Shown: piece after piece, positions 1 through 64,000 of the stretch
Position numbering within the stretch: position 1 is the stretch's first letter
How the letters are laid out: each line of letters begins with the position of its first letter
Source: an uncultured Nitrospira sp.
GTDB lineage: Bacteria > Nitrospirota > Nitrospiria > Nitrospirales > Nitrospiraceae
Assembly: GCA_902500715.1 (NCBI GenBank)
Contig: CABVRO010000002.1
Coordinates: forward strand, 1 to 64,000
Direction of reading: 5' to 3'
DNA: 64,000 nucleotides
Made by a program: the position numbers and the translations under genes
The notes under the pieces: model-generated
The model's database searches: none
What the model was told of the DNA's origin: nothing
Seen by the model: only the letters and a program-made list of their open reading frames with translations

Positions 1-1380
1 GTGTCCGGGGGGCCGGACTCGGTGGCACTGCTCTCCATTCTGCACCAGCTCGCACCGGCGTGGAATCTTTCACTGACGGTCGTCCATTGCAACTACGGGT
101 TGCGGGGCGCCGAATCCGACGGGGATGCCTCCTTTGTCGCGGCCCTCTGCCGTCGCCTCGACCTTCCGTGTCATATCAGACGGCTCACCGTCGTGCGCGG
201 TGAAACAGGGGAGTCTAGCTCATTGCAGGCGCGTGCCCGGGAGTCGCGCTATCGGCTGTTTCGTGACGTGGTGGCCGAACTCGAGGCAGATCGTGTGGCG
301 CTCGGGCATACGGCGGATGACCAGGCCGAAACCGTGCTCTTGCGGATGTTGCGCGGGGCCGGTTTGCGAGGATTGGCCGGCATGCCGCATATCCGGGAGA
401 GCCTATTCGTTCGGCCGCTCCTCAGTCGTTCGCGCCAGGAGATCCTGGCCTATCTCCAGGCCGTGGGATTGTCCTATCGGACCGACTCCAGCAACGCCAA
501 ATCGATCTATCTTCGCAATCGTGTCCGGCACGAATTGCTCCCGGTGATGCAATCGCTAGCCCCGGCTGCAGTCCGGATCCTGGCGCGCCAGGCTGATCTC
601 CTGCGGGATGATGACCGGTTGCTGGATGCGCTGGCCGCACACCGTCTGGAGCGAGTCATCCGGAGCCGCGATTCAGCAGGGATCGTCCTCGACCGCGCAG
701 TGTTGCTCACGCAGCCGCCGGCCCTGCAGCGCCGGATTCTCCGCCAGGCGATCAAGAGGGTGGCTCCGTCAAGCGGCGCGCCGCGAAGCGACGTCCTGCT
801 GTCGATGTTGGCATCGTTGGCCTCGCATTCGGGAGGCATCTGGAACGCGGGTGCGGCGACGGTGGCCTGCGAACAGGATCGGGTGAGGTTGACGGCGGTC
901 TCTCCCGTGCCTCCGGCGGGTGGGACGGTGCTGCACCCGATCAAAACGGTTTCAGTCCCAGATGCGGTGACGATAGCCGCTCTCCCTTCGGCCGTTTTCT
1001 GGCCATTGACGGGAGCGATGATTCGTCTGTGCGGGGTGACGCGCGAGCGGGGATTGCTCCTCCTGGAGAAGCCCTCGTCTTCCGCAGCGCTGTTGGATGC
1101 CGACCGATTGTCGTGGCCGTTGACGATTCGGCCCTGGCGCCACGGGGATTGGTTTGTTCCGACCGGCATGGCGGGGCGACGAAAGAAATTGCAAGATTAC
1201 TTCACAGATGCAAAACTGGGTCGGTCTATGCGAGAACGGATCCCACTGGTGTTGTCGGGTGAGGGCATTGCCTGGATCGTCGGGCAGCGGGTCGATGCCC
1301 GGTTTGCCGCCACCGGTTCGACCACCCGATTTGTCCTGGCTCGTGTCACGCAGCCTCTACGCCGGAAAGGAGTTGTCTAG
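1..1380 (+). CDS. tilS: tRNA(Ile)-lysidine synthetase TilS, 5' end outside window
   Basis: TilS uses ATP to attach lysine to C34 of tRNA-Ile(CAU) so that it reads AUA codons. The PP-loop ATP-binding motif SGGPDS is at visible residues 2-7, so the usual 15-30 residues before it must lie upstream of base 1; the GTG at base 1 is probably an internal valine. The N-domain continues with GHTADDQAETVLLRMLRGAG (about 100-120) and the RNRVRHELLP segment (about 171-180), both typical of TilS. The C-terminal third (WRHGDWFVPTGM, KKLQDYFTDAKL) matches the TilS C-terminal domain. The stop lies 2 nt before hpt, and the tilS-hpt-ftsH order is common in bacteria. Partial at the 5' end. Confidence 0.93.
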   Translation: MSGGPDSVALLSILHQLAPAWNLSLTVVHCNYGLRGAESDGDASFVAALCRRLDLPCHIRRLTVVRGETGESSSLQARARESRYRLFRDVVAELEADRVALGHTADDQAETVLLRMLRGAGLRGLAGMPHIRESLFVRPLLSRSRQEILAYLQAVGLSYRTDSSNAKSIYLRNRVRHELLPVMQSLAPAAVRILARQADLLRDDDRLLDALAAHRLERVIRSRDSAGIVLDRAVLLTQPPALQRRILRQAIKRVAPSSGAPRSDVLLSMLASLASHSGGIWNAGAATVACEQDRVRLTAVSPVPPAGGTVLHPIKTVSVPDAVTIAALPSAVFWPLTGAMIRLCGVTRERGLLLLEKPSSSAALLDADRLSWPLTIRPWRHGDWFVPTGMAGRRKKLQDYFTDAKLGRSMRERIPLVLSGEGIAWIVGQRVDARFAATGSTTRFVLARVTQPLRRKGVV

Positions 1381-1382
1381 GA

Positions 1383-1934
1383 ATGGAACGCATTTTTGGT
1401 CGCCCCATTGTGACGCAAGAACAGATGCGGACTCGCATCCGTGAACTCGGCCGGCAAATTGCGTCGGACTATGCCGGAAAAGATCTCGTGCTGGTCGGGG
1501 TGCTCAAGGGCGCCTATGCCTTCTATGCCGACCTGGCGCGGGCCATCCGGATTCCGATGCGGGTGGAGTTTATCGTGGTGACCAGTTATGGCGCCGGCAA
1601 GAAAAGTTCCGGCAAGGTCAAGCTGGTGTCGGACCTGACGGAGCCCATTGCGGGCAAAGACGTGTTGCTGGTGGAGGATATCGTCGATTCCGGCCTGACG
1701 GTGCAATATCTCATGAAGACATTATCCCGTCGAAAGCCCCGATCGTTGAAGGTCTGCACGCTGCTGAGCAAGCCCGATCGTCGAACCGTCGAGGTGGATC
1801 TCGAGTACGTGGGATTCAAGATCCCGAATAAATTTGTGGTCGGGTACGGCCTCGACTATCGGCAGGAGTATCGCAACCTGCCGTACCTTGCGGCGCTCGA
1901 TCAGGGGGATGAACAGGAGCAGGAGTCTGCATGA
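1383..1934 (+). CDS. hpt: hypoxanthine phosphoribosyltransferase
   Basis: Cytosolic purine-salvage enzyme that converts hypoxanthine (and usually guanine) plus PRPP to IMP/GMP. The 183-residue length is normal for the family. The PRPP-binding loop VLLVEDIVDSGLT is at residues 94-106, and the N-terminal VGVLKGAYAF segment and C-terminal NKFVVGYGLDYRQEYRNLP are family signatures. The ATG follows the tilS stop by 2 nt, with a GGAAAGGAG ribosome-binding site lying inside the end of tilS, so translation is probably coupled. Nothing unusual is seen. Confidence 0.95.
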   Translation: MERIFGRPIVTQEQMRTRIRELGRQIASDYAGKDLVLVGVLKGAYAFYADLARAIRIPMRVEFIVVTSYGAGKKSSGKVKLVSDLTEPIAGKDVLLVEDIVDSGLTVQYLMKTLSRRKPRSLKVCTLLSKPDRRTVEVDLEYVGFKIPNKFVVGYGLDYRQEYRNLPYLAALDQGDEQEQESA

Positions 1935-2022
1935 AAGGTTGTTCCCCCTGCGGAACGTATGGTAACATTCTGCAGGGTTAGCTAATTTTTCGGTCTGCCT
2001 AATATCCTCAAAGGAGAGGTGG

Positions 2023-3837
2023 ATGAATTCACGTGTAAAGAATTTGCTGTTCTGGGTCGTCGTCGGCCTCTTTATGATTTTGCTATTCAATTTGTTTAGC
2101 GTGCCGACTCACGCGCCGGAAGATGAAGTGATATTCAGCGATTTCATGGCCAAGCTCGACAAGGGTGAGGTCATGAAGGTGACGATCAAGGCTAACCACA
2201 TCAGCGCAATTTTAAAGGACCAAAGCCGGATCCGGACCTATACGGCCGAGTACCCCGAGTTGGTCAAGCATTTGCGTGAGAAGGATGTCCAGATCGAAGC
2301 CCGGCCCCCCGATGAGAGTCCCTGGTACATCACATTCTTGGTTACCTGGGGCCCCTTTATCCTGTTCCTCGGTCTCTGGTTCTTCCTCATGCGCCAGATG
2401 CAGATCGGGGGAAATAAAGCCCTCTCGTTCGGAAAGAGCCGGGCTCGCATGCTGACCGAAGAGCGCAAAAAAGTGACGTTCTCAGATGTCGCAGGCATCG
2501 AAGAAGCGAAGGAAGAAGTCCTCGAGATCATTGAGTTTTTAAAGGATCCCAGAAAGTTTCAAAAACTGGGTGGACGTATTCCGAAAGGCGTCCTGATCGT
2601 CGGTCCTCCGGGAACCGGAAAGACGCTGTTGGCCAAAGCCATTGCCGGCGAGGCGGGGGTGCCGTTCTTCAGTATCAGCGGATCGGACTTTGTGGAAATG
2701 TTCGTCGGGGTGGGGGCCTCCAGAGTCCGTGATCTTTTTGAGCAGGGGAAGAAGCATGCTCCCTGCATCATCTTCATCGACGAAATCGATGCGGTCGGTC
2801 GTCTGCGTGGCGCCGGTCTCGGTGGCGGCCACGATGAACGCGAGCAGACGCTCAACCAGCTGCTGGTCGAGATGGATGGGTTCGACACGACGGAAGGCGT
2901 CATTCTGATTGCCGCCACGAACCGTCCTGACGTGCTTGATCCGGCGTTGCTGCGCCCGGGCCGTTTCGACCGCCAGGTCGTGGTCAACCGGCCGGACTTG
3001 CGAGGCCGTTCGGAGATCCTGAAAGTCCATACCAAGAAGGTGCCGCTGGCTGCCGACGTGGAATTGGAGAAGATTGCGCGAGGCACACCGGGATTTTCCG
3101 GCGCCGACCTCGAAAATCTGGTTAACGAAGCGGCGCTGTGGGCTGCGCGCTGGAACAAGAAGGAGGTCGAGCTGATCGACTTCGAAATGGCGAAAGACAA
3201 GGTGTTGATGGGCGCCGAGCGTAAGAGCATGGTGCTCAGCGACGAAGAGAAACGCACCACGGCCTACCATGAAGCCGGTCACGCACTGATGGCCAAGCTG
3301 TTGCCGGGGACGGACCCCGTTCATAAGGTCACGATCATCCCCCGTGGCCGCGCGCTCGGTGTGACGATGCAGCTTCCCACCGACGATCGCCATAATTATT
3401 CCAAGGATTTTCTGTACAACAACCTCGCGATTCTCATGGGCGGGCGGGTCGCTGAAGAATTGGTGCTACACGATGTGACGACCGGAGCAGGCAATGATTT
3501 GGAGCGGGCCACAGACCTCGCCCGAAAAATGGTGTGTGAATGGGGCATGAGCGAAAAGTTAGGACCGTTGACATTCGGTAGGAAAGAAGAAGAAGTGTTT
3601 CTCGGTCGTGAGATGGGTTCAAAGCGTGATTTCAGCGAGCAAGTAGCGATTGAAATCGATCATGAAGTCAGACGGCTGGTCACGGAAAATTATGAACGTG
3701 CAAAGCGCATCCTGACCGACAATATGACGAGCCTGAAGGCGCTCGCCGAGGCGTTGTTGGAAAAGGAAGTGCTGGACGCATTGGAAATCGATCAGATCCT
3801 CATTCAAGGGTCCTCGTCCCAGACGGTTCCCGCCTAA
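2023..3837 (+). CDS. ftsH: ATP-dependent zinc metalloprotease FtsH
   Basis: Membrane-anchored AAA+ protease that degrades misfolded and regulatory membrane proteins. Two N-terminal membrane segments (about residues 6-26 and 102-126) flank a small periplasmic domain. The AAA module follows: Walker A GPPGTGKT at 194-201, Walker [12 protein letters not shown], and the second region of homology with RPGRFDRQ. The zinc protease motif HEAGH is at 416-420. The length of 604 residues is typical. AAAGGAGAGG sits just before the ATG. It is 88 nt downstream of hpt and is followed by a strong hairpin, so the tilS-hpt-ftsH group probably ends here. The C-terminus is the usual poorly conserved tail. Confidence 0.98.
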
Positions 3838-3846
3838 ACTCTGTAT

Positions 3847-3894
3847 CGCTGTTGTCGCAGAAGCTGCGTTTGTGTTGCCCCTGCGACAACAGCG
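3847..3894 (+). terminator. 14-bp perfect stem-loop after ftsH
   Basis: CGCTGTTGTCGCAG (3847-3860) is exactly complementary to CTGCGACAACAGCG (3881-3894), giving a 14-bp stem with a 20-nt loop that starts 9 nt after the ftsH stop and is followed by only TTT. It is probably the 3' end of the ftsH transcript or an RNA-stabilising hairpin. The short T run and large loop make it an atypical intrinsic terminator. Confidence 0.55.
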
Positions 3895-4035
3895 TTTCCG
3901 ATACAATTCGTGCCACGGGTCGGAAAGCAGCTCCGACACCTGAGCGCCGTCGGTTTAATTTCCCTCCCGTAGGTGCCTCATGTCGTAGACTGATGTTCTG
4001 TTCCTGATCCGGAAGAGAGAAGGACCTGCCTGATT

Positions 4036-4926
4036 GTGACCACGACCTCATCGTCAAACCCTCTCCTGTTAACCGCGGGTTCTCGGACGTTCAGTTTTGA
4101 ATCAGGCCCACTCCTCATGGGGGTCCTCAACGTCACGCCCGATTCATTTTCGGACGGGGGTGCTTTTCTCACGGTCGAGCATGCGTTGCAGCATGCCAGA
4201 CAGATGCAGGCCGAAGGTGCCGATATCATCGACATCGGCGCTGAGTCTTCAAGGCCGGGGGCACAACCGATCGACGAAGCAGAAGAATTGCGTCGCCTCC
4301 TTCCCGTCTTGGAAGCGGTCCATGATGCAGTGCCGCTTCCTATTTCCGTGGATACCGCGAAAGCCGCTGTGGCGCGTCGAGCGATTCAGGCCGGTGCCAC
4401 CATCGTGAATGACATTAGCGCATTGCGCGGTGACCCCTTGATGGGCTCGCTGGTGGCTGAAACCGGCGCGGCCGTGGTGTTGATGCACATGCAGGGGACT
4501 CCGCAATCTATGCAGCAGGCGCCACGGTACGGCCATGTTGTGGAAGAGGTGCTTGCATTCCTGCGCGAACGGGTGCAGGTCGCGATCGCTCACGGCATCA
4601 AGGGAAGTCAGATCGTCCTTGACCCCGGCTTCGGTTTTGGTAAGCTCCAAGAGCACAATCTTCAATTGCTTGCTGAGTTCGATGTCTTCACGAAGCTGGG
4701 TTATCCCGTTCTGGCAGGGGTCTCCCGTAAACAGTTTATCGGGAATCTGACTCAGCAGCCGGTGCAGGAACGGGGGTACGGCACCGCCGGCGCGGTGGCA
4801 GTGGCCGTCCTTAAAGGGGCCCGGATCATTCGTGTACACGACGTGCGATCGATGCGAGATACCGTATCCGTCGTGTCAGCCATTTCCCGTCACGCGCGTT
4901 CTCATGTAGGGGTATCCAATGGGTAA
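4036..4926 (+). CDS. folP: dihydropteroate synthase
   Basis: Folate pathway enzyme that condenses 6-hydroxymethyl-dihydropterin pyrophosphate with p-aminobenzoate. The signature [12 protein letters not shown] is at residues 31-42, followed by the [11 protein letters not shown] motif (about 69-79), [10 protein letters not shown], and LDPGFGFGK (phosphate-binding region). The 296-residue length is slightly longer than the E. coli enzyme because of an N-terminal extension of about 15 residues. A GTG start at 4036 is preceded by GAGAGAAGG. The end overlaps glmM by 8 nt, the classical folP-glmM couple. Confidence 0.95.
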
Positions 4927-6268
4927 ATTGTTCGGTACAGACGGTGTTCGTGGGGTGGCCAACCTCGAACCGATGACCAGTGAAATCGCCATGCAGTTGG
5001 GGCGCGCGGCCGCCCATATTTTCATGCGGCGCGCAGGCCGGCACCAAGTGGTCATCGGAAAGGACACGCGGTTATCGGGGTACATGTTGGAATCGGCGCT
5101 GACCTCCGGGATCTGTTCCATGGGAGTCGACGTACTCCTGGTCGGGCCCTTGCCCACCCCCGCGATTGCCTTCCTCACGCGAAGTCTGCGGGCGGACGCC
5201 GGAGTTGTGATTTCCGCGTCGCATAATCCCTATCAGGACAATGGCATCAAATTTTTTTCCAACGAGGGATTCAAGCTGCCGGATGAGCTTGAGGCGCGCA
5301 TCGAACAGCTGATCGTGTCCGACGAGATCAAACATCTTCGCCCGACGGCGGACGCGATCGGAAAGGCCTATCGTATCGATGATGCAGAAGGCCGGTATAT
5401 AGAATTCGTCAAACGCTCGCTTCCCAGGGATCTCGATTTTCAGGGGATCAAGCTGGTCGTGGATTGCGCCAACGGTGCCGCGTATAAGGCCGCTCCAGCC
5501 GTTTTCCGTGAACTCGGCGCAGAAATCGAAGTGATCGCAAACACTCCGGATGGAATGAACATCAATGACGGCTGTGGAGCCGTGCACCCGGAGCGCCTGC
5601 AGGAGGCCGTGCGCCGGCATGGCGCTCATATCGGCATCGCGCTGGACGGTGATGCCGACCGGGCCATTTTTGTCTGTGAGCAGAGCAAAATTATCGATGG
5701 CGACCATGTCATGGCTGCACTGGGGCTCGATTTGCACGCGCAGGGCCAACTTGCCTGTCAGACCGTGGTGGGAACCGTGATGAGTAATTTCGGACTGGAA
5801 ATTGCCATGAAGAAGGCCGGAATTCAGCTGATGCGCACGCCCGTGGGAGACCGGTATCTCATGGAGCGGATGCTGGCGGACGGATACAACTTCGGAGGAG
5901 AACAATCCGGCCACTTTATTTTCCTGGACCACAACACCACGGGCGATGGCTTGATCTCGGCGTTGCAGATTCTCTCGCTGATGAAACGTACCGGGAAACC
6001 GCTGTCTGAATTGGCGAAGGCCATGACTGCCGTCCCCCAGATTCTGTTGAACGTGAGAGTGAAACATAAGCCGGATCTCAACCAAATCCCGGATATTCAG
6101 CAGGCCATTAAATCCGCCGAAGTGACCCTGAACGGGAGCGGCCGTGTGCTTGTGCGGTATTCCGGCACCGAATCGCTGCTCCGCATCATGGTCGAAGGCG
6201 AACGCGATTCCACCATCCGTGAGGTCGCCGATCATCTTGCGGAGATCGTGCGCGCCCGTATCGGCTAG
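4919..6268 (+). CDS. glmM: phosphoglucosamine mutase
   Basis: Interconverts glucosamine-6-phosphate and glucosamine-1-phosphate for UDP-GlcNAc synthesis, so it feeds peptidoglycan and the exopolysaccharide locus later in this window. The catalytic phosphoserine loop SASHNP is at residues 99-104 with Ser101 the expected phosphorylated residue. The metal-binding DGDADR motif and the sugar-binding GEQSGH motif follow, and the C-terminal RYSGTE phosphate loop is present. The 449-residue length is normal. It starts inside the last 8 nt of folP, implying translational coupling. Confidence 0.97.
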
Positions 6269-6294
6269 CATCGGGCCGAAGCCGTAGGCGCCGG

Positions 6295-8826
6295 ATGTTA
6301 CCGACTCTTACGATCGTTTTTGTGCTCGGCCTCGTGCTTGGTTCCTTCCTCACGTATTATCCACTCAGCATCGCGATCGTCCTGCTGGCTTGTACTGCCG
6401 GCTGCGTCTGGCTTGAGCGTGCGCATCGCCTCACATCACGACAGGGCAGCGGGTTGCTGGCCTGTCTGTTCGGTGGATGTCTGTACTGGACCCTCTATGC
6501 CTGGTTCACTCCGCACGTGTTGCTGCAGGATAGTCCCGGTGCGCTTCCTGTGCGGTTGACCGGGACGATTGTCGAGGCCGTTCGCCATGCGCCTGGCCGT
6601 CTCACGGCCATGGTGAAGGTGACGGGGAGCGACGACCCCCTGTTACCCACACCCTTTCACCTGCGTCTGACCTGGCGAGATCCGAACCGTGATCTCCACC
6701 GCGGTTTACAGATTCGTGCTCGCATTCATGTCCATGCGCCTTCGGGAACCCTGAATCCGAGAGGTTTCGACTATGCGGCCTATCTGGATGCGTTGGGCGT
6801 CGATGCCGTTGGGTCGGTCTCAGGAGCCGGTGCCATCGAGGTACTTGATCCGGACCGGGAGGTGTCTCTTCACCCGTTCGCCTCCTTCATCGAAGAATGG
6901 CGCAGTCGGGTCAGAGCTGCAGCCGAGTCGCTTTCTCAGACCGGTCGGGGCCTGTTTCTCAGTCTGACCATCGGCGAACAGGGCTTTCTCGCACCGGAAG
7001 TCCGGGAATGGTTCATGACGACCGGGACGGTGCACATTCTCTCGATCTCCGGCTCGCATCTCGGTCTCATCGCCTTGCTCTCGTTCGCATTGGTCAGGAA
7101 GGCGTGTCTGCTGCTGCCGTCGCTGCTTCTGCTGAGCCTCTCGCGGTGGCTTACGGCGACGAGACTGGCGGCTGTGCTGACACTGGTGCCGGTGCTGGCC
7201 TATACGGTGCTGGCCGGCGCGGAGACTGCCACGATTCGTAGTGCCATCATGATCGCCGTTGCGCTTTGGACCGTATGGCTCGGCTCACCGCACCATCTCC
7301 TTCACGCACTCGCTGCCGCCGCCGGTCTGACGTTGTTGGTCCATCCTGCGGCGCTGTTCGATATTTCCTTTCAGCTGTCCTACGTTTCGGTATGGGCGCT
7401 GGCCCTGGCCCTGTCGCGCGAGATGCCTGTCGATGAAGGGCCGCTTCCGCAGGAGTCTACCGCCGCACGGATGGCGTACTGGTTTCGCGAGTCGCTTCGT
7501 CTGACGGCGGTAGTGACGCTTGCCACCGTGCCTCTGGTCGCCTGTTACTTCAATCAAGTGTCATGGATGGGTTTGTTTGCGAATCTTTTCATGGTGCCCT
7601 ACGTCGGTTTTATCTTCTTGCCGATCAGTTTGTTGTCGGCCGTCTGGGTGATTGCGGCGGACAGCAGCACGCTCCCTGGCGCTGCGCTCATCGATTCGTT
7701 GGGGCAAGGGCTGATCGCTTCGACACATATCCTGGCCGGTTTGCCGGGCGCGGAATGGTTCGTGGCCGCTCCGACGATTCCCATGATGCTGCTGTTCTAT
7801 CTGCTGGGGTGGGCGCTGTTGGCGGGGCGGCCGGCCCATGCTGCGCCGCTGCTCAGAAGATCCATGGCCTCGGGCCTTGCGTGTATCCTGCTCTGGTGGC
7901 TCTGGTCTCCACGTCCGTTCGGTGGGGAGGAGATGGTGCGGGTGACCTTCCTCGACGTGGGGCAGGGTGATAGTGCGGTCATCGAACTGCCCGATGGGAC
8001 AGTTACGCTGATCGATGGCGGGGCGACCTACGAGCGGTTCGACATGGGGCGGAGCGTCGTGGCGCCTTTTCTGTGGAATCGAGGGATTCGAAGCATCGAC
8101 CATGTCATCGGGACCCATCCGCAATTGGATCATGTCGGAGGGCTGGCCTGGATTCTGGCTCATTTTCAGGTAGAGAAATTCTGGACGAACGGGGCGGCAC
8201 GGCACGAAGAATTCTGGCGCAGGATCGAGCGAGTGATGGTGCAACGGAAGCTCGAAGCCACGGTGGCGACGGAAGGCCGATTGATTTCAGATGGACCGGC
8301 CTGCCGCATGGTCGTACTCAACCCCCGGCCAGGTCCGGACTCATCGAGATCCACAACAGGCGAATCGCTGAACAATCTGTCCGTCGTCACGGAATTGGTC
8401 TGTCGCGAGCAGCATGTCCTATTCACGGGAGATATCGAACGGGAAGCCTTGACCCGTCTCACCCATTCAGTGAATTCCGCTCACATTGCCCTCTTGAAGG
8501 TTCCGCATCATGGAGCAAAGAGTTCGCTGGAACGGAGGTGGCTTGAAACGATCAGGCCGTCCGTCGCGGTGGTGTCTGCCGGTAGGCGCAATCCCTATGG
8601 TCATCCGGCTGGAGAGGTTTTAGCGGCCTACCAGGGGGTGGAGGCGCAGGTCTGGAGGACGGACCGGGATGGCGCCATCTGGGCCGATCTCGATATCCGT
8701 CGTCAGCAACTGTCGATACACAGCACAAGAGAATGGATACTGCAACCTGCGCTGCCCTCGGCGGACCTGTGGGCCGTCGAGCAGGACAATCTGCGCCGCT
8801 TATGGCGCCGCTGGAATTGGACGTAG
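6295..8826 (+). CDS. comEC: ComEC/Rec2-type DNA-uptake channel
   Basis: Inner-membrane competence channel proposed to carry single-stranded DNA into the cytoplasm. The N-terminus has membrane helices and an OB-like soluble domain (DUF4131 region, about residues 50-190). The central Competence domain (about 210-520) is polytopic. The C-terminal metallo-beta-lactamase-like domain begins near VTFLDVGQGDSAVIELPDG and carries the THPQLDHVGG motif expected for metal binding. The 843-residue length is in the family range. It begins 26 nt after glmM. A ComEA-like helix-hairpin-helix protein lies at 16.8 kb, so part of a natural-transformation system may be present; no pilus genes are in the window. 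Confidence 0.93.
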   Translation: MLPTLTIVFVLGLVLGSFLTYYPLSIAIVLLACTAGCVWLERAHRLTSRQGSGLLACLFGGCLYWTLYAWFTPHVLLQDSPGALPVRLTGTIVEAVRHAPGRLTAMVKVTGSDDPLLPTPFHLRLTWRDPNRDLHRGLQIRARIHVHAPSGTLNPRGFDYAAYLDALGVDAVGSVSGAGAIEVLDPDREVSLHPFASFIEEWRSRVRAAAESLSQTGRGLFLSLTIGEQGFLAPEVREWFMTTGTVHILSISGSHLGLIALLSFALVRKACLLLPSLLLLSLSRWLTATRLAAVLTLVPVLAYTVLAGAETATIRSAIMIAVALWTVWLGSPHHLLHALAAAAGLTLLVHPAALFDISFQLSYVSVWALALALSREMPVDEGPLPQESTAARMAYWFRESLRLTAVVTLATVPLVACYFNQVSWMGLFANLFMVPYVGFIFLPISLLSAVWVIAADSSTLPGAALIDSLGQGLIASTHILAGLPGAEWFVAAPTIPMMLLFYLLGWALLAGRPAHAAPLLRRSMASGLACILLWWLWSPRPFGGEEMVRVTFLDVGQGDSAVIELPDGTVTLIDGGATYERFDMGRSVVAPFLWNRGIRSIDHVIGTHPQLDHVGGLAWILAHFQVEKFWTNGAARHEEFWRRIERVMVQRKLEATVATEGRLISDGPACRMVVLNPRPGPDSSRSTTGESLNNLSVVTELVCREQHVLFTGDIEREALTRLTHSVNSAHIALLKVPHHGAKSSLERRWLETIRPSVAVVSAGRRNPYGHPAGEVLAAYQGVEAQVWRTDRDGAIWADLDIRRQQLSIHSTREWILQPALPSADLWAVEQDNLRRLWRRWNWT

Positions 8827-9094
8827 CCCAGGCTCACTCGCTGTTGGCCGGTCATGCTCACTGTGCCGTCACCGAACCTATTCCCATCGCTCAAGGATCT
8901 CTTTCCTGTGCAGATGTTGCCGTCTCGGATGGCAGTCGACTGTCAATTTTGCCGACAGGCAGGAAGCGTATCCCGCGTAAGTCGTCAATATTGCGTAAGA
9001 GCTGTGGAGCATCGATAGGGCATAGCACATGCAGGCATGCTGCAGAGTCCGGCAACTTCTCCATGGCAGTTCGAAAGTTATCAACGGCAAGATC

Positions 9095-10276
9095 ATGACG
9101 AAACGTCTTTTGTTTCTGGCTCCCGCGCCGCCGTCCGACCGGCAGGATGGGGGAGCCTTGCGCATGTTGCACCTGTTGCGGTTCCTGGGGAGTCGTTTTC
9201 AGGTGGATCTGATTGCTCCGGCGCTCGACGGTGCGGCGGATGCGCAACGACTGTTGAAGGATGTCTGCGCGGAGATGATATTTGTTCCGCCGCAAGGGCC
9301 CGGTTTCCTCGATCGAATCGGCCAGGTGAGTCCCTATGTCAAAGATCGAGCGTTGGCGGCCGTCGTCCATGAACGCCTGGCGAGCGGCCAATACGGGGCC
9401 GTGCAGTTAGAGAAGCCCGCGATGATTCCTTATCTGCCTCCTCAGGTGTCGGTGCCCGTGGTGCTGGATGTCTGGTCCTACAGCTCCACGAGTCCGTTGC
9501 GGATACTCAGGGGTGGAGGCGGGGCAGCCGGTCGGTCGAGACAACTGGTCCGGCTCATCAAGGTGGGGATCTTCGACCGCTTCCGCTGGCCCATGACACA
9601 TTGCGTGACGGTCGTATCGGAGGTGGATCGAATCCGTTGCGAACGTGCCCACCCGGGCCAACGTGTGCTGGTGGTCCCCAACGGTGTCGATTGCCGGACG
9701 ATCCTGCCCAAGCCCGATCACGTCGCCACGTCGCCCCTGTTGCTGTTCACAGGCGATATGGGGGCGGAACCGAATGTCGAAGCCGCGCTCTTCCTGGCCA
9801 CGGAAGTGTTTCCTGCCATTCGACGGGATTTTCCCAAGGCGGAATTGCGATTGGTCGGGAGGAACCCGGACCCCCGCGTGCGCCGCTTGGCAGGCTCCGG
9901 CATCGAGGTGACCGGCGCGGTTCCCGACATGCAACTTCATCTGCGAGCCGCGACGATGTATGTCGCGCCTCTTTGTACCGGCACCGGGTCCCGGACAAAA
10001 ATACTGGAGGCCATGGCGGCGGGGCTCCCGATCATCACCACGTCAGTCGGGATCGAAGGGATGAAGGTACAACCGGGGCGAGATTTATTGATGGCCGATC
10101 AGCCCGTCGATATGATCGAGTCGATCCACACGTTGCTGATGAGCCGGCCCGATCGCGAGCGGTTCGGCCGTGCGGCGCGCCATATGGCCGAGATCTGGTA
10201 TGATTGGAGCCGCTGTCTTTGGCCATTGGAGCCGCTCTATCAGAATCTTCTGTGTCCTAAAGCGGTGGCCTGTTGA
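9095..10276 (+). CDS. GT4-type glycosyltransferase
   Basis: GT-B fold glycosyltransferase that would add a sugar from a nucleotide-sugar donor to a lipid-linked or polysaccharide acceptor. The N-terminal domain starts with TKRLLFLAPAPPSDRQDGG. The C-terminal donor-binding domain has LLLFTGDMGAEPN, the VVPNGVD hinge and the KILEAMAAGLPIITTSVGIEG motif. An ATG at 9095 was chosen over upstream in-frame codons because the protein then opens directly with the first Rossmann strand. It is separated from comEC by 268 bp without a convincing gene. It resembles the exosortase-associated sugar transferases (TIGR03087-like), but that subfamily assignment is only a guess. The acceptor is unknown. Confidence 0.85.
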   Translation: MTKRLLFLAPAPPSDRQDGGALRMLHLLRFLGSRFQVDLIAPALDGAADAQRLLKDVCAEMIFVPPQGPGFLDRIGQVSPYVKDRALAAVVHERLASGQYGAVQLEKPAMIPYLPPQVSVPVVLDVWSYSSTSPLRILRGGGGAAGRSRQLVRLIKVGIFDRFRWPMTHCVTVVSEVDRIRCERAHPGQRVLVVPNGVDCRTILPKPDHVATSPLLLFTGDMGAEPNVEAALFLATEVFPAIRRDFPKAELRLVGRNPDPRVRRLAGSGIEVTGAVPDMQLHLRAATMYVAPLCTGTGSRTKILEAMAAGLPIITTSVGIEGMKVQPGRDLLMADQPVDMIESIHTLLMSRPDRERFGRAARHMAEIWYDWSRCLWPLEPLYQNLLCPKAVAC

Positions 10277-10465
10277 GGCTTGCCGCCGGCCGGCTGCGAA
10301 TCACGTCCGGTGACATCTCAACGGTTTCGGTCCAACTACAGTTCGGCTCGGTACTACCGGAATCTGTTGTGTTGTACCGGGGCCGGCACGTAAAATTTCC
10401 CGCCGGCACGATCCAGGTTCTGATTGTTCCCTGCTCCCCCGGCATGACCAGCGGTTCCTGACGCG

Positions 10466-11533
10466 ATGACGATGATTCCGCATTCAAAACCTTCCTTGGG
10501 GCAAGAGGACATTCGTGCAGCGACAGAGGTACTCCGATCCGGTCTGATCGCCGCAGGCCCCGTCGTCGGGCAATTCGAGCGTGGCATGGCCGCGTATCTC
10601 GGGGTGCAGGGCGGGGTGGCGGTCAGCTCAGGCACGGTGGCCCTGGAGTTGGCGTTGCGTGCCATGGGAGTCGGATATGGGGACAATGTCATCCTGCCCA
10701 GTTATGTGTGTTCGGCGCCCTGGCTGGCGGTCCAGCGAGTCGGCGCACAAGCCAGGATCGTCGATATCGATCCGGTGACCTACAATCTGGATCCGCACAA
10801 AGTCCGTAAGGCCCGCACGTCGCGCACAAGGGCGGCAATCGTGCCGCACCTGTTCGGGTTACCGGCCGATCTGACGGCGCTGCAATCCCTGGGGATTCCC
10901 CTGATCGAAGATTGCGCACAGACCCTCGGCGCCACGGAGCAGGGCCGCGCGGTGGGCAGTGTCGGCCTGCTCACGGTCTGTTCATTCTACGCCACGAAAC
11001 TGCTCTGCACCGGCGAAGGCGGCATGGTGCTGTCGAACGATGAGGCGCTCCTAGAGCGGGTGCGGGCCCTTCGGGAGTACGATCAAGCACCGTCGCTCAA
11101 TGCGGCCGCGTTCAACTGCAAGATGACGGATCTGCAAGCCGCGATCGGCGTCACGCAACTCAACCGGCTCGGAGAATTTCTCGAGAAGCGAGCGGCGTTG
11201 GCCGCGGTCTACCGCGCCAGCCTGCCTGCCGAATTGTTCGCTCCGCCGTCGGTCCCGGCAGGACGAACCCATGCCTACTATCGATTCGTCGTGCGGCTGC
11301 AGAAAGGATTGCAGTCGTCCGATGAATTCACGGACTATCTCTCGCGCATGGCGCATCGAGGTCTCCAGTGCCGCAAGCCCGTCTTTCGGCCTTTGCATCG
11401 GTATCTCGAGTTGGCTGATTTTCCTGCCAGCGATGAGGCTAACGAAGTCGCTCTGTCGCTGCCCCTCTATCCGTCGTTGACCGAGGACGATGTGAAGCTG
11501 GCAGCGCAGATCCTGCAGGAAGAGCTTCGGTAA
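10466..11533 (+). CDS. DegT/DnrJ/EryC1/StrS-family sugar aminotransferase
   Basis: PLP-dependent transaminase of the nucleotide-sugar type. It starts with IPHSKPSLGQEDI, the usual N-terminal motif of the family, has SSGTVALELAL (cofactor phosphate site) and the PLP lysine in FYATKLLCTGEGG. The 355-residue length is slightly short for the family (360-390). The gene stands 190 bp after the glycosyltransferase and has no obvious operon partner downstream, since mtnA has its own promoter. Its relationship to the large polysaccharide locus starting at 20.4 kb is unclear; two further members of the family occur there and this one is clearly different in sequence. The substrate cannot be predicted. 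Confidence 0.9.
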   Translation: MTMIPHSKPSLGQEDIRAATEVLRSGLIAAGPVVGQFERGMAAYLGVQGGVAVSSGTVALELALRAMGVGYGDNVILPSYVCSAPWLAVQRVGAQARIVDIDPVTYNLDPHKVRKARTSRTRAAIVPHLFGLPADLTALQSLGIPLIEDCAQTLGATEQGRAVGSVGLLTVCSFYATKLLCTGEGGMVLSNDEALLERVRALREYDQAPSLNAAAFNCKMTDLQAAIGVTQLNRLGEFLEKRAALAAVYRASLPAELFAPPSVPAGRTHAYYRFVVRLQKGLQSSDEFTDYLSRMAHRGLQCRKPVFRPLHRYLELADFPASDEANEVALSLPLYPSLTEDDVKLAAQILQEELR

Positions 11534-11614
11534 CGCCGCTTTCGTATGGATCGCTCTCTCGACCGACCCGCGCGGTCCGGCACCGCGTATAGTTGAGTAC
11601 CTGCCGTCATTCCC

Positions 11615-11643
11615 TTGACCCGCGCCCTGCCGATCGTCATGAT
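11615..11643 (+). promoter_or_regulatory. candidate sigma70 promoter of mtnA
   Basis: TTGACC (11615-11620), 17-nt spacer, CATGAT (11638-11643). The -10 matches the consensus at 4 of 6 positions. It is 64 nt upstream of the mtnA ATG, in an otherwise featureless 173-bp gap. Confidence 0.45.
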
Positions 11644-11706
11644 GGCACGATTTTTCTGCCGTCCTGAGATGACGACAGATTCCTTCTCAGTACGTAACCG
11701 GAGGAC

Positions 11707-12744
11707 ATGCCTATGGTGCCCACCGTCCAATGGAAAGCCGGAGCGGTTCGTCTGCTTGATCAAAGCCGCCTTCCGATGCACGTCGAATTCATCGACTGTC
11801 GGGACTATCGCATGGTGGCGCAGGCGATCCGGGAGTTGAGAGTCCGTGGCGCGCCGGCTATCGGCGTCACGGCCGCCATGGGTGTGGCGCTGGGCGCGCA
11901 GGCATTGACGGCCACCGAATACCGCGACTTTGCCACGCAGGTGGGGGAAATTTGCGACTATCTCGCTGCATCGCGCCCGACGGCCGTCAATTTGTTCTGG
12001 GCCATCAGTCGGATGAGGCGGAAGCTGGCGGCGCTCAACAATCAGCCGGTTGCGGAGATCAAGGCCGAGCTCATCACAGAATCGCAGACGATCCTGGATG
12101 AAGATATCGCTCTCTGCAAGGCCATGGGACAGCATGGAGCCGCGTTAATCCAGAGTGGTCAGACCATCCTGACGCACTGCAATGCCGGTGCGCTTGCAAC
12201 CGCCGGGTATGGAACGGCACTGGGTGTCATTCGGGCGGCGTGGGAACAGGGGAAGCAGATCCAGGTCATAGCCGATGAAACCAGGCCGGTGTTACAAGGT
12301 GCGCGGCTGACGGCATGGGAGTTGATGCAGGATAACATTCCGGTTACGCTCATCACGGACAACATGGCCGGTACGCTCATGCGCCAGGGGAAGATTCAGC
12401 TCTGCATCGTCGGCGCCGATCGAATCGCCGCCAACGGCGACGTAGCCAATAAGATCGGCACCTATTCGGTGGCCGTCCTCGCGCGGGCGCACAACCTTCC
12501 CTTCTACGTGGCGGCGCCGTACTCCACCATCGATCTCAAGACTCAATCGGGCGCCGAGATTCCCATCGAAGAGCGCAATCCCCTTGAAGTCACTGCTATT
12601 CACGGTAGCCATCCCGTTGCTCCGCCCGGCGTGGCAGTGTACAACCCTGCCTTCGACGTCACCCCGGCCGGGTTGATTACCGGCATCATCACCGAGCGGG
12701 GCCTGTTCAAGCCCGTGGAACTGGCCGCGCATTTCCGATCGTAA
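11707..12744 (+). CDS. mtnA: S-methyl-5-thioribose-1-phosphate isomerase
   Basis: Methionine salvage enzyme that isomerises methylthioribose-1-phosphate to methylthioribulose-1-phosphate. Family motifs [15 protein letters not shown] (about 51-65), [17 protein letters not shown], and [18 protein letters not shown] (catalytic Asp region) are intact. The 345-residue length is normal. The ATG at 11707 follows CCGGAGGAC. No other methionine-salvage genes are adjacent, so the rest of the pathway must be elsewhere. The family also contains ribose-1,5-bisphosphate isomerase and eIF2B-like relatives, but the motif set favours MtnA. Confidence 0.94.
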
Positions 12745-12836
12745 GAGGCGGGCTACGCCTCTATCTTGCGTCGCTGAGCCTGAGAGGGTGGTCGAATCTG
12801 CGAATAGTTATCCCGCACTTCTGCTATCCCTTTACC

Positions 12837-12866
12837 TTGCCAGCCCTTCTGCCGCTTCTTTATAAT
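12837..12866 (+). promoter_or_regulatory. sigma70 promoter of ndk
   Basis: TTGCCA (12837-12842), 18-nt spacer, perfect TATAAT (12861-12866), 65 nt upstream of the ndk ATG. This is one of the best promoters in the window. Confidence 0.7.
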
Positions 12867-12931
12867 GCCTCGAGACCGTGTCTTACGCCTGAATGAATGT
12901 CGATTTTTTAGCTGAAGGAGCCTGACGATCC

Positions 12932-13351
12932 ATGAGTGAACGAACGCTTGCCATTGTGAAACCGGATGCCGTGAAGAAAAATGCGATCGGCGACATTATC
13001 AATCGGTATGAAAAAGCGGGATTACGGCCTGTGGCGATGCGGCTGATGCATATGTCGAAGGCCACGGCCCAGGGATTTTATGCCGTGCACAAGGCGCGTC
13101 CGTTCTTCGACAGTCTCTGTACGTTCATGTCGTCCGGCCCCTGTGTGGTGTTGGTGTTGCAAGGCGACAATGCCATCAAGAAGAATCGCGAACTGATGGG
13201 CGCCACCGATCCGGCTAAGGCCGAGCAGGGGACCATCCGCGCAGCCCATGGGGCCAATATTGAATTCAACGCAGTGCATGGCTCCGACGCGCCGGAGACG
13301 GCTAAGTTCGAGATCGGGTATTTCTTTGCCGAAATGGAGTTGGTCGGGTAG
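12932..13351 (+). CDS. ndk: nucleoside diphosphate kinase
   Basis: Balances nucleoside triphosphate pools by phosphotransfer through a histidine. The N-terminal [12 protein letters not shown] motif and the active-site segment NAVHGSD with His116 are present. The 139-residue length is normal. GAAGGAG lies in front of the ATG. It has its own promoter and is followed after 28 nt by the lipoprotein gene, which may be cotranscribed. Confidence 0.97.
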
Positions 13352-13379
13352 GCGCACGTTGAGCGCAGCCAATGCTTAT

Positions 13380-14918
13380 GTGATCCATGCTCGACGGTCT
13401 TTGGCGGGCCGTCGAGCCGGCTCGCTACTGTTCTCTTTCTCCCTGCTCATGGTTTTCGTGGCTGGTTGTGCGGGGTCGCCGCCGGCCTCGATGCCTGCGG
13501 TCGCGCCTCCGATAGAAACCCCGGCCGTCGCGGCGGAGACCAGCCTCTGGTATCAGGCCTCCACCGCGTTTTCCGATGGACGGTATTCCGCCGCGATCCA
13601 TCTCTACGAACGCTATCTCACGACCTATCCGAAATCCCGTCGCGCGCTGGAGGCCCATTGGGATCTGGGGCAGGCGTATGAACAAATGGGTGAAGTGACG
13701 GCGGCGATCAAAGAGTATCGGACGTTGGCCGGTCCGGAGGGTGCGCCTCTCTCCGCGCAAAACTCCTACGCCGAACGAGCCCAGCATCGAATCGATACTC
13801 TACGTAACCAGCAGGCTTCGCCGGCCGGCGCGAGGTCGGGTCACACTGCGCTCTATGTCTCCTTCACCAATCTGCCGCCGATGTCCCAGGTCGAGGCCTG
13901 GATCAGGCAACTGAGCGCGCAGGGCATCAGTGCCATTCTCATGGATGCCAGTCTGGAGTCGTCCTTTACCAGACCGTTGATTCCCACCGGCCCCGCGACG
14001 AGCAGCCCGCTGCCGAATCTCCCCGGCGGGGCCTTGTTTGCCACGTCGCGTGGGCTTGTCCTCACGGACTGGTATGCGGTCATGGTGCCGCAGGCCCATG
14101 AGTTGGGGATTTCCGTCTATGCTGTGCTCGATCTGTACCATGCGCCGCTGTCCGATCATCGCCCGGAATCCAAGATGCTGCTCTACGATCCGACAAGACG
14201 CAAGGTGCATCCCTGGACGCAGTTCGATCTCCTGGCTCCGGCCGTCCAACAACAAATGGCACAGTTGCTGGCGGATCTGCTGAAGACCGGTGTCGATGGC
14301 CTGGTGTTCCGCAGCCGCGCCGAGAATAGTTTCGCCTACGAAGTGAGCGACGGCGTGTTGCGTCAGTTCGAAACGCAGGTGCATCAGCCTTCCTCCGAGG
14401 TGGCTCAGGCGCTTCGCGACCGCATGGCACTTCGCCCGAACGAGCCGGCCCCGGCTTCCGACAAGATCCTCTGGCGGTGGGTCGGGTGGAAAGCGCGCCA
14501 GGAGCTCGATACGATGGCCCGCTTCAAGAAATACTTGCAGAAGGCTGTCCCGCGTTTGCGGATGGTAATCGAAATTCATCCGGAAGCCTTGTCGAATCCG
14601 ACGTCCGCGCTGGTGAACTACGGGGAAGATGCGGCGGAGGCGCGTCGGCACGGGTTCGATTTGCTGTTGGGCGGGGCGTCCCGCGAGGTTTCGGACGTCC
14701 GCTCGTTTGGCGGTGCGTTTAAGGGATGGAGTCGCGATGTCGTTCAGTCGGAGAAGGGCGAGCCACAAACCCTGCCACAGGGATGGGTGTTGCTCCGGAC
14801 GCCGGCGGAGCACGGAGGGGGCATGTTCATGGGGCTCGCGCAACAGGCGGATGAACTCCGTACGCCCGACATTCGTCATCTTGTGTTTGTGCCTGACGCG
14901 CCCGTGGTGATTCCTTGA
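13380..14918 (+). CDS. lipoprotein with TPR domain and glycoside-hydrolase-like domain
   Basis: Not recognised as a named protein. From the GTG at 13380 it has a basic N-terminus, a hydrophobic stretch and a lipobox ending FVAGC, so it should be a lipoprotein (a TTG at 13359 is an alternative start). Residues of about 55-125 form TPR-like repeats of the YbgF/BamD type (WYQASTAFSDGRYSAAIHLY, YPKSRRALEAHWDLGQAYEQ). The C-terminal 350 residues look like a TIM-barrel glycoside hydrolase: strand-like segments ALYVSFTNL, GISAILMDAS, GISVYAVLDLY, GVDGLVFRSRA, RLRMVIEIHPEA, GFDLLLGG, spaced as in the PgaB C-terminal (GHL13) domain. The function is presumably in cell-envelope polysaccharide binding or cleavage, but this is inference. 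Confidence 0.7.
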   Translation: MIHARRSLAGRRAGSLLFSFSLLMVFVAGCAGSPPASMPAVAPPIETPAVAAETSLWYQASTAFSDGRYSAAIHLYERYLTTYPKSRRALEAHWDLGQAYEQMGEVTAAIKEYRTLAGPEGAPLSAQNSYAERAQHRIDTLRNQQASPAGARSGHTALYVSFTNLPPMSQVEAWIRQLSAQGISAILMDASLESSFTRPLIPTGPATSSPLPNLPGGALFATSRGLVLTDWYAVMVPQAHELGISVYAVLDLYHAPLSDHRPESKMLLYDPTRRKVHPWTQFDLLAPAVQQQMAQLLADLLKTGVDGLVFRSRAENSFAYEVSDGVLRQFETQVHQPSSEVAQALRDRMALRPNEPAPASDKILWRWVGWKARQELDTMARFKKYLQKAVPRLRMVIEIHPEALSNPTSALVNYGEDAAEARRHGFDLLLGGASREVSDVRSFGGAFKGWSRDVVQSEKGEPQTLPQGWVLLRTPAEHGGGMFMGLAQQADELRTPDIRHLVFVPDAPVVIP

Positions 14919-14943
14919 CAAAGTTTTTCGCAGCTTTTACGAT
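14915..14943 (+). promoter_or_regulatory. sigma70 promoter of gcvH operon
   Basis: Perfect TTGACA (14915-14920), 17-nt spacer, TACGAT (14938-14943). The -35 box overlaps the stop codon of the preceding lipoprotein gene. It lies 71 nt before gcvH and probably drives gcvH-lpdA-comEA-like-tyrS. Confidence 0.7.
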
Positions 14944-15013
14944 CGCGCAACCCGTTTCCTGTGCGCTTTTATTCACGTAGGCCGCTCGTGCAGCGGCCGT
15001 CACGAGGAGAGTC

Positions 15014-15400
15014 ATGATACCGTCCAATCTTCGTTACCACCAGGAACATGAATGGGTCCGTGCTGAAGGAGCGCAGGCGACAGTCGGCATCAGTCATTTT
15101 GCCCAGGATGCGCTGGGCGACATTGTGTTTATCGACCTTCCGAAGGTCGGCGCCAAAGTCACCGCCGGCCAACAGATCGGCGAAGTGGAATCGACCAAAA
15201 CCACGTCCACGATTTATACCCCGGTCAGCGGAACCGTCGCGAAGATCAATGCCGATCTCAAGGACCATCCTGAAGTCGTCAATTCCGATCCCTACGGCAA
15301 GGGGTGGATGGTGGTGATCGACCTTACGGCTCCGGCTGAAGCCGATCGGTTAATGACGGCCGCCCAGTACGAAACATTTCTGAGCAAACAGAAACATTAG
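15014..15400 (+). CDS. gcvH: glycine cleavage system H protein
   Basis: Small lipoyl carrier protein that shuttles the aminomethyl group between the P, T and L proteins of glycine cleavage; in some bacteria it also serves lipoate relay. The 128-residue length fits. The lipoyl-lysine segment GEVESTKTTSTIYTP places the modified lysine at residue 62. A GAGGAGAG Shine-Dalgarno precedes the ATG. It is followed after 7 nt by a dihydrolipoyl dehydrogenase, which could be its L-protein partner; gcvP and gcvT are not in the window. Confidence 0.96.
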   Translation: MIPSNLRYHQEHEWVRAEGAQATVGISHFAQDALGDIVFIDLPKVGAKVTAGQQIGEVESTKTTSTIYTPVSGTVAKINADLKDHPEVVNSDPYGKGWMVVIDLTAPAEADRLMTAAQYETFLSKQKH

Positions 15401-15407
15401 GCGCGTT

Positions 15408-16832
15408 GTGAAGCACCTCGCCATTCTTGGTGCCGGTCCCGGTGGATACGTGGCGGCGATTCGAGCGGCTCAGCTCGGGGCGCGTGTCATCGTCATCGAA
15501 AACCAGGCTCTGGGCGGAGTCTGTCTGAATTGGGGCTGTATCCCGAGCAAGGCCTTGCTCTCGGTCGTGGAGCTTGGCGACAAGGCGAAGAAGGCTAAGG
15601 ACTTCGGTATCCAGCTGGGCGGGCCTGTCACCTACGATCCCGCCGTCATGGTGGCCAGAAAAAATAAAGTCGTCTCCACGCTGGTGAAAGGCATCGCCAC
15701 GTTGTTCAAAACGTGGAACATCGAGCATCTGGAGGGCACGGGTGAGTTGCTCGATGCGCGTACGATCCGGGTGACGAAGCCGGATGGCGCCGAAACCCGG
15801 GTGGTGGCCGACGGCCTGATCATTGCGACCGGTTCGTCCTGGCCGAATCTCCCGCTGTTTCCTATCGACGGAACTCAAATCATTACCAGTAAGCAGGCGT
15901 TGGACCTCAGCAAGATCCCCGCGAGCCTGTTGATCGTCGGCGGAGGGGTGGAAGGCTGTGAATTCGCCTCGCTGTACAGCGGGCTGGGTACGCAAGTGAC
16001 GCTGGTCGAACTCGTGCCGCGACTGTTGCCGCTGGAGGATGAAGAGATCGGTCAGATGATGGAGCGTGAGCTGAAGAAGCGCGGCGTGGACATCCGGACC
16101 GGCGTCACGGTGGACCAAATCGTCAGGCAGCCGGAGGTCGTCACCGCCCGTCTGCGCGACGGCCTGTCGCTCAATGTGGAGCAGGTGCTGGTGTCGGTGG
16201 GGCGAGGGTTCAACTCGCGTGGCATTGGATTAGAAAAGGCCGGAGTGCAGGTCGGGACGCGCGGCGAAATCCTGGTTAACGACCGGATGGAGACGAATGT
16301 GCCCGGCGTCTATGCGATCGGCGATGTGGTCGGCAAGGCGATGCTGGCGCATGTCGCGTCGACGCAGGGGAAGGTGGCTGGTGAGAATTTTATGGGCCAT
16401 CCCCGGACGATCGACTACGATGTCATCCCGACGGGCATCTTTACGTTACCGGAAATCGGGCGGGTGGGGCTCACGGAACAACAGGCCCGTGAGCGCTGTG
16501 TGGCCAATGGGCAGGACCCACAGCAGGGCGTGAAAGTCGGACGCTTCCGCTATGGGGGGCTGGGAAAGGCCCAGGCGACGGGGGATATTCAAGGATTGGT
16601 GAAGGTGGTGGCGGATGGAACGAACGACCGGATTCTCGGTGTGCACATTCTCGGGGCGCATGCCGCCGATCTCATCCATGAAGCGGCGTTGGCGATGCAT
16701 GCCGGCGTGACCGTGTCCCGTGTGGCGGAGATGATTCATGCGCACCCCACGCTGGCCGAAGGACTGATGGAGGCGATGGAAGACGTGCATGGGCATGCCA
16801 TCCATCTTGCGCGAAAGGCACCCTCGTCATGA
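15408..16832 (+). CDS. lpdA: dihydrolipoyl dehydrogenase
   Basis: FAD flavoprotein that reoxidises dihydrolipoyl groups with NAD+, as L-protein of glycine cleavage and/or E3 of 2-oxoacid dehydrogenases. The FAD motif GAGPGGYVAA is at 8-17. The redox-active disulfide is C39/C44 in GGVCLNWGCIPSKALL. The NAD-binding motif is LLIVGGGVEGCEFAS and the C-terminal catalytic His-Glu region reads HAHPTLAEGLMEA. The 474-residue length is normal. The GTG start lies 7 nt after gcvH; it lacks a clear ribosome-binding site, so translation may be coupled. Confidence 0.95.
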   Translation: MKHLAILGAGPGGYVAAIRAAQLGARVIVIENQALGGVCLNWGCIPSKALLSVVELGDKAKKAKDFGIQLGGPVTYDPAVMVARKNKVVSTLVKGIATLFKTWNIEHLEGTGELLDARTIRVTKPDGAETRVVADGLIIATGSSWPNLPLFPIDGTQIITSKQALDLSKIPASLLIVGGGVEGCEFASLYSGLGTQVTLVELVPRLLPLEDEEIGQMMERELKKRGVDIRTGVTVDQIVRQPEVVTARLRDGLSLNVEQVLVSVGRGFNSRGIGLEKAGVQVGTRGEILVNDRMETNVPGVYAIGDVVGKAMLAHVASTQGKVAGENFMGHPRTIDYDVIPTGIFTLPEIGRVGLTEQQARERCVANGQDPQQGVKVGRFRYGGLGKAQATGDIQGLVKVVADGTNDRILGVHILGAHAADLIHEAALAMHAGVTVSRVAEMIHAHPTLAEGLMEAMEDVHGHAIHLARKAPSS

Positions 16833-17374
16833 TGCATTCACTCCTCATCAAGGTGGCCATGCTGGTCGTCACGCTTGGGTCGTTGTTCTGGATTGCCTCG
16901 GTGACGCCGGTCACGAAGGTGATGCCGCCGCAGGCGCACCTGCCGTCTCTGGCCCCTGTAACGACCGCCTCCTCAAAGCAGGTGCCTGCTGTGTCGGCGC
17001 TGCCGAGACCAACAGCTGTCCAATCCGATCAGCCGGCCATCGCGTTGGTTGGGCCTGCGGCAAAGCCGGTTGAGGTCATCGAGCGTTCGATGGGACGAGA
17101 GAAGGTCTCCGCCAATCCACGCCCGGTCTATCAGGGTACGGTGCGGCCGATCGATCTCAATCAGGCCACGGTTGCCGATTTGGAGGCCTTGCCGGGCATC
17201 GGTCCCAAGCTGGCTCAACGGGTGATTGCTCATCGTGATGAGCGTGGCCCGTTTCACAGTGTGGATGACCTTCGGCAGGTGAGTGGAATCGGCCGCAAGA
17301 AGTTCGACCGGCTTCGCCCTCACGTGCTCGTCACCAATACCCGATCACTGGCTCGACACAAAGGAACTCTGTGA
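16829..17374 (+). CDS. membrane-anchored helix-hairpin-helix protein, ComEA-like
   Basis: 181 residues with one N-terminal membrane helix (about 5-25), a proline/alanine-rich linker of about 75 residues, and a C-terminal tandem helix-hairpin-helix region. [34 protein letters not shown] and [15 protein letters not shown] are typical of the ComEA DNA-binding domain. It could be the periplasmic DNA receptor feeding ComEC (6295-8826), although it is not beside comEC. Its start overlaps the lpdA stop (ATGA) and its stop overlaps the tyrS start (GTGA), so it is locked into a metabolic operon. The linker is longer than in short ComEA proteins. Confidence 0.82.
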
Positions 17375-18588
17375 CTTCCGTAGCGCAACAGCTGGACCTT
17401 ATACTTCGAGGGATTGTTGAGGTTATTAATCCGAACGAGCTGGAATCAAAGCTGGCTCGCGCGATCAAGGAGCAGCGACCGCTGCGGGTCAAGGCGGGCT
17501 TCGATCCCACGGCTCCGGACCTGCATCTCGGTCACACCGTCCTGATCCACAAGTTGAAACACTTTCAAGACCTCGGGCATCAGGTCATCTTTCTGATCGG
17601 CGATTTCACCGGCATGATCGGCGATCCGACGGGACGGTCGGAGACGCGTGTCGCGCTGTCGAAGGAAACGGTGGTGGAGAACGCCAAAACGTATGAGCGC
17701 CAGATCTTCAAAATTCTGGACCCTCACAAGACTCAGGTGGAGTTCAACAGTCGTTGGATGAGTGCCATGACTGCCGATGGGCTCATCGAATTGAGTGCGC
17801 ACTACACCGTGGCGCGCATGTTGGAGCGGGAAGACTTTCATAAGCGGTACACGGAGGGGAGGCCGATCAGCATTCACGAGTTCATGTATCCCTTGATCCA
17901 GGGGTATGACTCCGTCGCGCTCGAGGCCGATGTCGAACTGGGCGGTACCGATCAAAAGTTCAATCTGTTGATGGGCCGGGATCTGCAGCGGGATTACGGG
18001 CAGGCCGCGCAGATCGTCATCACCATGCCGCTTCTGGAGGGAACCGACGGCGTTCGTAAAATGAGCAAGAGCCTCGGTAATTATATCGCGCTGGAGGACA
18101 AGCCTGACGAGATGTTCGGCAAGGTGATGTCGATCAGCGATGCATTGATGCATCGCTACTACGAACTGCTGACGACGGAAGATTTGGCGCGGGTCAAGTC
18201 AGCCCATCCGATGGAGGCGAAGCAAGGTTTGGCCGAACAGATCGTCGCTCGGTATCACGGGGACGAAGCGGGTCGCGAAGCCAGGGGCGCGTTTCAGCAG
18301 AAGTTTCAATCGCGGCAATTTCCGGAGCATCCGGACGCCCGTGTGATCCTGACTCCGTCCGATGTGAAAGATGCGGGCGCGCCTTTGATCGGCCTTGTCG
18401 ATTTGATTGCGAAAACCGGCTTGGTGCCGAGTAAAAGCGAGGCCAGGCGCTTGATTGCGCAGGGTGGGGTGGAGATCAACGAGCGGAAATTCACCGATGC
18501 CAATGCCGCGATCCCGTTAACGGCCGGTACGCCGCTACATATGCGCATCGGACGCCGTAAATTCGCAGTGGCTGAGTATACGGTGTAG
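17371..18588 (+). CDS. tyrS: tyrosyl-tRNA synthetase
   Basis: Class I aminoacyl-tRNA synthetase charging tRNA-Tyr. The HIGH-like motif is HLGH at 52-55 ([13 protein letters not shown]) and KMSKS is at 230-234. The C-terminal S4 RNA-binding domain (about 340-400, [16 protein letters not shown]) is present. The 405-residue length and the motif forms suggest the TyrZ-like subclass. The GTG start overlaps the preceding stop by 4 nt. It is last in its operon; a short GC-rich inverted repeat (18589-18602) follows. Confidence 0.96.
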
Positions 18589-18607
18589 CCGGCGTTCGCC
18601 GGTTGCC

Positions 18608-18636
18608 TTGACTTAGCAGCGGCTCCGGCGTAGGAT
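18608..18636 (+). promoter_or_regulatory. sigma70 promoter of tRNA-Gly
   Basis: TTGACT (18608-18613), 17-nt spacer, TAGGAT (18631-18636). The tRNA begins 21 nt after the -10 box, leaving a short leader as expected for a tRNA gene. Confidence 0.7.
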
Positions 18637-18657
18637 TCGTTTTCTCTTCTGCACGGG

Positions 18658-18732
18658 GCGGGCGTAGCTCAGTGGTAGAGTCCTTGCTTCCCAAGCAAGT
18701 TGTCGTGGGTTCAAATCCCATCGCCCGCTCCA
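18658..18732 (+). tRNA. tRNA-Gly (anticodon CCC)
   Basis: Acceptor stem GCGGGCG/CGCCCGC, D arm GCTC...GAGT, anticodon stem CTTGC/GCAAG closing the loop TTCCCAA (anticodon CCC, reads GGG), T arm with TTCAAAT loop, discriminator T and encoded CCA at 18730-18732. All arms can be paired by eye. The 3' portion is duplicated downstream at 18879-18907. Confidence 0.93.
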
Positions 18733-18736
18733 AAAA
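18708..18736 (+). repeat. direct repeat copy 1 (within tRNA-Gly 3' end)
   Basis: 29 bp from the T arm through CCA plus four further A residues, beginning GGTTCAAATCCC. An identical copy occurs 171 bp further on. This is the position used as attB by many tRNA-targeting integrases. Confidence 0.9.
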
Positions 18737-18779
18737 ACCAATCCACATTCAGCAGATTTGAATCCACGACAGAGGGTTT

Positions 18780-18830
18780 CGAAGGGAGTATGCTCCCTTC
18801 GTGGGGAGACACGAGGGGGATGGCCCCCTC
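18780..18830 (+). repeat. two adjacent perfect palindromic hairpins
   Basis: CGAAGGGAG-tatg-CTCCCTTCG at 18780-18801 (9-bp stem) and GAGGGGG-atgg-CCCCCTC at 18813-18830 (7-bp stem). The two units and their right flanks (GTGGGGAG, GTGGGAG) resemble each other, so this may be a REP-like tandem element. It lies inside the segment bounded by the direct repeats. No T run follows, so it is not a standard terminator. Confidence 0.6.
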
Positions 18831-18878
18831 AGTGGGAGCCGGGAGGCAAGTTTCAGGGCCGATCCGGCGACGGAGTGT

Positions 18879-18907
18879 GGTTCAAATCCCATCGCCCGCT
18901 CCAAAAA
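18879..18907 (+). repeat. direct repeat copy 2 (orphan tRNA-Gly 3' end)
   Basis: Identical over 29 bp to 18708-18736, but the sequence upstream cannot form the rest of a tRNA. It looks like an attachment-site remnant or the scar of a duplicated tRNA. Confidence 0.88.
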
Positions 18908-19213
18908 CACTCCTCGTTCGGTACGGTGGCTTTTAATCCTACTCATTGCTCCGAACAGCGGAAGAAACCGCTCCAGTAGCCTGGCTCCCCTTGCTGTTTC
19001 GAGGATTGTCCTCGGAGATGAAATAAGCTCTCACCGCGTTTACTGGCCGTGCCCCATCCTCCCGTGAGCAGTCCGAGGCCCCTTTCTCCGGGCGATCGGA
19101 AAGGGTCCCTTCACCGGAAGGCCGGTTGATAGCAATGCGAGTCTATCTGTCCGATGCGTTGATGTTCGTCAATGCAGGGAAATTTGAATGGTTGGGTGAC
19201 GTGAACGGCTCCG
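18908..19213. other. 306-bp intergenic stretch
   Basis: No gene is supported here. It lies between the orphan tRNA end and the 3' end of the reverse-strand regulator. No clear terminator, repeat or RNA could be assigned. Confidence 0.6.
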
Positions 19214-19918
19214 TCACACCAGGGCAGGTAGTCTGGTCAATCCATTCTGGTGCGCACGGATGAGCAATTTCTGGCGGTTCGAGACGCCGAGCTTGTCGAA
19301 GATGCTGGTGAGGTGATGCCGAACTGTGATGCTCGAAATGCACAGGCGGTTGGCGATGTCTTTGTTGGAAAGACCTTCGCTGATTAATCGAACGACCTCA
19401 CGTTCCCGTTCGGTCAGGCCGTCTGACTGCTTGGATTGACTGGGAGTCGCTGGACTCAAAGCGAGAAGGTCTTTCTGAATAGTCGGCATTGGGCGAGCCG
19501 ATTGTCCGTCCAACCTCAATACGACCTCCTTGCTCGACCGGGTCAGATGGGCGATCGTGGCAATGAGCACGGCCGAGGGCTGAACTTTCAAGACAATGCT
19601 GTCGATGCCGGATAGAAAAGCTTGCCGCGCGCATTCCACATCGTCGAAGCCGCATAATAGGATTGTCCTCACGCCGGGAATTGCAGCTTTAAGTTTTTGG
19701 ATGAGGTCCGGTACCGCGGTACCATTTTCCGTATCAATGATGACGATGTCCGGCCGCTCTATCGCCAGTATCTCGTCGATCTGCGCACCGTGAACGGTTT
19801 GGCCGACCAGCCTCATCCATTTCTCAGCTTCGACAATTCTCTGCAAGCCGAGGCGTAGAAGATAGTTGCTGCTGACGATCGCCACCACCGTCGACGTCGT
19901 TTCTTCAGTTCCGGTCAT
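19214..19918 (-). CDS. LuxR/NarL-type response regulator with degenerate receiver
   Basis: 234 residues: N-terminal receiver-like domain (about 10-125) and C-terminal LuxR HTH (about 165-230: LTEREREVVRLISEGLSNKD, NRLCISSITVRHHLTSIFDK). D62 sits at the expected phosphorylation position (DIVIIDTENG) and K111 at the conserved lysine. The N-terminal acidic pair that binds Mg2+ is replaced by SSN (VVAIVSSNYLL), and the conserved Thr/Ser is a Cys (TILLCGF). It may therefore work without phosphorylation. No histidine kinase is adjacent. It is divergent from the antiterminator/polysaccharide locus across a 533-bp gap and is a plausible regulator of it. Confidence 0.88.
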   Translation of the reverse strand: MTGTEETTSTVVAIVSSNYLLRLGLQRIVEAEKWMRLVGQTVHGAQIDEILAIERPDIVIIDTENGTAVPDLIQKLKAAIPGVRTILLCGFDDVECARQAFLSGIDSIVLKVQPSAVLIATIAHLTRSSKEVVLRLDGQSARPMPTIQKDLLALSPATPSQSKQSDGLTEREREVVRLISEGLSNKDIANRLCISSITVRHHLTSIFDKLGVSNRQKLLIRAHQNGLTRLPALV

Positions 19919-20451
19919 CGATCCTCCTGGAAAGCAAGTACCGCTCAGACGCCTGTCTTGCCATGATCAAAATTTACCTACGTAGTTGCTGAAAAGACTA
20001 CGCAATGAAAGCTAGGTTAAATTGGTGATTCCGTAAGCCTTCGATGGCGCATATTCTCATATCCGCAGAGCTTCCAGCAATCAGTAAATGTTAGGAGTGA
20101 ATCATCCCAAGTCATTGCTGGTATTGGATTTATAAAGATTGACGGTTTTACTTATACGAAAGATGTAAGTGTTCGAAAATGTGCACTAGTTGATATACGA
20201 GGTCGATATCTCGTAGGGCAAACAGGTTTAGACGGGTAAGATGCGGGCACTCGCGTGAGAATTCTTGGAATAATAATACTTGCTTATGTCTGTTCCCGAT
20301 TTTTGAACAATAATGCACAAAATATCTGGCACAAATGTACCAGTCGTGAGCGCTCTGAAAGCAAGAACAGCGCGGCACCAATGTCCGATGTAAACCAACG
20401 AAAAAATCTTTAAAAGAGCGTGCAAGTTCATGGGACTCAGAGGGCGAAGCT
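19919..20451. promoter_or_regulatory. 533-bp AT-rich divergent intergenic region
   Basis: Clearly more AT-rich than its surroundings and without a convincing gene. It holds a CTACGTAG palindrome at 19978-19985 and an inverted repeat TACGAG-N8-CTCGTA at 20196-20215, either of which could be an operator for the LuxR-type regulator. A long untranslated leader for the NusG-like gene at 20452 would fit the biology of operon-specific antiterminators, but no ops element or exact promoter could be fixed. Confidence 0.5.
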
Positions 20452-21003
20452 ATGTTGAAGAGTACAGAGAGTGGTCCGGCGGTTCAGATTCCCGAGCATG
20501 GCGGCCTAACGGTTGATCTGCGATGGTATGCGCTCAGTACGCGTTCTCGGCATGAAAAACAGGTGCGAGATCGCCTGGCAAATATCGGAGTCGAACCGTT
20601 TCTCCCGATGGCTCGTAAACTCAGCCAATGGTCTGATCGCAAGGTTTGGACCGACACGCCGCTTTTTTCCGGCTATTGTTTCGCCCGGTTTTCTCTCCTG
20701 GATAGTCACGCTGTGCGTCAGACGCCGGGAATCGTTCGAATCGTCGGGTCCCTTATGCCTGAAGCGATTCCGGATGAAGAACTCGCGGCGATCAGGATGC
20801 TCGCCCAAAGCGAGCGATCCTTTGAGCGTCACGATTACCTGGCCGAAGGGGCGTGGGTAGAAGTCGTGCGAGGCCCATTGGCAGGGTTACGTGGACAATT
20901 ACTCAGGAAGGCGGGCCACGAGTGTCTCGTCATTCGCGTGAACCTCATTCAACAAGCCGCTACCGTCCACATCGATATGAGTGAAGTCGTCGCCGTTCAG
21001 TAA
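20452..21003 (+). CDS. NusG/RfaH-type transcription antiterminator
   Basis: 183 residues. The NGN domain starts at about residue 24 (RWYALSTRSRHEKQVRDRLA) and runs to about 115, with FLPMARKLSQWSDRKV and PLFSGYCFARF typical of UpxY/RfaH/LoaP-like NusG paralogues. The C-terminal KOW domain is at about 128-160 (EGAWVEVVRGPLAGLRG). Such paralogues bind RNA polymerase and let it read through long polysaccharide operons. It is the first gene of the locus, which extends more than 43 kb in the same direction, so this role fits well. The housekeeping nusG would sit with ribosomal genes and is not this one. Confidence 0.9.
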   Translation: MLKSTESGPAVQIPEHGGLTVDLRWYALSTRSRHEKQVRDRLANIGVEPFLPMARKLSQWSDRKVWTDTPLFSGYCFARFSLLDSHAVRQTPGIVRIVGSLMPEAIPDEELAAIRMLAQSERSFERHDYLAEGAWVEVVRGPLAGLRGQLLRKAGHECLVIRVNLIQQAATVHIDMSEVVAVQ

Positions 21004-21074
21004 TCCCCCGCTTGTCTTATTCCTCCACGCTCTCAGGATGTGGCAGGGATAATCGTATCCGAGTCGATACGGCT

Positions 21075-21353
21075 ATGCCCAAATCCCGTTTTTCTCATAA
21101 CCAAATCATGGCCATCGTGCGTGAAATGGAACACGTTCGTCCCCTGAAAGCCCTTGCGCGAAAGCATGGGGTCTCGACGGCGACGCTGCATCGCTGGAAA
21201 CTGCAGGTGGCTGATGAGCAAAAGCCTGATCGAGAACGTCTTCGTTCCTTGGAAGTTGAGCATCGACGGCTGAAGAACAAATATGCCGAACTGTCGCTGG
21301 ATTATCTGACTCTACGGGCGGCCCTGGTTAAGGACGTCAATAGAGAGTGTTAG
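21075..21353 (+). CDS. orphan IS3-family OrfA-like HTH protein
   Basis: 92 residues from the ATG at 21075. An N-terminal helix-turn-helix (FSHNQIMAIVREMEHVRPLK, HGVSTATLHRWK) is followed by a leucine-zipper-like coiled coil (LEVEHRRLKNKYAELSLDYL), the architecture of IS3 OrfA. No OrfB/integrase with DDE residues follows and no terminal inverted repeats were found. The reading frame is intact and sits between the antiterminator and the first export gene, 59 nt before the latter. Either it is a relic of an insertion sequence or a domesticated DNA-binding protein of the locus. An upstream TTG at 21012 is in frame but adds nothing recognisable. Confidence 0.78.
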   Translation: MPKSRFSHNQIMAIVREMEHVRPLKALARKHGVSTATLHRWKLQVADEQKPDRERLRSLEVEHRRLKNKYAELSLDYLTLRAALVKDVNREC

Positions 21354-21412
21354 GTTCATCGGTCGGCCGGACTTCGTCTTGTTGAAATTCTTAATAGTCT
21401 GGAGGGTCTACA

Positions 21413-22132
21413 ATGCGTGGGTTTACCGCCTTGGCAATCGGATTGTTACTCGTTGGGGGTGTTGCTCCCATGTTGCGGTCGTCACCGGTCGCGTTCGCCC
21501 AGACGGGTGCTCCCGAAATGGGGGGGAAGGAGGGTGCCCCCGCGTTTACGACCGTTCCGGCGCATGCAGGCGCACATCCGGGAGAGAAACTCTCCAACAT
21601 CGTCACGGATGCCTATACGATCGGGGCGGAAGACGTGTTGGAAATCACGGTCTGGAGAAATGCGGATTTGTCCAAGACCGTTCAAGTTCGGCCGGATGGG
21701 AGGTTTTCACTGCCGGTCATTCGTGATGTGGTCGCAGTCGGGAAAACGCCGTCGCAACTGGCGGATGAAATCACGCGTAAGTTGAAAGAATATGTCCAGA
21801 ATCCTGTTGTGGCGATCAGCGTGCGCGAGGTCAATAGCTACAACATTTTCGTCCTGGGCGAGGTCGTGAGGCCGGGAAAATATCCGCTCAAGAGTAGGAC
21901 CACACTCTTGCAAGGGATTACGGTGGCCGGTGGATTTACGCCGGTGGCTGCCAGGAATCAGGTAGTGATTTTCCGATTCGGCGAGAACGGTTCGACAATG
22001 CAGACAGTCACGTCCAGCTATGACGACATTGTTCTGCGCGGCGGAATTGCAGGAAATCTGGAGCTTCGCGCGGGAGACACGATTGTAGTGCCAAGCGAGT
22101 CGATGGTCGTGTTCCCGGGACAGCAACAGTAA
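21413..22132 (+). CDS. polysaccharide export protein (OPX/Wza-like), secreted form
   Basis: 239 residues. Signal peptide at about 1-30 (MRGFTALAIGLLLVGGVAPM, cleavage near AFA-Q) without a lipobox. The Poly_export domain is YTIGAEDVLEITVWRNADLS to about residue 145, followed by an SLBB-type domain (NSYNIFVLGEVVRPGKYPL). Such proteins form or gate the outer-membrane exit for polysaccharides. GGAGGG precedes the ATG. The next gene encodes a close paralogue with a lipobox, which suggests tandem duplication. Confidence 0.92.
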   Translation: MRGFTALAIGLLLVGGVAPMLRSSPVAFAQTGAPEMGGKEGAPAFTTVPAHAGAHPGEKLSNIVTDAYTIGAEDVLEITVWRNADLSKTVQVRPDGRFSLPVIRDVVAVGKTPSQLADEITRKLKEYVQNPVVAISVREVNSYNIFVLGEVVRPGKYPLKSRTTLLQGITVAGGFTPVAARNQVVIFRFGENGSTMQTVTSSYDDIVLRGGIAGNLELRAGDTIVVPSESMVVFPGQQQ

Positions 22133-22155
22133 CAAGGCCCTCTTACTCAGGCAGA

Positions 22156-22776
22156 ATGGTCATGCAAATACAACATATGACGAAGTTCATTGTGCTGCTT
22201 TGCGCGGTTGCTTTCATCGGCACTGGTTTGGTGGGTTGTGCGGCGACCGTGCAGGAGCGTGAATATGAAGCGCCTGGAGGCTTTTTGCTTGGACCGGAGG
22301 ATATCTTGGAGGTCACCGTCTGGAAAAACGCCGATTTGTCCAGAGTCACCCCCATCCGTCCGGACGGTCTGATTTCCATGCCGATTATCGGCGATGTACA
22401 GGCAGCCGGACTCACGGCAGATGGGTTGGCCCATCGAATTGCGGAGCGTCTGAAACAGTTCGTGGCTGGAAGTCCGGCCGTCTCAGTCAGTGTCAAGGAG
22501 CTGAATAGCTATTCCATCTTTGTGTTGGGCGAGGTCACGAAACCTGGCAAATACCAAGCCAAATCGTACGTCACCCTGTTACAAGCCATTTCGATGGGCG
22601 GTGGCTTCACGGAATACGCGAAGAAAAATAGTCTGCAAGTCGTACGTAACCGCCTCAACGGCGACAACAAGATCCATGAAACCCGCATTCCCGTACGTTA
22701 TGACGATCTCCTGGCCGGACGAGGAGAACCGGGCAACATGATTCTCTTGTCCGGCGATACGGTCATTGTCCCATAA
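22156..22776 (+). CDS. polysaccharide export lipoprotein (OPX/Wza-like)
   Basis: 206 residues with a lipoprotein signal ending LVGC (about residue 28). Poly_export domain (LLGPEDILEVTVWKNADLS) and SLBB-like part (NSYSIFVLGEVTKPGKYQAK), clearly homologous to the preceding protein. It lies 23 nt downstream and is probably cotranslated in one mRNA. A lipidated and a non-lipidated OPX side by side suggest that one forms the outer-membrane pore and the other a periplasmic adaptor, but this is inference. Later in-frame ATG codons (22162, 22177) are alternative starts. Confidence 0.92.
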   Translation: MVMQIQHMTKFIVLLCAVAFIGTGLVGCAATVQEREYEAPGGFLLGPEDILEVTVWKNADLSRVTPIRPDGLISMPIIGDVQAAGLTADGLAHRIAERLKQFVAGSPAVSVSVKELNSYSIFVLGEVTKPGKYQAKSYVTLLQAISMGGGFTEYAKKNSLQVVRNRLNGDNKIHETRIPVRYDDLLAGRGEPGNMILLSGDTVIVP

Positions 22777-22838
22777 CCTCAGACCTTACCAACGAATGCC
22801 CAGGTAATTCCGGGCTGGCGCATTCTCTTACTACATTT

Positions 22839-22854
22839 CGATCTCCGGAGATCG
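22839..22854. promoter_or_regulatory. 16-bp perfect palindrome upstream of barrel gene
   Basis: CGATCTCCGGAGATCG, a dyad without a loop, 120 bp before the start of the outer-membrane protein gene. Possible operator; function unproven. Confidence 0.3.
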
Positions 22855-22973
22855 GTGCGGCTGTCAGGTCCAACCAGTCTCCCGCCGGCTCGGTACGGCA
22901 GGGGGGGCCACACGCAACGTCTATTCCGGTGATCGAAGTGCGGAGTCATAATAGGTTCGGAGGTAGTCATGGC

Positions 22974-24209
22974 ATGCGATCTGCGCTTGCCGCTGTTCTC
23001 ATTTACGGAGCGGTCGTCGCGACCAACGTCAGCCGGCCTGCTCCTGCGCACGCCGACACAAAGGTGATCCCGTCCGTCACGCTGTCTGAACGGTACGATT
23101 CCAACGTATTTTTCGCGCCACCGGAATTCCTTCCTCCCGGACAGCGCCGGAGCGACTTCGTCTCGACTATTGCAGGCGGGCTACAAGTACTGCATAAAAC
23201 GAGAAATATCGAAGCGAGCCTGACCGGGGGAGCCGATGCCAATGCGTATGCGTACAACTCGAGCTTGAACTATTTCTCAACCTCGGCCGATGCCTATGCC
23301 AAGCTGGATGGGCTAGTGGGGCAGCTCACTGAAGGAGCGCATCTGCTGATCAGCCAGCGGTTTCGCTATACGCCTGAACAGCCAAGCTTCTTGACGGGAA
23401 CGAAAGGTCAGGGGCTCGACGATCCCTTTCTCCGGGGTATTCAGGGGTTTCGAGCCAATACGTTTTCAAATACCACGGCTGTAAACGGCGAATACCCGCT
23501 GTTCAGAGGGTTGGGACTTCAGGGGAGCTACTCCTTCTCCACTTATAGAGTCGGTTCAATCCTGGTTTTGAACACCACCGGGGCGACGTTTTTTGATACG
23601 AACCTCCACACCTGGTCGGTTGGCCCCAGTTACAGGCTCTCTCCCGCCGATCATCTATCGCTGTCGTATCAGCAGAGCCTGGTCACGCAGACGGTGACCG
23701 ACGGCAGCCAGAACATCGAGTACAACACGCAGGAACTCTGGGCGAACTATACGCGGGCCATGCCTGATTGGACGGCGACCGTCCGCGGCGGCGTCACGTT
23801 GATTGAACCGGCCAGTCGAGCCTATCCGAGCGCTGTCTTGAGCATCACGAGCAATCCCGAGCGCTCCACATCGATCCGATTGGATCTGTCACGGCGCGCG
23901 GCTCCCTCCTTTTTTATCGTCGGAGGCGCGACGATCAGCAATGTGGGACAGTTGGAGGTGACTCAACGACTGTCCAAGCGATTCAGCCTTCGGGGCAGTT
24001 TCAGTTACGGGTACAACGAAGTCGTGCCGATGAAGACCGTAAAATTCGAAAACCTGAACGCCGTTGCGGGATTGAATTACAGTGTGTCGCGAACCATGTC
24101 GATCGATCTGTTTTACAGCTATAACGATTTCAAACTCACCCAGCCCGGTGTGCCATTCGATGTGGTACGCGATGTGGTGATGCTGTCGCTTACCGCGCAG
24201 TGGAAATAG
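22974..24209 (+). CDS. outer-membrane beta-barrel protein of the polysaccharide locus
   Basis: 411 residues from the ATG at 22974, chosen because GGAGGT lies 9 nt upstream and the protein then opens with a signal peptide (MRSALAAVLIYGAVV, cleavage near AHA-D). The rest alternates aromatic and polar residues in strand-like runs (SVTLSERYDSNVFF, LSLSYQQSLVTQTV, FSLRGSFSYGYNE) and ends in a short strand TAQWK, as in outer-membrane barrels. It resembles barrel proteins associated with PEP-CTERM/exosortase loci. It probably works with the OPX proteins in export or as a porin; the subfamily assignment is tentative. Confidence 0.8.
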   Translation: MRSALAAVLIYGAVVATNVSRPAPAHADTKVIPSVTLSERYDSNVFFAPPEFLPPGQRRSDFVSTIAGGLQVLHKTRNIEASLTGGADANAYAYNSSLNYFSTSADAYAKLDGLVGQLTEGAHLLISQRFRYTPEQPSFLTGTKGQGLDDPFLRGIQGFRANTFSNTTAVNGEYPLFRGLGLQGSYSFSTYRVGSILVLNTTGATFFDTNLHTWSVGPSYRLSPADHLSLSYQQSLVTQTVTDGSQNIEYNTQELWANYTRAMPDWTATVRGGVTLIEPASRAYPSAVLSITSNPERSTSIRLDLSRRAAPSFFIVGGATISNVGQLEVTQRLSKRFSLRGSFSYGYNEVVPMKTVKFENLNAVAGLNYSVSRTMSIDLFYSYNDFKLTQPGVPFDVVRDVVMLSLTAQWK

Positions 24210-24303
24210 CCTGAGCATGCGGCACAACGGCGGCACGGGGCCGAGATGGTATTGCGCCGGCGCATCCAAATAGATTGGTAGACAGCGGAATTGAGGTCAT
24301 GAC

Positions 24304-25173
24304 GTGGAGCAGATAGCGAAACTCGACACAATAGCAGGGCAAGCGGTCGAGCAAGTACCGCTGCTGGTTCTTCGGCCCAGAAAGGGCTGGCAGCAACTCG
24401 GCTTGAACGATCTGTGGCAGTCTCGCGAGCTGCTCTATTTTCTGTGCTGGCGGGATATCAAGGTTCGCTATAAACAGACGGCCCTCGGGGTAGCCTGGGC
24501 GATCCTTCAGCCGCTGATGACGATGGTACTCTTCAGTTTGTTTTTTGGCAGGTTGGCGAAGATGCCCTCAGACGGTGTGCCGTATCCCCTGTTCGTCTTT
24601 ACGGCGTTGGTGCCGTGGATGTTCTTCGCCAACGGTATCACGCAGTCATCCGGAAGTTTGGTGGAGAATGCCAGCTTGCTGAAGAAAGTCTACTTTCCAC
24701 GTCTGGCCGTTCCCATCGCGAGTATCATCGCCGGCGTCGTGGATTTCTGTTGTTCTTTTGTCGTGTTGATGGCGATGGTGCTGTACTACGGGGTTGTTCC
24801 CTCCTTGGCTATGCTTGCACTGCCCTTGTTCCTGGCGCTTGCCTGTATCTCCTCGTTGGGAGTCGGATTGTGGCTCTCCGCATTGAATGTCCAGTTTCGC
24901 GATGTGCGATACGTGATTCCGTTTCTGACCCAGCTATGGCTGTTCGCCACACCCATTGCCTATCCCAGCAGTCTGCTTTCCGAACCGCTGCGCACGTTCT
25001 ATGGTCTCAATCCGATGGTGGGGGTCGTCGAAGGATTCCGCTGGGCCCTGCTAGGGACTGAGACATCGCCGGGGCCGATGCTTCTCGTGTCTGCATCGGT
25101 CAGTGTGGTGGTCTTGATCACAGGCGCGTTTTACTTCCGGCGGATGGAAGTCACGTTTTCCGACAGGGTGTGA
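24304..25173 (+). CDS. wzm: ABC-2 polysaccharide exporter permease (Wzm-like)
   Basis: 289 residues with about six membrane helices. The cytoplasmic N-terminus contains LLYFLCWRDIKVRYKQTALG and GVAWAILQPLMTMVLFSLFF, signatures of the ABC-2 polysaccharide export family, and a C-terminal YPSSLL...LNPMVGVVEGFR segment. It forms the membrane pore of the exporter with the ATPase encoded next, whose start overlaps by 4 nt (GTGA). The GTG start at 24304 gives a normal length. It moves a lipid-linked glycan across the inner membrane. Confidence 0.94.
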   Translation: MEQIAKLDTIAGQAVEQVPLLVLRPRKGWQQLGLNDLWQSRELLYFLCWRDIKVRYKQTALGVAWAILQPLMTMVLFSLFFGRLAKMPSDGVPYPLFVFTALVPWMFFANGITQSSGSLVENASLLKKVYFPRLAVPIASIIAGVVDFCCSFVVLMAMVLYYGVVPSLAMLALPLFLALACISSLGVGLWLSALNVQFRDVRYVIPFLTQLWLFATPIAYPSSLLSEPLRTFYGLNPMVGVVEGFRWALLGTETSPGPMLLVSASVSVVVLITGAFYFRRMEVTFSDRV

Positions 25174-26522
25174 AGAGCATGGCTGATCTTGCGGTTCGTG
25201 TCGAACATCTCTGGAAACAGTATCAGGTCGGACGCCAGCCGGAACGCTACTCCACGCTCCGCGACACCATCACGAACACGTGCCGCGCGCCGATCGACTT
25301 CCTGCGTGGCGTGCTTCGCGATCGGTCGAACTCCGGCCCCGCGGGGAACGACCATTTCTGGGCGGTCAAGGATGTGTCCTTCGACATCCGGCGCGGTGAA
25401 GTCGTCGGTATCATCGGTCGTAACGGTGCGGGTAAAAGTACCTTGCTCAAGATGCTCTCGCGGATCACCGAACCGTCGCTGGGGCAGGTCTCACTCTATG
25501 GACGCGTAGGAGCGTTGCTGGAGGTCGGCACCGGGTTTCATCCCGAACTGAGTGGACGGGAAAATATTCAACTGAATGCGGCAATTCTCGGAATGAAGCG
25601 CGAGGAATTATCCGCGAAGTTCGATGAAATTGTGGCGTTTGCCGAGGTCGAAAAGTTCATCGACACCGCGGTGAAGCACTACTCCAGTGGCATGTATCTC
25701 CGGTTGGCCTTCTCGGTAGCAGCCCATTTGGAACCGGAGATTTTGATTGTGGACGAGGTGTTGGCCGTGGGTGATGCCGCGTTTCAGAAAAAGTGCCTTG
25801 GGAAAATGGAGGGGGTTGCAAAAGAAGGTCGCACGGTTTTGTTTGTCAGTCACAACATGCAGGCAGTCACGCGCCTCTGTGAACGCGTCATTCTGCTGGA
25901 CAATGGCGGTGTTGCGGGCGACGGACCGGCCAGCCAAATGGTGACCCGCTATCTTTCATCCAGCGAGGGAAGTACCAAGCTCCGGGAATGGGACGATCCT
26001 GTGCGGGCGCCCGGCAGCGATGTCGTCCGACTCCGGGCGGTACGAACACGTGCCGAGGACGGTTTCCCGACGGATCTGGTGGACATCAGGAAACCAATCG
26101 GGGTTGAAATTGAATATGACGTGCTCAAGCCGGGTCATATCTTTCATCCCTGTTTCAGCGTTCATAACAGCGAAGGCGTACATCTCTTCTCCGCTCAGGA
26201 TACGGATCGCACGTGGATGCGCCGCCCGCGACCGGCCGGCCGCTATATCAGCACCGGTTGGATCCCCGGCGACTTATTGAACGAGGGGGCTCTGTTTGTG
26301 GGCGTGGCGATCTGGACGCTCGCTCCGGATCACTGCCACCTCTACGAACGAGACGCAGTGGCGTTCAATGTCGTCGATTCTTACGAAGAGGAATCCTCGC
26401 GAGGTGGCTGGCTGGGTACGGTACCGGGAGTCATTCGCCCGTTCTGTAAATGGGAGACGCAGGTCGAACGGGAGTGTGCCGTGGCGAGTCAGGGTCTGCC
26501 ACAAGAACAGTGTAAAAAGTAG
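25170..26522 (+). CDS. wzt: ABC polysaccharide exporter ATPase with carbohydrate-binding tail (Wzt-like)
   Basis: 450 residues. The nucleotide-binding domain has Walker A GRNGAGKST (83-91), signature YSSGMYLRLAF and Walker B ILIVDEVLAVGD. The H-loop histidine is in LFVSHNMQ. About 190 further residues (260-450) form a Wzt C-terminal-type beta-sandwich, which in O9a/O12-type systems recognises the terminal cap of the glycan. This suggests that the exported chain has a specific terminal modification (methyl, phosphate or sugar), consistent with methyltransferases at 42.7, 45.2 and 50.0 kb. An ATG at 25179 is an alternative start. Confidence 0.94.
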   Translation: MKSMADLAVRVEHLWKQYQVGRQPERYSTLRDTITNTCRAPIDFLRGVLRDRSNSGPAGNDHFWAVKDVSFDIRRGEVVGIIGRNGAGKSTLLKMLSRITEPSLGQVSLYGRVGALLEVGTGFHPELSGRENIQLNAAILGMKREELSAKFDEIVAFAEVEKFIDTAVKHYSSGMYLRLAFSVAAHLEPEILIVDEVLAVGDAAFQKKCLGKMEGVAKEGRTVLFVSHNMQAVTRLCERVILLDNGGVAGDGPASQMVTRYLSSSEGSTKLREWDDPVRAPGSDVVRLRAVRTRAEDGFPTDLVDIRKPIGVEIEYDVLKPGHIFHPCFSVHNSEGVHLFSAQDTDRTWMRRPRPAGRYISTGWIPGDLLNEGALFVGVAIWTLAPDHCHLYERDAVAFNVVDSYEEESSRGGWLGTVPGVIRPFCKWETQVERECAVASQGLPQEQCKK

Positions 26523-26585
26523 CGTGGTTCAGCCGGCACGGGCGATCACACATGGTTGATCGGCTCACGTCGAACATTCCCCAGC

Positions 26586-27257
26586 ATGCCTCTTCTCAGA
26601 AAACTCAGTCTCGACTGTGCGCACTTCTGTATGCTCTGGGCGTGGACCTGGCCCATCGGAAGGATCGCCAGGTGGTGTGCGACCCTGTTTGTGCCGCCGG
26701 ACCGTGGCCGGTCCTGTCTTGCCTGGTTCAACCGAAGAGGCTATGTCTCGCTGAGCGCGATCACTCATGGAGCCGAGCTTCGTCTGGGGAGCAACGTGTT
26801 TATCGGCGACCGCGTCCTCTTGTATCAGGATCGTGACGGTGGCCCCATCGAACTCGAAAAGGGTGTACACGTGTTCAGCGATACGCACCTACAGACCGCG
26901 CAGGGTGGCAGTATCCGGATTGGAGCGAATACACATGTTCAGCCCCGGTGCCAGTTTACTGCCTGCCTGGCTCCGATCGAGATAGGGGTAGGCGTTCATA
27001 TTGCCGCGGGCTGCGCCTTCTACCCCTATAACCATGGGGTCGCGCCCGACGTTCTCATTGGGAAGCAACCGTTGCAAACCAAAGGCGGTATTGCGGTGGG
27101 CGATGATGCCTGGTTGGGGTACGGAGTGATCGTATTGTCGGGAGTGCAGATTGGAAGGGGAGCGGTGATCGGCGCCGGCTCCGTCGTAACTCACGATATT
27201 CCGGAGGGGGCCATTGCGGTGGGCTCGCCGGCCCGTATCATCAAGTTCCGTAATTGA
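26586..27257 (+). CDS. hexapeptide-repeat acyltransferase
   Basis: 223 residues. The left-handed beta-helix repeats begin at LRLGSNVFIGDRV and include IRIGANTHVQPRC, IEIGVGVHIAAGC, IAVGDDAWLGYGV, and IGRGAVIGAGSVVTHDIPEG, ending in the family tail AVGSPARIIKFRN. The catalytic-type His in YPYNHGV is consistent with a CoA-dependent O- or N-acetyltransferase modifying a sugar. The ATG at 26586 is preferred; a TTG at 26556 would add ten residues. It sits directly after the exporter ATPase and before a GT2 enzyme. Confidence 0.85.
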   Translation: MPLLRKLSLDCAHFCMLWAWTWPIGRIARWCATLFVPPDRGRSCLAWFNRRGYVSLSAITHGAELRLGSNVFIGDRVLLYQDRDGGPIELEKGVHVFSDTHLQTAQGGSIRIGANTHVQPRCQFTACLAPIEIGVGVHIAAGCAFYPYNHGVAPDVLIGKQPLQTKGGIAVGDDAWLGYGVIVLSGVQIGRGAVIGAGSVVTHDIPEGAIAVGSPARIIKFRN

Positions 27258-27273
27258 GGTGTGAGCGTTGCCC

Positions 27274-28251
27274 ATGGAACACAAGCCCGAACCGTTCGTG
27301 ACCGTACTCACGCCTGTGTATAACGGTGAAAAGTACCTGGCGGAATGTATCGAGAGTGTGTTGGCTCAGACCTACTCCAACTGGGAGTACTACGTCCTCA
27401 ACAATCGCAGCACCGACCGGACTCTGGAGATTGCAGAGTCGTATGCGGCAAAAGACTCTCGCGTTCGAGTCGTGACGACCGACCGGTTTCTTCCGATCAT
27501 GGAGAACCACAACACGGCGTTCCGGCTCATGTCCAAGGAAAGTCAGTACTGCAAAATGGTTCATGCGCCGGATTGGTTGTTTCCGGATTGCATCGAGAAA
27601 ATGGTCGACCTGGCGGAGGCCCACCCGAACGTGGGTATCGTCGGAGCCTACAGTCTTAGGGATCATACGGTCATTTGCAACGGGTTGCCCTACCCGAGCC
27701 CTGTGACGAACGGGAAGGAACTAGGTAGAAAGACGTTCTTGGGTGGTCCCGGTGTCTTCGGAACCCCGACCACGGTGCTCTTCGGTGCCGATGTAGTCAG
27801 GAGCCGGCCCCACTTCTACAATGAGGCCAGCTTTCATGCGGATTCGGAAGCCTGCTTCGATGTTCTACGAGACCGGGACTTCGGGTTCGTCCATCAGGTG
27901 CTCACCTACTCACGTGTCTTTCCTGAAAATGCCAGTCGGTTCGATGAGATTTGTTTGCTCTTCCCTGAGATCGAAACCCTTTTAAAGTACGGCCGCGACT
28001 ATCTCAGTCCTGACGAATTCAACCGGGAAACCGCGCGGCTCTGGGATCGTTACTATACGTCCCTGGGGTCGCGAGTCTTCCGCAATCGGGCGAAGGGGTT
28101 TTGGCAGTATCACCAAACAAATCTCAAGCGCATCGGCCACTCATTACGAGTCGAACGAATTGCCAAAGCCGTGCTTGTGAAATGTTTCGACATCGTTTTT
28201 AACCCTCTCAATACCTCACTTCGCATCACCAGGAAGCTGGGGAGTTTCTGA
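27274..28251 (+). CDS. GT2-family glycosyltransferase
   Basis: 325 residues. The N-terminal GT-A fold opens with VTVLTPVYNGEKYLAECIES and LNNRSTDRTLEIAESYA, classic GT2 features, and there is an MVHAPDWLFPDC segment in place of the DXD region. The C-terminus is soluble without clear membrane helices. It transfers a sugar in the cytoplasm to the growing lipid-linked chain. Acceptor and donor are unknown. It follows the acyltransferase after 16 nt. Confidence 0.88.
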   Translation: MEHKPEPFVTVLTPVYNGEKYLAECIESVLAQTYSNWEYYVLNNRSTDRTLEIAESYAAKDSRVRVVTTDRFLPIMENHNTAFRLMSKESQYCKMVHAPDWLFPDCIEKMVDLAEAHPNVGIVGAYSLRDHTVICNGLPYPSPVTNGKELGRKTFLGGPGVFGTPTTVLFGADVVRSRPHFYNEASFHADSEACFDVLRDRDFGFVHQVLTYSRVFPENASRFDEICLLFPEIETLLKYGRDYLSPDEFNRETARLWDRYYTSLGSRVFRNRAKGFWQYHQTNLKRIGHSLRVERIAKAVLVKCFDIVFNPLNTSLRITRKLGSF

Positions 28252-28325
28252 AGTCTGACGACGTCGGTGAAATTCCATACTACTTGCCGGCCGGTAGTCT
28301 ATCTCCAAACCATAGGCCCTCAGTC

Positions 28326-29756
28326 ATGAAAAAAATCCTGATGGTTGCCCGGTTTTTTCCGCCCGAGGGATCGGCCACGTCGTTTCGGACGTTGCGGTTC
28401 GTGCGCCAACTCGTAAAAATTGGATGGGACGTCACCGTCGTGACCGCTGCTCCCAGTCAATACGAACGGTACGATGCCAAGCTGGTTACCACGGTTCCCG
28501 GCCAGGTCCGGGTGATTCAGGCTAAAGGGTACGACCTGTGGCAGTGGTTTCAGTCCTGGCGCTGTCGAAGAATCGAGCAGCGGTCTGTAGGCCGACAGAG
28601 CGACGCGGCTCGAACACCTGCCGTTCGGGCGGGCGGCAGTCTCCGGGCTTGGGCCCGTGAGATGGATCGGCGCGTAGAGGCCTGGTGGTATCAGCCGGAT
28701 GTGGACATGCCCTGGATTCGTCCCGGGATCAAGGCCTGCTTGGAAGTCTGTGCGGATCAGCGTCCAACGATCATCTGGGCGAACGCCGGGCGACTCTCCG
28801 CGTTCCAGATCGCCCGGGAGGTATCGAAACACACGGGTGTGCCCTACGTATTGGACTTCGACGATGCGTGGACGGTGACATCGAACGATCACGACAGGCG
28901 CAGGCCAAAAGCGGCGACAGGCCGAATTCGCCGAGGCATGTACGAGTTGCTTAAAGGAGCCCATGCCGTGATCTTCAGATATGAAAGCGAAGCGGAATGT
29001 TTTTGGCGGGCCTATCCGGGGGCATTGCAGGCTTCTCGAATCTATATCATTCCCAACGGATTCGAGGCTCCCATCGAGTCGTTCGCTGCGCTTCCGGGAG
29101 ACAAGTGTACCCTGCTGTATTCTGGAACCTTGCCCGATTACCGCTATGACACTCTGTTGCAGGCTCTCGGGGAGTTGAAGGAGAAAGAGCCTGAGGTGGT
29201 CAAACAGTTGCGTCTGCGCTTCGTCGGGGAAGGCATGGAGCCTCTTGCCGCCGAGGTTCATGTTCGTGGCCTCTCGAACATGGTCGAAGCGTCAGGCCCG
29301 GTCTCTTTTGAAGAGGTCTCCCGACTCCAGCGGGACGCACATGCGTTATTAGCGCTTGGAAGACCCGCGACCATGAAAGGGTATGAACTGTTTGCCGGAG
29401 CCAAGCTGTTCGGGTACTTGAAGGGCGGCCGGCCAATTGTCGGGGTGTTACCGCCGGATGAAACGAAACAGGTATTGATTCGCGTCGGAGCCAAAACGGT
29501 GGCGGATGTCGACTCGGTACCGGAGATCGTGGCGGTTCTGCGGACCCTGCTTGAAAAATGGTCCGCCGGCGATTTGGCGTCCTTGGTGCCTGACCGGAAG
29601 GCTTGCGAGGCCTATTCATCTGAGCGGCAAACCGAGATTCTGGTGCGCGCACTGGAGGGCGTGCCGCCGGAAAAGCCGTTTATTCCTGGAGCGCAGACCA
29701 TTCCGCCGAGTTTGCGGGACATCGAAGATCCGAAATGGTTGCAAGGCGGTTGTTAA
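28326..29756 (+). CDS. GT4-type glycosyltransferase
   Basis: 476 residues from the ATG at 28326 (KKILMVARFFPPEGSATSFR at the N-terminus, the usual first strand and glycine-rich loop). The donor domain has IYIIPNGFE, LLYSGTLPDYRYD and LRFVGEGMEPL. A region of about 60 residues rich in Arg (about 90-130) is inserted in the acceptor domain. The typical E-x7-E donor motif is weak (EVSRLQRDAHALLALGR, GAKLFGYLKGGRPIVGV), resembling WbuB/Pel-like members. Substrate unknown. Confidence 0.85.
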   Translation: MKKILMVARFFPPEGSATSFRTLRFVRQLVKIGWDVTVVTAAPSQYERYDAKLVTTVPGQVRVIQAKGYDLWQWFQSWRCRRIEQRSVGRQSDAARTPAVRAGGSLRAWAREMDRRVEAWWYQPDVDMPWIRPGIKACLEVCADQRPTIIWANAGRLSAFQIAREVSKHTGVPYVLDFDDAWTVTSNDHDRRRPKAATGRIRRGMYELLKGAHAVIFRYESEAECFWRAYPGALQASRIYIIPNGFEAPIESFAALPGDKCTLLYSGTLPDYRYDTLLQALGELKEKEPEVVKQLRLRFVGEGMEPLAAEVHVRGLSNMVEASGPVSFEEVSRLQRDAHALLALGRPATMKGYELFAGAKLFGYLKGGRPIVGVLPPDETKQVLIRVGAKTVADVDSVPEIVAVLRTLLEKWSAGDLASLVPDRKACEAYSSERQTEILVRALEGVPPEKPFIPGAQTIPPSLRDIEDPKWLQGGC

Positions 29757-29778
29757 GTCGCCTCGCGATGCGCCCCCG

Positions 29779-30642
29779 GTGAGTGATCAGGAGCAACACG
29801 TGTATTTTTGTATCCGTGACGATGACACCAGCTTCTTCACTGCGCCGGATGAACTGGAGCGAGCCTACGGCGAAGTGACGAAACATGGTCCGGTGTCGCT
29901 GGCGATCATTCCATTTTGCCGGGCGGGGAACAGCAAAGGCGTGCCGGCGGCTTACCGCGAGCAATGGTCGATCCATGCGCTCGAGGAAAACGGAGCGTTG
30001 GTGGAGTATCTGCGCCGCGGGATCGCCGAAGGGCGCTACGAAGCCATGCTGCACGGCTACCATCACGACGAGTTGGAACACCGCCGGGAGTTTTTGCACG
30101 GTACCGACCTTGCCCGAAAAGTGCGAGAAGGCAAACGGTATTTGGAGCAACTGCTGGACACCACCATCCGCGTCTTCGTTCCGCCACACAATGCGATCGG
30201 CAAAGAAGGATTACAGGCCATCACCGCGGCAGGGCTGCATCTTGGCGGCGTCGCCGGCATGCGTCATGGCTGGCCCTGGTGGTCTCCATCCTGCCTTGGC
30301 ATCTGGTGGCACTTGAGACGGCGGCGCAAAAACGGGCTGGACGGATTACCCTATGTGCTGGATGTACCGGGTCATAAGGAACTGGCGGGAACCCCTATCA
30401 CCCCGGCGGCCGTGCTCCGGAAAAGTCTGAGACGGTTTGACGAAGCCATCGGACTCGATGGCGTATTTTGCGCCGCCACACATTATTGGGAATTCGGTCA
30501 GCCGGTCACCGATCCAGATGCCACCACCGTCGGGGATCATCTCTATAAGCTGGTCCGACGGGCGATGGCTGATTCAAAGGTTCGCTGGCAGTCTGTCGGA
30601 GCCGTGATGACCGGAAGTCCACCATTAGGCAAGCGACCCTAG
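29779..30642 (+). CDS. polysaccharide-deacetylase-fold protein
   Basis: About 287 residues from a GTG at 29779 (GTG 29800 is an alternative; open frame continues upstream but overlaps the previous gene). The acidic motif CIRDDDTSFF near the N-terminus and LHGYHHDELEH in the middle match the metal-binding Asp and His positions of NodB/DUF2334-like deacetylases, and RVFVPPHNAIGKEG corresponds to the later arginine/histidine region. There is no signal peptide, so it should act in the cytoplasm, perhaps on nucleotide- or lipid-linked sugars. The exact reaction is unknown. Confidence 0.75.
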   Translation: MSDQEQHVYFCIRDDDTSFFTAPDELERAYGEVTKHGPVSLAIIPFCRAGNSKGVPAAYREQWSIHALEENGALVEYLRRGIAEGRYEAMLHGYHHDELEHRREFLHGTDLARKVREGKRYLEQLLDTTIRVFVPPHNAIGKEGLQAITAAGLHLGGVAGMRHGWPWWSPSCLGIWWHLRRRRKNGLDGLPYVLDVPGHKELAGTPITPAAVLRKSLRRFDEAIGLDGVFCAATHYWEFGQPVTDPDATTVGDHLYKLVRRAMADSKVRWQSVGAVMTGSPPLGKRP

Positions 30643-30724
30643 CAGCCACGCTTCCAGGCTCTCCTCGACCACCTCTACACGCCTGTCCGCTCGGTTTCAC
30701 TCCTGCTCGAATCAGAAGGTACCT

Positions 30725-32578
30725 ATGTGCGGTTTTCTGGCCATACTTCAGGATGCACCCCGCATCGAACTTCACACGGCGCAGGCTGCCGCCGACCGTC
30801 TTGCCCATCGAGGGCCGGATGGATCGGGGAAATGGACGGAAATGCAGGTGATGCTCTTTCACCGGCGCCTGTCGATCATCGACTTGGCCACGGGCCAACA
30901 GCCGATGGTGAGTCGAGACCAGCGATACGTCATCGTGTTTAATGGCGAGATCTACAACTATGCCGAGATTCGCGACGAGTTGATTCGGGAAGGTATTCGG
31001 TTCCGGACGCAATCCGACACGGAGGTGTTGCTGGAAGGGTTTGCTCGCCGGGGGGCGGCGATCGTCGGTCAGGTGAACGGCATCTTTTCATTTGTCGTGT
31101 GGGATCGGTTGAACAAGGTGGCATTCGGCGCGCGTGATCGGCTGGGAATCAAGCCGCTCTGTTGGGCCGTCTCCGGGGGGACCTTCGTGGCCTCTTCGAC
31201 CCTGGAACCGTTCGATGCCCTTCCCGGTTTTGGTCAGGTAGACCCGGTCGCCGTGCGGGATCTCCTGGCGTTCGATTACATTCCGTCCCCCCGCTCGATT
31301 CTTCAGAAGGTTCAGAAACTCGAACCAGGCTGCCGGTTCCTGTGGCGATTGGGTGATGAGGCCCCCCGGATCGAGCGGTATTGGGCCCCTCCAGGTCCGG
31401 ACATCCAGGCGGTCGTACCAGAGGAAGGTGACCTCGAACGGTTGCTCCAGCATGTCGTGCGGCGCCAGATGATCAGCGATGTGCCGGTCGGCGTCTTTCT
31501 CTCCGGCGGCATCGACTCGTCACTGTTACTTGCCCTGATGGCGCGTGAGAGCGAAAAGCCGGTGCGATCCTTCTCCATCGCCTTCAAAGATGCGTCCGCC
31601 GATGAATCCTCCATCGCGGGACTCGTGGCTCGGCAGTTCGGAACCGATCATACGGTGCTGCCGGCCGAGGATTTCGGCCCGGATATGCTCTTGGATCTGC
31701 TCGGGCGACTGGATGAACCGTTTGCCGATCCCGCGCTTGTGCCGACCTACGCACTCGCAAAAATGACGGCCGGTCATGTGAAAGTCGCGCTGTCTGGGGA
31801 CGGGGGCGATGAGGTGTTCGGAGGATATCCAAAATACTTGATGGATAACAATCGTCCTCCACGGATTCCGGGTAGCTGGCTCCTCGATCGATCTCTCCGC
31901 GTATCGAACTGGCGCCCGCGTGGTATGGCGCATCTCTATTGGCGAACGCTGTCCCCGGAAGAGCGCATCCGATGGTCCTGGGTCCGGTACGGAGATTTCC
32001 CCATTTTTCGAAAAGATCTCCGTCAGGTGTTGGCGGCGGCCTACCACGATGAGGCCCGCGTGTCAGAGTATTTCGAGCCCTGGGCGCGACGAGCACGGCA
32101 ATACGGCGCGTCCATCGATAGGGATCTCTTGATGCGGGCCGATCTGGAAACCTATCTGAGTGAGAATTGCCTCGTCAAAACCGATCGTGCGAGCATGCTG
32201 GCTTCGCTTGAGGTGCGGGTTCCCTTTCTCGACGAACTGATCCTCGACCGGATTCTACCGCTGCATGCGGACCGGAAGATCGTCAACGGCACGTTGAAGG
32301 CCTTGCTGATCCCGATCGCGCAGCGACTCCTGCCCAGGCAGGTCTGGGACCGGCCCAAGCATGGATTTAACGTCCCGCTCGACAAGTTTCTATCCGGTCT
32401 CTGGAGGCCGGCATTCGACGCTGCGATAGATTGGGGAGAACAGCATATCGGTCTCTTCAATTATCCGTACCTCCGGCGCCTTCAGGCAATCAGTAGATCG
32501 GAAAGCGGGATCGGACGAGAGCTCTGGAATCCATTTGTTTTTCTCGCCTGGGCGATGAGACGCAAGGTCACCGTATGA
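30725..32578 (+). CDS. asnB: asparagine-synthase-type amidotransferase
   Basis: 617 residues. N-terminal Ntn glutaminase with catalytic Cys2 (MCGFLAILQDAP), followed by the synthetase domain with pyrophosphate loop SGGIDS at 260-265 and the LSGDGGDEVFGGYPKY motif. Such AsnB-like proteins in polysaccharide loci (exosortase A system amidotransferase 1, TIGR03108-like) are thought to amidate uronic acids rather than make free asparagine. The present locus may make amino-uronic acids (WbpB/D/I/E-like genes), giving a plausible target. Its stop overlaps the next gene by 4 nt (ATGA). The housekeeping role cannot be excluded. Confidence 0.9.
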   Translation: MCGFLAILQDAPRIELHTAQAAADRLAHRGPDGSGKWTEMQVMLFHRRLSIIDLATGQQPMVSRDQRYVIVFNGEIYNYAEIRDELIREGIRFRTQSDTEVLLEGFARRGAAIVGQVNGIFSFVVWDRLNKVAFGARDRLGIKPLCWAVSGGTFVASSTLEPFDALPGFGQVDPVAVRDLLAFDYIPSPRSILQKVQKLEPGCRFLWRLGDEAPRIERYWAPPGPDIQAVVPEEGDLERLLQHVVRRQMISDVPVGVFLSGGIDSSLLLALMARESEKPVRSFSIAFKDASADESSIAGLVARQFGTDHTVLPAEDFGPDMLLDLLGRLDEPFADPALVPTYALAKMTAGHVKVALSGDGGDEVFGGYPKYLMDNNRPPRIPGSWLLDRSLRVSNWRPRGMAHLYWRTLSPEERIRWSWVRYGDFPIFRKDLRQVLAAAYHDEARVSEYFEPWARRARQYGASIDRDLLMRADLETYLSENCLVKTDRASMLASLEVRVPFLDELILDRILPLHADRKIVNGTLKALLIPIAQRLLPRQVWDRPKHGFNVPLDKFLSGLWRPAFDAAIDWGEQHIGLFNYPYLRRLQAISRSESGIGRELWNPFVFLAWAMRRKVTV

Positions 32579-33660
32579 AAATCGTATTTCTGAACGATGT
32601 CGCGTACGAATACGCCATAGGATCGCCGAAGGCGGTCGGGGGGACAGAGCGCGATATTTGGATTCTGTCACGTGCCTTGGCTGCAGCAGGGTGGTCGGTT
32701 GTCGTTGGAGTGTGCGGAGCGATCGCGATTGGACAGCGCAGGATCATCGAAGGCGTGGAGTACGTGGGAATCAACCCTGGAAACCCTGTTGTCGCGTGGC
32801 ATAGATTTCTCGGCTCTGAGCGACCCGACTGGCTGTTTTGGGAGGGTGCGTCCCATTGGTGGGGAATTCTTGTAGAGATAGCGAAACGGCACGGAGCCCG
32901 CACCGTCTTCCATACGGCGTTCGATACCGATGTGTCGCCACGACAGGCGTTGGTGAGGCGGAGTCGTTGGTGGCCGCTATATGCATGGGGACTCGAGCGA
33001 ACCGACCGGATCTTTGTTCAGCACATGGGGCAGTTCGACATGCTGCCTTCACGATGGAGAGCAAAATCGGAGGTTCTGCCGAAGGTGTGCCAGCTCCCGC
33101 CGACAATGGATCCTCACTCAGGGCGATCTCCCTACATCGCGTGGGTCGCCATGTTGCGCACACCGAAACGCCCAGATCTTCTGGTGAAAATTGCGCGGAA
33201 ATCTCCGAATTTGAAATTTGTCGTGTGTGGTGGCTTGACGGCACATAGGTCGCAAGGGGATTCCACGGCGCAGGCTGCGGAGTTCCTCAAACAATTGCCG
33301 AACGTCGAGTATCGTGGGCGGGTGGATCCTGAGGAGGCCGCTGGAGTCATCGAAAACGCCGCCCTGCTTTTGTGCACCTCCGATCAAGAGGGGTTTCCGA
33401 ATACATTCGTGCAGGCATGGAGCCACGGCACACCTGTCGTCACGCTCCGGGTCGATCCCGACCACATCATCAAGCAGCGCAACGTGGGAATGGTCACTGG
33501 TACGGTTGATCCCACGGTGGAACAGTTGCAGCGATTAATGTCCAGTATTCAGGATCGCCAGGCCATGGGCATCAGGGCACGTGAATACATTCTCGAGCGA
33601 CACAGTACGGAAGTCGTGGTCAAAAAGTTTGATGCCGCGACGCGTCATTGGATTCGATGA
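32575..33660 (+). CDS. GT4-type glycosyltransferase
   Basis: 361 residues starting KIVFLNDVAYEYAIGSPKAV with a GGTERD glycine-rich loop. The donor domain has IAWVAMLRTPKRPDLLVKIA, LKFVVCGG and SDQEGFPNTFVQAWSHGTPVVTL, a clear GT4 E-x7-E type motif. It overlaps asnB by 4 nt and lies 6 nt before the next GT4 gene, so these three are one translation unit. Confidence 0.88.
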   Translation: MKIVFLNDVAYEYAIGSPKAVGGTERDIWILSRALAAAGWSVVVGVCGAIAIGQRRIIEGVEYVGINPGNPVVAWHRFLGSERPDWLFWEGASHWWGILVEIAKRHGARTVFHTAFDTDVSPRQALVRRSRWWPLYAWGLERTDRIFVQHMGQFDMLPSRWRAKSEVLPKVCQLPPTMDPHSGRSPYIAWVAMLRTPKRPDLLVKIARKSPNLKFVVCGGLTAHRSQGDSTAQAAEFLKQLPNVEYRGRVDPEEAAGVIENAALLLCTSDQEGFPNTFVQAWSHGTPVVTLRVDPDHIIKQRNVGMVTGTVDPTVEQLQRLMSSIQDRQAMGIRAREYILERHSTEVVVKKFDAATRHWIR

Positions 33661-33666
33661 GATAGC

Positions 33667-34875
33667 ATGAGAGTGTTGGTCATACAGTCAGAGCTTGGAG
33701 TCCTGCGCGGTGGGGGAGAGAACTTTACGCGAAACTTGTTTCAGTCCTTCGCCGACCGGGGGCATGAGGTCTGGGCGACCTTCATTGCCGATTACAGGGG
33801 GCAGTATCCCCTCGCCCTCCCTCCGGCATTTCGCCCGCTCCCGCTGGCCGGATGCTGGTCAAGAAAGCTGGGGCAGGACGCGCTCTCCACGATGGCGGCT
33901 TGTTTGCCGAAGCGAACGCAACTGAGAGCGCATTGGGATCGTGTGCAAGCGGCACTCTGCTGGCGAACCGTTCGGTGGCATGATGAGCGGTTTACACGTC
34001 GCGTCGAACAGGAGTTCGGTGGCCGTTGGAAAGAGTTCGATGCGGCGTACGTGCATGCAAGCGCGGTCTTGGCATCGCGAATCGCTCCCCATTGCCCGAC
34101 CATGTTGCGGTTGCCAGGACCGGTCTCGCCGGATTTCGAAGCGGTGCTCAGGTCAATTCCGGTCGTCTGCGCCAATGGGGACGCGTTGAGCAAGATTCGT
34201 GAATTTGTGGGCGATCACGCCCTCGAACTTCCCATCGGTTTGGACGGGGATTTGTTCAAGCCGGGCGCGTCCCCAATACGGCAGCGGTTGGGGTGGACGG
34301 ATACCGATTGGGTAATCGGATATGTGGGGCGGCTGGCTTATGTCAAAGGGATCGATCTGCTTACCCGCGCATTTCTAACGATTCGCCGAACCCTGCCGCA
34401 GGCGAGGTTCCTGGTCATCGGATCGGGGGAAGAGCAGGGGAAATTGCGGCTTTTGTTGAAGGACGAACTGGCGCAGGGCATCGCGCACATCGAACCTGAT
34501 GTGCCGCACGCCGTGTTGCCGGAGTGGTATCGTGCCATGGATCTCTTTGTAATGCCGAGCCGATATGAAAATTATTCCAACGCCGCTCTCGAGGCCCTCG
34601 CTTGCGGGGTGCCGTTCTTGGCATCCGGAATAGGCGGGAACCGGAGCCTGGCTGAGACTTGCGGTGGACGGCTGTTCGAGCAGGGTTCGGACGATTCGTT
34701 GGCCCAGGCGCTGCAGTCCATCGCCGACAATCCCGGTGAGGCTCGATTGCGGGGCATGTTGGGGGGAGAGGAAATCCGAAATCACTACAGCTGGTCCGCC
34801 AGCGCGAAACGGTTGGAGGCCATGCTGGAGCAAGCCTGCGCAACCGTCGCCAGGAAAGCCGCATGCACGTCCTAG
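33667..34875 (+). CDS. GT4-type glycosyltransferase
   Basis: 402 residues. N-terminal RVLVIQSELGVLRGGGENFT, donor domain IGYVGRLAYVKGIDLLTRAF, FLVIGSGEEQG and MPSRYENYSNAALEALACGV (EALACG motif). Normal GT-B length. Its 3' end overlaps the O-antigen-ligase-like gene by 13 nt. Sugar specificity unknown. Confidence 0.9.
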   Translation: MRVLVIQSELGVLRGGGENFTRNLFQSFADRGHEVWATFIADYRGQYPLALPPAFRPLPLAGCWSRKLGQDALSTMAACLPKRTQLRAHWDRVQAALCWRTVRWHDERFTRRVEQEFGGRWKEFDAAYVHASAVLASRIAPHCPTMLRLPGPVSPDFEAVLRSIPVVCANGDALSKIREFVGDHALELPIGLDGDLFKPGASPIRQRLGWTDTDWVIGYVGRLAYVKGIDLLTRAFLTIRRTLPQARFLVIGSGEEQGKLRLLLKDELAQGIAHIEPDVPHAVLPEWYRAMDLFVMPSRYENYSNAALEALACGVPFLASGIGGNRSLAETCGGRLFEQGSDDSLAQALQSIADNPGEARLRGMLGGEEIRNHYSWSASAKRLEAMLEQACATVARKAACTS

Positions 34876-36077
34876 ATGCCGTTCCCATCGAATATCAGCG
34901 CAGCACGGCCTCCGCAGCATTGGCTCCCGCCGAATACGGGTATTACTTCGTCATCTTCTACACGGTCCTGGGAGCGCCGTTGGGGCTGATCCTGATGGGA
35001 AGCATCGGCTCCGGATTTCTCTTGATTCCGGTCCTGGCGCTATGTTTTCTCGCCCTTGGCCCGGCAATCCTGAATACCATGCAGACGGCCTGGGTGCCCC
35101 TTGCCTGCGGACTCACCTATCTCTTCATCCAGCTCGGCATACATGGAGTGTCTCTCTACGAGCCCTATGTCTATCCGTTCTGCCAGTGGATCCTTTCCCT
35201 GGTCATTGTTCAGGCGCTCGCGGCGCATCGTCCCAACTTCCTGAACCGGTTTCTCTGGTTTACCCTGTTTTTGGGACTCTCCATGTTGCCGTACATGACA
35301 CCGAGCCAGGGCGGGGGCTATGCGCGTGTGGCGTTGAATCAACAATTAGGCTATGCGAATGCCAATGCCATGGCGGGGTGGTTTGGTTTCTGTGTGGTCT
35401 GTCTGGTCATCAAGGGATTTCTGGAAAAGAAACCGGCATCGCGATGGGTGGCATGGGTTCTGGCGTTGTTCTGCTTCTATGTCGTGACATTGACCATAAG
35501 CCGGGGAGCGCTGCTGGCCATCACCGTTGCGCTCCTGGTGGCCAGCCGACGTTTGCTAAGGGGGGGCTTACTCCCGCTTCTTCTCTTGGGCGGGTTCATT
35601 GCAGGACTGGTGGAGCTCGGCGTGTTCGATCAGGCGGTGCGGTCCTATTCGTTGCGCGCGGGAGAGGAGACGGGACGGTTTCGCGTCTGGCCGCTGCTCA
35701 TAGAAAGGTTTCTGGGTTCGCCATTGATTGGAGTCGGCGCCGCACATCCGGGAGCCGTCACCAGCACCGGCAAGTACGTGACGCCGCACAATAGTTTCCT
35801 TCTGTTTGCGGTGGCATCAGGAGTCCTTCCCTTGCTGCTATTTTGTGCGTACCTCGTCCGGAGCGGGCTGGCGGCGTTACGCACAGGGAAGTCGTCGGAG
35901 TACGAAAGTGCGTTCCACCTGCCGCTCGTCGTATATGCGGTGTTGATCACCTGCGCTGGAAACACGGATTTTATGTCCCCTTGGGCGATTGTTTCCCTCT
36001 CGCTGCCGATTGCAGGCGCCGTGGTTTCTCTGGACGGCGGCGAGTCACCGCCGCGGCAGCCATCGTCGATGGTCTGA
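34863..36077 (+). CDS. O-antigen ligase/polymerase-family membrane protein
   Basis: 404 residues with about 10-12 membrane helices. The Wzy_C/WaaL region is recognisable in the large periplasmic loop and following helix (SRGALLA, then TGRFRVWPLL, PLIGVGAAHPG and TPHNSFLLFAVASGVLP). The histidine in TPHN corresponds to the conserved ligase/polymerase position. It could polymerise repeats (Wzy) or attach glycan to an acceptor (WaaL). Presence of a Wzm/Wzt exporter makes a ligase role likelier than Wzy, but this is not settled. It starts inside the end of the preceding glycosyltransferase gene. Confidence 0.85.
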   Translation: MHVLDAVPIEYQRSTASAALAPAEYGYYFVIFYTVLGAPLGLILMGSIGSGFLLIPVLALCFLALGPAILNTMQTAWVPLACGLTYLFIQLGIHGVSLYEPYVYPFCQWILSLVIVQALAAHRPNFLNRFLWFTLFLGLSMLPYMTPSQGGGYARVALNQQLGYANANAMAGWFGFCVVCLVIKGFLEKKPASRWVAWVLALFCFYVVTLTISRGALLAITVALLVASRRLLRGGLLPLLLLGGFIAGLVELGVFDQAVRSYSLRAGEETGRFRVWPLLIERFLGSPLIGVGAAHPGAVTSTGKYVTPHNSFLLFAVASGVLPLLLFCAYLVRSGLAALRTGKSSEYESAFHLPLVVYAVLITCAGNTDFMSPWAIVSLSLPIAGAVVSLDGGESPPRQPSSMV

Positions 36078-36151
36078 ATCTGCGTGTGACAGACTCGGGC
36101 TTGAATGCGTAGCAATCCTTACGAACCGCTTCAGAGTAGTGATCGCTTTCT

Positions 36152-37531
36152 ATGAATACCATTGTCGAAGATTCCCTCCGTCGGCAGGAGCCGCTGTCAA
36201 CATGTGCCTCATGGCTGCGTGAGCATCCCATTCTCGCATCAGTAATCATCTTGCTCTGCGCGCTCTCGGTTCGACTGATCCTCACGTGGCGCGCCGACCC
36301 GGTCGAGCTGGTGTTTCCCGACTCTGGAACGTACTTAGATCCGGCGTTGAGCCTGCATGAGTCGGGATCGTTTCTGAATAAGTACCAGACCCCGGAAATC
36401 ACCCGGACGCCCGGTTATCCGCTGTTCCTTGCTACCCTCATGACTGTCTTTGGCACGGAAGTACGCGCCCTCTTGATTGCCCAGACGGTCATCGTGTCGT
36501 TGAGCGTAGTCATTCTGTATGGGTTGGCCAGACACATTCTTCCGCCGGTGATGGCATTCGCGGGAGCGTGGCTGGCCGCCGTTTCACCCTGGGGGGCAGT
36601 AAGAGCCGGTTTCCTGCTGACCGATGGGGTGTTTCTCTTGCTCTTGGTTTCATTGTTCGCTCTGATGTACGGCGTCATTCGATCTGCGCGGAGCACGGTG
36701 ATGGTCATCCTCGGCGGCAGCCTGGTCGGGCTGCTGACAAGCGCTGTGGTGCTTGTCAGACCGATCTTTCCGCTGATTCTCTTCGTCGCCGTCGTCCTGA
36801 TGTTGTTCTATCCCGATAGGCGGAGTCGCGCCTGGCTGCTGGTGGCGATGATGGTGCTCAGCGCGTTGATACCATTACATCTCTGGAAGATGCGGAACCT
36901 CCAAGAGGCGCAGTTTCATGGTTTCAGCGACGTGTCAGGGAAGGCGGCCTGGCAATGGTTAGCCTCCAGCGTGAAAGCGCAGGTTCCAGGGGCATCCGGA
37001 GATCGTTGGGCGATGCTCAAAGCCGCCGAACAGGACGAAACTCATTGGACCCTGTCGCTTCAAGAGGCCGATGACGAGCGGTGGCGATTGGCGAAAGAAG
37101 TCTTCACGGCGCATCCGTTCCTCACGGCCTATGCGTTCACGCTCAACGCAATCGAAGCCCTGATCCATCCTGAGCCGGATATCCTGGCTCCGGCGCGCTT
37201 GCGCTTCTACGGCGATACAGTCCTCTTGGGAGGGCTTTGGATGGCGTTCATCGCCTGCGCGGCCATGGGGCTATGGCATGTTTGGAATAATGCCCCAGAC
37301 GACCAGACTATCGATCGGCACTGGCTGATGGCCATGCTGTTGATCTGCTTCTCGCTCACCATGACGGCAGGGATATCGTTCGGGGCCGGGGCTCGATATC
37401 GAGTGCCGTTGGAGCCGATTGTGTCGTTGCTGGCAGGCGTTGGGCTCGTGCGACTCGCGACCGTTGTCTACGCGAATCGCCGGGCGGAATCTGGCGGCAG
37501 CAACTCCCTTCAAGTTCAGGATATCGGGTAA
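36152..37531 (+). CDS. GT-C (GT39/ArnT-like) membrane glycosyltransferase
   Basis: 459 residues with about ten membrane helices. The first periplasmic loop carries an acidic motif (VFPDSGTYLDPALSL), and TRTPGYPLFLA is characteristic of the dolichyl-phosphate-mannose/ArnT superfamily, which use polyprenyl-phosphate sugars on the outer face of the membrane. The GT2 enzyme at 46.3 kb, which resembles polyprenyl-phosphate-sugar synthases, could supply its donor. It is 74 nt after the ligase-like gene. Confidence 0.82.
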   Translation: MNTIVEDSLRRQEPLSTCASWLREHPILASVIILLCALSVRLILTWRADPVELVFPDSGTYLDPALSLHESGSFLNKYQTPEITRTPGYPLFLATLMTVFGTEVRALLIAQTVIVSLSVVILYGLARHILPPVMAFAGAWLAAVSPWGAVRAGFLLTDGVFLLLLVSLFALMYGVIRSARSTVMVILGGSLVGLLTSAVVLVRPIFPLILFVAVVLMLFYPDRRSRAWLLVAMMVLSALIPLHLWKMRNLQEAQFHGFSDVSGKAAWQWLASSVKAQVPGASGDRWAMLKAAEQDETHWTLSLQEADDERWRLAKEVFTAHPFLTAYAFTLNAIEALIHPEPDILAPARLRFYGDTVLLGGLWMAFIACAAMGLWHVWNNAPDDQTIDRHWLMAMLLICFSLTMTAGISFGAGARYRVPLEPIVSLLAGVGLVRLATVVYANRRAESGGSNSLQVQDIG

Positions 37532-37595
37532 TGTTTTGAGTGTGCCGGCAACAGCAGGGTGAACGTGTAACCGCAGCTCGAACGTTGAGTGAAGA

Positions 37596-39884
37596 GTGCA
37601 TCAATTTTCTTCCGTACAGAATAGCCTTCCTGACACAGGGCATCTTGTGCCCGCGTCAAGCACGAAGGGAATGCCTTCGACGGAGGGGCCATGTTGCCGG
37701 CTGCTCTACGTAGTCGGCCAACTAGGTCTTGGCGGGCAAGAGCGTCAATTGTGCTATCTGCTGCGCGTGCTCGACCGTGCCTACTATCAGCCCGCAGTAG
37801 TGGTCTGGAATTCTTCACAAGCGGATGTTTATGTGCATGAAATTTCCAAACTCGGAGTTCCCATTTATACGTTTTCAGAGGGAATATCTCGGCCTGAAAA
37901 ATTATGGCGCTTTCGAAAACTCGTCAAACGTCTCGATCCCGAATTGCTCCATTCCTACAGTTTTTTCACAAACTTCCCTGCCTGGTTCGCGACAATCGGG
38001 ACAAAGATCATCCCGATAGGGTCTATCCGCAACAATTTTCTCAACGACCGCCGCCTAGCAGGAAGAGTGTTCGGGCTGTTGAGTGCAGGATGGCCGGATA
38101 GGCAAATCTGCAACAGCATGGCAGCCCAACAAGCGGCGGCTTTAGCCCGTTGGCCGTTTAAGCCTCGGCGATTGCAATTAGTCAGAAACGGCATAGACGT
38201 CGATGAGTTTTCGCTAGGCCTCTCTCCATCGAACAAGCAGCCACTATTAGCCATTGGGCGTCTTTATCCAGAGAAGCGATGGGATAGACTGATTTCGGCG
38301 GTCGGCTTGCTCGCGGCTCAAGGGATATCGTTGCATCTGCGATTTGCCGGAGATGGCCCCTTGCTTCAGACTCTTCATTCACATGCTAAGCATGTGGGGG
38401 TAGCCCATTTGATTGAGTTTCTTGGTCCCCGGAGAGACATCAAAGAATTGCTCGCCGAGTCGAGGTTTCTGGTCCACACAGCAGCAGAAGAGGGCTGTCC
38501 CAATGTTGTCATGGAAGCCATGGCATGCGGCAGGCCGGTTGTCGCCATGGATGCCGGAGATGTTCCGTACCTGGTTGAAAATGGACGTACTGGATTTGTG
38601 GTGCGTCAAGATGATGAGGCAGCCCTCGCCGACCGGATGAGATTGTTGCTCAACGACGACGACTTGTGCCTGAACATGGGGCAAGCAGCTCGTACAAAAG
38701 CAGAACAGGAGTTCAGTTTAGATCGATTGATGAATCAAACCTTACACACCTATCGAGCGGCTGGTTGGAGTGATGCACGCATGCAGCGTGGACCTGAAGA
38801 GCAGTGGTCTCAAGAGACTGGTGACAGGGGGGCGGGTAGGGTGCGAGTCCTCGCCGTCACCAATATGTATCCGGCTTCTTCCTCCCCACATGCCGGTCGC
38901 TTCGTTCAGGAGCAGATCGACGGCCTGCGGCGGGCAGGGGTCGATGTCGAGGTCTTGTTTATCGACCGCCTTAGGCATGGCATGCGAGTGTATGCGGATC
39001 TTCCGCGATTATTGTCAAAAGCCGTGACCGAGTATGAGCCTGACCTCGTCCATTCCATGTACGGAGGTATTATGGCTCGGCTTGTGGTGCAGGTCGTGAA
39101 AGACAGGCCGGTTGTAGTGAGCTTTCATGGGTCTGACTTGTTAGGCCAATCCTTTGAGAGGCCTAGCCGAAGACTGTTTGCTGCTTGTGGTGTGCTCGCA
39201 TCGAAGCAAGCTGCCAAACGGTGCAGCGGAGTGGTCCTGGTGGCAGAACATTTGCGGCGATCGCTTCCAGCGGCCCGCCGGCATTCATTCGTTCAAGTGA
39301 TTCCTTGTGGAATCGATCTGAACCTGTTCAAGCCCCTAGAGAGGGATCGATGTTGCGAGAAGCTTGGCTGGAAGAGAGGAAAGTTTCACATTCTTTTTCA
39401 GAACACGGGTGATCCTGTTAAGCGACCCCGCCTGGCCTATTCTGCATTAGACTGTCTGAAGAACAAATTGAATGTCGATGCCGAAATTCATGAACTGCGC
39501 GGTGTGAGATATGACCAAGTGCCGGTGTGGTTGGGCGCAAGCGATGTCCTGCTGGTGACATCCTTTCACGAGGGATCGCCAACCATCGTAAAGGAGGCCT
39601 TGGCCTGCAATCTGCCAATCGTGTCCGTCGCCGTCGGGGACATACCTCAACGAATTGACGGAATTGACGGGAGCTACCTTTCGGAGCCTACTCCCGATGA
39701 CTTAGCTGACAAGTTGCAAATGGTGCGCATCAACGCCAAACGAATAGAAGCAGGGAGCGCTATCGAGGCACTCTCAGTAGATCACGCAGCTCGCCAACTT
39801 AGCCGGTTTTACCAGGACGTAATTCATGCACGAGGAACTACGCAAGCAGTTCTCGGTGTTCAATCGCAGAATGATGGGCGGTAA
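37596..39884 (+). CDS. double GT4 glycosyltransferase fusion
   Basis: 762 residues containing two complete GT-B modules. Module 1 (about 34-390): LLYVVGQLGLGGQERQL, RNGIDVDEF, LLAIGRLYPEKRWDRL, EEGCPNVVMEAMACGRPVVA. Module 2 (about 420-745): VRVLAVTNMYPASSSPHAGR, SFHGSDLLG, IPCGIDLNLFKP, FHEGSPTIVKEALACNLPIV. A linker of about 30 residues joins them. GC content appears lower and codon use different from its neighbours (many TTA, ATT, TTT codons), so it may be a recent arrival together with the reverse-strand gene beside it. GTG start at 37596; ATG 37671 is a possible alternative. It could add two consecutive sugars. Confidence 0.88.
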   Translation: MHQFSSVQNSLPDTGHLVPASSTKGMPSTEGPCCRLLYVVGQLGLGGQERQLCYLLRVLDRAYYQPAVVVWNSSQADVYVHEISKLGVPIYTFSEGISRPEKLWRFRKLVKRLDPELLHSYSFFTNFPAWFATIGTKIIPIGSIRNNFLNDRRLAGRVFGLLSAGWPDRQICNSMAAQQAAALARWPFKPRRLQLVRNGIDVDEFSLGLSPSNKQPLLAIGRLYPEKRWDRLISAVGLLAAQGISLHLRFAGDGPLLQTLHSHAKHVGVAHLIEFLGPRRDIKELLAESRFLVHTAAEEGCPNVVMEAMACGRPVVAMDAGDVPYLVENGRTGFVVRQDDEAALADRMRLLLNDDDLCLNMGQAARTKAEQEFSLDRLMNQTLHTYRAAGWSDARMQRGPEEQWSQETGDRGAGRVRVLAVTNMYPASSSPHAGRFVQEQIDGLRRAGVDVEVLFIDRLRHGMRVYADLPRLLSKAVTEYEPDLVHSMYGGIMARLVVQVVKDRPVVVSFHGSDLLGQSFERPSRRLFAACGVLASKQAAKRCSGVVLVAEHLRRSLPAARRHSFVQVIPCGIDLNLFKPLERDRCCEKLGWKRGKFHILFQNTGDPVKRPRLAYSALDCLKNKLNVDAEIHELRGVRYDQVPVWLGASDVLLVTSFHEGSPTIVKEALACNLPIVSVAVGDIPQRIDGIDGSYLSEPTPDDLADKLQMVRINAKRIEAGSAIEALSVDHAARQLSRFYQDVIHARGTTQAVLGVQSQNDGR

Positions 39885-39920
39885 TGTTTAGTATGCCGTC
39901 CATCGTTTTGGCGGCTGGCA

Positions 39921-41216
39921 CTACGGGGTATTGACCGATTTGATGACTGGTTGGGCTGGTGGAATTGTGTCGGTCGTGGTTGAGCCGTATTCGTACGCCC
40001 CTATGTCATGGGTGCCCTGTTGCGGACGTGCCAATCCTGCGTTGTCGTGAGGAACCTGTACAAGCACCACGCCTTGGTTGATAGCCGGACTGGTTGCTTG
40101 CAATTTGAAATTTCCGCCAAGCTCATCGACGAACTTAGGGTCTGTCAATAAATTGTTTGAAGTAACAGTACCGGAGCCTTTATTCCCGATCGCACCCCCA
40201 TTCTTGTACACAATATTATTCTTGATCTCGGTTTGTGAGCTGCTGGAGAAGACGTCTATTCCTAGCCCCGGTAGATTGCTGTATACGGTGTTGTTGTAGA
40301 CCTTGGTTAGCGATGCCGTAGTTGCAGATGTCCACTGATTACCCACCTGAATGCCGTTCTTGTTCAGTCTCACGATGTTGTTCATGACCAGGTTGCCTGT
40401 TCCATTGTCCACCAGAATTCCGGGAGCAGAACCACTGGTCAATGCGTTGTTGTAGATCTCATTTCCGTCGATGGTATTGTTGTCTGCTGTGACTGCAGAA
40501 TTGCCCGTGTAAATATGCACGCCGAAACCGGTGTTATTGTGGACCTTGCAATTCCGAACGAGATTGCCGCTCGTGGCAAGGTAAAAGCCATGGTCGCGTG
40601 ACTCCACCCCGTTATGATGGACATTGCAACCGATAAATTCAAAGAATGTGGGGTTGCTGGATGAACCACGGGTTATTAGTACGCCGGAACCAGCAGCGTT
40701 CTTAATTTCAACGTTGCTGAACCGGACATGATGTGCCCCACCGTACCCGCTGATGCCATAACTACAGCCGTATCCATTGCTGCACGAACGTTGGAGATTG
40801 GCGCCATCTAAAACCAAGTTGCTGAAGACAACATATTGGATGGCGGGGTTCGCAAGGTTGATGACTTCAGCTCCCCCTACAGGTTGTAAAATAACCATCT
40901 CTCCAGAATATCCCGAAATAACGGGCGCATTGGACCACGAGTTCCCAGTAGGAATTGTTTGCGAGTTGCTGTTGATTCTTTCAGGATAAATTCCGCCTCG
41001 AATGTAGAGCGTGTCACCTGTCGCTAGTGCACGTACCCCTCGTTGAATAGTTTTGAATGGCATTAGATCAGAGCCTGAGTTCGCGTCGTTTCCAGTTGTT
41101 GCAACATAATACGTTGCAGCCTCCGTCACGACCGTCCCGATGAACATCGAGAGGATGCTCAGTCCCCACAGGAATAGCTGGACATGGCTCTTATTGACAC
41201 GCCGGTTCATCGCCAT
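39921..41216 (-). CDS. secreted right-handed parallel beta-helix protein
   Basis: 431 residues. Signal peptide at about 1-33 ending TEA before ATYYVATTGNDANSG, the typical start of DUF1565/NosD-like beta-helix proteins. Repeats of about 22-25 residues with NN-I/V ladders follow (NNTIDGNEIYNN, MNNIVRLNKNG, YNNTVYSN, IKNNIVYKNG), ending with NQGVVLVQVP and HDIGAYEYG. These folds often cleave or modify polysaccharides (lyase, epimerase), so it may act on the product of this locus. AAGAGGAGG lies before the ATG. It is the only reverse gene in the cluster and has lower GC. The C-terminus DTIPPAQPVIKSVNTP looks like the start of a linker to a lost domain. Confidence 0.85.
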   Translation of the reverse strand: MAMNRRVNKSHVQLFLWGLSILSMFIGTVVTEAATYYVATTGNDANSGSDLMPFKTIQRGVRALATGDTLYIRGGIYPERINSNSQTIPTGNSWSNAPVISGYSGEMVILQPVGGAEVINLANPAIQYVVFSNLVLDGANLQRSCSNGYGCSYGISGYGGAHHVRFSNVEIKNAAGSGVLITRGSSSNPTFFEFIGCNVHHNGVESRDHGFYLATSGNLVRNCKVHNNTGFGVHIYTGNSAVTADNNTIDGNEIYNNALTSGSAPGILVDNGTGNLVMNNIVRLNKNGIQVGNQWTSATTASLTKVYNNTVYSNLPGLGIDVFSSSSQTEIKNNIVYKNGGAIGNKGSGTVTSNNLLTDPKFVDELGGNFKLQATSPAINQGVVLVQVPHDNAGLARPQQGTHDIGAYEYGSTTTDTIPPAQPVIKSVNTP

Positions 41217-41610
41217 TTGGGCCTCCTCTTAACATGCTGACGGCGAGGGGGTGCTCTGGTCTCTTCTGACTAGAGCAGAATACATGCCGTCCGACTCATC
41301 TCATGAATGTGCACGTTATCAATAGCTTAAACGCGAGCCTCCCAAAGGAGCCCGTTCACGATTGTAGGTAATTGCCTGCAGCAGGCTACAGGAATCGTTG
41401 TGATTGTCGAAGTGCAGCCCTCAGCCAGAATACCTGCCCCAAGACGGTGCGGTCCGGGAGACAGGCTGAAGGGCGGCGAGGGCTAACGGGTACTTCTGAG
41501 GAACGCAACAACCGAGAAACAGAGTGTGCCAGTTTTGGCAGAGAAAAAGAAAGCCGAAAATACAAGTTTTTTTCCAGGGGGCCTCTCTCGTGCATGTGAA
41601 CTCCCCATTA
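41217..41610. other. 394-bp divergent intergenic region
   Basis: No gene is convincing here. It separates the reverse-strand beta-helix gene from a GT2 gene and must contain start signals for both directions. A small hairpin TGCCA-gttt-TGGCA is at 41527-41540 and a run of seven T at about 41567-41573. The GC-rich segment 41430-41510 could fold but matches no RNA family I know. Confidence 0.5.
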
Positions 41611-42708
41611 ATGAAGAAATCTACCAACAATATTCTCTATCTGCCGTTGTCGATGCCGCGCTGTCTCGTGACGGTCATCGTGCCTTGCCGAAATGAGAAG
41701 GAATCGATCGAAGCCTGTGTGCGATCCATCTTGGAACAGAAGGAACCGGGTGGGGATTTTGAACTGGTTGTCGTCGATGGTCTTTCAGATGACGGGACGA
41801 GCGAGATTCTTTCAAGGCTGTCCAGAGAATACCCGGCGTTGAAGCTCATGGCGAACCCCAAACGAACGATGCCGAGTGCAGTCAATCTTGGGATCGCCGC
41901 TGCAAGAGGTCGCTACATCGCCATCATGGGCGCCCATAATCGCTACGCTCCGGACTATCTTCAGCAGGCGGTGGGGGTACTAGAGGAAACCCAGGCGGAC
42001 AATGTGGGGGGCAGCATGGTCTGCGAGGGCGATTCGTATGTGCAAGAAGCCATCGCCCTCGCTCACCATAGCGGATTCAGCGTCGGCGGGGCGCGATGGC
42101 ACGATCCGCAATACGAAGGTCCGGCCGACACGGTGTTCGGCGGGGTCTACCGCCGGGACGTGTTCGACCGGATCGGGCCCTTCGATGAGGAGTTGGTCCG
42201 TAATCAGGACGATGAGCTCAATCTTCGCTTAGTGCAGCAGGGCGGGCGCATCTGGCACTCGCCTCGTATCAGAAGCTGGTACAAGCCGCGGAGGAGCCTG
42301 CACTCCCTCCTGCAACAGTATGTGCAATACGGGTATTGGCGGGTGCGGGTGATACAGAAACGGAAGGCCGCCGCGTCGATCCGGCAGTACGTGCCTGGGA
42401 CATTTGTATTCTCTCTCATCGCGTTGCCGGCCGCCGGCTTCCTCTGGTCGCCGCTCTGGTGGCTCTGGGGCGGGGAACTGGTTACGTACGCGCTGTGCAC
42501 GCTCGGGATCTCGTTCGCCGTGGCTGCGCGCAAGGGCTGGCGATACCTGCCCATACTGCCACTGGTGTTCGCCTGCTACCACTTGGGGTATGGAACAGGC
42601 TTTTTGCACGGCGTGATTGATTTCGTCTTGCTCCGTCGACAGGCGACAGAGACCCACAGCGCCTTGACCCGGACATCCGACTCGCCCGAAACCTCCGGTC
42701 TTTCGTAG
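41611..42708 (+). CDS. GT2-family glycosyltransferase, ExoA-like
   Basis: About 365 residues from ATG 41611 (ATG 41653 is an alternative; both lack a good ribosome-binding site). The GT-A domain opens with LVTVIVPCRNEKESIEACVR and VVDGLSDDGTSE; IAIMGAHNRYAPDYL carries the region usually called DXD, and FDEELVRNQDDELNLRL the acid-base motif. Two or three C-terminal membrane helices (from about 285) anchor it. It resembles succinoglycan ExoA-type beta-glucosyltransferases. It starts a further run of same-strand genes after the reverse beta-helix gene. Confidence 0.87.
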   Translation: MKKSTNNILYLPLSMPRCLVTVIVPCRNEKESIEACVRSILEQKEPGGDFELVVVDGLSDDGTSEILSRLSREYPALKLMANPKRTMPSAVNLGIAAARGRYIAIMGAHNRYAPDYLQQAVGVLEETQADNVGGSMVCEGDSYVQEAIALAHHSGFSVGGARWHDPQYEGPADTVFGGVYRRDVFDRIGPFDEELVRNQDDELNLRLVQQGGRIWHSPRIRSWYKPRRSLHSLLQQYVQYGYWRVRVIQKRKAAASIRQYVPGTFVFSLIALPAAGFLWSPLWWLWGGELVTYALCTLGISFAVAARKGWRYLPILPLVFACYHLGYGTGFLHGVIDFVLLRRQATETHSALTRTSDSPETSGLS

Positions 42709-42723
42709 GATCGATGGAGTGTC

Positions 42724-43440
42724 ATGATAACTGAACCGCAGACTGCCGACTCCACCCTGGCCGAAGAAGCCCGGATCAAGCAGGCGTACAAAAAGACGAA
42801 ACCCGTTGGATACTACTCCTTCTTCGATCCCGGCAATCTGTTTCTGGTTCAGGAACGGGAAAAACTGCTTCTGAAACGGTTGCGGCAAGGTGGCCGAGCG
42901 CCTCTGGCCGGACAGCGGCTGCTTGAGATCGGGTGCGGGTCTGGGCACTGGTTGAGGGAATTTATCAAGTGGGGAATCAAGCCGGGGGATGTCACCGGCG
43001 TAGATCTCCGGCCCGATGTCCTCGCGAGCGCCGCCGACCTCTGTCCGCAAGGGGTGACGCTCCGTTGCTCAAACGGCAGTCGGCTGGACTTTCCCGACGA
43101 AAGCTTCGATCTCGTGCTCCAATCCCTCGTCTTCACCTCGGTCCTCGATCAGACCATGAAAGAGGAAATGGCCCGGGAGATGATGCGTGTTCTCAAGCAA
43201 GACGGCCTGATCGTCTGGTACGACTTTCATGTCGACAATCCCTGGAATCCGAATGTCCGCGGTGTCCGCAAGGCCGACATCGCCGGGCTGTTCCCGAACT
43301 GTTCGATCGCACTCGATCGCGTCTCGCTGGCCTTGCCGGTCGCCAAACGGCTGGCGCACTGGTCCTGGTTGCTCTGTTACCTGCTCGAACGCCTCCGGTT
43401 GTTCAATACCCACTATCTGGGCCTGATTCAGAAACCGTAA
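42724..43440 (+). CDS. SAM-dependent methyltransferase
   Basis: 238 residues. Class I fold: [15 protein letters not shown] (motif I), [41 protein letters not shown]. The N-terminal [19 protein letters not shown] segment is peculiar to polysaccharide-locus methyltransferases. It probably methylates a sugar hydroxyl or a terminal residue; together with the Wzt C-terminal domain this could be chain termination. It lies 15 nt after the GT2 gene. Confidence 0.85.
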
Positions 43441-43598
43441 CGCGCCGTTTCCCTCGAGCCGAATCTCAATCTCCTCCCGCTCCGCAGCATTGCGATGGCA
43501 GGGATCACGAAACTCCGTCCCACTTTCATTCACCAAGCGGGTGCCTGCACTCGTCACTCACGAGACGGGTATCCGCAACACAGGAAAGGCTCGCTACC

Positions 43599-45245
43599 AT
43601 GATGGCCACGCAGGGCAACACATCTGAGATCCGTCCGAACATGGCAGTCGTCGGGTCCGGGTATTGGGGGAAGAACCTGGTGCGGAACTTTGCGGAATTG
43701 GGCGCGCTGGCTGTGATCTGCGACACGAATAAGGAGACCAGAGACGCTCTCGCGGCTCAGTATCCAGGCTGCCGCGCGGTAGCCGAGTATGCCGAGGTGT
43801 TGCGCGACGAGACGATTCAGGCCGTGTCGATTGCCACGCCGGCCGAGACTCATGGGGTCCTTGTACGACAAGCGCTGCTGGCAGGCAAGGATGTTCTGGT
43901 GGAGAAACCGCTCTGTCTCGTGGAGGAAGAGGCTCGATCCCTGGTCGCTCTGGCCAGGCAGCAGGGCCGCATCCTCATGGTCGGCCACCTGCTCTGGTAC
44001 CACCCGGCGATTCTGAAGTTGAAAGAACTGATCGACAATGGCGAGCTGGGACGCATCCAGTATGTGTATTCGAACCGTCTGAATCTGGGGAAAATTCGCC
44101 GCGAAGAAAACATTCTCTGGTCGTTTGCCCCGCACGATGTATCGGTCATTTTGGGTTTGCTGGGTGAAATGCCGGAGAGTGTTACCGCCCAGGGCGGCAA
44201 CTATCTGCACCAGCAAATTGCGGACACCACCGTCACCATGCTCTCGTTTCCCAGCGGCGTGAAGTCCCACATCTTTGTGTCCTGGTTGCATCCGTTCAAG
44301 GAGCAGAAACTCATCGTGGTCGGCGATCGGAAGATGGCGGTCTTCGACGATATGGAGAAAAAAGACAAGTTGTTGCTGTATCCGCACTCCATTCACTGGA
44401 AAGGACAGATACCCGTCGCCAATCGGGCAGATGCACAGCCGGTCGAGCTCGCTAAGTCTGAACCGCTCCGCGATGAATGCGCACACTTCCTCGATTGTTT
44501 GCGGACTCGCCGGCGTCCACGGACGGACGGGGAGGAAGGCCTGCGGGTGTTGTCGGTGTTGCAACGCTGCCAGGAGGCGCTGGAACAAAAGCCGGTGGTT
44601 CCTGCGCGAGTGTCTGCGCCCTCAAAGCGAGCGTGGTTTGCCCATGAGTCGGCATTCATCGACGACGGTGTCGAAATCGGGGAGGGAACGAGTATTTGGC
44701 ACGTGTCGCATGTGCTGAAGGGGTCCAGAATCGGGCGCGCCTGCAAGATTGGACAGAATGTCGTGATCGGTCCTAACGCCACCGTCGGCAACGGTGTGAA
44801 GTTGCAGAACAACGTATCGGTCTATGAAGGGGTCACTCTCGAGGATCACGTGTTTTGCGGGCCTTCCATGGTGTTCACCAACGTGTTCAATCCGCGCAGT
44901 GAGATTCCCCGCATGTCGGAACTCAAGCTGACATTGGTGAAACGCGGCGCGACCCTTGGAGCGAATTGCACGATCGTCTGCGGCACGACGATCGGCCGCT
45001 ATGCGTTCGTCGGAGCCGGGTCGGTGGTCACGAAAGATGTTCCGGACTATGCCTGTGTCATGGGATCGCCGGCGAGGATTTCCGGCTGGATGTGTGAGTG
45101 CGGGGCGAAGCTCGCCTGGCAGGCGGAGGAATCCCAGTGTTCATGCGGCGCGAGGTATCAACGAACGGCGGCCGGTGTGTCACGAATCACGGCTCTGCAG
45201 GTGCCCGTAGAACAGACGCTCGTCGCGCCTGCGCTGGAAGGGTAA
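43599..45245 (+). CDS. fused WbpB-like dehydrogenase and WbpD-like acetyltransferase
   Basis: 548 residues from ATG 43599 (GGAAAGG upstream; open frame further upstream is inside the preceding gene). Residues of about 12-330 are a Gfo/Idh/MocA oxidoreductase ([20 protein letters not shown], the EKPL motif with catalytic-type lysine, FAPHDVSVI). From about 345 onward is a left-handed beta-helix acetyltransferase ([61 protein letters not shown]). It ends with a CECG/CSCG pair that could bind zinc. In Pseudomonas WbpB oxidises UDP-GlcNAcA at C3 and WbpD acetylates the 3-amino product. WbpI- and WbpE-like genes at 51.8 and 55.0 kb complete this set. Confidence 0.9.
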
Positions 45246-45248
45246 GGT

Positions 45249-46175
45249 ATGGATCGCAGTATCGCCGGCACCTCGACGCGTTCAGCCCCCGGAAATCCGG
45301 CCGGGAGACCGTTGACCATCTGTCCGCTCTGCGGGGACGGCAACCTCGGCACGGTCTATCGATTCCAGGAGTTCTCAGTCCTGAAATGTCGTGCGTGCGA
45401 CGGGTCCTGGCGCAGCAACATGTACTCGCCCGGTGACATCACCGCAATGTACACGGGCGACGAATATTCCAAGAACCCGTACTTCTCGTACGATGTCGAT
45501 CAATTCCAGCAGGCGGCACGCGGACGTTATGCCAACTATGCCGGAGCGCTCTCCGCCATCGAGGCCCGAGTTGGAGTCGGTACGCTCTTGGACGTGGGCT
45601 GCGGCTCGGGAGCATTTCTGACCGTAGCGCAGCAGCGTGGATGGAATGTCTCGGGTATTGAGTTGTCGCCGGAGCTCAGCCAGGTTTCCCGGCGTGCAGT
45701 GCAGGTCGAGGTGATGAATGGGGCGTTCGAATCTGTGGCGTTGCCCGACGAGTCTTACGATGTGGTGACCATGTGGGACATCATCGAGCATGTGCTCGAT
45801 CCGGTGTTGTGTCTGAACAAAGTCAGCCGGATACTCAAACCTGGCGGCGTGGCGTTGTTCTGTACTCCGGATGAAGACAGTCTACTGGCTCGTGCCGGAT
45901 TGTTCTTGTATCGGGTGTCCGGCGGAGCCCTCTCGTATCCGGCGTTGGCGCTGCACCCCACTTATCACACCTACTTCTTTTCGAGAACCGGTTTCACGGC
46001 GCTGCTCGAGCACAGCGGGTTGCAGGTGGAGCGTTGTTATTCTCAGGAAGCATTTTTTGAACATTCGCAATTGCCAAGCCGCCTCGCCAAATGGGGAATA
46101 TGGGCGATCGAGAAAGTCGGCTCCTGGGCCGATCGACGCTATGAGATCGTCTGCCTTGCCCAGAAGCCGGGCTGA
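45249..46175 (+). CDS. methyltransferase with N-terminal zinc-ribbon
   Basis: 308 residues. A CPLC...CRAC zinc-binding pair occurs in the first 55 residues. The class I SAM domain follows: LLDVGCGSGAFLTVAQQRGW, VSGIELSPELS, PDESYDVVTMWDIIEHVLDP, LKPGGVALFCTPDED. A C-terminal extension contains HTYFFSRTGFTALLEHSGL. This arrangement is common for sugar methyltransferases and related enzymes in surface-polysaccharide loci. It begins 3 nt after the preceding fusion gene. Confidence 0.85.
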   Translation: MDRSIAGTSTRSAPGNPAGRPLTICPLCGDGNLGTVYRFQEFSVLKCRACDGSWRSNMYSPGDITAMYTGDEYSKNPYFSYDVDQFQQAARGRYANYAGALSAIEARVGVGTLLDVGCGSGAFLTVAQQRGWNVSGIELSPELSQVSRRAVQVEVMNGAFESVALPDESYDVVTMWDIIEHVLDPVLCLNKVSRILKPGGVALFCTPDEDSLLARAGLFLYRVSGGALSYPALALHPTYHTYFFSRTGFTALLEHSGLQVERCYSQEAFFEHSQLPSRLAKWGIWAIEKVGSWADRRYEIVCLAQKPG

Positions 46176-46293
46176 GATGTAGCGGCGGCGGCTTGTGCCC
46201 GCCTCGTTGGCTTCGACGGGACAGACGCGACTCCTATTCCTCGATGTCATTCCTCATTCACGGTTTTCACGCATCTCACTCTTGGAGCAGATC

Positions 46294-47493
46294 ATGCTCG
46301 CGACACCATCGTCCGACCCGCTTGTCCTGAACGGTGAGTCGACCCCACTATCGGGTCATGCGCCTGTAACTGAGCGATCACCCTCTGATAGGCTGCTCGT
46401 CTCGGTGATCATTCCTGCCTTTAACGAGGGCGCCATGTTGCCGTCTACCCTCGCGAGAGTGTGCCGGTACATGGGCACGCTGGAGGCGCAGTACCGCTGG
46501 GAAATTATTATCGTCAACGACGGAAGCAGTGATCGTACCGCGCAGGTGGCCGAAGAACTTGCCGCGTCGCATACCGAAATTCGCGTCGCGCATCACCATC
46601 GGAACCGCGGACTCGGGCAGGCACTCCGCACCGGTTTCCAGGCCAGCCTCGGGCGATATGTGGTCGTGCTCGATTGCGACCTGAGTTATGCACCGGAACA
46701 CGTCGGACGGTTACTCGATCAGATTCAGCGGAGCCGGGCGACAATTGTCGTCGCCTCACCCTATGCCGATGGCGGTCTGGTCAGCCATGTGCCCTGGCTC
46801 CGCCGTACGATGAGTCGATGGGCCAATCGTTTCCTGGCCAGCTTCGCCCGCTGCAACCTCTCGACGTTGACCGGCATGGTTCGAGTGTATGACGGCCCAT
46901 TTATTCGAGCGATGAGTCTGCGGGCTCGTGGACAGGAGATCAGCCCCGAGATCATTTACAAGGGTATGCTCCTTCGGGCGCAAATCGAGGAGATTCCTGG
47001 GCATCTCGATTGGCAGCTGCAGCATGAGGCGGGAAGCGGACGGCGCTCCAGCATGAAGATGCTGCCCCATGTGCTCTTCACGATCCTGTCCGGTTTTATT
47101 TTCAGTCCCTTCATGTTTTTTCTGCTGCCCGGCCTGGTGCTCTCTGCGCTGGCAGTCTACTGCGACGTGTGGATGCTGCTCCACTTCTTCGAGGCGTATC
47201 GGGCTTTTGCCGGGGAAAGCTGGTTTATGACGCGTGCGTCACTGGCTGTCGCACAGGCCTACCAAGCCTTCCCTCACACCTTCATCATCGGGGGGCTCTC
47301 ATCGATGCTGAGCATTCAGCTGGTCGGTCTCGGGCTTTTGTCCATGCAGGGGAAACGGTATTTCGAAGAGATGTTTCATATGGCCAGTTCCATGTATCGC
47401 CACACGCGCGACCTCGAAGAACAATCAGTGAGTGAAAGCGGGCGCGAGGGTCACACCGGTGTGTCCGTGCGGACAGCCGGCCCTCACGCGTAA
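46294..47493 (+). CDS. GT2 polyprenyl-phosphate sugar synthase-like protein
   Basis: About 399 residues from ATG 46294, selected because TTGGAG precedes it; GTG 46195 would add 33 residues without homologous character. The GT-A domain is LVSVIIPAFNEGAMLPSTLA, IIIVNDGSSDRTAQVAEEL, VVVLDCDLSYAPEHV. Two or three hydrophobic segments at about 270-365 resemble GtrB/DPM1-type proteins with a membrane tail. It may make polyprenyl-phosphate-hexose, the donor for the GT-C enzyme at 36.2 kb. Confidence 0.85.
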   Translation: MLATPSSDPLVLNGESTPLSGHAPVTERSPSDRLLVSVIIPAFNEGAMLPSTLARVCRYMGTLEAQYRWEIIIVNDGSSDRTAQVAEELAASHTEIRVAHHHRNRGLGQALRTGFQASLGRYVVVLDCDLSYAPEHVGRLLDQIQRSRATIVVASPYADGGLVSHVPWLRRTMSRWANRFLASFARCNLSTLTGMVRVYDGPFIRAMSLRARGQEISPEIIYKGMLLRAQIEEIPGHLDWQLQHEAGSGRRSSMKMLPHVLFTILSGFIFSPFMFFLLPGLVLSALAVYCDVWMLLHFFEAYRAFAGESWFMTRASLAVAQAYQAFPHTFIIGGLSSMLSIQLVGLGLLSMQGKRYFEEMFHMASSMYRHTRDLEEQSVSESGREGHTGVSVRTAGPHA

Positions 47494-47514
47494 CCCACAA
47501 CAAGCGGAGTGTAT

Positions 47515-48564
47515 ATGTCGTCATCGTCAGGCTCAACCCGGTACGTGCTCGTTACTGGAGTCGCTGGATTTTTGGGTTCGCACTTGCTCGATCGGCTTCT
47601 GGCCGGCGGACATCGTGTCATCGGTGTCGATGATCTCTCGAAGGGGTCGTTGAGCAACATTGCCGGCCAGATCGGAAATCCTGCGTTTCGATTTCTCGAG
47701 CGGGACGTGACCGATCCGAATGTGTTCAGCGACCTCGTCGAAGAGGTGGAGTACATCGTCCATCTGGCTTCGCACAAAATTCCCCGCTACGGCAACGCCT
47801 TGGCGACGCTTCGGGTCAATACCCGAGGGTGCGAGCATGTCTTGGAGTATGCCCGCAAGGTCGGCTGCAAGACCGTGATTGCGTCGACATCGGATGTCTA
47901 TGGGCGTAATCCCAAGTTGCCGTTCGGCGAAGATGACGACTCGGTGTTCGGTTCATCGAAGGTTGCCCGCTGGGGCTATGCCGTCTCGAAACTGTTCACG
48001 GAGCATCTCGGGTTTGCGTATCAGGAAGCGTATGGCTTGCCGGTTTCCATCCTGCGGTTTTTCGGATCGTATGGACCGAGAAACCATGTGAGCTGGTGGG
48101 GAGGGCCTCAGGCGGTGTTTATCGACGCGATTCTGAACGATCGAGACATCACCATCCACGGTGATGGACTTCAGACGAGAAGCTTTACCTATGTGAGCGA
48201 TACCGTCGAGGGGATCTATGCCGCGATGGTGACGCCGGCAGCCTATGGGGAGATCCTCAATATCGGCACGACCCATGAGGTCACGATCCTCGAACTCGCG
48301 CGCACCATCCATCGATTGGCCGGCACTCCCTGGCCGCTGAAATCCACCTTCGTGCCCTATCAAAGTTTTACCGGAGGCAAGTATGAGGATGTCCGGCGGA
48401 GAGTGCCCGATATCGAACGGTCTCAACGAATCCTCGGTGTGACGGCCCGAGTCGGTTTGGAAGAGGGCCTGATGAACACGATTAATTGGCAACGAGCACT
48501 TGCGATACCCGTATCTGCCGCGAGTGAACCGGCTCAGCTGCAGGACACCATTGTTCGAGTGTGA
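47515..48564 (+). CDS. NAD-dependent nucleotide-sugar epimerase/dehydratase
   Basis: 349 residues from ATG 47515. Extended SDR: the NAD motif GVAGFLGSHLLDRLL, VIGVDDLSKGSLSN, the catalytic YxxxK in WGYAVSKLFTEHL with a TSD triad segment (ASTSDVYG), and LRFFGSYGPR. The C-terminal part binds the nucleotide sugar. It could be a UDP-hexose 4-epimerase or UDP-glucuronate decarboxylase-like enzyme; the exact reaction cannot be decided. It lies 21 nt after the GT2 gene. Confidence 0.88.
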   Translation: MSSSSGSTRYVLVTGVAGFLGSHLLDRLLAGGHRVIGVDDLSKGSLSNIAGQIGNPAFRFLERDVTDPNVFSDLVEEVEYIVHLASHKIPRYGNALATLRVNTRGCEHVLEYARKVGCKTVIASTSDVYGRNPKLPFGEDDDSVFGSSKVARWGYAVSKLFTEHLGFAYQEAYGLPVSILRFFGSYGPRNHVSWWGGPQAVFIDAILNDRDITIHGDGLQTRSFTYVSDTVEGIYAAMVTPAAYGEILNIGTTHEVTILELARTIHRLAGTPWPLKSTFVPYQSFTGGKYEDVRRRVPDIERSQRILGVTARVGLEEGLMNTINWQRALAIPVSAASEPAQLQDTIVRV

Positions 48565-48580
48565 GCCGATCACAACGAGG

Positions 48581-49948
48581 ATGAAACGAGGTCTGCCGTT
48601 GCGTGTCGGAATTATCGGTGCCGGAATCATGGGACTGTCGCTGGCTCAGCGCCTCTCGGCGACAGGCGTGCAGGTGACACTGTTCGAACGTGAGCCCCAG
48701 GCCGGAGGTCTGACGACCTATCACGATTATGGACCATTCTGCTGGGATCGGTTCTATCACGTGATTCTATCCTCGGACCGGCATCTCATCGGTTATCTGC
48801 AGGAAATCGGCTTGGGAGAGCACCTTCGCTGGAGTCCTGCCCGGTCCGGGTTGTATGCACGGGGACGGTTCTACCCGGTGACGAGCAGCTGGGAACTCCT
48901 GAGGTTTCCCCTTGTCGGACTCGTCGGAAAACTGCGATTGGCGCGTACGATTCTGGCCTGCAATCGCATTCGCGATTGGCGGACGCTCGAGTCGGTGCCG
49001 GTGGAGGAGTGGCTGATCGGACTGTGCGGTCGACAGACGTACGACGCGTTCTGGAAACCGTTGCTGTTGGCGAAGCTAGGAGAACAATACACCCGCGTCT
49101 CGGCGGTGTTCATCTGGTCGTATATTACACGGCTGTTTTCGACTCGTGATACGACGGCGGAGCGGAATCAGCTTGGGTATGTAGCCGGCGGATATCGCAC
49201 GGTGATCAACAGGCTCGAACAGCTGATTGTGGCGGCAGGCGGGACGGTCCGGTTGGCGACCGCCATCCAGGGCATCGAGCCGGGACCCGATGGCGGCCTC
49301 TCGGTGTGCTGGAACGGCCTGAAGGAGCCGTTCGATAAGGTCATCTGGACCGGCCCGATCGAGGCCGGGAGTCCATTGGCAAAGCAGGGATTGGTGTCTG
49401 TGGAATCGTCCTGCGGCCCGGTCGAGTATCTCGGGGTGGTGTGTCCGGTCCTCGTCACGCGGAAGCCGCTTCTGCCGTACTATACGCTGAACCTCGCCGA
49501 TCCGGATATTCCATTCACCGGGGTGATCGGGATGAGCAGCATCGTGGCAACCAAGGAAACGGCGGGCTTGTACCTCACGTATTTCCCGAAGTATGTGCCG
49601 GCCGGCGATCCTCAGTTGCGGCACCCCGATGAGACGGTCACCCAGCAGTTCTTTCAAGGGGTACGTAAACTATTTCCGGATCTGCACGACGCCGACATTG
49701 TCGGCCTCCATATCAATCGCGCCATGAAAGTTCAGCCGCTTCAGGTGTTGCACTATTCCAAACGAGTGCCGAAGGTCTCGACGCGCCACCAGGATTTCTT
49801 CGTCCTCAACACGTCGCAGTTCGTGAACTCTACGTTGAACAACAACGCGGTCATTCGCGCGGTCAACGAGTTTGTCCACGACCATCGCCGTCAATTTGAA
49901 CCGTCGTCGGGCCGTACTCGGGCGGTCCCTCAGGCCGCCACCGCGTAG
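48581..49948 (+). CDS. FAD-dependent amine-oxidase-like protein
   Basis: 455 residues from ATG 48581. The dinucleotide-binding motif GIIGAGIMGLSLAQRL is followed by TLFEREPQAGGLTTYHDYGP, typical of NAD(P)/FAD-binding amine-oxidase and UDP-galactopyranose-mutase-like proteins. The C-terminal segment LNTSQFVNSTLNNNAVIRAV closes the FAD domain. It has no signal peptide. Members are frequent in polysaccharide loci, but the reaction is not established. It sits between the SDR and a methyltransferase. Confidence 0.8.
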   Translation: MKRGLPLRVGIIGAGIMGLSLAQRLSATGVQVTLFEREPQAGGLTTYHDYGPFCWDRFYHVILSSDRHLIGYLQEIGLGEHLRWSPARSGLYARGRFYPVTSSWELLRFPLVGLVGKLRLARTILACNRIRDWRTLESVPVEEWLIGLCGRQTYDAFWKPLLLAKLGEQYTRVSAVFIWSYITRLFSTRDTTAERNQLGYVAGGYRTVINRLEQLIVAAGGTVRLATAIQGIEPGPDGGLSVCWNGLKEPFDKVIWTGPIEAGSPLAKQGLVSVESSCGPVEYLGVVCPVLVTRKPLLPYYTLNLADPDIPFTGVIGMSSIVATKETAGLYLTYFPKYVPAGDPQLRHPDETVTQQFFQGVRKLFPDLHDADIVGLHINRAMKVQPLQVLHYSKRVPKVSTRHQDFFVLNTSQFVNSTLNNNAVIRAVNEFVHDHRRQFEPSSGRTRAVPQAATA

Positions 49949-49958
49949 GATCCATCAT

Positions 49959-50624
49959 ATGAGCACGCACCCGCCGGAACACCTGGTACCGACACTCCTG
50001 CCTCCGGGTTCGTTGGTCAAGACCAGCGGCGTCGATAAAGCCGAATGGAACTTTCGGCCCCTGCTCGGCATGATTCAGCGCCTGCGGTTCAGATTGATTC
50101 TCTCTCTCCTGCCGGATCGGCACATCGGCCGGTTGCTTGAAATCGGGTATGGCAGCGGCGTGTTTCTCCCGGAGCTGGCCAAGCGTTGCGACGACCTGTA
50201 CGGGATCGACCCGCACCGGGCAGCCGCGTCCGTTGCGCGCAATCTGGCCGCCCATCGGGTCCACGCCGGCCTCTTTTCCGGGAGTGCGATCGCATTACCG
50301 TTTCAGGAGGCCTCTATCGATTGCCTCGTGGCCGTGAGTTGCCTGGAGTATGTGGAGCCGTTCGATCACGCGGTTGCGGAGTTTCGGCGAGTCTTGAAGC
50401 CGGGCGGGTCGCTGGTTTTTGTCACGCCGGGTAACTCCCCTCTGCTCGATGCCGCCCATTATCTGTTGACTGGGTGCAGGGCACAGGAACATTACGCGGG
50501 GCGCAGGGATCGGCTTATTCCGACCCTTCTTCAACAGTTTACGGTGCAGCAGGAAATTCGAGCCCCGAAGATGCTGAGCGGTGTGATGATGCTGTATCGC
50601 GCGATGCGAATGGGTCCGCGCTGA
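49959..50624 (+). CDS. SAM-dependent methyltransferase
   Basis: 221 residues from ATG 49959. Class I motifs: LLEIGYGSGVFLPELAKRC, LYGIDPHRAAA, ALPFQEASIDCLVAVSCLEY, LKPGGSLVFVTPGNSPLLD. The N-terminal DKAEWNFRPLLGMIQRLRF resembles methyltransferases in lipopolysaccharide clusters. It starts 10 nt after the FAD protein. Target unknown; it is the third methyltransferase in the locus. Confidence 0.85.
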   Translation: MSTHPPEHLVPTLLPPGSLVKTSGVDKAEWNFRPLLGMIQRLRFRLILSLLPDRHIGRLLEIGYGSGVFLPELAKRCDDLYGIDPHRAAASVARNLAAHRVHAGLFSGSAIALPFQEASIDCLVAVSCLEYVEPFDHAVAEFRRVLKPGGSLVFVTPGNSPLLDAAHYLLTGCRAQEHYAGRRDRLIPTLLQQFTVQQEIRAPKMLSGVMMLYRAMRMGPR

Positions 50625-50707
50625 TTCCGTAGGTCCTGCGGAGTCATCATTCCGTCACGACCTTTCATGGGCAAGGCCGCACCGGCCTTGGAGAAAGAGA
50701 ACCGATT

Positions 50708-51670
50708 ATGCCACTGCCTCTCGCCAGCTTGTCCTGCGATCTCGACGACAAGTGGGCCTACATGAAAACCCATGGCAATCCGGCGTGGAGGACGCTGCCG
50801 TCTTATCTCGATGTCGTCGTGCCTCGCATTCTGTCCTGTTTGTCGCAGCACCGTCTGACCGCGACCTTCTTCCTGGTCGGACAGGATGCCGCCTTGCCGA
50901 GGAACCGGGAGCAATTCTGCGCTATTGCGGCAGCGGGGCATGAAATCGGCAACCATTCGTTCCATCACGATCCCTGGCTGCATCGTTATGCCCAAGAGGA
51001 CATGGCCCGCGAATTGACGATGGCGGAGGAGCACATCGAGCAAGCGACCGGACAACGGCCCATCGGATTTCGTGGACCTGGCTACAGCCTGTCGCAGATT
51101 ACGGTTGAGGAACTCAATCGACGGGGCTATCTCTACGATGCGTCCACTCTGCCGACGTTCATCGGTCCGTTGGCCCGGGCCTACTTCTTTATGTCCAGTG
51201 CCTTCACTCGCGAGGAAGCCGCCTGTCGCAACACAATTTTCGGCGGGCTGCGCGACGGGTTCAGGCGGATTCAGCCCTATCGGTGGGATGTCGGGGGACA
51301 GGGCCTCATTGAAATTCCCGTGACGACCATGCCCTTTCTGCGGGTGCCGATTCACTTCAGTTATCTGCTGTATCTTAGCCTCTATTCGCCGGCCGCGGCG
51401 AAGGCGTATTTCAAGACTGCATTGGCATTCTGTCGTGCCGCCGGAGTGGAACCCTCCTTACTGCTCCATCCATTGGATTTCCTCGGCGACGACGAAGCGG
51501 ATGGCGTCGCCTTCTTCCCCGGCATGCGGCTTCCGCTCACGCACAAACTGGAAATGATTGCCTGGGCCTTGGAAGCACTGGGGGCAACCTTCCAGGTCGT
51601 GACGATGCGCGAGCATGCGCAGAAGGTGGCTGAACACAGGGGGCTTCCTCTGCTGGCTCCGACGATGTGA
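50708..51670 (+). CDS. NodB-type polysaccharide deacetylase
   Basis: 320 residues without signal peptide. The metal/catalytic motifs of carbohydrate esterase family 4 are visible: DLDD at 11-14, HEIGNHSFHHD (His83 and His87 type positions), and RGPGYSLSQ. It should remove N- or O-acetyl groups from a sugar. The C-terminal part (LLLHPLDFLG) contains the late histidine. GGAGAAAGAG precedes the start by 10 nt. It sits between a methyltransferase and the WbpI-like epimerase. Confidence 0.88.
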   Translation: MPLPLASLSCDLDDKWAYMKTHGNPAWRTLPSYLDVVVPRILSCLSQHRLTATFFLVGQDAALPRNREQFCAIAAAGHEIGNHSFHHDPWLHRYAQEDMARELTMAEEHIEQATGQRPIGFRGPGYSLSQITVEELNRRGYLYDASTLPTFIGPLARAYFFMSSAFTREEAACRNTIFGGLRDGFRRIQPYRWDVGGQGLIEIPVTTMPFLRVPIHFSYLLYLSLYSPAAAKAYFKTALAFCRAAGVEPSLLLHPLDFLGDDEADGVAFFPGMRLPLTHKLEMIAWALEALGATFQVVTMREHAQKVAEHRGLPLLAPTM

Positions 51671-51762
51671 GCGCCCTCGCAGTGTAGCCGCTCATTCGCT
51701 CGTCCGATCACCTCGAACACCCCGAACCTTTGACCGTGAATGTTGATGGAGAGCGTCAAGCC

Positions 51763-52902
51763 ATGAAAGTGGTCTCGATCATCGGAGCCCGACCCCAGTT
51801 TATCAAGTGTGCGCCGGTGTCCCGTGCGTTGCGGTCTGTTGCCAGAGAGGTCGTGGTTCATACCGGACAACATTATGACGACAGCATGAGCGGGGTGTTC
51901 TTTCGAGAGCTCGGCATTGCCGATCCTGATTATCACCTCGGCGTCGGCTCAGGGACTCATGGGCAGCAAACGGGGAATATGCTGAAAGGCGTAGAAGAGA
52001 TTCTTCTGAAGGAACAGCCCGAGCTGGTTCTGGTGTATGGCGACACCAACTCGACGGTGGCCGGGGCATTGGCGGCGGTGAAACTTCACGTGCCGGTCGC
52101 GCATGTCGAGGCGGGGTTGCGCAGTTTCAATCGCCGAATGCCGGAGGAAATCAACCGGGTGGTGACCGATCAGCTGTCCACGCTCTTATTATGCCCGACC
52201 GACACTGCCGTGGACAATCTACGGCGCGAGGGTGTGACACAGGGTGTGCACCTGGTCGGCGATGTCATGTACGACGCGCTGCTGGACAATGTCGAGCGGG
52301 CCCAGTCGACATCGACTGTCCTCGAACGACTGGGACTGTTCCCACAAGAATATCTGCTGGCAACGGTACATCGTGCGGAGAATACCGATCGATTAGACCT
52401 GCTCGAGGGCATCATGTCGGCACTGAACCTCCTCGCCGACTCCGGACGGGTTGTTGTGTTTCCCGTTCATCCGAGAACCAGAAAGCAGTTAGGGACGCTC
52501 TCCTTCACACCGTCTCCGCGCCTCCTCCTGATCGAACCCGTATCGTACTTGGATATGGTGCGTTTGGAAGGTATGGCCCACGCGATCGTGACCGACTCGG
52601 GGGGAATACAGAAGGAAGCCTGGTGGCTGCGTGTACCCTGCATTACACTTCGCGAGGAGACCGAATGGGTCGAAACGGTTGCGAGTGGATGGAACTGTTT
52701 GGTCGGGGCGGTAACGGATCGAATTGTCTCTGCGGTTGGCGCAGCCAGGTCCGGGCGGGCCGACACGCAGCCCTACACAAGGGGAGAGGCTGCGCGGTCC
52801 ATCGCACAGAGACTCGCCGCGTTCGCTTCAGATCGAGGGACCGCCGATGGTGTGTCGTGTTCCCCGTCCCAAGCGCGCCATAGTTGCCCGACCTGTTCGT
52901 AG
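51763..52902 (+). CDS. UDP-GlcNAc(3NAcA) 2-epimerase, WbpI/WecB-like
   Basis: 379 residues from ATG 51763 (GGAGAG upstream). Non-hydrolysing 2-epimerase: VVSIIGARPQFIKCAPVSRA, HTGQHYDDSMSGVFFRELGI, LVYGDTNSTVAGALAA, HVEAGLRSFNRRMPEEINR, TVHRAENTD, VTDSGGIQKEA. The FNRRMPEEINR form is closer, as far as I can recall, to WbpI (UDP-GlcNAc3NAcA to UDP-ManNAc3NAcA) than to WecB. With the WbpB/WbpD fusion at 43.6 kb and WbpE-like at 55.0 kb this supports a diamino-uronic acid in the glycan. The last 30 residues are Cys/Ser-rich and unusual. Confidence 0.9.
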   Translation: MKVVSIIGARPQFIKCAPVSRALRSVAREVVVHTGQHYDDSMSGVFFRELGIADPDYHLGVGSGTHGQQTGNMLKGVEEILLKEQPELVLVYGDTNSTVAGALAAVKLHVPVAHVEAGLRSFNRRMPEEINRVVTDQLSTLLLCPTDTAVDNLRREGVTQGVHLVGDVMYDALLDNVERAQSTSTVLERLGLFPQEYLLATVHRAENTDRLDLLEGIMSALNLLADSGRVVVFPVHPRTRKQLGTLSFTPSPRLLLIEPVSYLDMVRLEGMAHAIVTDSGGIQKEAWWLRVPCITLREETEWVETVASGWNCLVGAVTDRIVSAVGAARSGRADTQPYTRGEAARSIAQRLAAFASDRGTADGVSCSPSQARHSCPTCS

Positions 52903-52928
52903 TCGATCGTTCCCACCCTGACAGGGCA

Positions 52929-53876
52929 ATGGAAGGTATGCATCGCCGGATTCAGTGGCCAGACGGCAAGTCCTTTGCGTTTACCATTTTCGATGACCCC
53001 GATCATCAGGGCAGCGGGAGTGTCGAACCGGTCTATTCCCTGTTGTCGGAACTGGGGTTCCGGACCACCGTGTCGGTCTGGCCGCTTCGGGGATCGGGTC
53101 GTCCTCGAATCGGAGGTGTCACCTGCGAGGATCCCGCGTATCGAGCGTGGATCCTCGACTTGCAGCGCAAGGGATTCGAAGTCGCCCTGCACAATGCCAC
53201 GTATCATACCTCCTCGCGTCAGGAAACACACGATGGCCTGGAGCGGTTTAAGACGTTGTTCGGCCATTACCCGCATAGCATGGCCAATCACACCGGCTGC
53301 AGAGAAAGTATCTATTGGGGGCGCGACCGCCTGTCCGGTGCGCATCGGTGGATCTATGACCTCCTGCATCCCCGCCAGTCTCCAGATGAATTCGAAGGAC
53401 ATATCGAACACAGCCCGCTCTTCTGGGGCGATCTCTGCCGTGAAAAAGTTCGCTATGTGAGAAACTTTACATTTTCGGAAATCAACACGCTGAAGGCCTG
53501 CCCGATGATGCCGTACCATGACCCCGACCGTCCCTTCGTGCAGTCCTGGTTTGCCGGGACGGAAGGACCCTGCGTCACCACGTTTACGGATATGCTGCGC
53601 GAGGAGAACCAGGATCGGCTCGCCGCGGAGGGGGGAGCCTCTATCGTGTACACGCATTTTTCTCAAGGTTTCGTGGAACAGAACCGTGTGCAGCCGGAGT
53701 TCGAGAGGCTCATGAGGCGTTTGAGCCGTTTGAACGGCTGGTTTGTTCCGGCTCACACCCTGCTGGACTTCCTCGCCACCAAGCGACAGGGGCAATCCCT
53801 TGCGGTTGCCGATCGATCGAGAGTCGAACGTCGCTGGTTGCTGCAGAAAATGTTTAAAACGAGAGGCCGGTCCTAA
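52929..53876 (+). CDS. polysaccharide-deacetylase-like protein
   Basis: 315 residues from ATG 52929 (a TTG at 52884 overlaps the previous gene). FTIFDDPDHQGSG (Asp22-Asp23) and VALHNATYHTSSRQ resemble the acidic and histidine motifs of the NodB fold, but the HxxxH spacing is non-standard (H-N-A-T-Y-H). The C-terminal VYTHFSQGFVEQN holds a further conserved-looking His. It is cytoplasmic by sequence. It is distinct from the two other deacetylase-like proteins of the locus and its function is uncertain. Confidence 0.7.
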   Translation: MEGMHRRIQWPDGKSFAFTIFDDPDHQGSGSVEPVYSLLSELGFRTTVSVWPLRGSGRPRIGGVTCEDPAYRAWILDLQRKGFEVALHNATYHTSSRQETHDGLERFKTLFGHYPHSMANHTGCRESIYWGRDRLSGAHRWIYDLLHPRQSPDEFEGHIEHSPLFWGDLCREKVRYVRNFTFSEINTLKACPMMPYHDPDRPFVQSWFAGTEGPCVTTFTDMLREENQDRLAAEGGASIVYTHFSQGFVEQNRVQPEFERLMRRLSRLNGWFVPAHTLLDFLATKRQGQSLAVADRSRVERRWLLQKMFKTRGRS

Positions 53877-53957
53877 CCCGCCAGGGACGTGCCGCGGTAC
53901 TCGCATCCGCATGTTCCTCGATCTTTTCGATGTCGGGCCTGACCCACCACGGTCGCC

Positions 53958-55034
53958 ATGTATCAGTATGAGCTGCTGAACGTGTCGGATGAGCGCCTAT
54001 GGGACGAAGTGGAGTCCCGCGCAGGCAGCACCGTCTTTCAGACCCGTGCCTGGATCTCCTTCATCGCCGCCACGCAGCGCGCTGTTCCTGTCGTCCTCGG
54101 GATACGAGATGCCGGTGGCTTCGTCGGGTACTTCATCGGCTTGATCGTCCAGCGCCTGGGTGTGCGCATTCTTGGCAGTCCTTTCCCCGGCTGGAGCACC
54201 GACTATATGGGGTTCATTTTAGAGCCCGGAAGTTGTCGCACGTCGGCGCTTCACGGATTGTTTGACTTTGCATTCGAACGTCTCGGGTGTGCTCATGTGG
54301 AAGTCATGGATCGACAGTTCACCACGCAGGATCTGAACCAGGTGGGAATACGGTACCGTCTGTACCAAGGTTTTGCGATTGATCTGTCGTTGGATGAGGC
54401 TGCGCTCTTCGCGAACTTCACGAGTGCCTGTCGCCGTTGCATTCGGAAGGCAGACAAGGAGGGCGTGCTGGTCGAAGTGGCGCCGGTTGAGGGATTCGCC
54501 GAGGAGTATTTTGCGCAGCTGAAGGATGTTTTCGCAAGGCAGGGCCTCGTACCGACGTACGGTCTCGATCGCGTCAGGCAGTTGATCGCCCGCCTGCACC
54601 CAGCCGGTCAAGTGCTCTTGGTGCGTGCGCGCGATCGTAGCGGCCGTTCCATTGCCACGGGTATTTTTCCTTACCTTCACGGGGTGATGTATTTTTGGGG
54701 TGGCGCGAGTTGGCGGGAGTTTCAGATTCTGCGTCCTAATCAAGCGGTGCACTGGTTTGCCATGAAATATGCCAAGGCGCACGGCGTCCATACATACGAT
54801 CTGGGTGGCGCGGGCGAGTATAAGCGTCAGTATGGCGGCCGTGCGATCAGCACCCCATGGATCAGAAAGTCAAAGTACGCGTGGCTGGAGTCAGCGCGTG
54901 CGCTCGCACAAAAGGCGTTCAGCGTCCGTCAGCAGATGCTGGGGAAGTGGCGTCTCCGCCTCGCGAGGAATCGAGAGGCATCCGTTAATCCGTCGGCGGG
55001 CAATAGTAACAACCACGAACCCGTAACCTCATAG
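53958..55034 (+). CDS. FemAB/GNAT-like acyltransferase
   Basis: 358 residues with the two-lobed FemAB architecture: WDEVESRAGSTVFQTRAWIS, a first lobe with FPGWSTDYMGF, then the GNAT second lobe with CRRCIRKADKEGVLVEVAP, VYFWGGA-like MYFWGGASWREFQILRPNQA, and HTYDLGGAGEYKRQYGG. Family members add amino acids or acyl groups to lipid-linked precursors, and relatives occur in PEP-CTERM/exosortase loci (TIGR03019-like). Substrate unknown. It ends 8 nt before the WbpE-like gene. Confidence 0.85.
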   Translation: MYQYELLNVSDERLWDEVESRAGSTVFQTRAWISFIAATQRAVPVVLGIRDAGGFVGYFIGLIVQRLGVRILGSPFPGWSTDYMGFILEPGSCRTSALHGLFDFAFERLGCAHVEVMDRQFTTQDLNQVGIRYRLYQGFAIDLSLDEAALFANFTSACRRCIRKADKEGVLVEVAPVEGFAEEYFAQLKDVFARQGLVPTYGLDRVRQLIARLHPAGQVLLVRARDRSGRSIATGIFPYLHGVMYFWGGASWREFQILRPNQAVHWFAMKYAKAHGVHTYDLGGAGEYKRQYGGRAISTPWIRKSKYAWLESARALAQKAFSVRQQMLGKWRLRLARNREASVNPSAGNSNNHEPVTS

Positions 55035-55042
55035 GTGTATCG

Positions 55043-56191
55043 ATGAATGTTCCACTTCTCGATCTGAAAGCGCAGCACGAACCAATTCGCAAAGATCTTC
55101 TCGTCGCAATGGAGCGTGTCCTGGATCAAAACAACTTCATCCTCGGGCGCGAGGTAAAGGAACTTGAAGCACAGGTGGCTGCCTATTCCCAGACGCGGTT
55201 TGCCGTGGGGGTGTCGTCCGGGACCGATGCGTTGCTCGCTGCGCTGATGGCGGTGGACATCAAGGCGGGAGATGAAGTCATCACCACACCGTTGTCGTTT
55301 TTTGCGACGGTGGGCGCCATCGTCCGGCTCGGTGCGAGGCCGGTATTCGTGGACATCGATCCCGTCACCTATAACCTCGATCCGGGTCTGGTCGAGACGG
55401 CGGTGACGGCTCGTACCAAGGCCATCATTCCAGTCCATCTGTACGGTCAGTGTGCCGATATGGCACCCATTCTCGAGATTGCGGCGAAACACGGGCTCGC
55501 TGTCGTGGAAGATGCGGCGCAGGCCATCGGGTCTGAATATCGGGACGGTCGGCGGGCGGGCAGCATGGGCACGATGGGTTGCTTCTCATTTTTTCCCAGC
55601 AAGAATCTCGGTGGCTTGGGCGATGGCGGTATGGTCGTCACGAACAATGAGAAACTTGCCGAACGGTTGCAAGTGCTGCGGGTACAGGGCGGCAAGCCGA
55701 AGTACTACCACCGCGTCATCGGCGGGAATTTCCGGCTCGATACCCTGCAAGCGGCGGTGCTGAGCGTCAAGTTGCCCTACTTAGATCGTTGGACGGCTTT
55801 GAGGCAGACACACGCTGAACTCTATGAATCCCTGTTTCATGAAGCAAGGATCGAAGGCACATTCGGTGTTCGCTTGCCGCAGGCCGTCTACAAGCAGGAC
55901 GGGGTCGAGCATTATCATATCTACAATCAGTTCGTCATGGCCGTGCCGAAGCGGGATGCCTTGCGCGACTATCTCAAAGAGAAGGGCATCGGTACTGAAA
56001 TTTACTACCCGGTTCCGTTGCATCTCCAGGAATGCCTCGTAACACTTGGGCATCGGGAGGGCGACTACCCTGAGGCCGAACGGGCCTGCCGGGAGTTGGT
56101 CGCCTTGCCTATCTATCCGGAGCTGCACGAAGAGCAGCAACGGTACGTCGCAGAGAGCGTGTGTGCAGGGTTGGCTGCGTTGCAGTCATGA
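55043..56191 (+). CDS. DegT-family aminotransferase, WbpE-like
   Basis: 382 residues. VPLLDLKAQHEPIRKDLLVA at the N-terminus, SSGTDALLAALMA, VEDAAQAIGSEY, and the PLP lysine in FSFFPSKNLGGLGDGG are exactly the forms found in UDP-3-keto-sugar aminotransferases (WbpE/WlbC). It would add the 3-amino group after the WbpB-like domain and before the WbpD-like domain at 43.6 kb. It ends a run of co-oriented genes; the next 260 bp contain no gene. Confidence 0.9.
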   Translation: MNVPLLDLKAQHEPIRKDLLVAMERVLDQNNFILGREVKELEAQVAAYSQTRFAVGVSSGTDALLAALMAVDIKAGDEVITTPLSFFATVGAIVRLGARPVFVDIDPVTYNLDPGLVETAVTARTKAIIPVHLYGQCADMAPILEIAAKHGLAVVEDAAQAIGSEYRDGRRAGSMGTMGCFSFFPSKNLGGLGDGGMVVTNNEKLAERLQVLRVQGGKPKYYHRVIGGNFRLDTLQAAVLSVKLPYLDRWTALRQTHAELYESLFHEARIEGTFGVRLPQAVYKQDGVEHYHIYNQFVMAVPKRDALRDYLKEKGIGTEIYYPVPLHLQECLVTLGHREGDYPEAERACRELVALPIYPELHEEQQRYVAESVCAGLAALQS

Positions 56192-56451
56192 TACGTAGTA
56201 GTGCGAATGTCTGCCGCGGTGCAGTCGGTCGTGGTCGCGAGCGTCCCGCCGGGAGATGAGCCGCCATAGGTAGACGGTTTTCCGCAATCCGGCGTCACAT
56301 TCTACCTCCTTTGTATCGCGATCCCTCCTGTAAGGGTCTTCTTTGGTGAGAGAACCACGGACATGTTTCTCCACGTTCAAGTTGGAGCGCAGGACGGTGC
56401 CTGCAGAAGGACGCGCGTCGTTCTGATCCCTGTCCTACAAAAGGTGTTGCC

Positions 56452-56955
56452 ATGACGAGTCGGGAGCAGCTGATCAGAGCCAGACTTGCCATCCTTACGA
56501 TGGCGGCGGAGCTCAAGAATGTGGTGAGGGCCTGCCGGTTAGCCGGAGTGAGTCGATCTCACTTTTATGCGATGAAGAGGGCCTACGAGACGCAGGGGAA
56601 GGAGGGGTTGGCTCCGCGCGCCCGCCGGAAACCGCTGATGCCTAATCGGACCCCTGCTTCGTTGGAACGGCATATCCTCTCGAAAACATACGAGAATCCG
56701 TCTGTCAGCTATCTCAGGCTTGCGGGACAAATTCAGCTCGACGGGGTCGCCGTGACGCCTGCGATGGTTCGGTATGTCTGGCAACGGGAGAGATTATCGA
56801 CCCGTGCCGCCCGTATCCAGTGGGTCAAAATGATGGATCGGCGGAGTCGCGCGTCCGGTCTTGCGCTGACAGAGGTCGGAGAAGGAGGTGACCGTCTCCA
56901 GGTCGCTGTCAGGACAATTCCCGCCTCCGCCGGATCGAAGCGACTGTCATGGTGA
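56452..56955 (+). CDS. truncated IS481-type transposase N-terminus / HTH protein
   Basis: 167 residues. The first 120 resemble the double helix-turn-helix region of IS481/IS3-group transposases (TSREQLIRARLAILTMAAEL, VVRACRLAGVSRSHFYAMKR, YETQGKEGLAPRARRKP, VAVTPAMVRYVWQRERL). The DDE catalytic core that should follow is absent; the last 45 residues are unlike transposase. No terminal inverted repeats were seen. It is either a decayed insertion sequence or a captured DNA-binding module, and it stands directly upstream of the mini sorting protein and exosortase. Confidence 0.75.
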   Translation: MTSREQLIRARLAILTMAAELKNVVRACRLAGVSRSHFYAMKRAYETQGKEGLAPRARRKPLMPNRTPASLERHILSKTYENPSVSYLRLAGQIQLDGVAVTPAMVRYVWQRERLSTRAARIQWVKMMDRRSRASGLALTEVGEGGDRLQVAVRTIPASAGSKRLSW

Positions 56956-57017
56956 ATGCGGGTTGGTGGTGCATGTGTTCACGGGACTCGAACTAAGTAT
57001 TTGCCCTGTAATTTCTC

Positions 57018-57046
57018 TTGACGCACATGTTTCAAAACGAGACAAT
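57018..57046 (+). promoter_or_regulatory. sigma70 promoter of the mini sorting protein/exosortase genes
   Basis: TTGACG (57018-57023), 17-nt spacer, GACAAT (57041-57046), about 150 nt before the small gene. It lies downstream of the HTH gene, giving the pair its own transcription start. Confidence 0.5.
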
Positions 57047-57183
57047 GTGCCGGGTCGAATCGATTGCAATATGCCGTCACTGATACGTCGCCGGTTGTAG
57101 AATTCCGGTTGCGGGGTGGTCAGGCGACGCGAACGGGTAGTGTTTATGGTGTGAGTGGGGCCGGGCGGTAGTCATCTTAAATG

Positions 57184-57191
57184 AAAGGAGG
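57184..57191 (+). promoter_or_regulatory. near-perfect ribosome-binding site
   Basis: AAAGGAGG with 7 nt to the ATG at 57199, close to perfect complementarity with the 16S anti-Shine-Dalgarno. This decides the start of the small gene among several in-frame ATG/GTG codons and predicts strong expression. Confidence 0.8.
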
Positions 57192-57198
57192 AGTGGTG

Positions 57199-57360
57199 AT
57201 GATGATGTTGCACATGGGGAATTGGTACAACTGGATTATCGGCATTATCAATGGAGGAACGGGCAACGGTGGCTCGGTTCCTGTCCCCGGAACGTTGCTG
57301 GCGTTTGGCCTCGGCTTCGCAGCCTTTGTGGCCTGGCGGGCAAAGCGCGTGGAAGAATAG
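57199..57360 (+). CDS. 53-residue protein with PEP-CTERM-like sorting tail
   Basis: Very small protein: a 12-residue start rich in Met/Trp (MMMLHMGNWYNW), a glycine-rich middle (NGGTGNGGS) and a complete tripartite sorting signal: VPVPGT, a hydrophobic helix LLAFGLGFAAFVAW and a basic end RAKRVEE. This matches the layout of PEP-CTERM (VPEPS-T, helix, RR) with Pro-Val-Pro-Gly replacing Pro-Glu-Pro. No ordinary cleavable signal peptide is present, although IIGIING is mildly hydrophobic. It lies 266 bp before an exosortase that has an intact active site, so it is the likely resident substrate. No known function; the gene is too short for routine annotation. Confidence 0.8.
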   Translation: MMMLHMGNWYNWIIGIINGGTGNGGSVPVPGTLLAFGLGFAAFVAWRAKRVEE

Positions 57361-57383
57361 CGCCGATTCTGCCGAATGGGCTC

Positions 57384-57416
57384 GGCCGCTCGCGTGAAGC
57401 GATTCTGCGAGCGGCC
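57384..57416 (+). terminator. 10-bp stem-loop between the mini protein gene and exosortase
   Basis: GGCCGCTCGC (57384-57393) pairs perfectly with GCGAGCGGCC (57407-57416), loop 13 nt, 23 nt after the small gene's stop. No T run follows, so it may attenuate or protect the 3' end of the short mRNA rather than terminate fully. Confidence 0.45.
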
Positions 57417-57626
57417 ACCTTCAATCCTCAGTGGTTGTTCGCCGTCCGTCCTTCTGGGTATTTCCCCGCTTCTTCATGCGACACAGCTGAACGTGATAGG
57501 TCGAGCTCGTCAGGGACCTGAACAGGTCTTGGCTCTCGACCATGTGTCTCGCATGGGGAGCCGGTCTTGCGGGTGAGTCCTTGCCCCGCCGAGATACCGC
57601 TCTGTAACCATCCCTGGCGTGATGTC

Positions 57627-58595
57627 ATGAAAATAGTCGATCAGCTCTTCTCCGGGCCTGCGTGGCCTGCGCCGTCCGTGTGGCGGGAATGGCAGACGGC
57701 AGGAGCGATTCTCTCTACGGCGGCTCTCTGTATTGCCGCGCTCTTCTGGCCGACCATTCAATCGATGATCGACGTGTGGGCGAGTTCGCGAACCTTTGCT
57801 CACGGGTTCCTGGTGTTGCCGATCGTCGGGTATCTCGTCTGGTCTTCCCGTGGCCGACTGGTGTTGCTGGTGCCATCTCCCAATGCCTGGGGTGTGGCGG
57901 CTTTAGTGGGAACGGGGATCCTGTGGGGAGCGGGACGACGAGCTGATTTGATATGGCTCCAACAGGCGTCGGTCGTGGCGCTCTTACCCGGGCTGGTCTG
58001 GACGATCTATGGAACGGAAATTGTACGAAGGCTGTCCTGGCCGCTCGGGTTCCTCATCTTTCTTCTTCCCGTCGGGACGTCCCTCGAACCATGGCTTCAG
58101 GACATCACGGCATGGCTTATTCTCCGTGGCCTCGATCTGACGGGTATCGCCTATGTCTATCGAGACTACTCCATCACCGTCGGTCGGGCTGTGTGGGAAG
58201 TCGCCCCTGACTGCGGCGGGCTTCGGTATCTGCTCCCGGGCCTTTCTTTGGCCTATGCCTTCGCCGCCTTAACCTACCGGCACCCGGCTCGGCGAGTGCT
58301 GTTTCTGTTCTTCTGTGCGGTCGTCTTGATGGTCGCCAACGGTCTTCGCGCCTATGGCGTCATTGTCGGGAATCACCTCGGCATTGCGGCGGGTGCCGAC
58401 CATCGCCTGTTCAGCTACACGATCTATGGGGTAACCATGCCCTGCTTGCTCTGGCTGGGCCTCAAATGGAAACAGCGACCTGCCGCCGGCGCGGGAATGG
58501 GCTCCAGTTCCGCCGAGCGGTTCGATGCCGGTAAAGCAATCGTCGCCTCGCTCGTCGGGGTCGGCGGGTTGTTCCTCGTGCGTGTCTCCCTGTAG
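57627..58595 (+). CDS. exosortase (PEP-CTERM-processing transpeptidase-like)
   Basis: 322 residues from ATG 57627 with about eight membrane helices. The family catalytic triad is visible: Cys196 in APDCGGLRYL, Arg241 in ANGLRAYGV, His259 in GADHRLFSYT. Exosortases cleave C-terminal sorting signals at the membrane in bacteria that make exopolysaccharide. It lacks the C-terminal EpsI (DUF3485) domain that many exosortase A proteins carry, and no separate epsI gene follows; a single C-terminal helix is present instead. The neighbouring mini protein is the obvious substrate. Start chosen at ATG with GTGATGTC upstream only weakly matching a ribosome-binding site. Confidence 0.93.
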   Translation: MKIVDQLFSGPAWPAPSVWREWQTAGAILSTAALCIAALFWPTIQSMIDVWASSRTFAHGFLVLPIVGYLVWSSRGRLVLLVPSPNAWGVAALVGTGILWGAGRRADLIWLQQASVVALLPGLVWTIYGTEIVRRLSWPLGFLIFLLPVGTSLEPWLQDITAWLILRGLDLTGIAYVYRDYSITVGRAVWEVAPDCGGLRYLLPGLSLAYAFAALTYRHPARRVLFLFFCAVVLMVANGLRAYGVIVGNHLGIAAGADHRLFSYTIYGVTMPCLLWLGLKWKQRPAAGAGMGSSSAERFDAGKAIVASLVGVGGLFLVRVSL

Positions 58596-58735
58596 CTGCT
58601 CTCCGGGTTCTTCCAGTTGGTCGCACCTTTGCGTTCGATGGCCTCCGTCGGGCAGTCCGTTCCGTTCAGGAACGGCGACGTCCTCAACATCGCATCGTTC
58701 TCCATATTTCCCCGTTGTCTGAGAGGAAATGCACT

Positions 58736-59893
58736 ATGGCCGACTATCTTCCTTTTCATGTTCCCGACATCGACGACGACGATATCGACGCAGTCGTGGG
58801 AGTGCTTCGGTCAGGTTGGCTGACGACCGGCAGCAAGGCTCGGCAATTCGAGCAAGAGTTTGCCGCTAAGGTTGGCGCGCGGTATGCGGTGGCGCTGAAC
58901 TCCTGCACGGCGGCGCTACATCTGGCACTGGAGGCCATCGGTCTTTCGGAGGGGGACGAAGTCATCGTTCCCACCATGACTTTTGCCGCTTCGGCGGAAG
59001 TCGTTACCTATTTCAAGGCCAAACCTGTGCTCGTCGATTGCGTTCCGACGACTTTGAACATAGATCCCGACCTCGTTGAGCGGGCCGTCACGCCCCGGAC
59101 GAAAGCGGTGATCCCCGTTCACTTCGCCGGCCAGCCCTGCGACATGACCCGGATTCTTGAGATTGCGCGTCGCCACGGTCTTCGGGTGATTGAAGATGCG
59201 GCCCACGCCTTTCCGGCTTCCTACAAGGGTAGGGCGATCGGGAGCATCGGTGACTGCACCTGCTTCTCGTTCTACGCCACGAAAAATATTACGACCGGCG
59301 AGGGCGGGATGGTCACGACCGACGACCCCGAGTGGGCGGATCGAATCCGGAGGATGAGCCTGCACGGGCTGAGTCGCGATGCCTGGAAGCGTTATACGAA
59401 CCAGGGGTCCTGGTACTACGAGATCGTCGCGCCGGGGTTCAAATACAATCTCACCGACATGGCGGCGGCGTTGGGACTGTCGCAGCTGCACAAGGCCGAG
59501 CGATTCTGGAAAACACGGGAGCGCTATGCCGCGCTCTATGCAGAGGGGTTTCGAGATCTCCCGGAGATCGCTCCATTGGCCACCCGGGATGAGGTACAGC
59601 ACGCCTGGCATCTCTATGCGATTCAACTCGATCCGGATCGGTTACGCATCACCCGTGAGGAATTTATCGAACGACTGCAACACAAGCAGATCGGATGCAG
59701 TGTCCATTTCATCCCGCTCCACTTGCACCCGTACTACCGCCGCACCGGCGGCTATCGTCCCGAAGATTTTCCAGTCGCGAGCCGCGCCTTTACGGGGATG
59801 GTCTCGCTCCCTCTCTATTCGAAGATGGCTGAAAGCGACGTGCATCGGACGATTGCCGCCGTGCGCGAGTTGGTACTGGAGGTTCGGCGATGA
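58736..59893 (+). CDS. DegT-family sugar aminotransferase, PglE/PseC-like
   Basis: 385 residues from ATG 58736 (GAGAGGAAA upstream). YLPFHVPDIDDDDIDAVVGV, SGWLTTGSKARQFE, LNSCTAALHLALEAIGL, and the PLP lysine in FYATKNITTGEGGMV are typical of UDP-4-keto-6-deoxy-GlcNAc 4-aminotransferases. Its stop overlaps the next gene by 4 nt (ATGA), and that gene encodes the matching 4,6-dehydratase, so together they should make UDP-4-amino-4,6-dideoxy-GlcNAc. Functional assignment is by family and context. Confidence 0.88.
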   Translation: MADYLPFHVPDIDDDDIDAVVGVLRSGWLTTGSKARQFEQEFAAKVGARYAVALNSCTAALHLALEAIGLSEGDEVIVPTMTFAASAEVVTYFKAKPVLVDCVPTTLNIDPDLVERAVTPRTKAVIPVHFAGQPCDMTRILEIARRHGLRVIEDAAHAFPASYKGRAIGSIGDCTCFSFYATKNITTGEGGMVTTDDPEWADRIRRMSLHGLSRDAWKRYTNQGSWYYEIVAPGFKYNLTDMAAALGLSQLHKAERFWKTRERYAALYAEGFRDLPEIAPLATRDEVQHAWHLYAIQLDPDRLRITREEFIERLQHKQIGCSVHFIPLHLHPYYRRTGGYRPEDFPVASRAFTGMVSLPLYSKMAESDVHRTIAAVRELVLEVRR

Positions 59894-62454
59894 AACGCAC
59901 CGTCGATATTGTCGGGGCACTGGTCGGTGTGTTGTTGACCTGGCCGCTGTGGGTGCTGGCTGCCGTTGCCGTCAAGCTCGACTGTCCCGGCCCGGTCTTT
60001 TTTTCACAGACCAGAGTGGGACGAGATCGTCGACCGTTTTCGATCTACAAATTTCGTACCATGACGGCCGATGCGCCGTCGAAGGGCGGGCAGTTGACGA
60101 TCGGGCAGGATACCCGTGTGACCCGGGTCGGGGCCGTTTTGCGAAAGTATAAGATCGATGAATTGCCGCAACTCTGGAATATCCTGACCGGCGACATGAG
60201 TCTCGTCGGCCCCAGGCCGGAAGTTCCACGGTATGTAGACATGTTTGCGGACGCCTACGCAGAGATTCTCGGCGTGCGTCCGGGTCTGACCGATCTCGCC
60301 TCACTCAAGTACATCGATGAAGCATCGGTGCTTGCGGCGGCGGGCAATCCGGATGAAGAATACGTGTCCGTCGTCCTGCCGGAGAAAATCAAACTGGCGA
60401 AGTTCTATGTCCGGCATGCCTCGACGCTGTTGGACCTGGCGATCGTCGCCCAAACCTTGCTCTGCCTGCTGAAGATTCCTTTGTTAGTGTGCGATTTGCC
60501 CGATCTTCAGGTGATCCGGCCGGCCCGATCTTCAGACCTTGGGCCACGATTGATCGCAACGGTCTTGAAATGGCGGCGCCCCCTGATCGTGTTGCTCGAC
60601 ATCGGCCTGATGGTATTAGCCGATTACCTGGCATTCTGGCTGCGGTTCGACGGCCGGATTCCAGACGCGGAATGGGGAAACTTTCTGTTGGTCCTGCCTT
60701 GGTTGCTGATGATTCGCACCGCGGCCTTCTTCATATTTCGCCTCAACGAAGGACTCTGGCGATATACCAGCCTGTGGGACTTGCAGAACATCGTTATCGG
60801 GGTCGGAAGCAGCACCGCGGTGCTTTACGTATGGACACGCTGGGGTATGGGGGTGACGGAGTACCCGCGTTCCATTTTCGTTATCGATGCGATGTTGTTG
60901 ATCGGATTTGCCGCCGGCGTGCGACTCCCTCGACGCGTGTTGCGCGAAGCGGTCATTTACCGCCCCAAGAAGGCCGTGCTTATTATCGGCGCCGGCGACA
61001 GAGGAGAACGCATCGTACGGGAAATGAAACAGAGTCCGACGTCCCGGTACCAGCCCATCGGGTTCATCGACGACCATCTCTCCCTTCGTTACAAGAGAAT
61101 TCATGGGGTCAAGGTGCTCGGCGGCCGCGAGGATTTAGGGGCCATTCTCTCCGCCGAACGACCGGATGAGGTGGTGCTGGCTCTTCCGCAGGTGACGCCG
61201 GACGTCTTACGCCAGATCATGTCCGCTATCGGACCGTTCAAAGTCTCGGTCAAAATGTTGCCGAGTATGCAGGATCTGCTGGGGGATCGCAGCGTGGTCA
61301 GTCAGATCCGGAATGTCGCGGTCGAGGATCTCCTGGCGCGGGCGCCGGTCCATCTGAAGACGGATGCCATGGTGGAGATGGTGGCCGGGCGCCGCGTGCT
61401 GGTTACCGGTGCCGGTGGTTCGATCGGTTCGGAACTGTCGCGTCAGCTCGCCTCTATGGGACCGGAGTCCGTGGTGTTGTATGAACGTCATGAGAACAGT
61501 CTCTATACGATTGCGAAAGAGTTGGAGGATCGTGGGTTCTCTGCCATGGTTCATCCCGTGCTGGGTGACGTGACTGATCGCCGTCGACTCATGGAGACGA
61601 TGACCCGGTATCGGCCCGCCATCGTCTTTCATGCGGCGGCCCACAAACACGTTCCGCTGGTCGAACTCAATCCTGCGGAGGCGTTAAAAAACAACTGTAT
61701 CGGAACCCGCGTTACGGCTGAAGCGGCGGATCGCTGCGGTGTGGAGCGCTTTGTCTTGATTTCGACCGACAAAGCGGTGAATCCATCGAGCGTGATGGGC
61801 GCGACGAAACGCGCCGCGGAACTCATCGTACAGGACATGGCGGAACGGAGTGCGACCCGATTCCTCACCGTGCGGTTCGGCAATGTGTTGGGCAGCAACG
61901 GCAGTGTGCTCCTTCGCTTTCAAGAGCAAATTCAGGCGGGCGGTCCGGTCACCGTCACTCACCCGGACATCCGCCGGTTCTTCATGCTGATACCCGAGGC
62001 CGTGCACCTGGTGTTGCAGGCTGCGACATTGGCTGAACAAGGCGCCACGTATGTTCTGGATATGGGAGAACAGATCAAGGTATTGGACCTTGCCAGAAAC
62101 TTGATTCGATTGTCCGGTTTTGTGCCGGGGCGGGAGATCCCGATCCGGTTTGTCGGATTACGGCCGGGTGAAAAGCTCTATGAAGAGTTGGTCGGTATGG
62201 GAGAAATCGCGGAGCGATCGATCCTGGGGAAGATTCTTCGAATTCGGCGACTGGGCGGAACGGAGGTCAGCAAGGTGGCCGGCATGATGATGGCGATGGA
62301 GGCAGCCGCCTATCTGAACAATTCTGCTAAGGCGATCGAACGCTTGCGCGAACTCGTTCCCGATTTTCGCCCTCCCGACAAGGTAGAAGATGTGGGACTG
62401 TCAGGCACCGAGTGGATCGAGGACGAGGCGACGTTTTCAGCCCCTCAATCGTAG
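59890..62454 (+). CDS. fusion of phosphoglycosyl transferase (PglC-like) and nucleotide-sugar 4,6-dehydratase (WbpM/PglF-like)
   Basis: 854 residues. Residues 1-200 are a small monotopic phosphoglycosyl transferase: re-entrant membrane helix near the N-terminus, FYKFRTM-type IYKFRTMT, catalytic dyad Asp90-Glu91 in YKIDELPQLWN and MSLVGPRPEVPRY. About 225-345 are the four membrane helices of a CapD/WbpM protein, then a first Rossmann domain (VLIIGAGDRGERIV) and the SDR dehydratase domain: GAGGSIGSE at 507-515, catalytic STDKAVNPSSVMGATK with Lys640. One chain therefore both produces a 6-deoxy-4-keto sugar and transfers a sugar phosphate to undecaprenyl phosphate. Usual PglC and PglF are separate proteins. 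Confidence 0.92.
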   Translation: MKRTVDIVGALVGVLLTWPLWVLAAVAVKLDCPGPVFFSQTRVGRDRRPFSIYKFRTMTADAPSKGGQLTIGQDTRVTRVGAVLRKYKIDELPQLWNILTGDMSLVGPRPEVPRYVDMFADAYAEILGVRPGLTDLASLKYIDEASVLAAAGNPDEEYVSVVLPEKIKLAKFYVRHASTLLDLAIVAQTLLCLLKIPLLVCDLPDLQVIRPARSSDLGPRLIATVLKWRRPLIVLLDIGLMVLADYLAFWLRFDGRIPDAEWGNFLLVLPWLLMIRTAAFFIFRLNEGLWRYTSLWDLQNIVIGVGSSTAVLYVWTRWGMGVTEYPRSIFVIDAMLLIGFAAGVRLPRRVLREAVIYRPKKAVLIIGAGDRGERIVREMKQSPTSRYQPIGFIDDHLSLRYKRIHGVKVLGGREDLGAILSAERPDEVVLALPQVTPDVLRQIMSAIGPFKVSVKMLPSMQDLLGDRSVVSQIRNVAVEDLLARAPVHLKTDAMVEMVAGRRVLVTGAGGSIGSELSRQLASMGPESVVLYERHENSLYTIAKELEDRGFSAMVHPVLGDVTDRRRLMETMTRYRPAIVFHAAAHKHVPLVELNPAEALKNNCIGTRVTAEAADRCGVERFVLISTDKAVNPSSVMGATKRAAELIVQDMAERSATRFLTVRFGNVLGSNGSVLLRFQEQIQAGGPVTVTHPDIRRFFMLIPEAVHLVLQAATLAEQGATYVLDMGEQIKVLDLARNLIRLSGFVPGREIPIRFVGLRPGEKLYEELVGMGEIAERSILGKILRIRRLGGTEVSKVAGMMMAMEAAAYLNNSAKAIERLRELVPDFRPPDKVEDVGLSGTEWIEDEATFSAPQS

Positions 62455-62579
62455 CGTGCGCCGTTCACCGGGCCGGTGAGCGCATGGATAGACTCCGGGT
62501 CTTCGAGGGCGCGCCTCGGGTTCGGCGACCGGGCGTATTCGTCATCAGTCCGTTGACAGTAACAGGTAAGGTGGAGGCT

Positions 62580-64000
62580 ATGGGTCAAACTACTATTCTG
62601 CCGTCGAATGGCAATTCCGCAGCAAATCTGGTCCATGAATATTGGGGCATGGTGTTGCGCCGCAAATGGATCCTGCTCGGCGCGATCGTTCTTTCTCTTG
62701 GAGCTGCGCTGGTCTATTGCAAGGTGGCAACCAAGGTGTACCGATCCGATACGCTGATTCTGCTCGAGGATCAGAAAGTACCCGAAACGTATGTGCAGGC
62801 CAACGCCGAAGGCAACAGCAATTTCGACCGTCGAATTTTTGTCATCGAAACACAGGTCCGCGATCGTATGCGTCTCGACAGAATTCGGAAGGAGCTGAAT
62901 CTCTATCCGGCTCAAGTGGAGGAATTCGGCCCGGAATGGGCGGTGCTCCAAATGAATGCCTCGCTGGAAGTGAGCACCGTCAGCAAGGGCAACGTGCCCG
63001 GTCTGAACATGATCGGGGCCTTCACGGTCTCTTTCGCCCATGAAGACCCGGCTACGGCTATGAATGTCGTGTCGAAGATCTCGGAGATGCTCATCGAGGA
63101 GGATCTGAAAGATCGTACGAAAGCGGCGGAAGGGACCACCGAATTTCTCGACCACGAAGTGAGCCGCACCCGGATGCAGCTCGACAAAAAAGAGGAGGAA
63201 ATCAGTCAGTTCAAATCGCAGCACGTCGGCCAGCTCCCTCAGCAGATCGAGGCCAACCTGCGTGCACTCGACCGGTTGCATGACGATCTCAACGTGGTGA
63301 ATGAAAGCATCCATCGTCAATCCGACCGGCTTGCCTTGGTGGAAGGTGCGCTCCAGAAGTACCTCGAGTTCGGTGTGACGATTCCTGCGCTGGTCAACGG
63401 CCCGGTTCAACCGAATCCGTCCTTTGCTCGATTGAACGAATTGAAGAGTAAGCTGACTCAGTTGGAGGCTGAATTCTGGGACGGGTATCCCGAGGTCGCC
63501 TTGACCAGAGAGGAGATCAACCAACTTGAGCAGAAGCTGCGGCGTCAATATGGGCCAGATGCCACGGGATCGGACGAGCAAACGAAAGATCCCTACTATC
63601 AGGATTTGAAGAAGCAGCGGAGCGAATTGAAGAGCGAGTTGGGGTTGCTCAAACAACGGCAGCACATGCTTCGAGACGAGAAGAAAGAGTATGACAGCCG
63701 AGTGGAGACCGCCCCGGCGGTCGAGCAGGGCCTGCTGACGCTCATGCGGGATTACGAGAATCTGAAAGGGAGTTATCAATCGCTGCTGGACAAACGGCTG
63801 CATGCGTCCGTTGCGGAGAACTTGGAGAAGCGGCAAAAAGGCGCGCAATTGAAAATCTTGGAGCGCCCGAAGTTTCCGCGCGTTCCCGAGCGACCGAATC
63901 AGCCACGTGTGGTGATGCTGGGGTTGCTCATGGGCTGTGCCATGGGAATCGGCATGGCGGTCTTGCTCGAGCAGCTGAATCCTCAGTTCCGCCGGCCGGA
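62580..64000 (+). CDS. Wzz/Wzc-type chain-length determinant, 3' end outside window
   Basis: 473 codons visible from ATG 62580 (GGTGGAGG upstream), frame open to the end. N-terminal helix at about 25-44 (WILLGAIVLSLGAALVYC), a long periplasmic region with coiled-coil heptads at about 175-370 (EEEISQFKSQ, LNELKSKLTQLEAEFW, LKKQRSELKSELGLLKQR), and the proline-rich second helix beginning RPNQPRVVMLGLLMGCAMG at about 437. This is a polysaccharide co-polymerase of the exosortase-locus type (TIGR03007-like). Whether a Wzc tyrosine-kinase domain follows cannot be seen. It works with the OPX proteins at 21.4-22.8 kb in determining chain length and export. Confidence 0.92.
   Translation, partial: MGQTTILPSNGNSAANLVHEYWGMVLRRKWILLGAIVLSLGAALVYCKVATKVYRSDTLILLEDQKVPETYVQANAEGNSNFDRRIFVIETQVRDRMRLDRIRKELNLYPAQVEEFGPEWAVLQMNASLEVSTVSKGNVPGLNMIGAFTVSFAHEDPATAMNVVSKISEMLIEEDLKDRTKAAEGTTEFLDHEVSRTRMQLDKKEEEISQFKSQHVGQLPQQIEANLRALDRLHDDLNVVNESIHRQSDRLALVEGALQKYLEFGVTIPALVNGPVQPNPSFARLNELKSKLTQLEAEFWDGYPEVALTREEINQLEQKLRRQYGPDATGSDEQTKDPYYQDLKKQRSELKSELGLLKQRQHMLRDEKKEYDSRVETAPAVEQGLLTLMRDYENLKGSYQSLLDKRLHASVAENLEKRQKGAQLKILERPKFPRVPERPNQPRVVMLGLLMGCAMGIGMAVLLEQLNPQFRRP

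Follow-up and report, generated by a model that had tools for sequence, protein, structure and literature searches.

An exosortase A paired with a PEP-CTERM micro-protein that lacks a signal peptide in Nitrospira

Our analysis of a 64,000 nt stretch of Nitrospira DNA (the window; the pair and its control region lie on its plus strand) revealed what is probably a dedicated exosortase-substrate pair that closes an exopolysaccharide locus. The pair consists of a 53-codon gene (57199..57360) for a PEP-CTERM micro-protein without signal peptide and of the gene for exosortase A (XrtA, 322 aa, 57627..58595), which would cut the micro-protein and pass the resulting peptide to an acceptor. An earlier note on this DNA had proposed a minimal dedicated pair, and synteny, phylogenetic profile and selection all lend good support to this idea. 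The note described both genes correctly; it did not deal with the absent signal peptide or with the regulator, promoter, dyad and hairpin presented below.

The small gene encodes MMMLHMGNWYNWIIGIINGGTGNGGSVPVPGTLLAFGLGFAAFVAWRAKRVEE and, as noticed earlier, is preceded by a good ribosome-binding site, with the Shine-Dalgarno sequence AGGAGG (57186..57191) 7 nt 5′ of ATG57199. The protein tail scored above cut-off with both PF07589 from Pfam (29.3 bits, cut-off 20.7, E 8e-7) and TIGR02595 from NCBIfam (19.5 bits, cut-off 16), which agrees with the VPVPGT motif, hydrophobic helix and basic tail previously read from the DNA; no more specific family reached its cut-off in these two collections. 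The motif, the presumed processing site, comprises residues 27-32 (57277..57294) and is followed by the transmembrane helix and basic tail (LLAFGLGFAAFVAWRAKRVEE, ending in WRAKRVEE; 57295..57357), the best-conserved region of the protein. AlphaFold predicted two helices, 3-17 and 29-52, with pLDDT values of 84-88 across residues 31-50 and low confidence in the N-terminal half. The presumed periplasmic peptide of about 30 residues is abundant in Gly, Asn and Trp, and the short forms hold 0-1 charges of each sign ahead of the motif. The description of VPVPGT as a variant motif needs to be revised, as it is unremarkable in its group. The Pro-Glu-Pro core is absent from the micro-protein, and a central Glu is missing from all 14 XrtA-linked tails of the group. 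Since other PEP-CTERM tails of the window's genome (VPAPAA, VPLPAT) also lack the Glu, the core appears to be common and not strictly required. The orthologue of genome G012 reads VSAPET and lacks the first Pro.

Five other genomes of the genus (G024, G014, G010, G012 and G002) carry short orthologues of 54-60 aa, and two more were located on contigs L063 and L065 of the Nitrospira MAG ACE_NIT7. Together with the window, these seven make up a set of eight short-form loci. In each of them the gene directly precedes that of XrtA and has kept a ribosome-binding site of the GAAAGG[AG]GG type. Most nucleotide changes among the orthologues affect the third position of a codon. The majority of pairs have a dN/dS of 0.03-0.4, and values reach 0.6 in pairs with G002. 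A chance open reading frame is ruled out by the orthologues and this codon-position bias. The earlier note had made its proposal depend on conservation at the same locus and at the level of protein, not only of DNA, and this is what we observed. All eight short forms share V27, P30 and T32 as well as most residues of the helix and tail, whereas the peptide preceding the motif differs among them in both length and sequence. In G002 (L042) this peptide is almost unrelated to the others, though the tail and the exosortase are close to those of ACE_NIT7; judging from these sequences, the cargo part of the micro-protein can change fast, and given its poor conservation in G002 the exact residues may be of little importance. 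The two ACE_NIT7 contigs, which both carry the module, are 93% identical across ~3 kb and represent either a recent duplication or mixed strains.

The start of xrtA lies 266 nt downstream of the small gene, with an alternative start possible at a TTG at position 57567. Its product matched TIGR03109 with 225.7 bits (cut-off 208) as well as PF09721. The codons for the catalytic residues are found at 58212-58214 (Cys196), 58347-58349 (Arg241) and 58401-58403 (His259). These residues, reported as intact before, do not vary across the 12 relatives that were aligned. A search of our PDB copy returned no solved structure related to this exosortase profile, and plasmid-borne XrtA matches showed identities of 29-37% only.

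Of 29 genomes of the genus, 10 encode this XrtA, and it is additionally present in G029 and G036. Including two from ACE_NIT7 we obtained 14 loci, 13 of which have a readable upstream neighbour (the contig of G013 ends inside xrtA). All 13 testable loci of the XrtA clade, the window counted, have a PEP-CTERM gene directly upstream, and none of the 19 genomes of the genus without this XrtA yielded a short-form gene. It is nevertheless conceivable that the micro-protein merely adjoins xrtA and that the enzyme also serves other PEP-CTERM proteins of the genome, so that the pair is not exclusive. The window's genome does encode such proteins (C69 and C38 above cut-off, C35 below), several genomes carry a second or third exosortase together with other PEP-CTERM proteins, and cross-recognition between exosortases is possible; exclusivity within the cell is for this reason not proven. 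Genomes without this XrtA, however, keep their large PEP-CTERM genes and have other exosortases close by, and large PEP-CTERM genes of the genus are often situated within a few kb of other exosortases (G024 C7, G018 C6, G010 C9, G023 C1). At the inspected top-scoring other XrtA loci of the phylum, moreover, no short PEP-CTERM neighbour was detected within 1.5 kb, which rules out a small PEP-CTERM gene as a general XrtA feature; two of these other loci (L072, L073) have a PEP-CTERM protein of ~220 aa upstream. In the 100% complete genome G014 the micro-protein is the sole PEP-CTERM match above cut-off, with a second exosortase present. On balance we regard a merely adjoining, shared substrate as unlikely and favour the dedicated pair. 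Two further observations concern the window's genome: a contig end truncates a third exosortase, which has an extra C-terminal region (G000:C98:1-1122, L124), and downstream of the gene for the 794-aa PEP-CTERM protein on C69 (L125) a TPR-like lipoprotein begins, possibly PrsT.

Several cis elements around the small gene are conserved in all eight short-form loci. The promoter is sigma-70-like (TTGACG-17-GACAAT, 57018..57046), with the same hexamer positions and 17-nt spacing in each locus, and G029 has a similar one. No second promoter-like site and no known RNA element were found between 56900 and 57700, and sigma-54/PrsR control as in Proteobacteria was rejected, the conserved block being sigma-70-like. 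Upstream of the promoter is a dyad, AACTA-AG-TAgTT (AACTAAGTATTT here, also written AACTAAGTAGTT; 56991..57002), which we consider a putative operator. In a panel of 61 genomes, all six with the short form contain a single copy, and the other 55 genomes yielded two unrelated matches, one of them (G025) apparently within a coding region. On the 3′ side of the stop codon a GC-rich hairpin (57384..57416) shows compensatory changes at three pairs. It has no T run, and a canonical terminator was not found after the small gene.

Just upstream of the dyad, a gene at 56452..56955 encodes a protein of 167 aa that has the DNA-binding N-terminus of an IS481-type transposase but lacks the catalytic domain; the IS481 model gave 62 bits (cut-off 224) over profile positions 2-113 of 284. 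The protein and its orthologues (162-172 aa) are found as a single copy in the same place in all eight short-form loci and in G029, and only in those genomes, with a dN/dS of ~0.15 that indicates purifying selection. The helix-turn-helix region is shared with IS481-family transposases, whereas full-length members elsewhere in the genus, with 34-38% identity and as many as five copies (in G001), differ from this single-copy, syntenic and selected protein in retaining the catalytic domain. From these sequence comparisons it looks like a domesticated DNA-binding protein and putative local regulator. Its position and co-occurrence with the dyad lead us to guess that the dyad is its binding site, and the transposase-derived protein may control the small gene.

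In all eight short-form loci an in-frame stop lies no more than nine codons upstream of the start, so that no signal peptide can be encoded there, and these stops rule out an overlooked upstream signal peptide. The first eight residues of the short forms contain no Lys or Arg, and an AxA site is absent. Signal peptides were described for 97% of PEP-CTERM proteins (PMC1569441), and according to a later paper they are always present (PMC3237569). The three other PEP-CTERM proteins read in the window's genome have signal-peptide-like N-termini as well. The micro-protein is thus an unusual variant among PEP-CTERM proteins.

In five less closely related loci (G029, G036, G022, G019 and G021) the PEP-CTERM proteins upstream of XrtA are ~76-135 aa long and have a typical Sec signal peptide. 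In the exosortase tree the eight short-form loci form one clade (support 100/99) beside the loci with the signal-peptide form. G029 resembles the short-form loci in its transposase-derived neighbour, similar promoter and exosortase, while its PEP-CTERM gene keeps the signal peptide; because of these shared features this gene is very probably an orthologue of the short form. On the evidence of these comparisons the short form most likely arose once, by losing the signal peptide and part of the body. That this loss left a decaying remnant, no longer translocated or processed, appears highly improbable: the signal peptide and much of the body seen in the longer proteins of these five loci are indeed gone, but dN/dS is low, the frame is free of stops in eight loci, and the ribosome-binding site, promoter and hairpin are conserved. 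G021 has two tandem short PEP-CTERM genes with signal peptides (VPIPST, VPIPAT) before xrtA (L051:3025-4117), the second of which encodes a protein very rich in Asn, Gly and Trp.

The pair is surrounded by genes for a Wza-like exporter, an ABC-2 transporter, glycosyltransferases, sugar aminotransferases and a sugar-phosphate transferase. The micro-protein has both an exosortase in the same genome and exopolysaccharide genes nearby, and the exporter, transporter and sugar enzymes make an envelope glycan or lipid a natural acceptor candidate. The polysaccharide locus also includes a 459-aa protein (36152-37531) without a Pfam match at E 1e-5.

For topology, cleavage, acceptor and regulation we infer the following scheme. 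The micro-protein would be a single-span membrane protein that has lost its Sec signal peptide, whose N-tail, short and with hardly any charge, passes through the inner membrane, probably via YidC or Sec, while the basic WRAKR stays inside. An N-out orientation is favoured by the positive-inside rule, given the 0-1 charges of each sign before the motif, and an N-tail with at most one acidic and one basic residue would suit YidC- or Sec-mediated transfer; translocation of the motif without a signal peptide is, however, not assured. A precedent for this topology is the coat protein of phage Pf3, which is very short, spans the membrane once in N-out/C-in orientation and is inserted by YidC without a signal peptide; it is neither homologous to the micro-protein nor a sorting substrate. 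Cleavage by XrtA, at VPxP[G/E]T or after it, would follow, and the enzyme would hand the periplasmic peptide of ~30 residues to an acceptor, a lipid or glycan that the genes around the pair produce or export. If more substrate than enzyme is needed, a promoter of its own, a strong ribosome-binding site and a hairpin ahead of XrtA are what one would expect for the small gene. We are considerably less confident of the scheme in its most specific form, in which a self-inserting N-out micro-protein is the sole XrtA substrate and its peptide caps or anchors the polysaccharide or lipid of the locus under control of the domesticated transposase DNA-binding domain; this is put forward as a tentative possibility.

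The absence of both the signal peptide and the Glu of the PEP core, a tail that is the most conserved part of the protein and strict pairing with one exosortase might also point to a membrane partner or pseudo-substrate that occupies the tail-recognition site of XrtA and regulates or stabilises the enzyme. This role, however, is at odds with the invariant V, P and T of the processing site and with the orthologous upstream genes of five sister loci, which encode ordinary-looking secreted PEP-CTERM proteins. The own promoter and the hairpin further suggest an output out of step with the enzyme. We therefore consider a pseudo-substrate improbable, and retain the reading of a substrate that is cut by XrtA.

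Dedicated systems in which one sorting enzyme has one target next door are exemplified by XrtE/VPEID-CTERM. A single GlyGly-CTERM target beside a rhombosortase likewise forms a dedicated sorting system (PMC3237569), which resembles the Nitrospira pair in its combination of one sorting enzyme with one adjacent target and differs from it in enzyme family. The PEP-CTERM/EpsH (exosortase A) system (PMC1569441) shares with the Nitrospira pair the tripartite tail, the Cys/Arg/His exosortase and the exopolysaccharide locus. Its typical targets are larger, with a median of eight per genome, and are under sigma-54/PrsR control in Proteobacteria (PMC1569441, Haft et al. 2006), whereas the Nitrospira target has 53-60 aa, no signal peptide, a position adjoining the enzyme and a sigma-70-like promoter. 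The Nitrospira pair is not a new kind of system. It stands out from an ordinary PEP-CTERM target by its size, by the absence of a signal peptide and by a strict pairing that comes with a conserved control region, and it looks like the smallest natural enzyme-substrate pair of the exosortase pathway.

The short form suggests that the signal peptide, described as universal in the PEP-CTERM class, can be lost. To our knowledge, neither the acceptor nor the exact site of cleavage is settled for bacterial exosortases. With a natural full-length substrate of 53-60 residues, matched one-to-one to its enzyme, synthesis, labelling and tracking by mass spectrometry are feasible and would allow direct tests of cleavage site and acceptor. 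In another genome, a separate short PEP-CTERM protein with a signal peptide and the canonical motif VPEPSS was found near a different exosortase (a 386-aa frame; L120, G008:C1:282500-286000), and these two genes are perhaps an independent dedicated pair.
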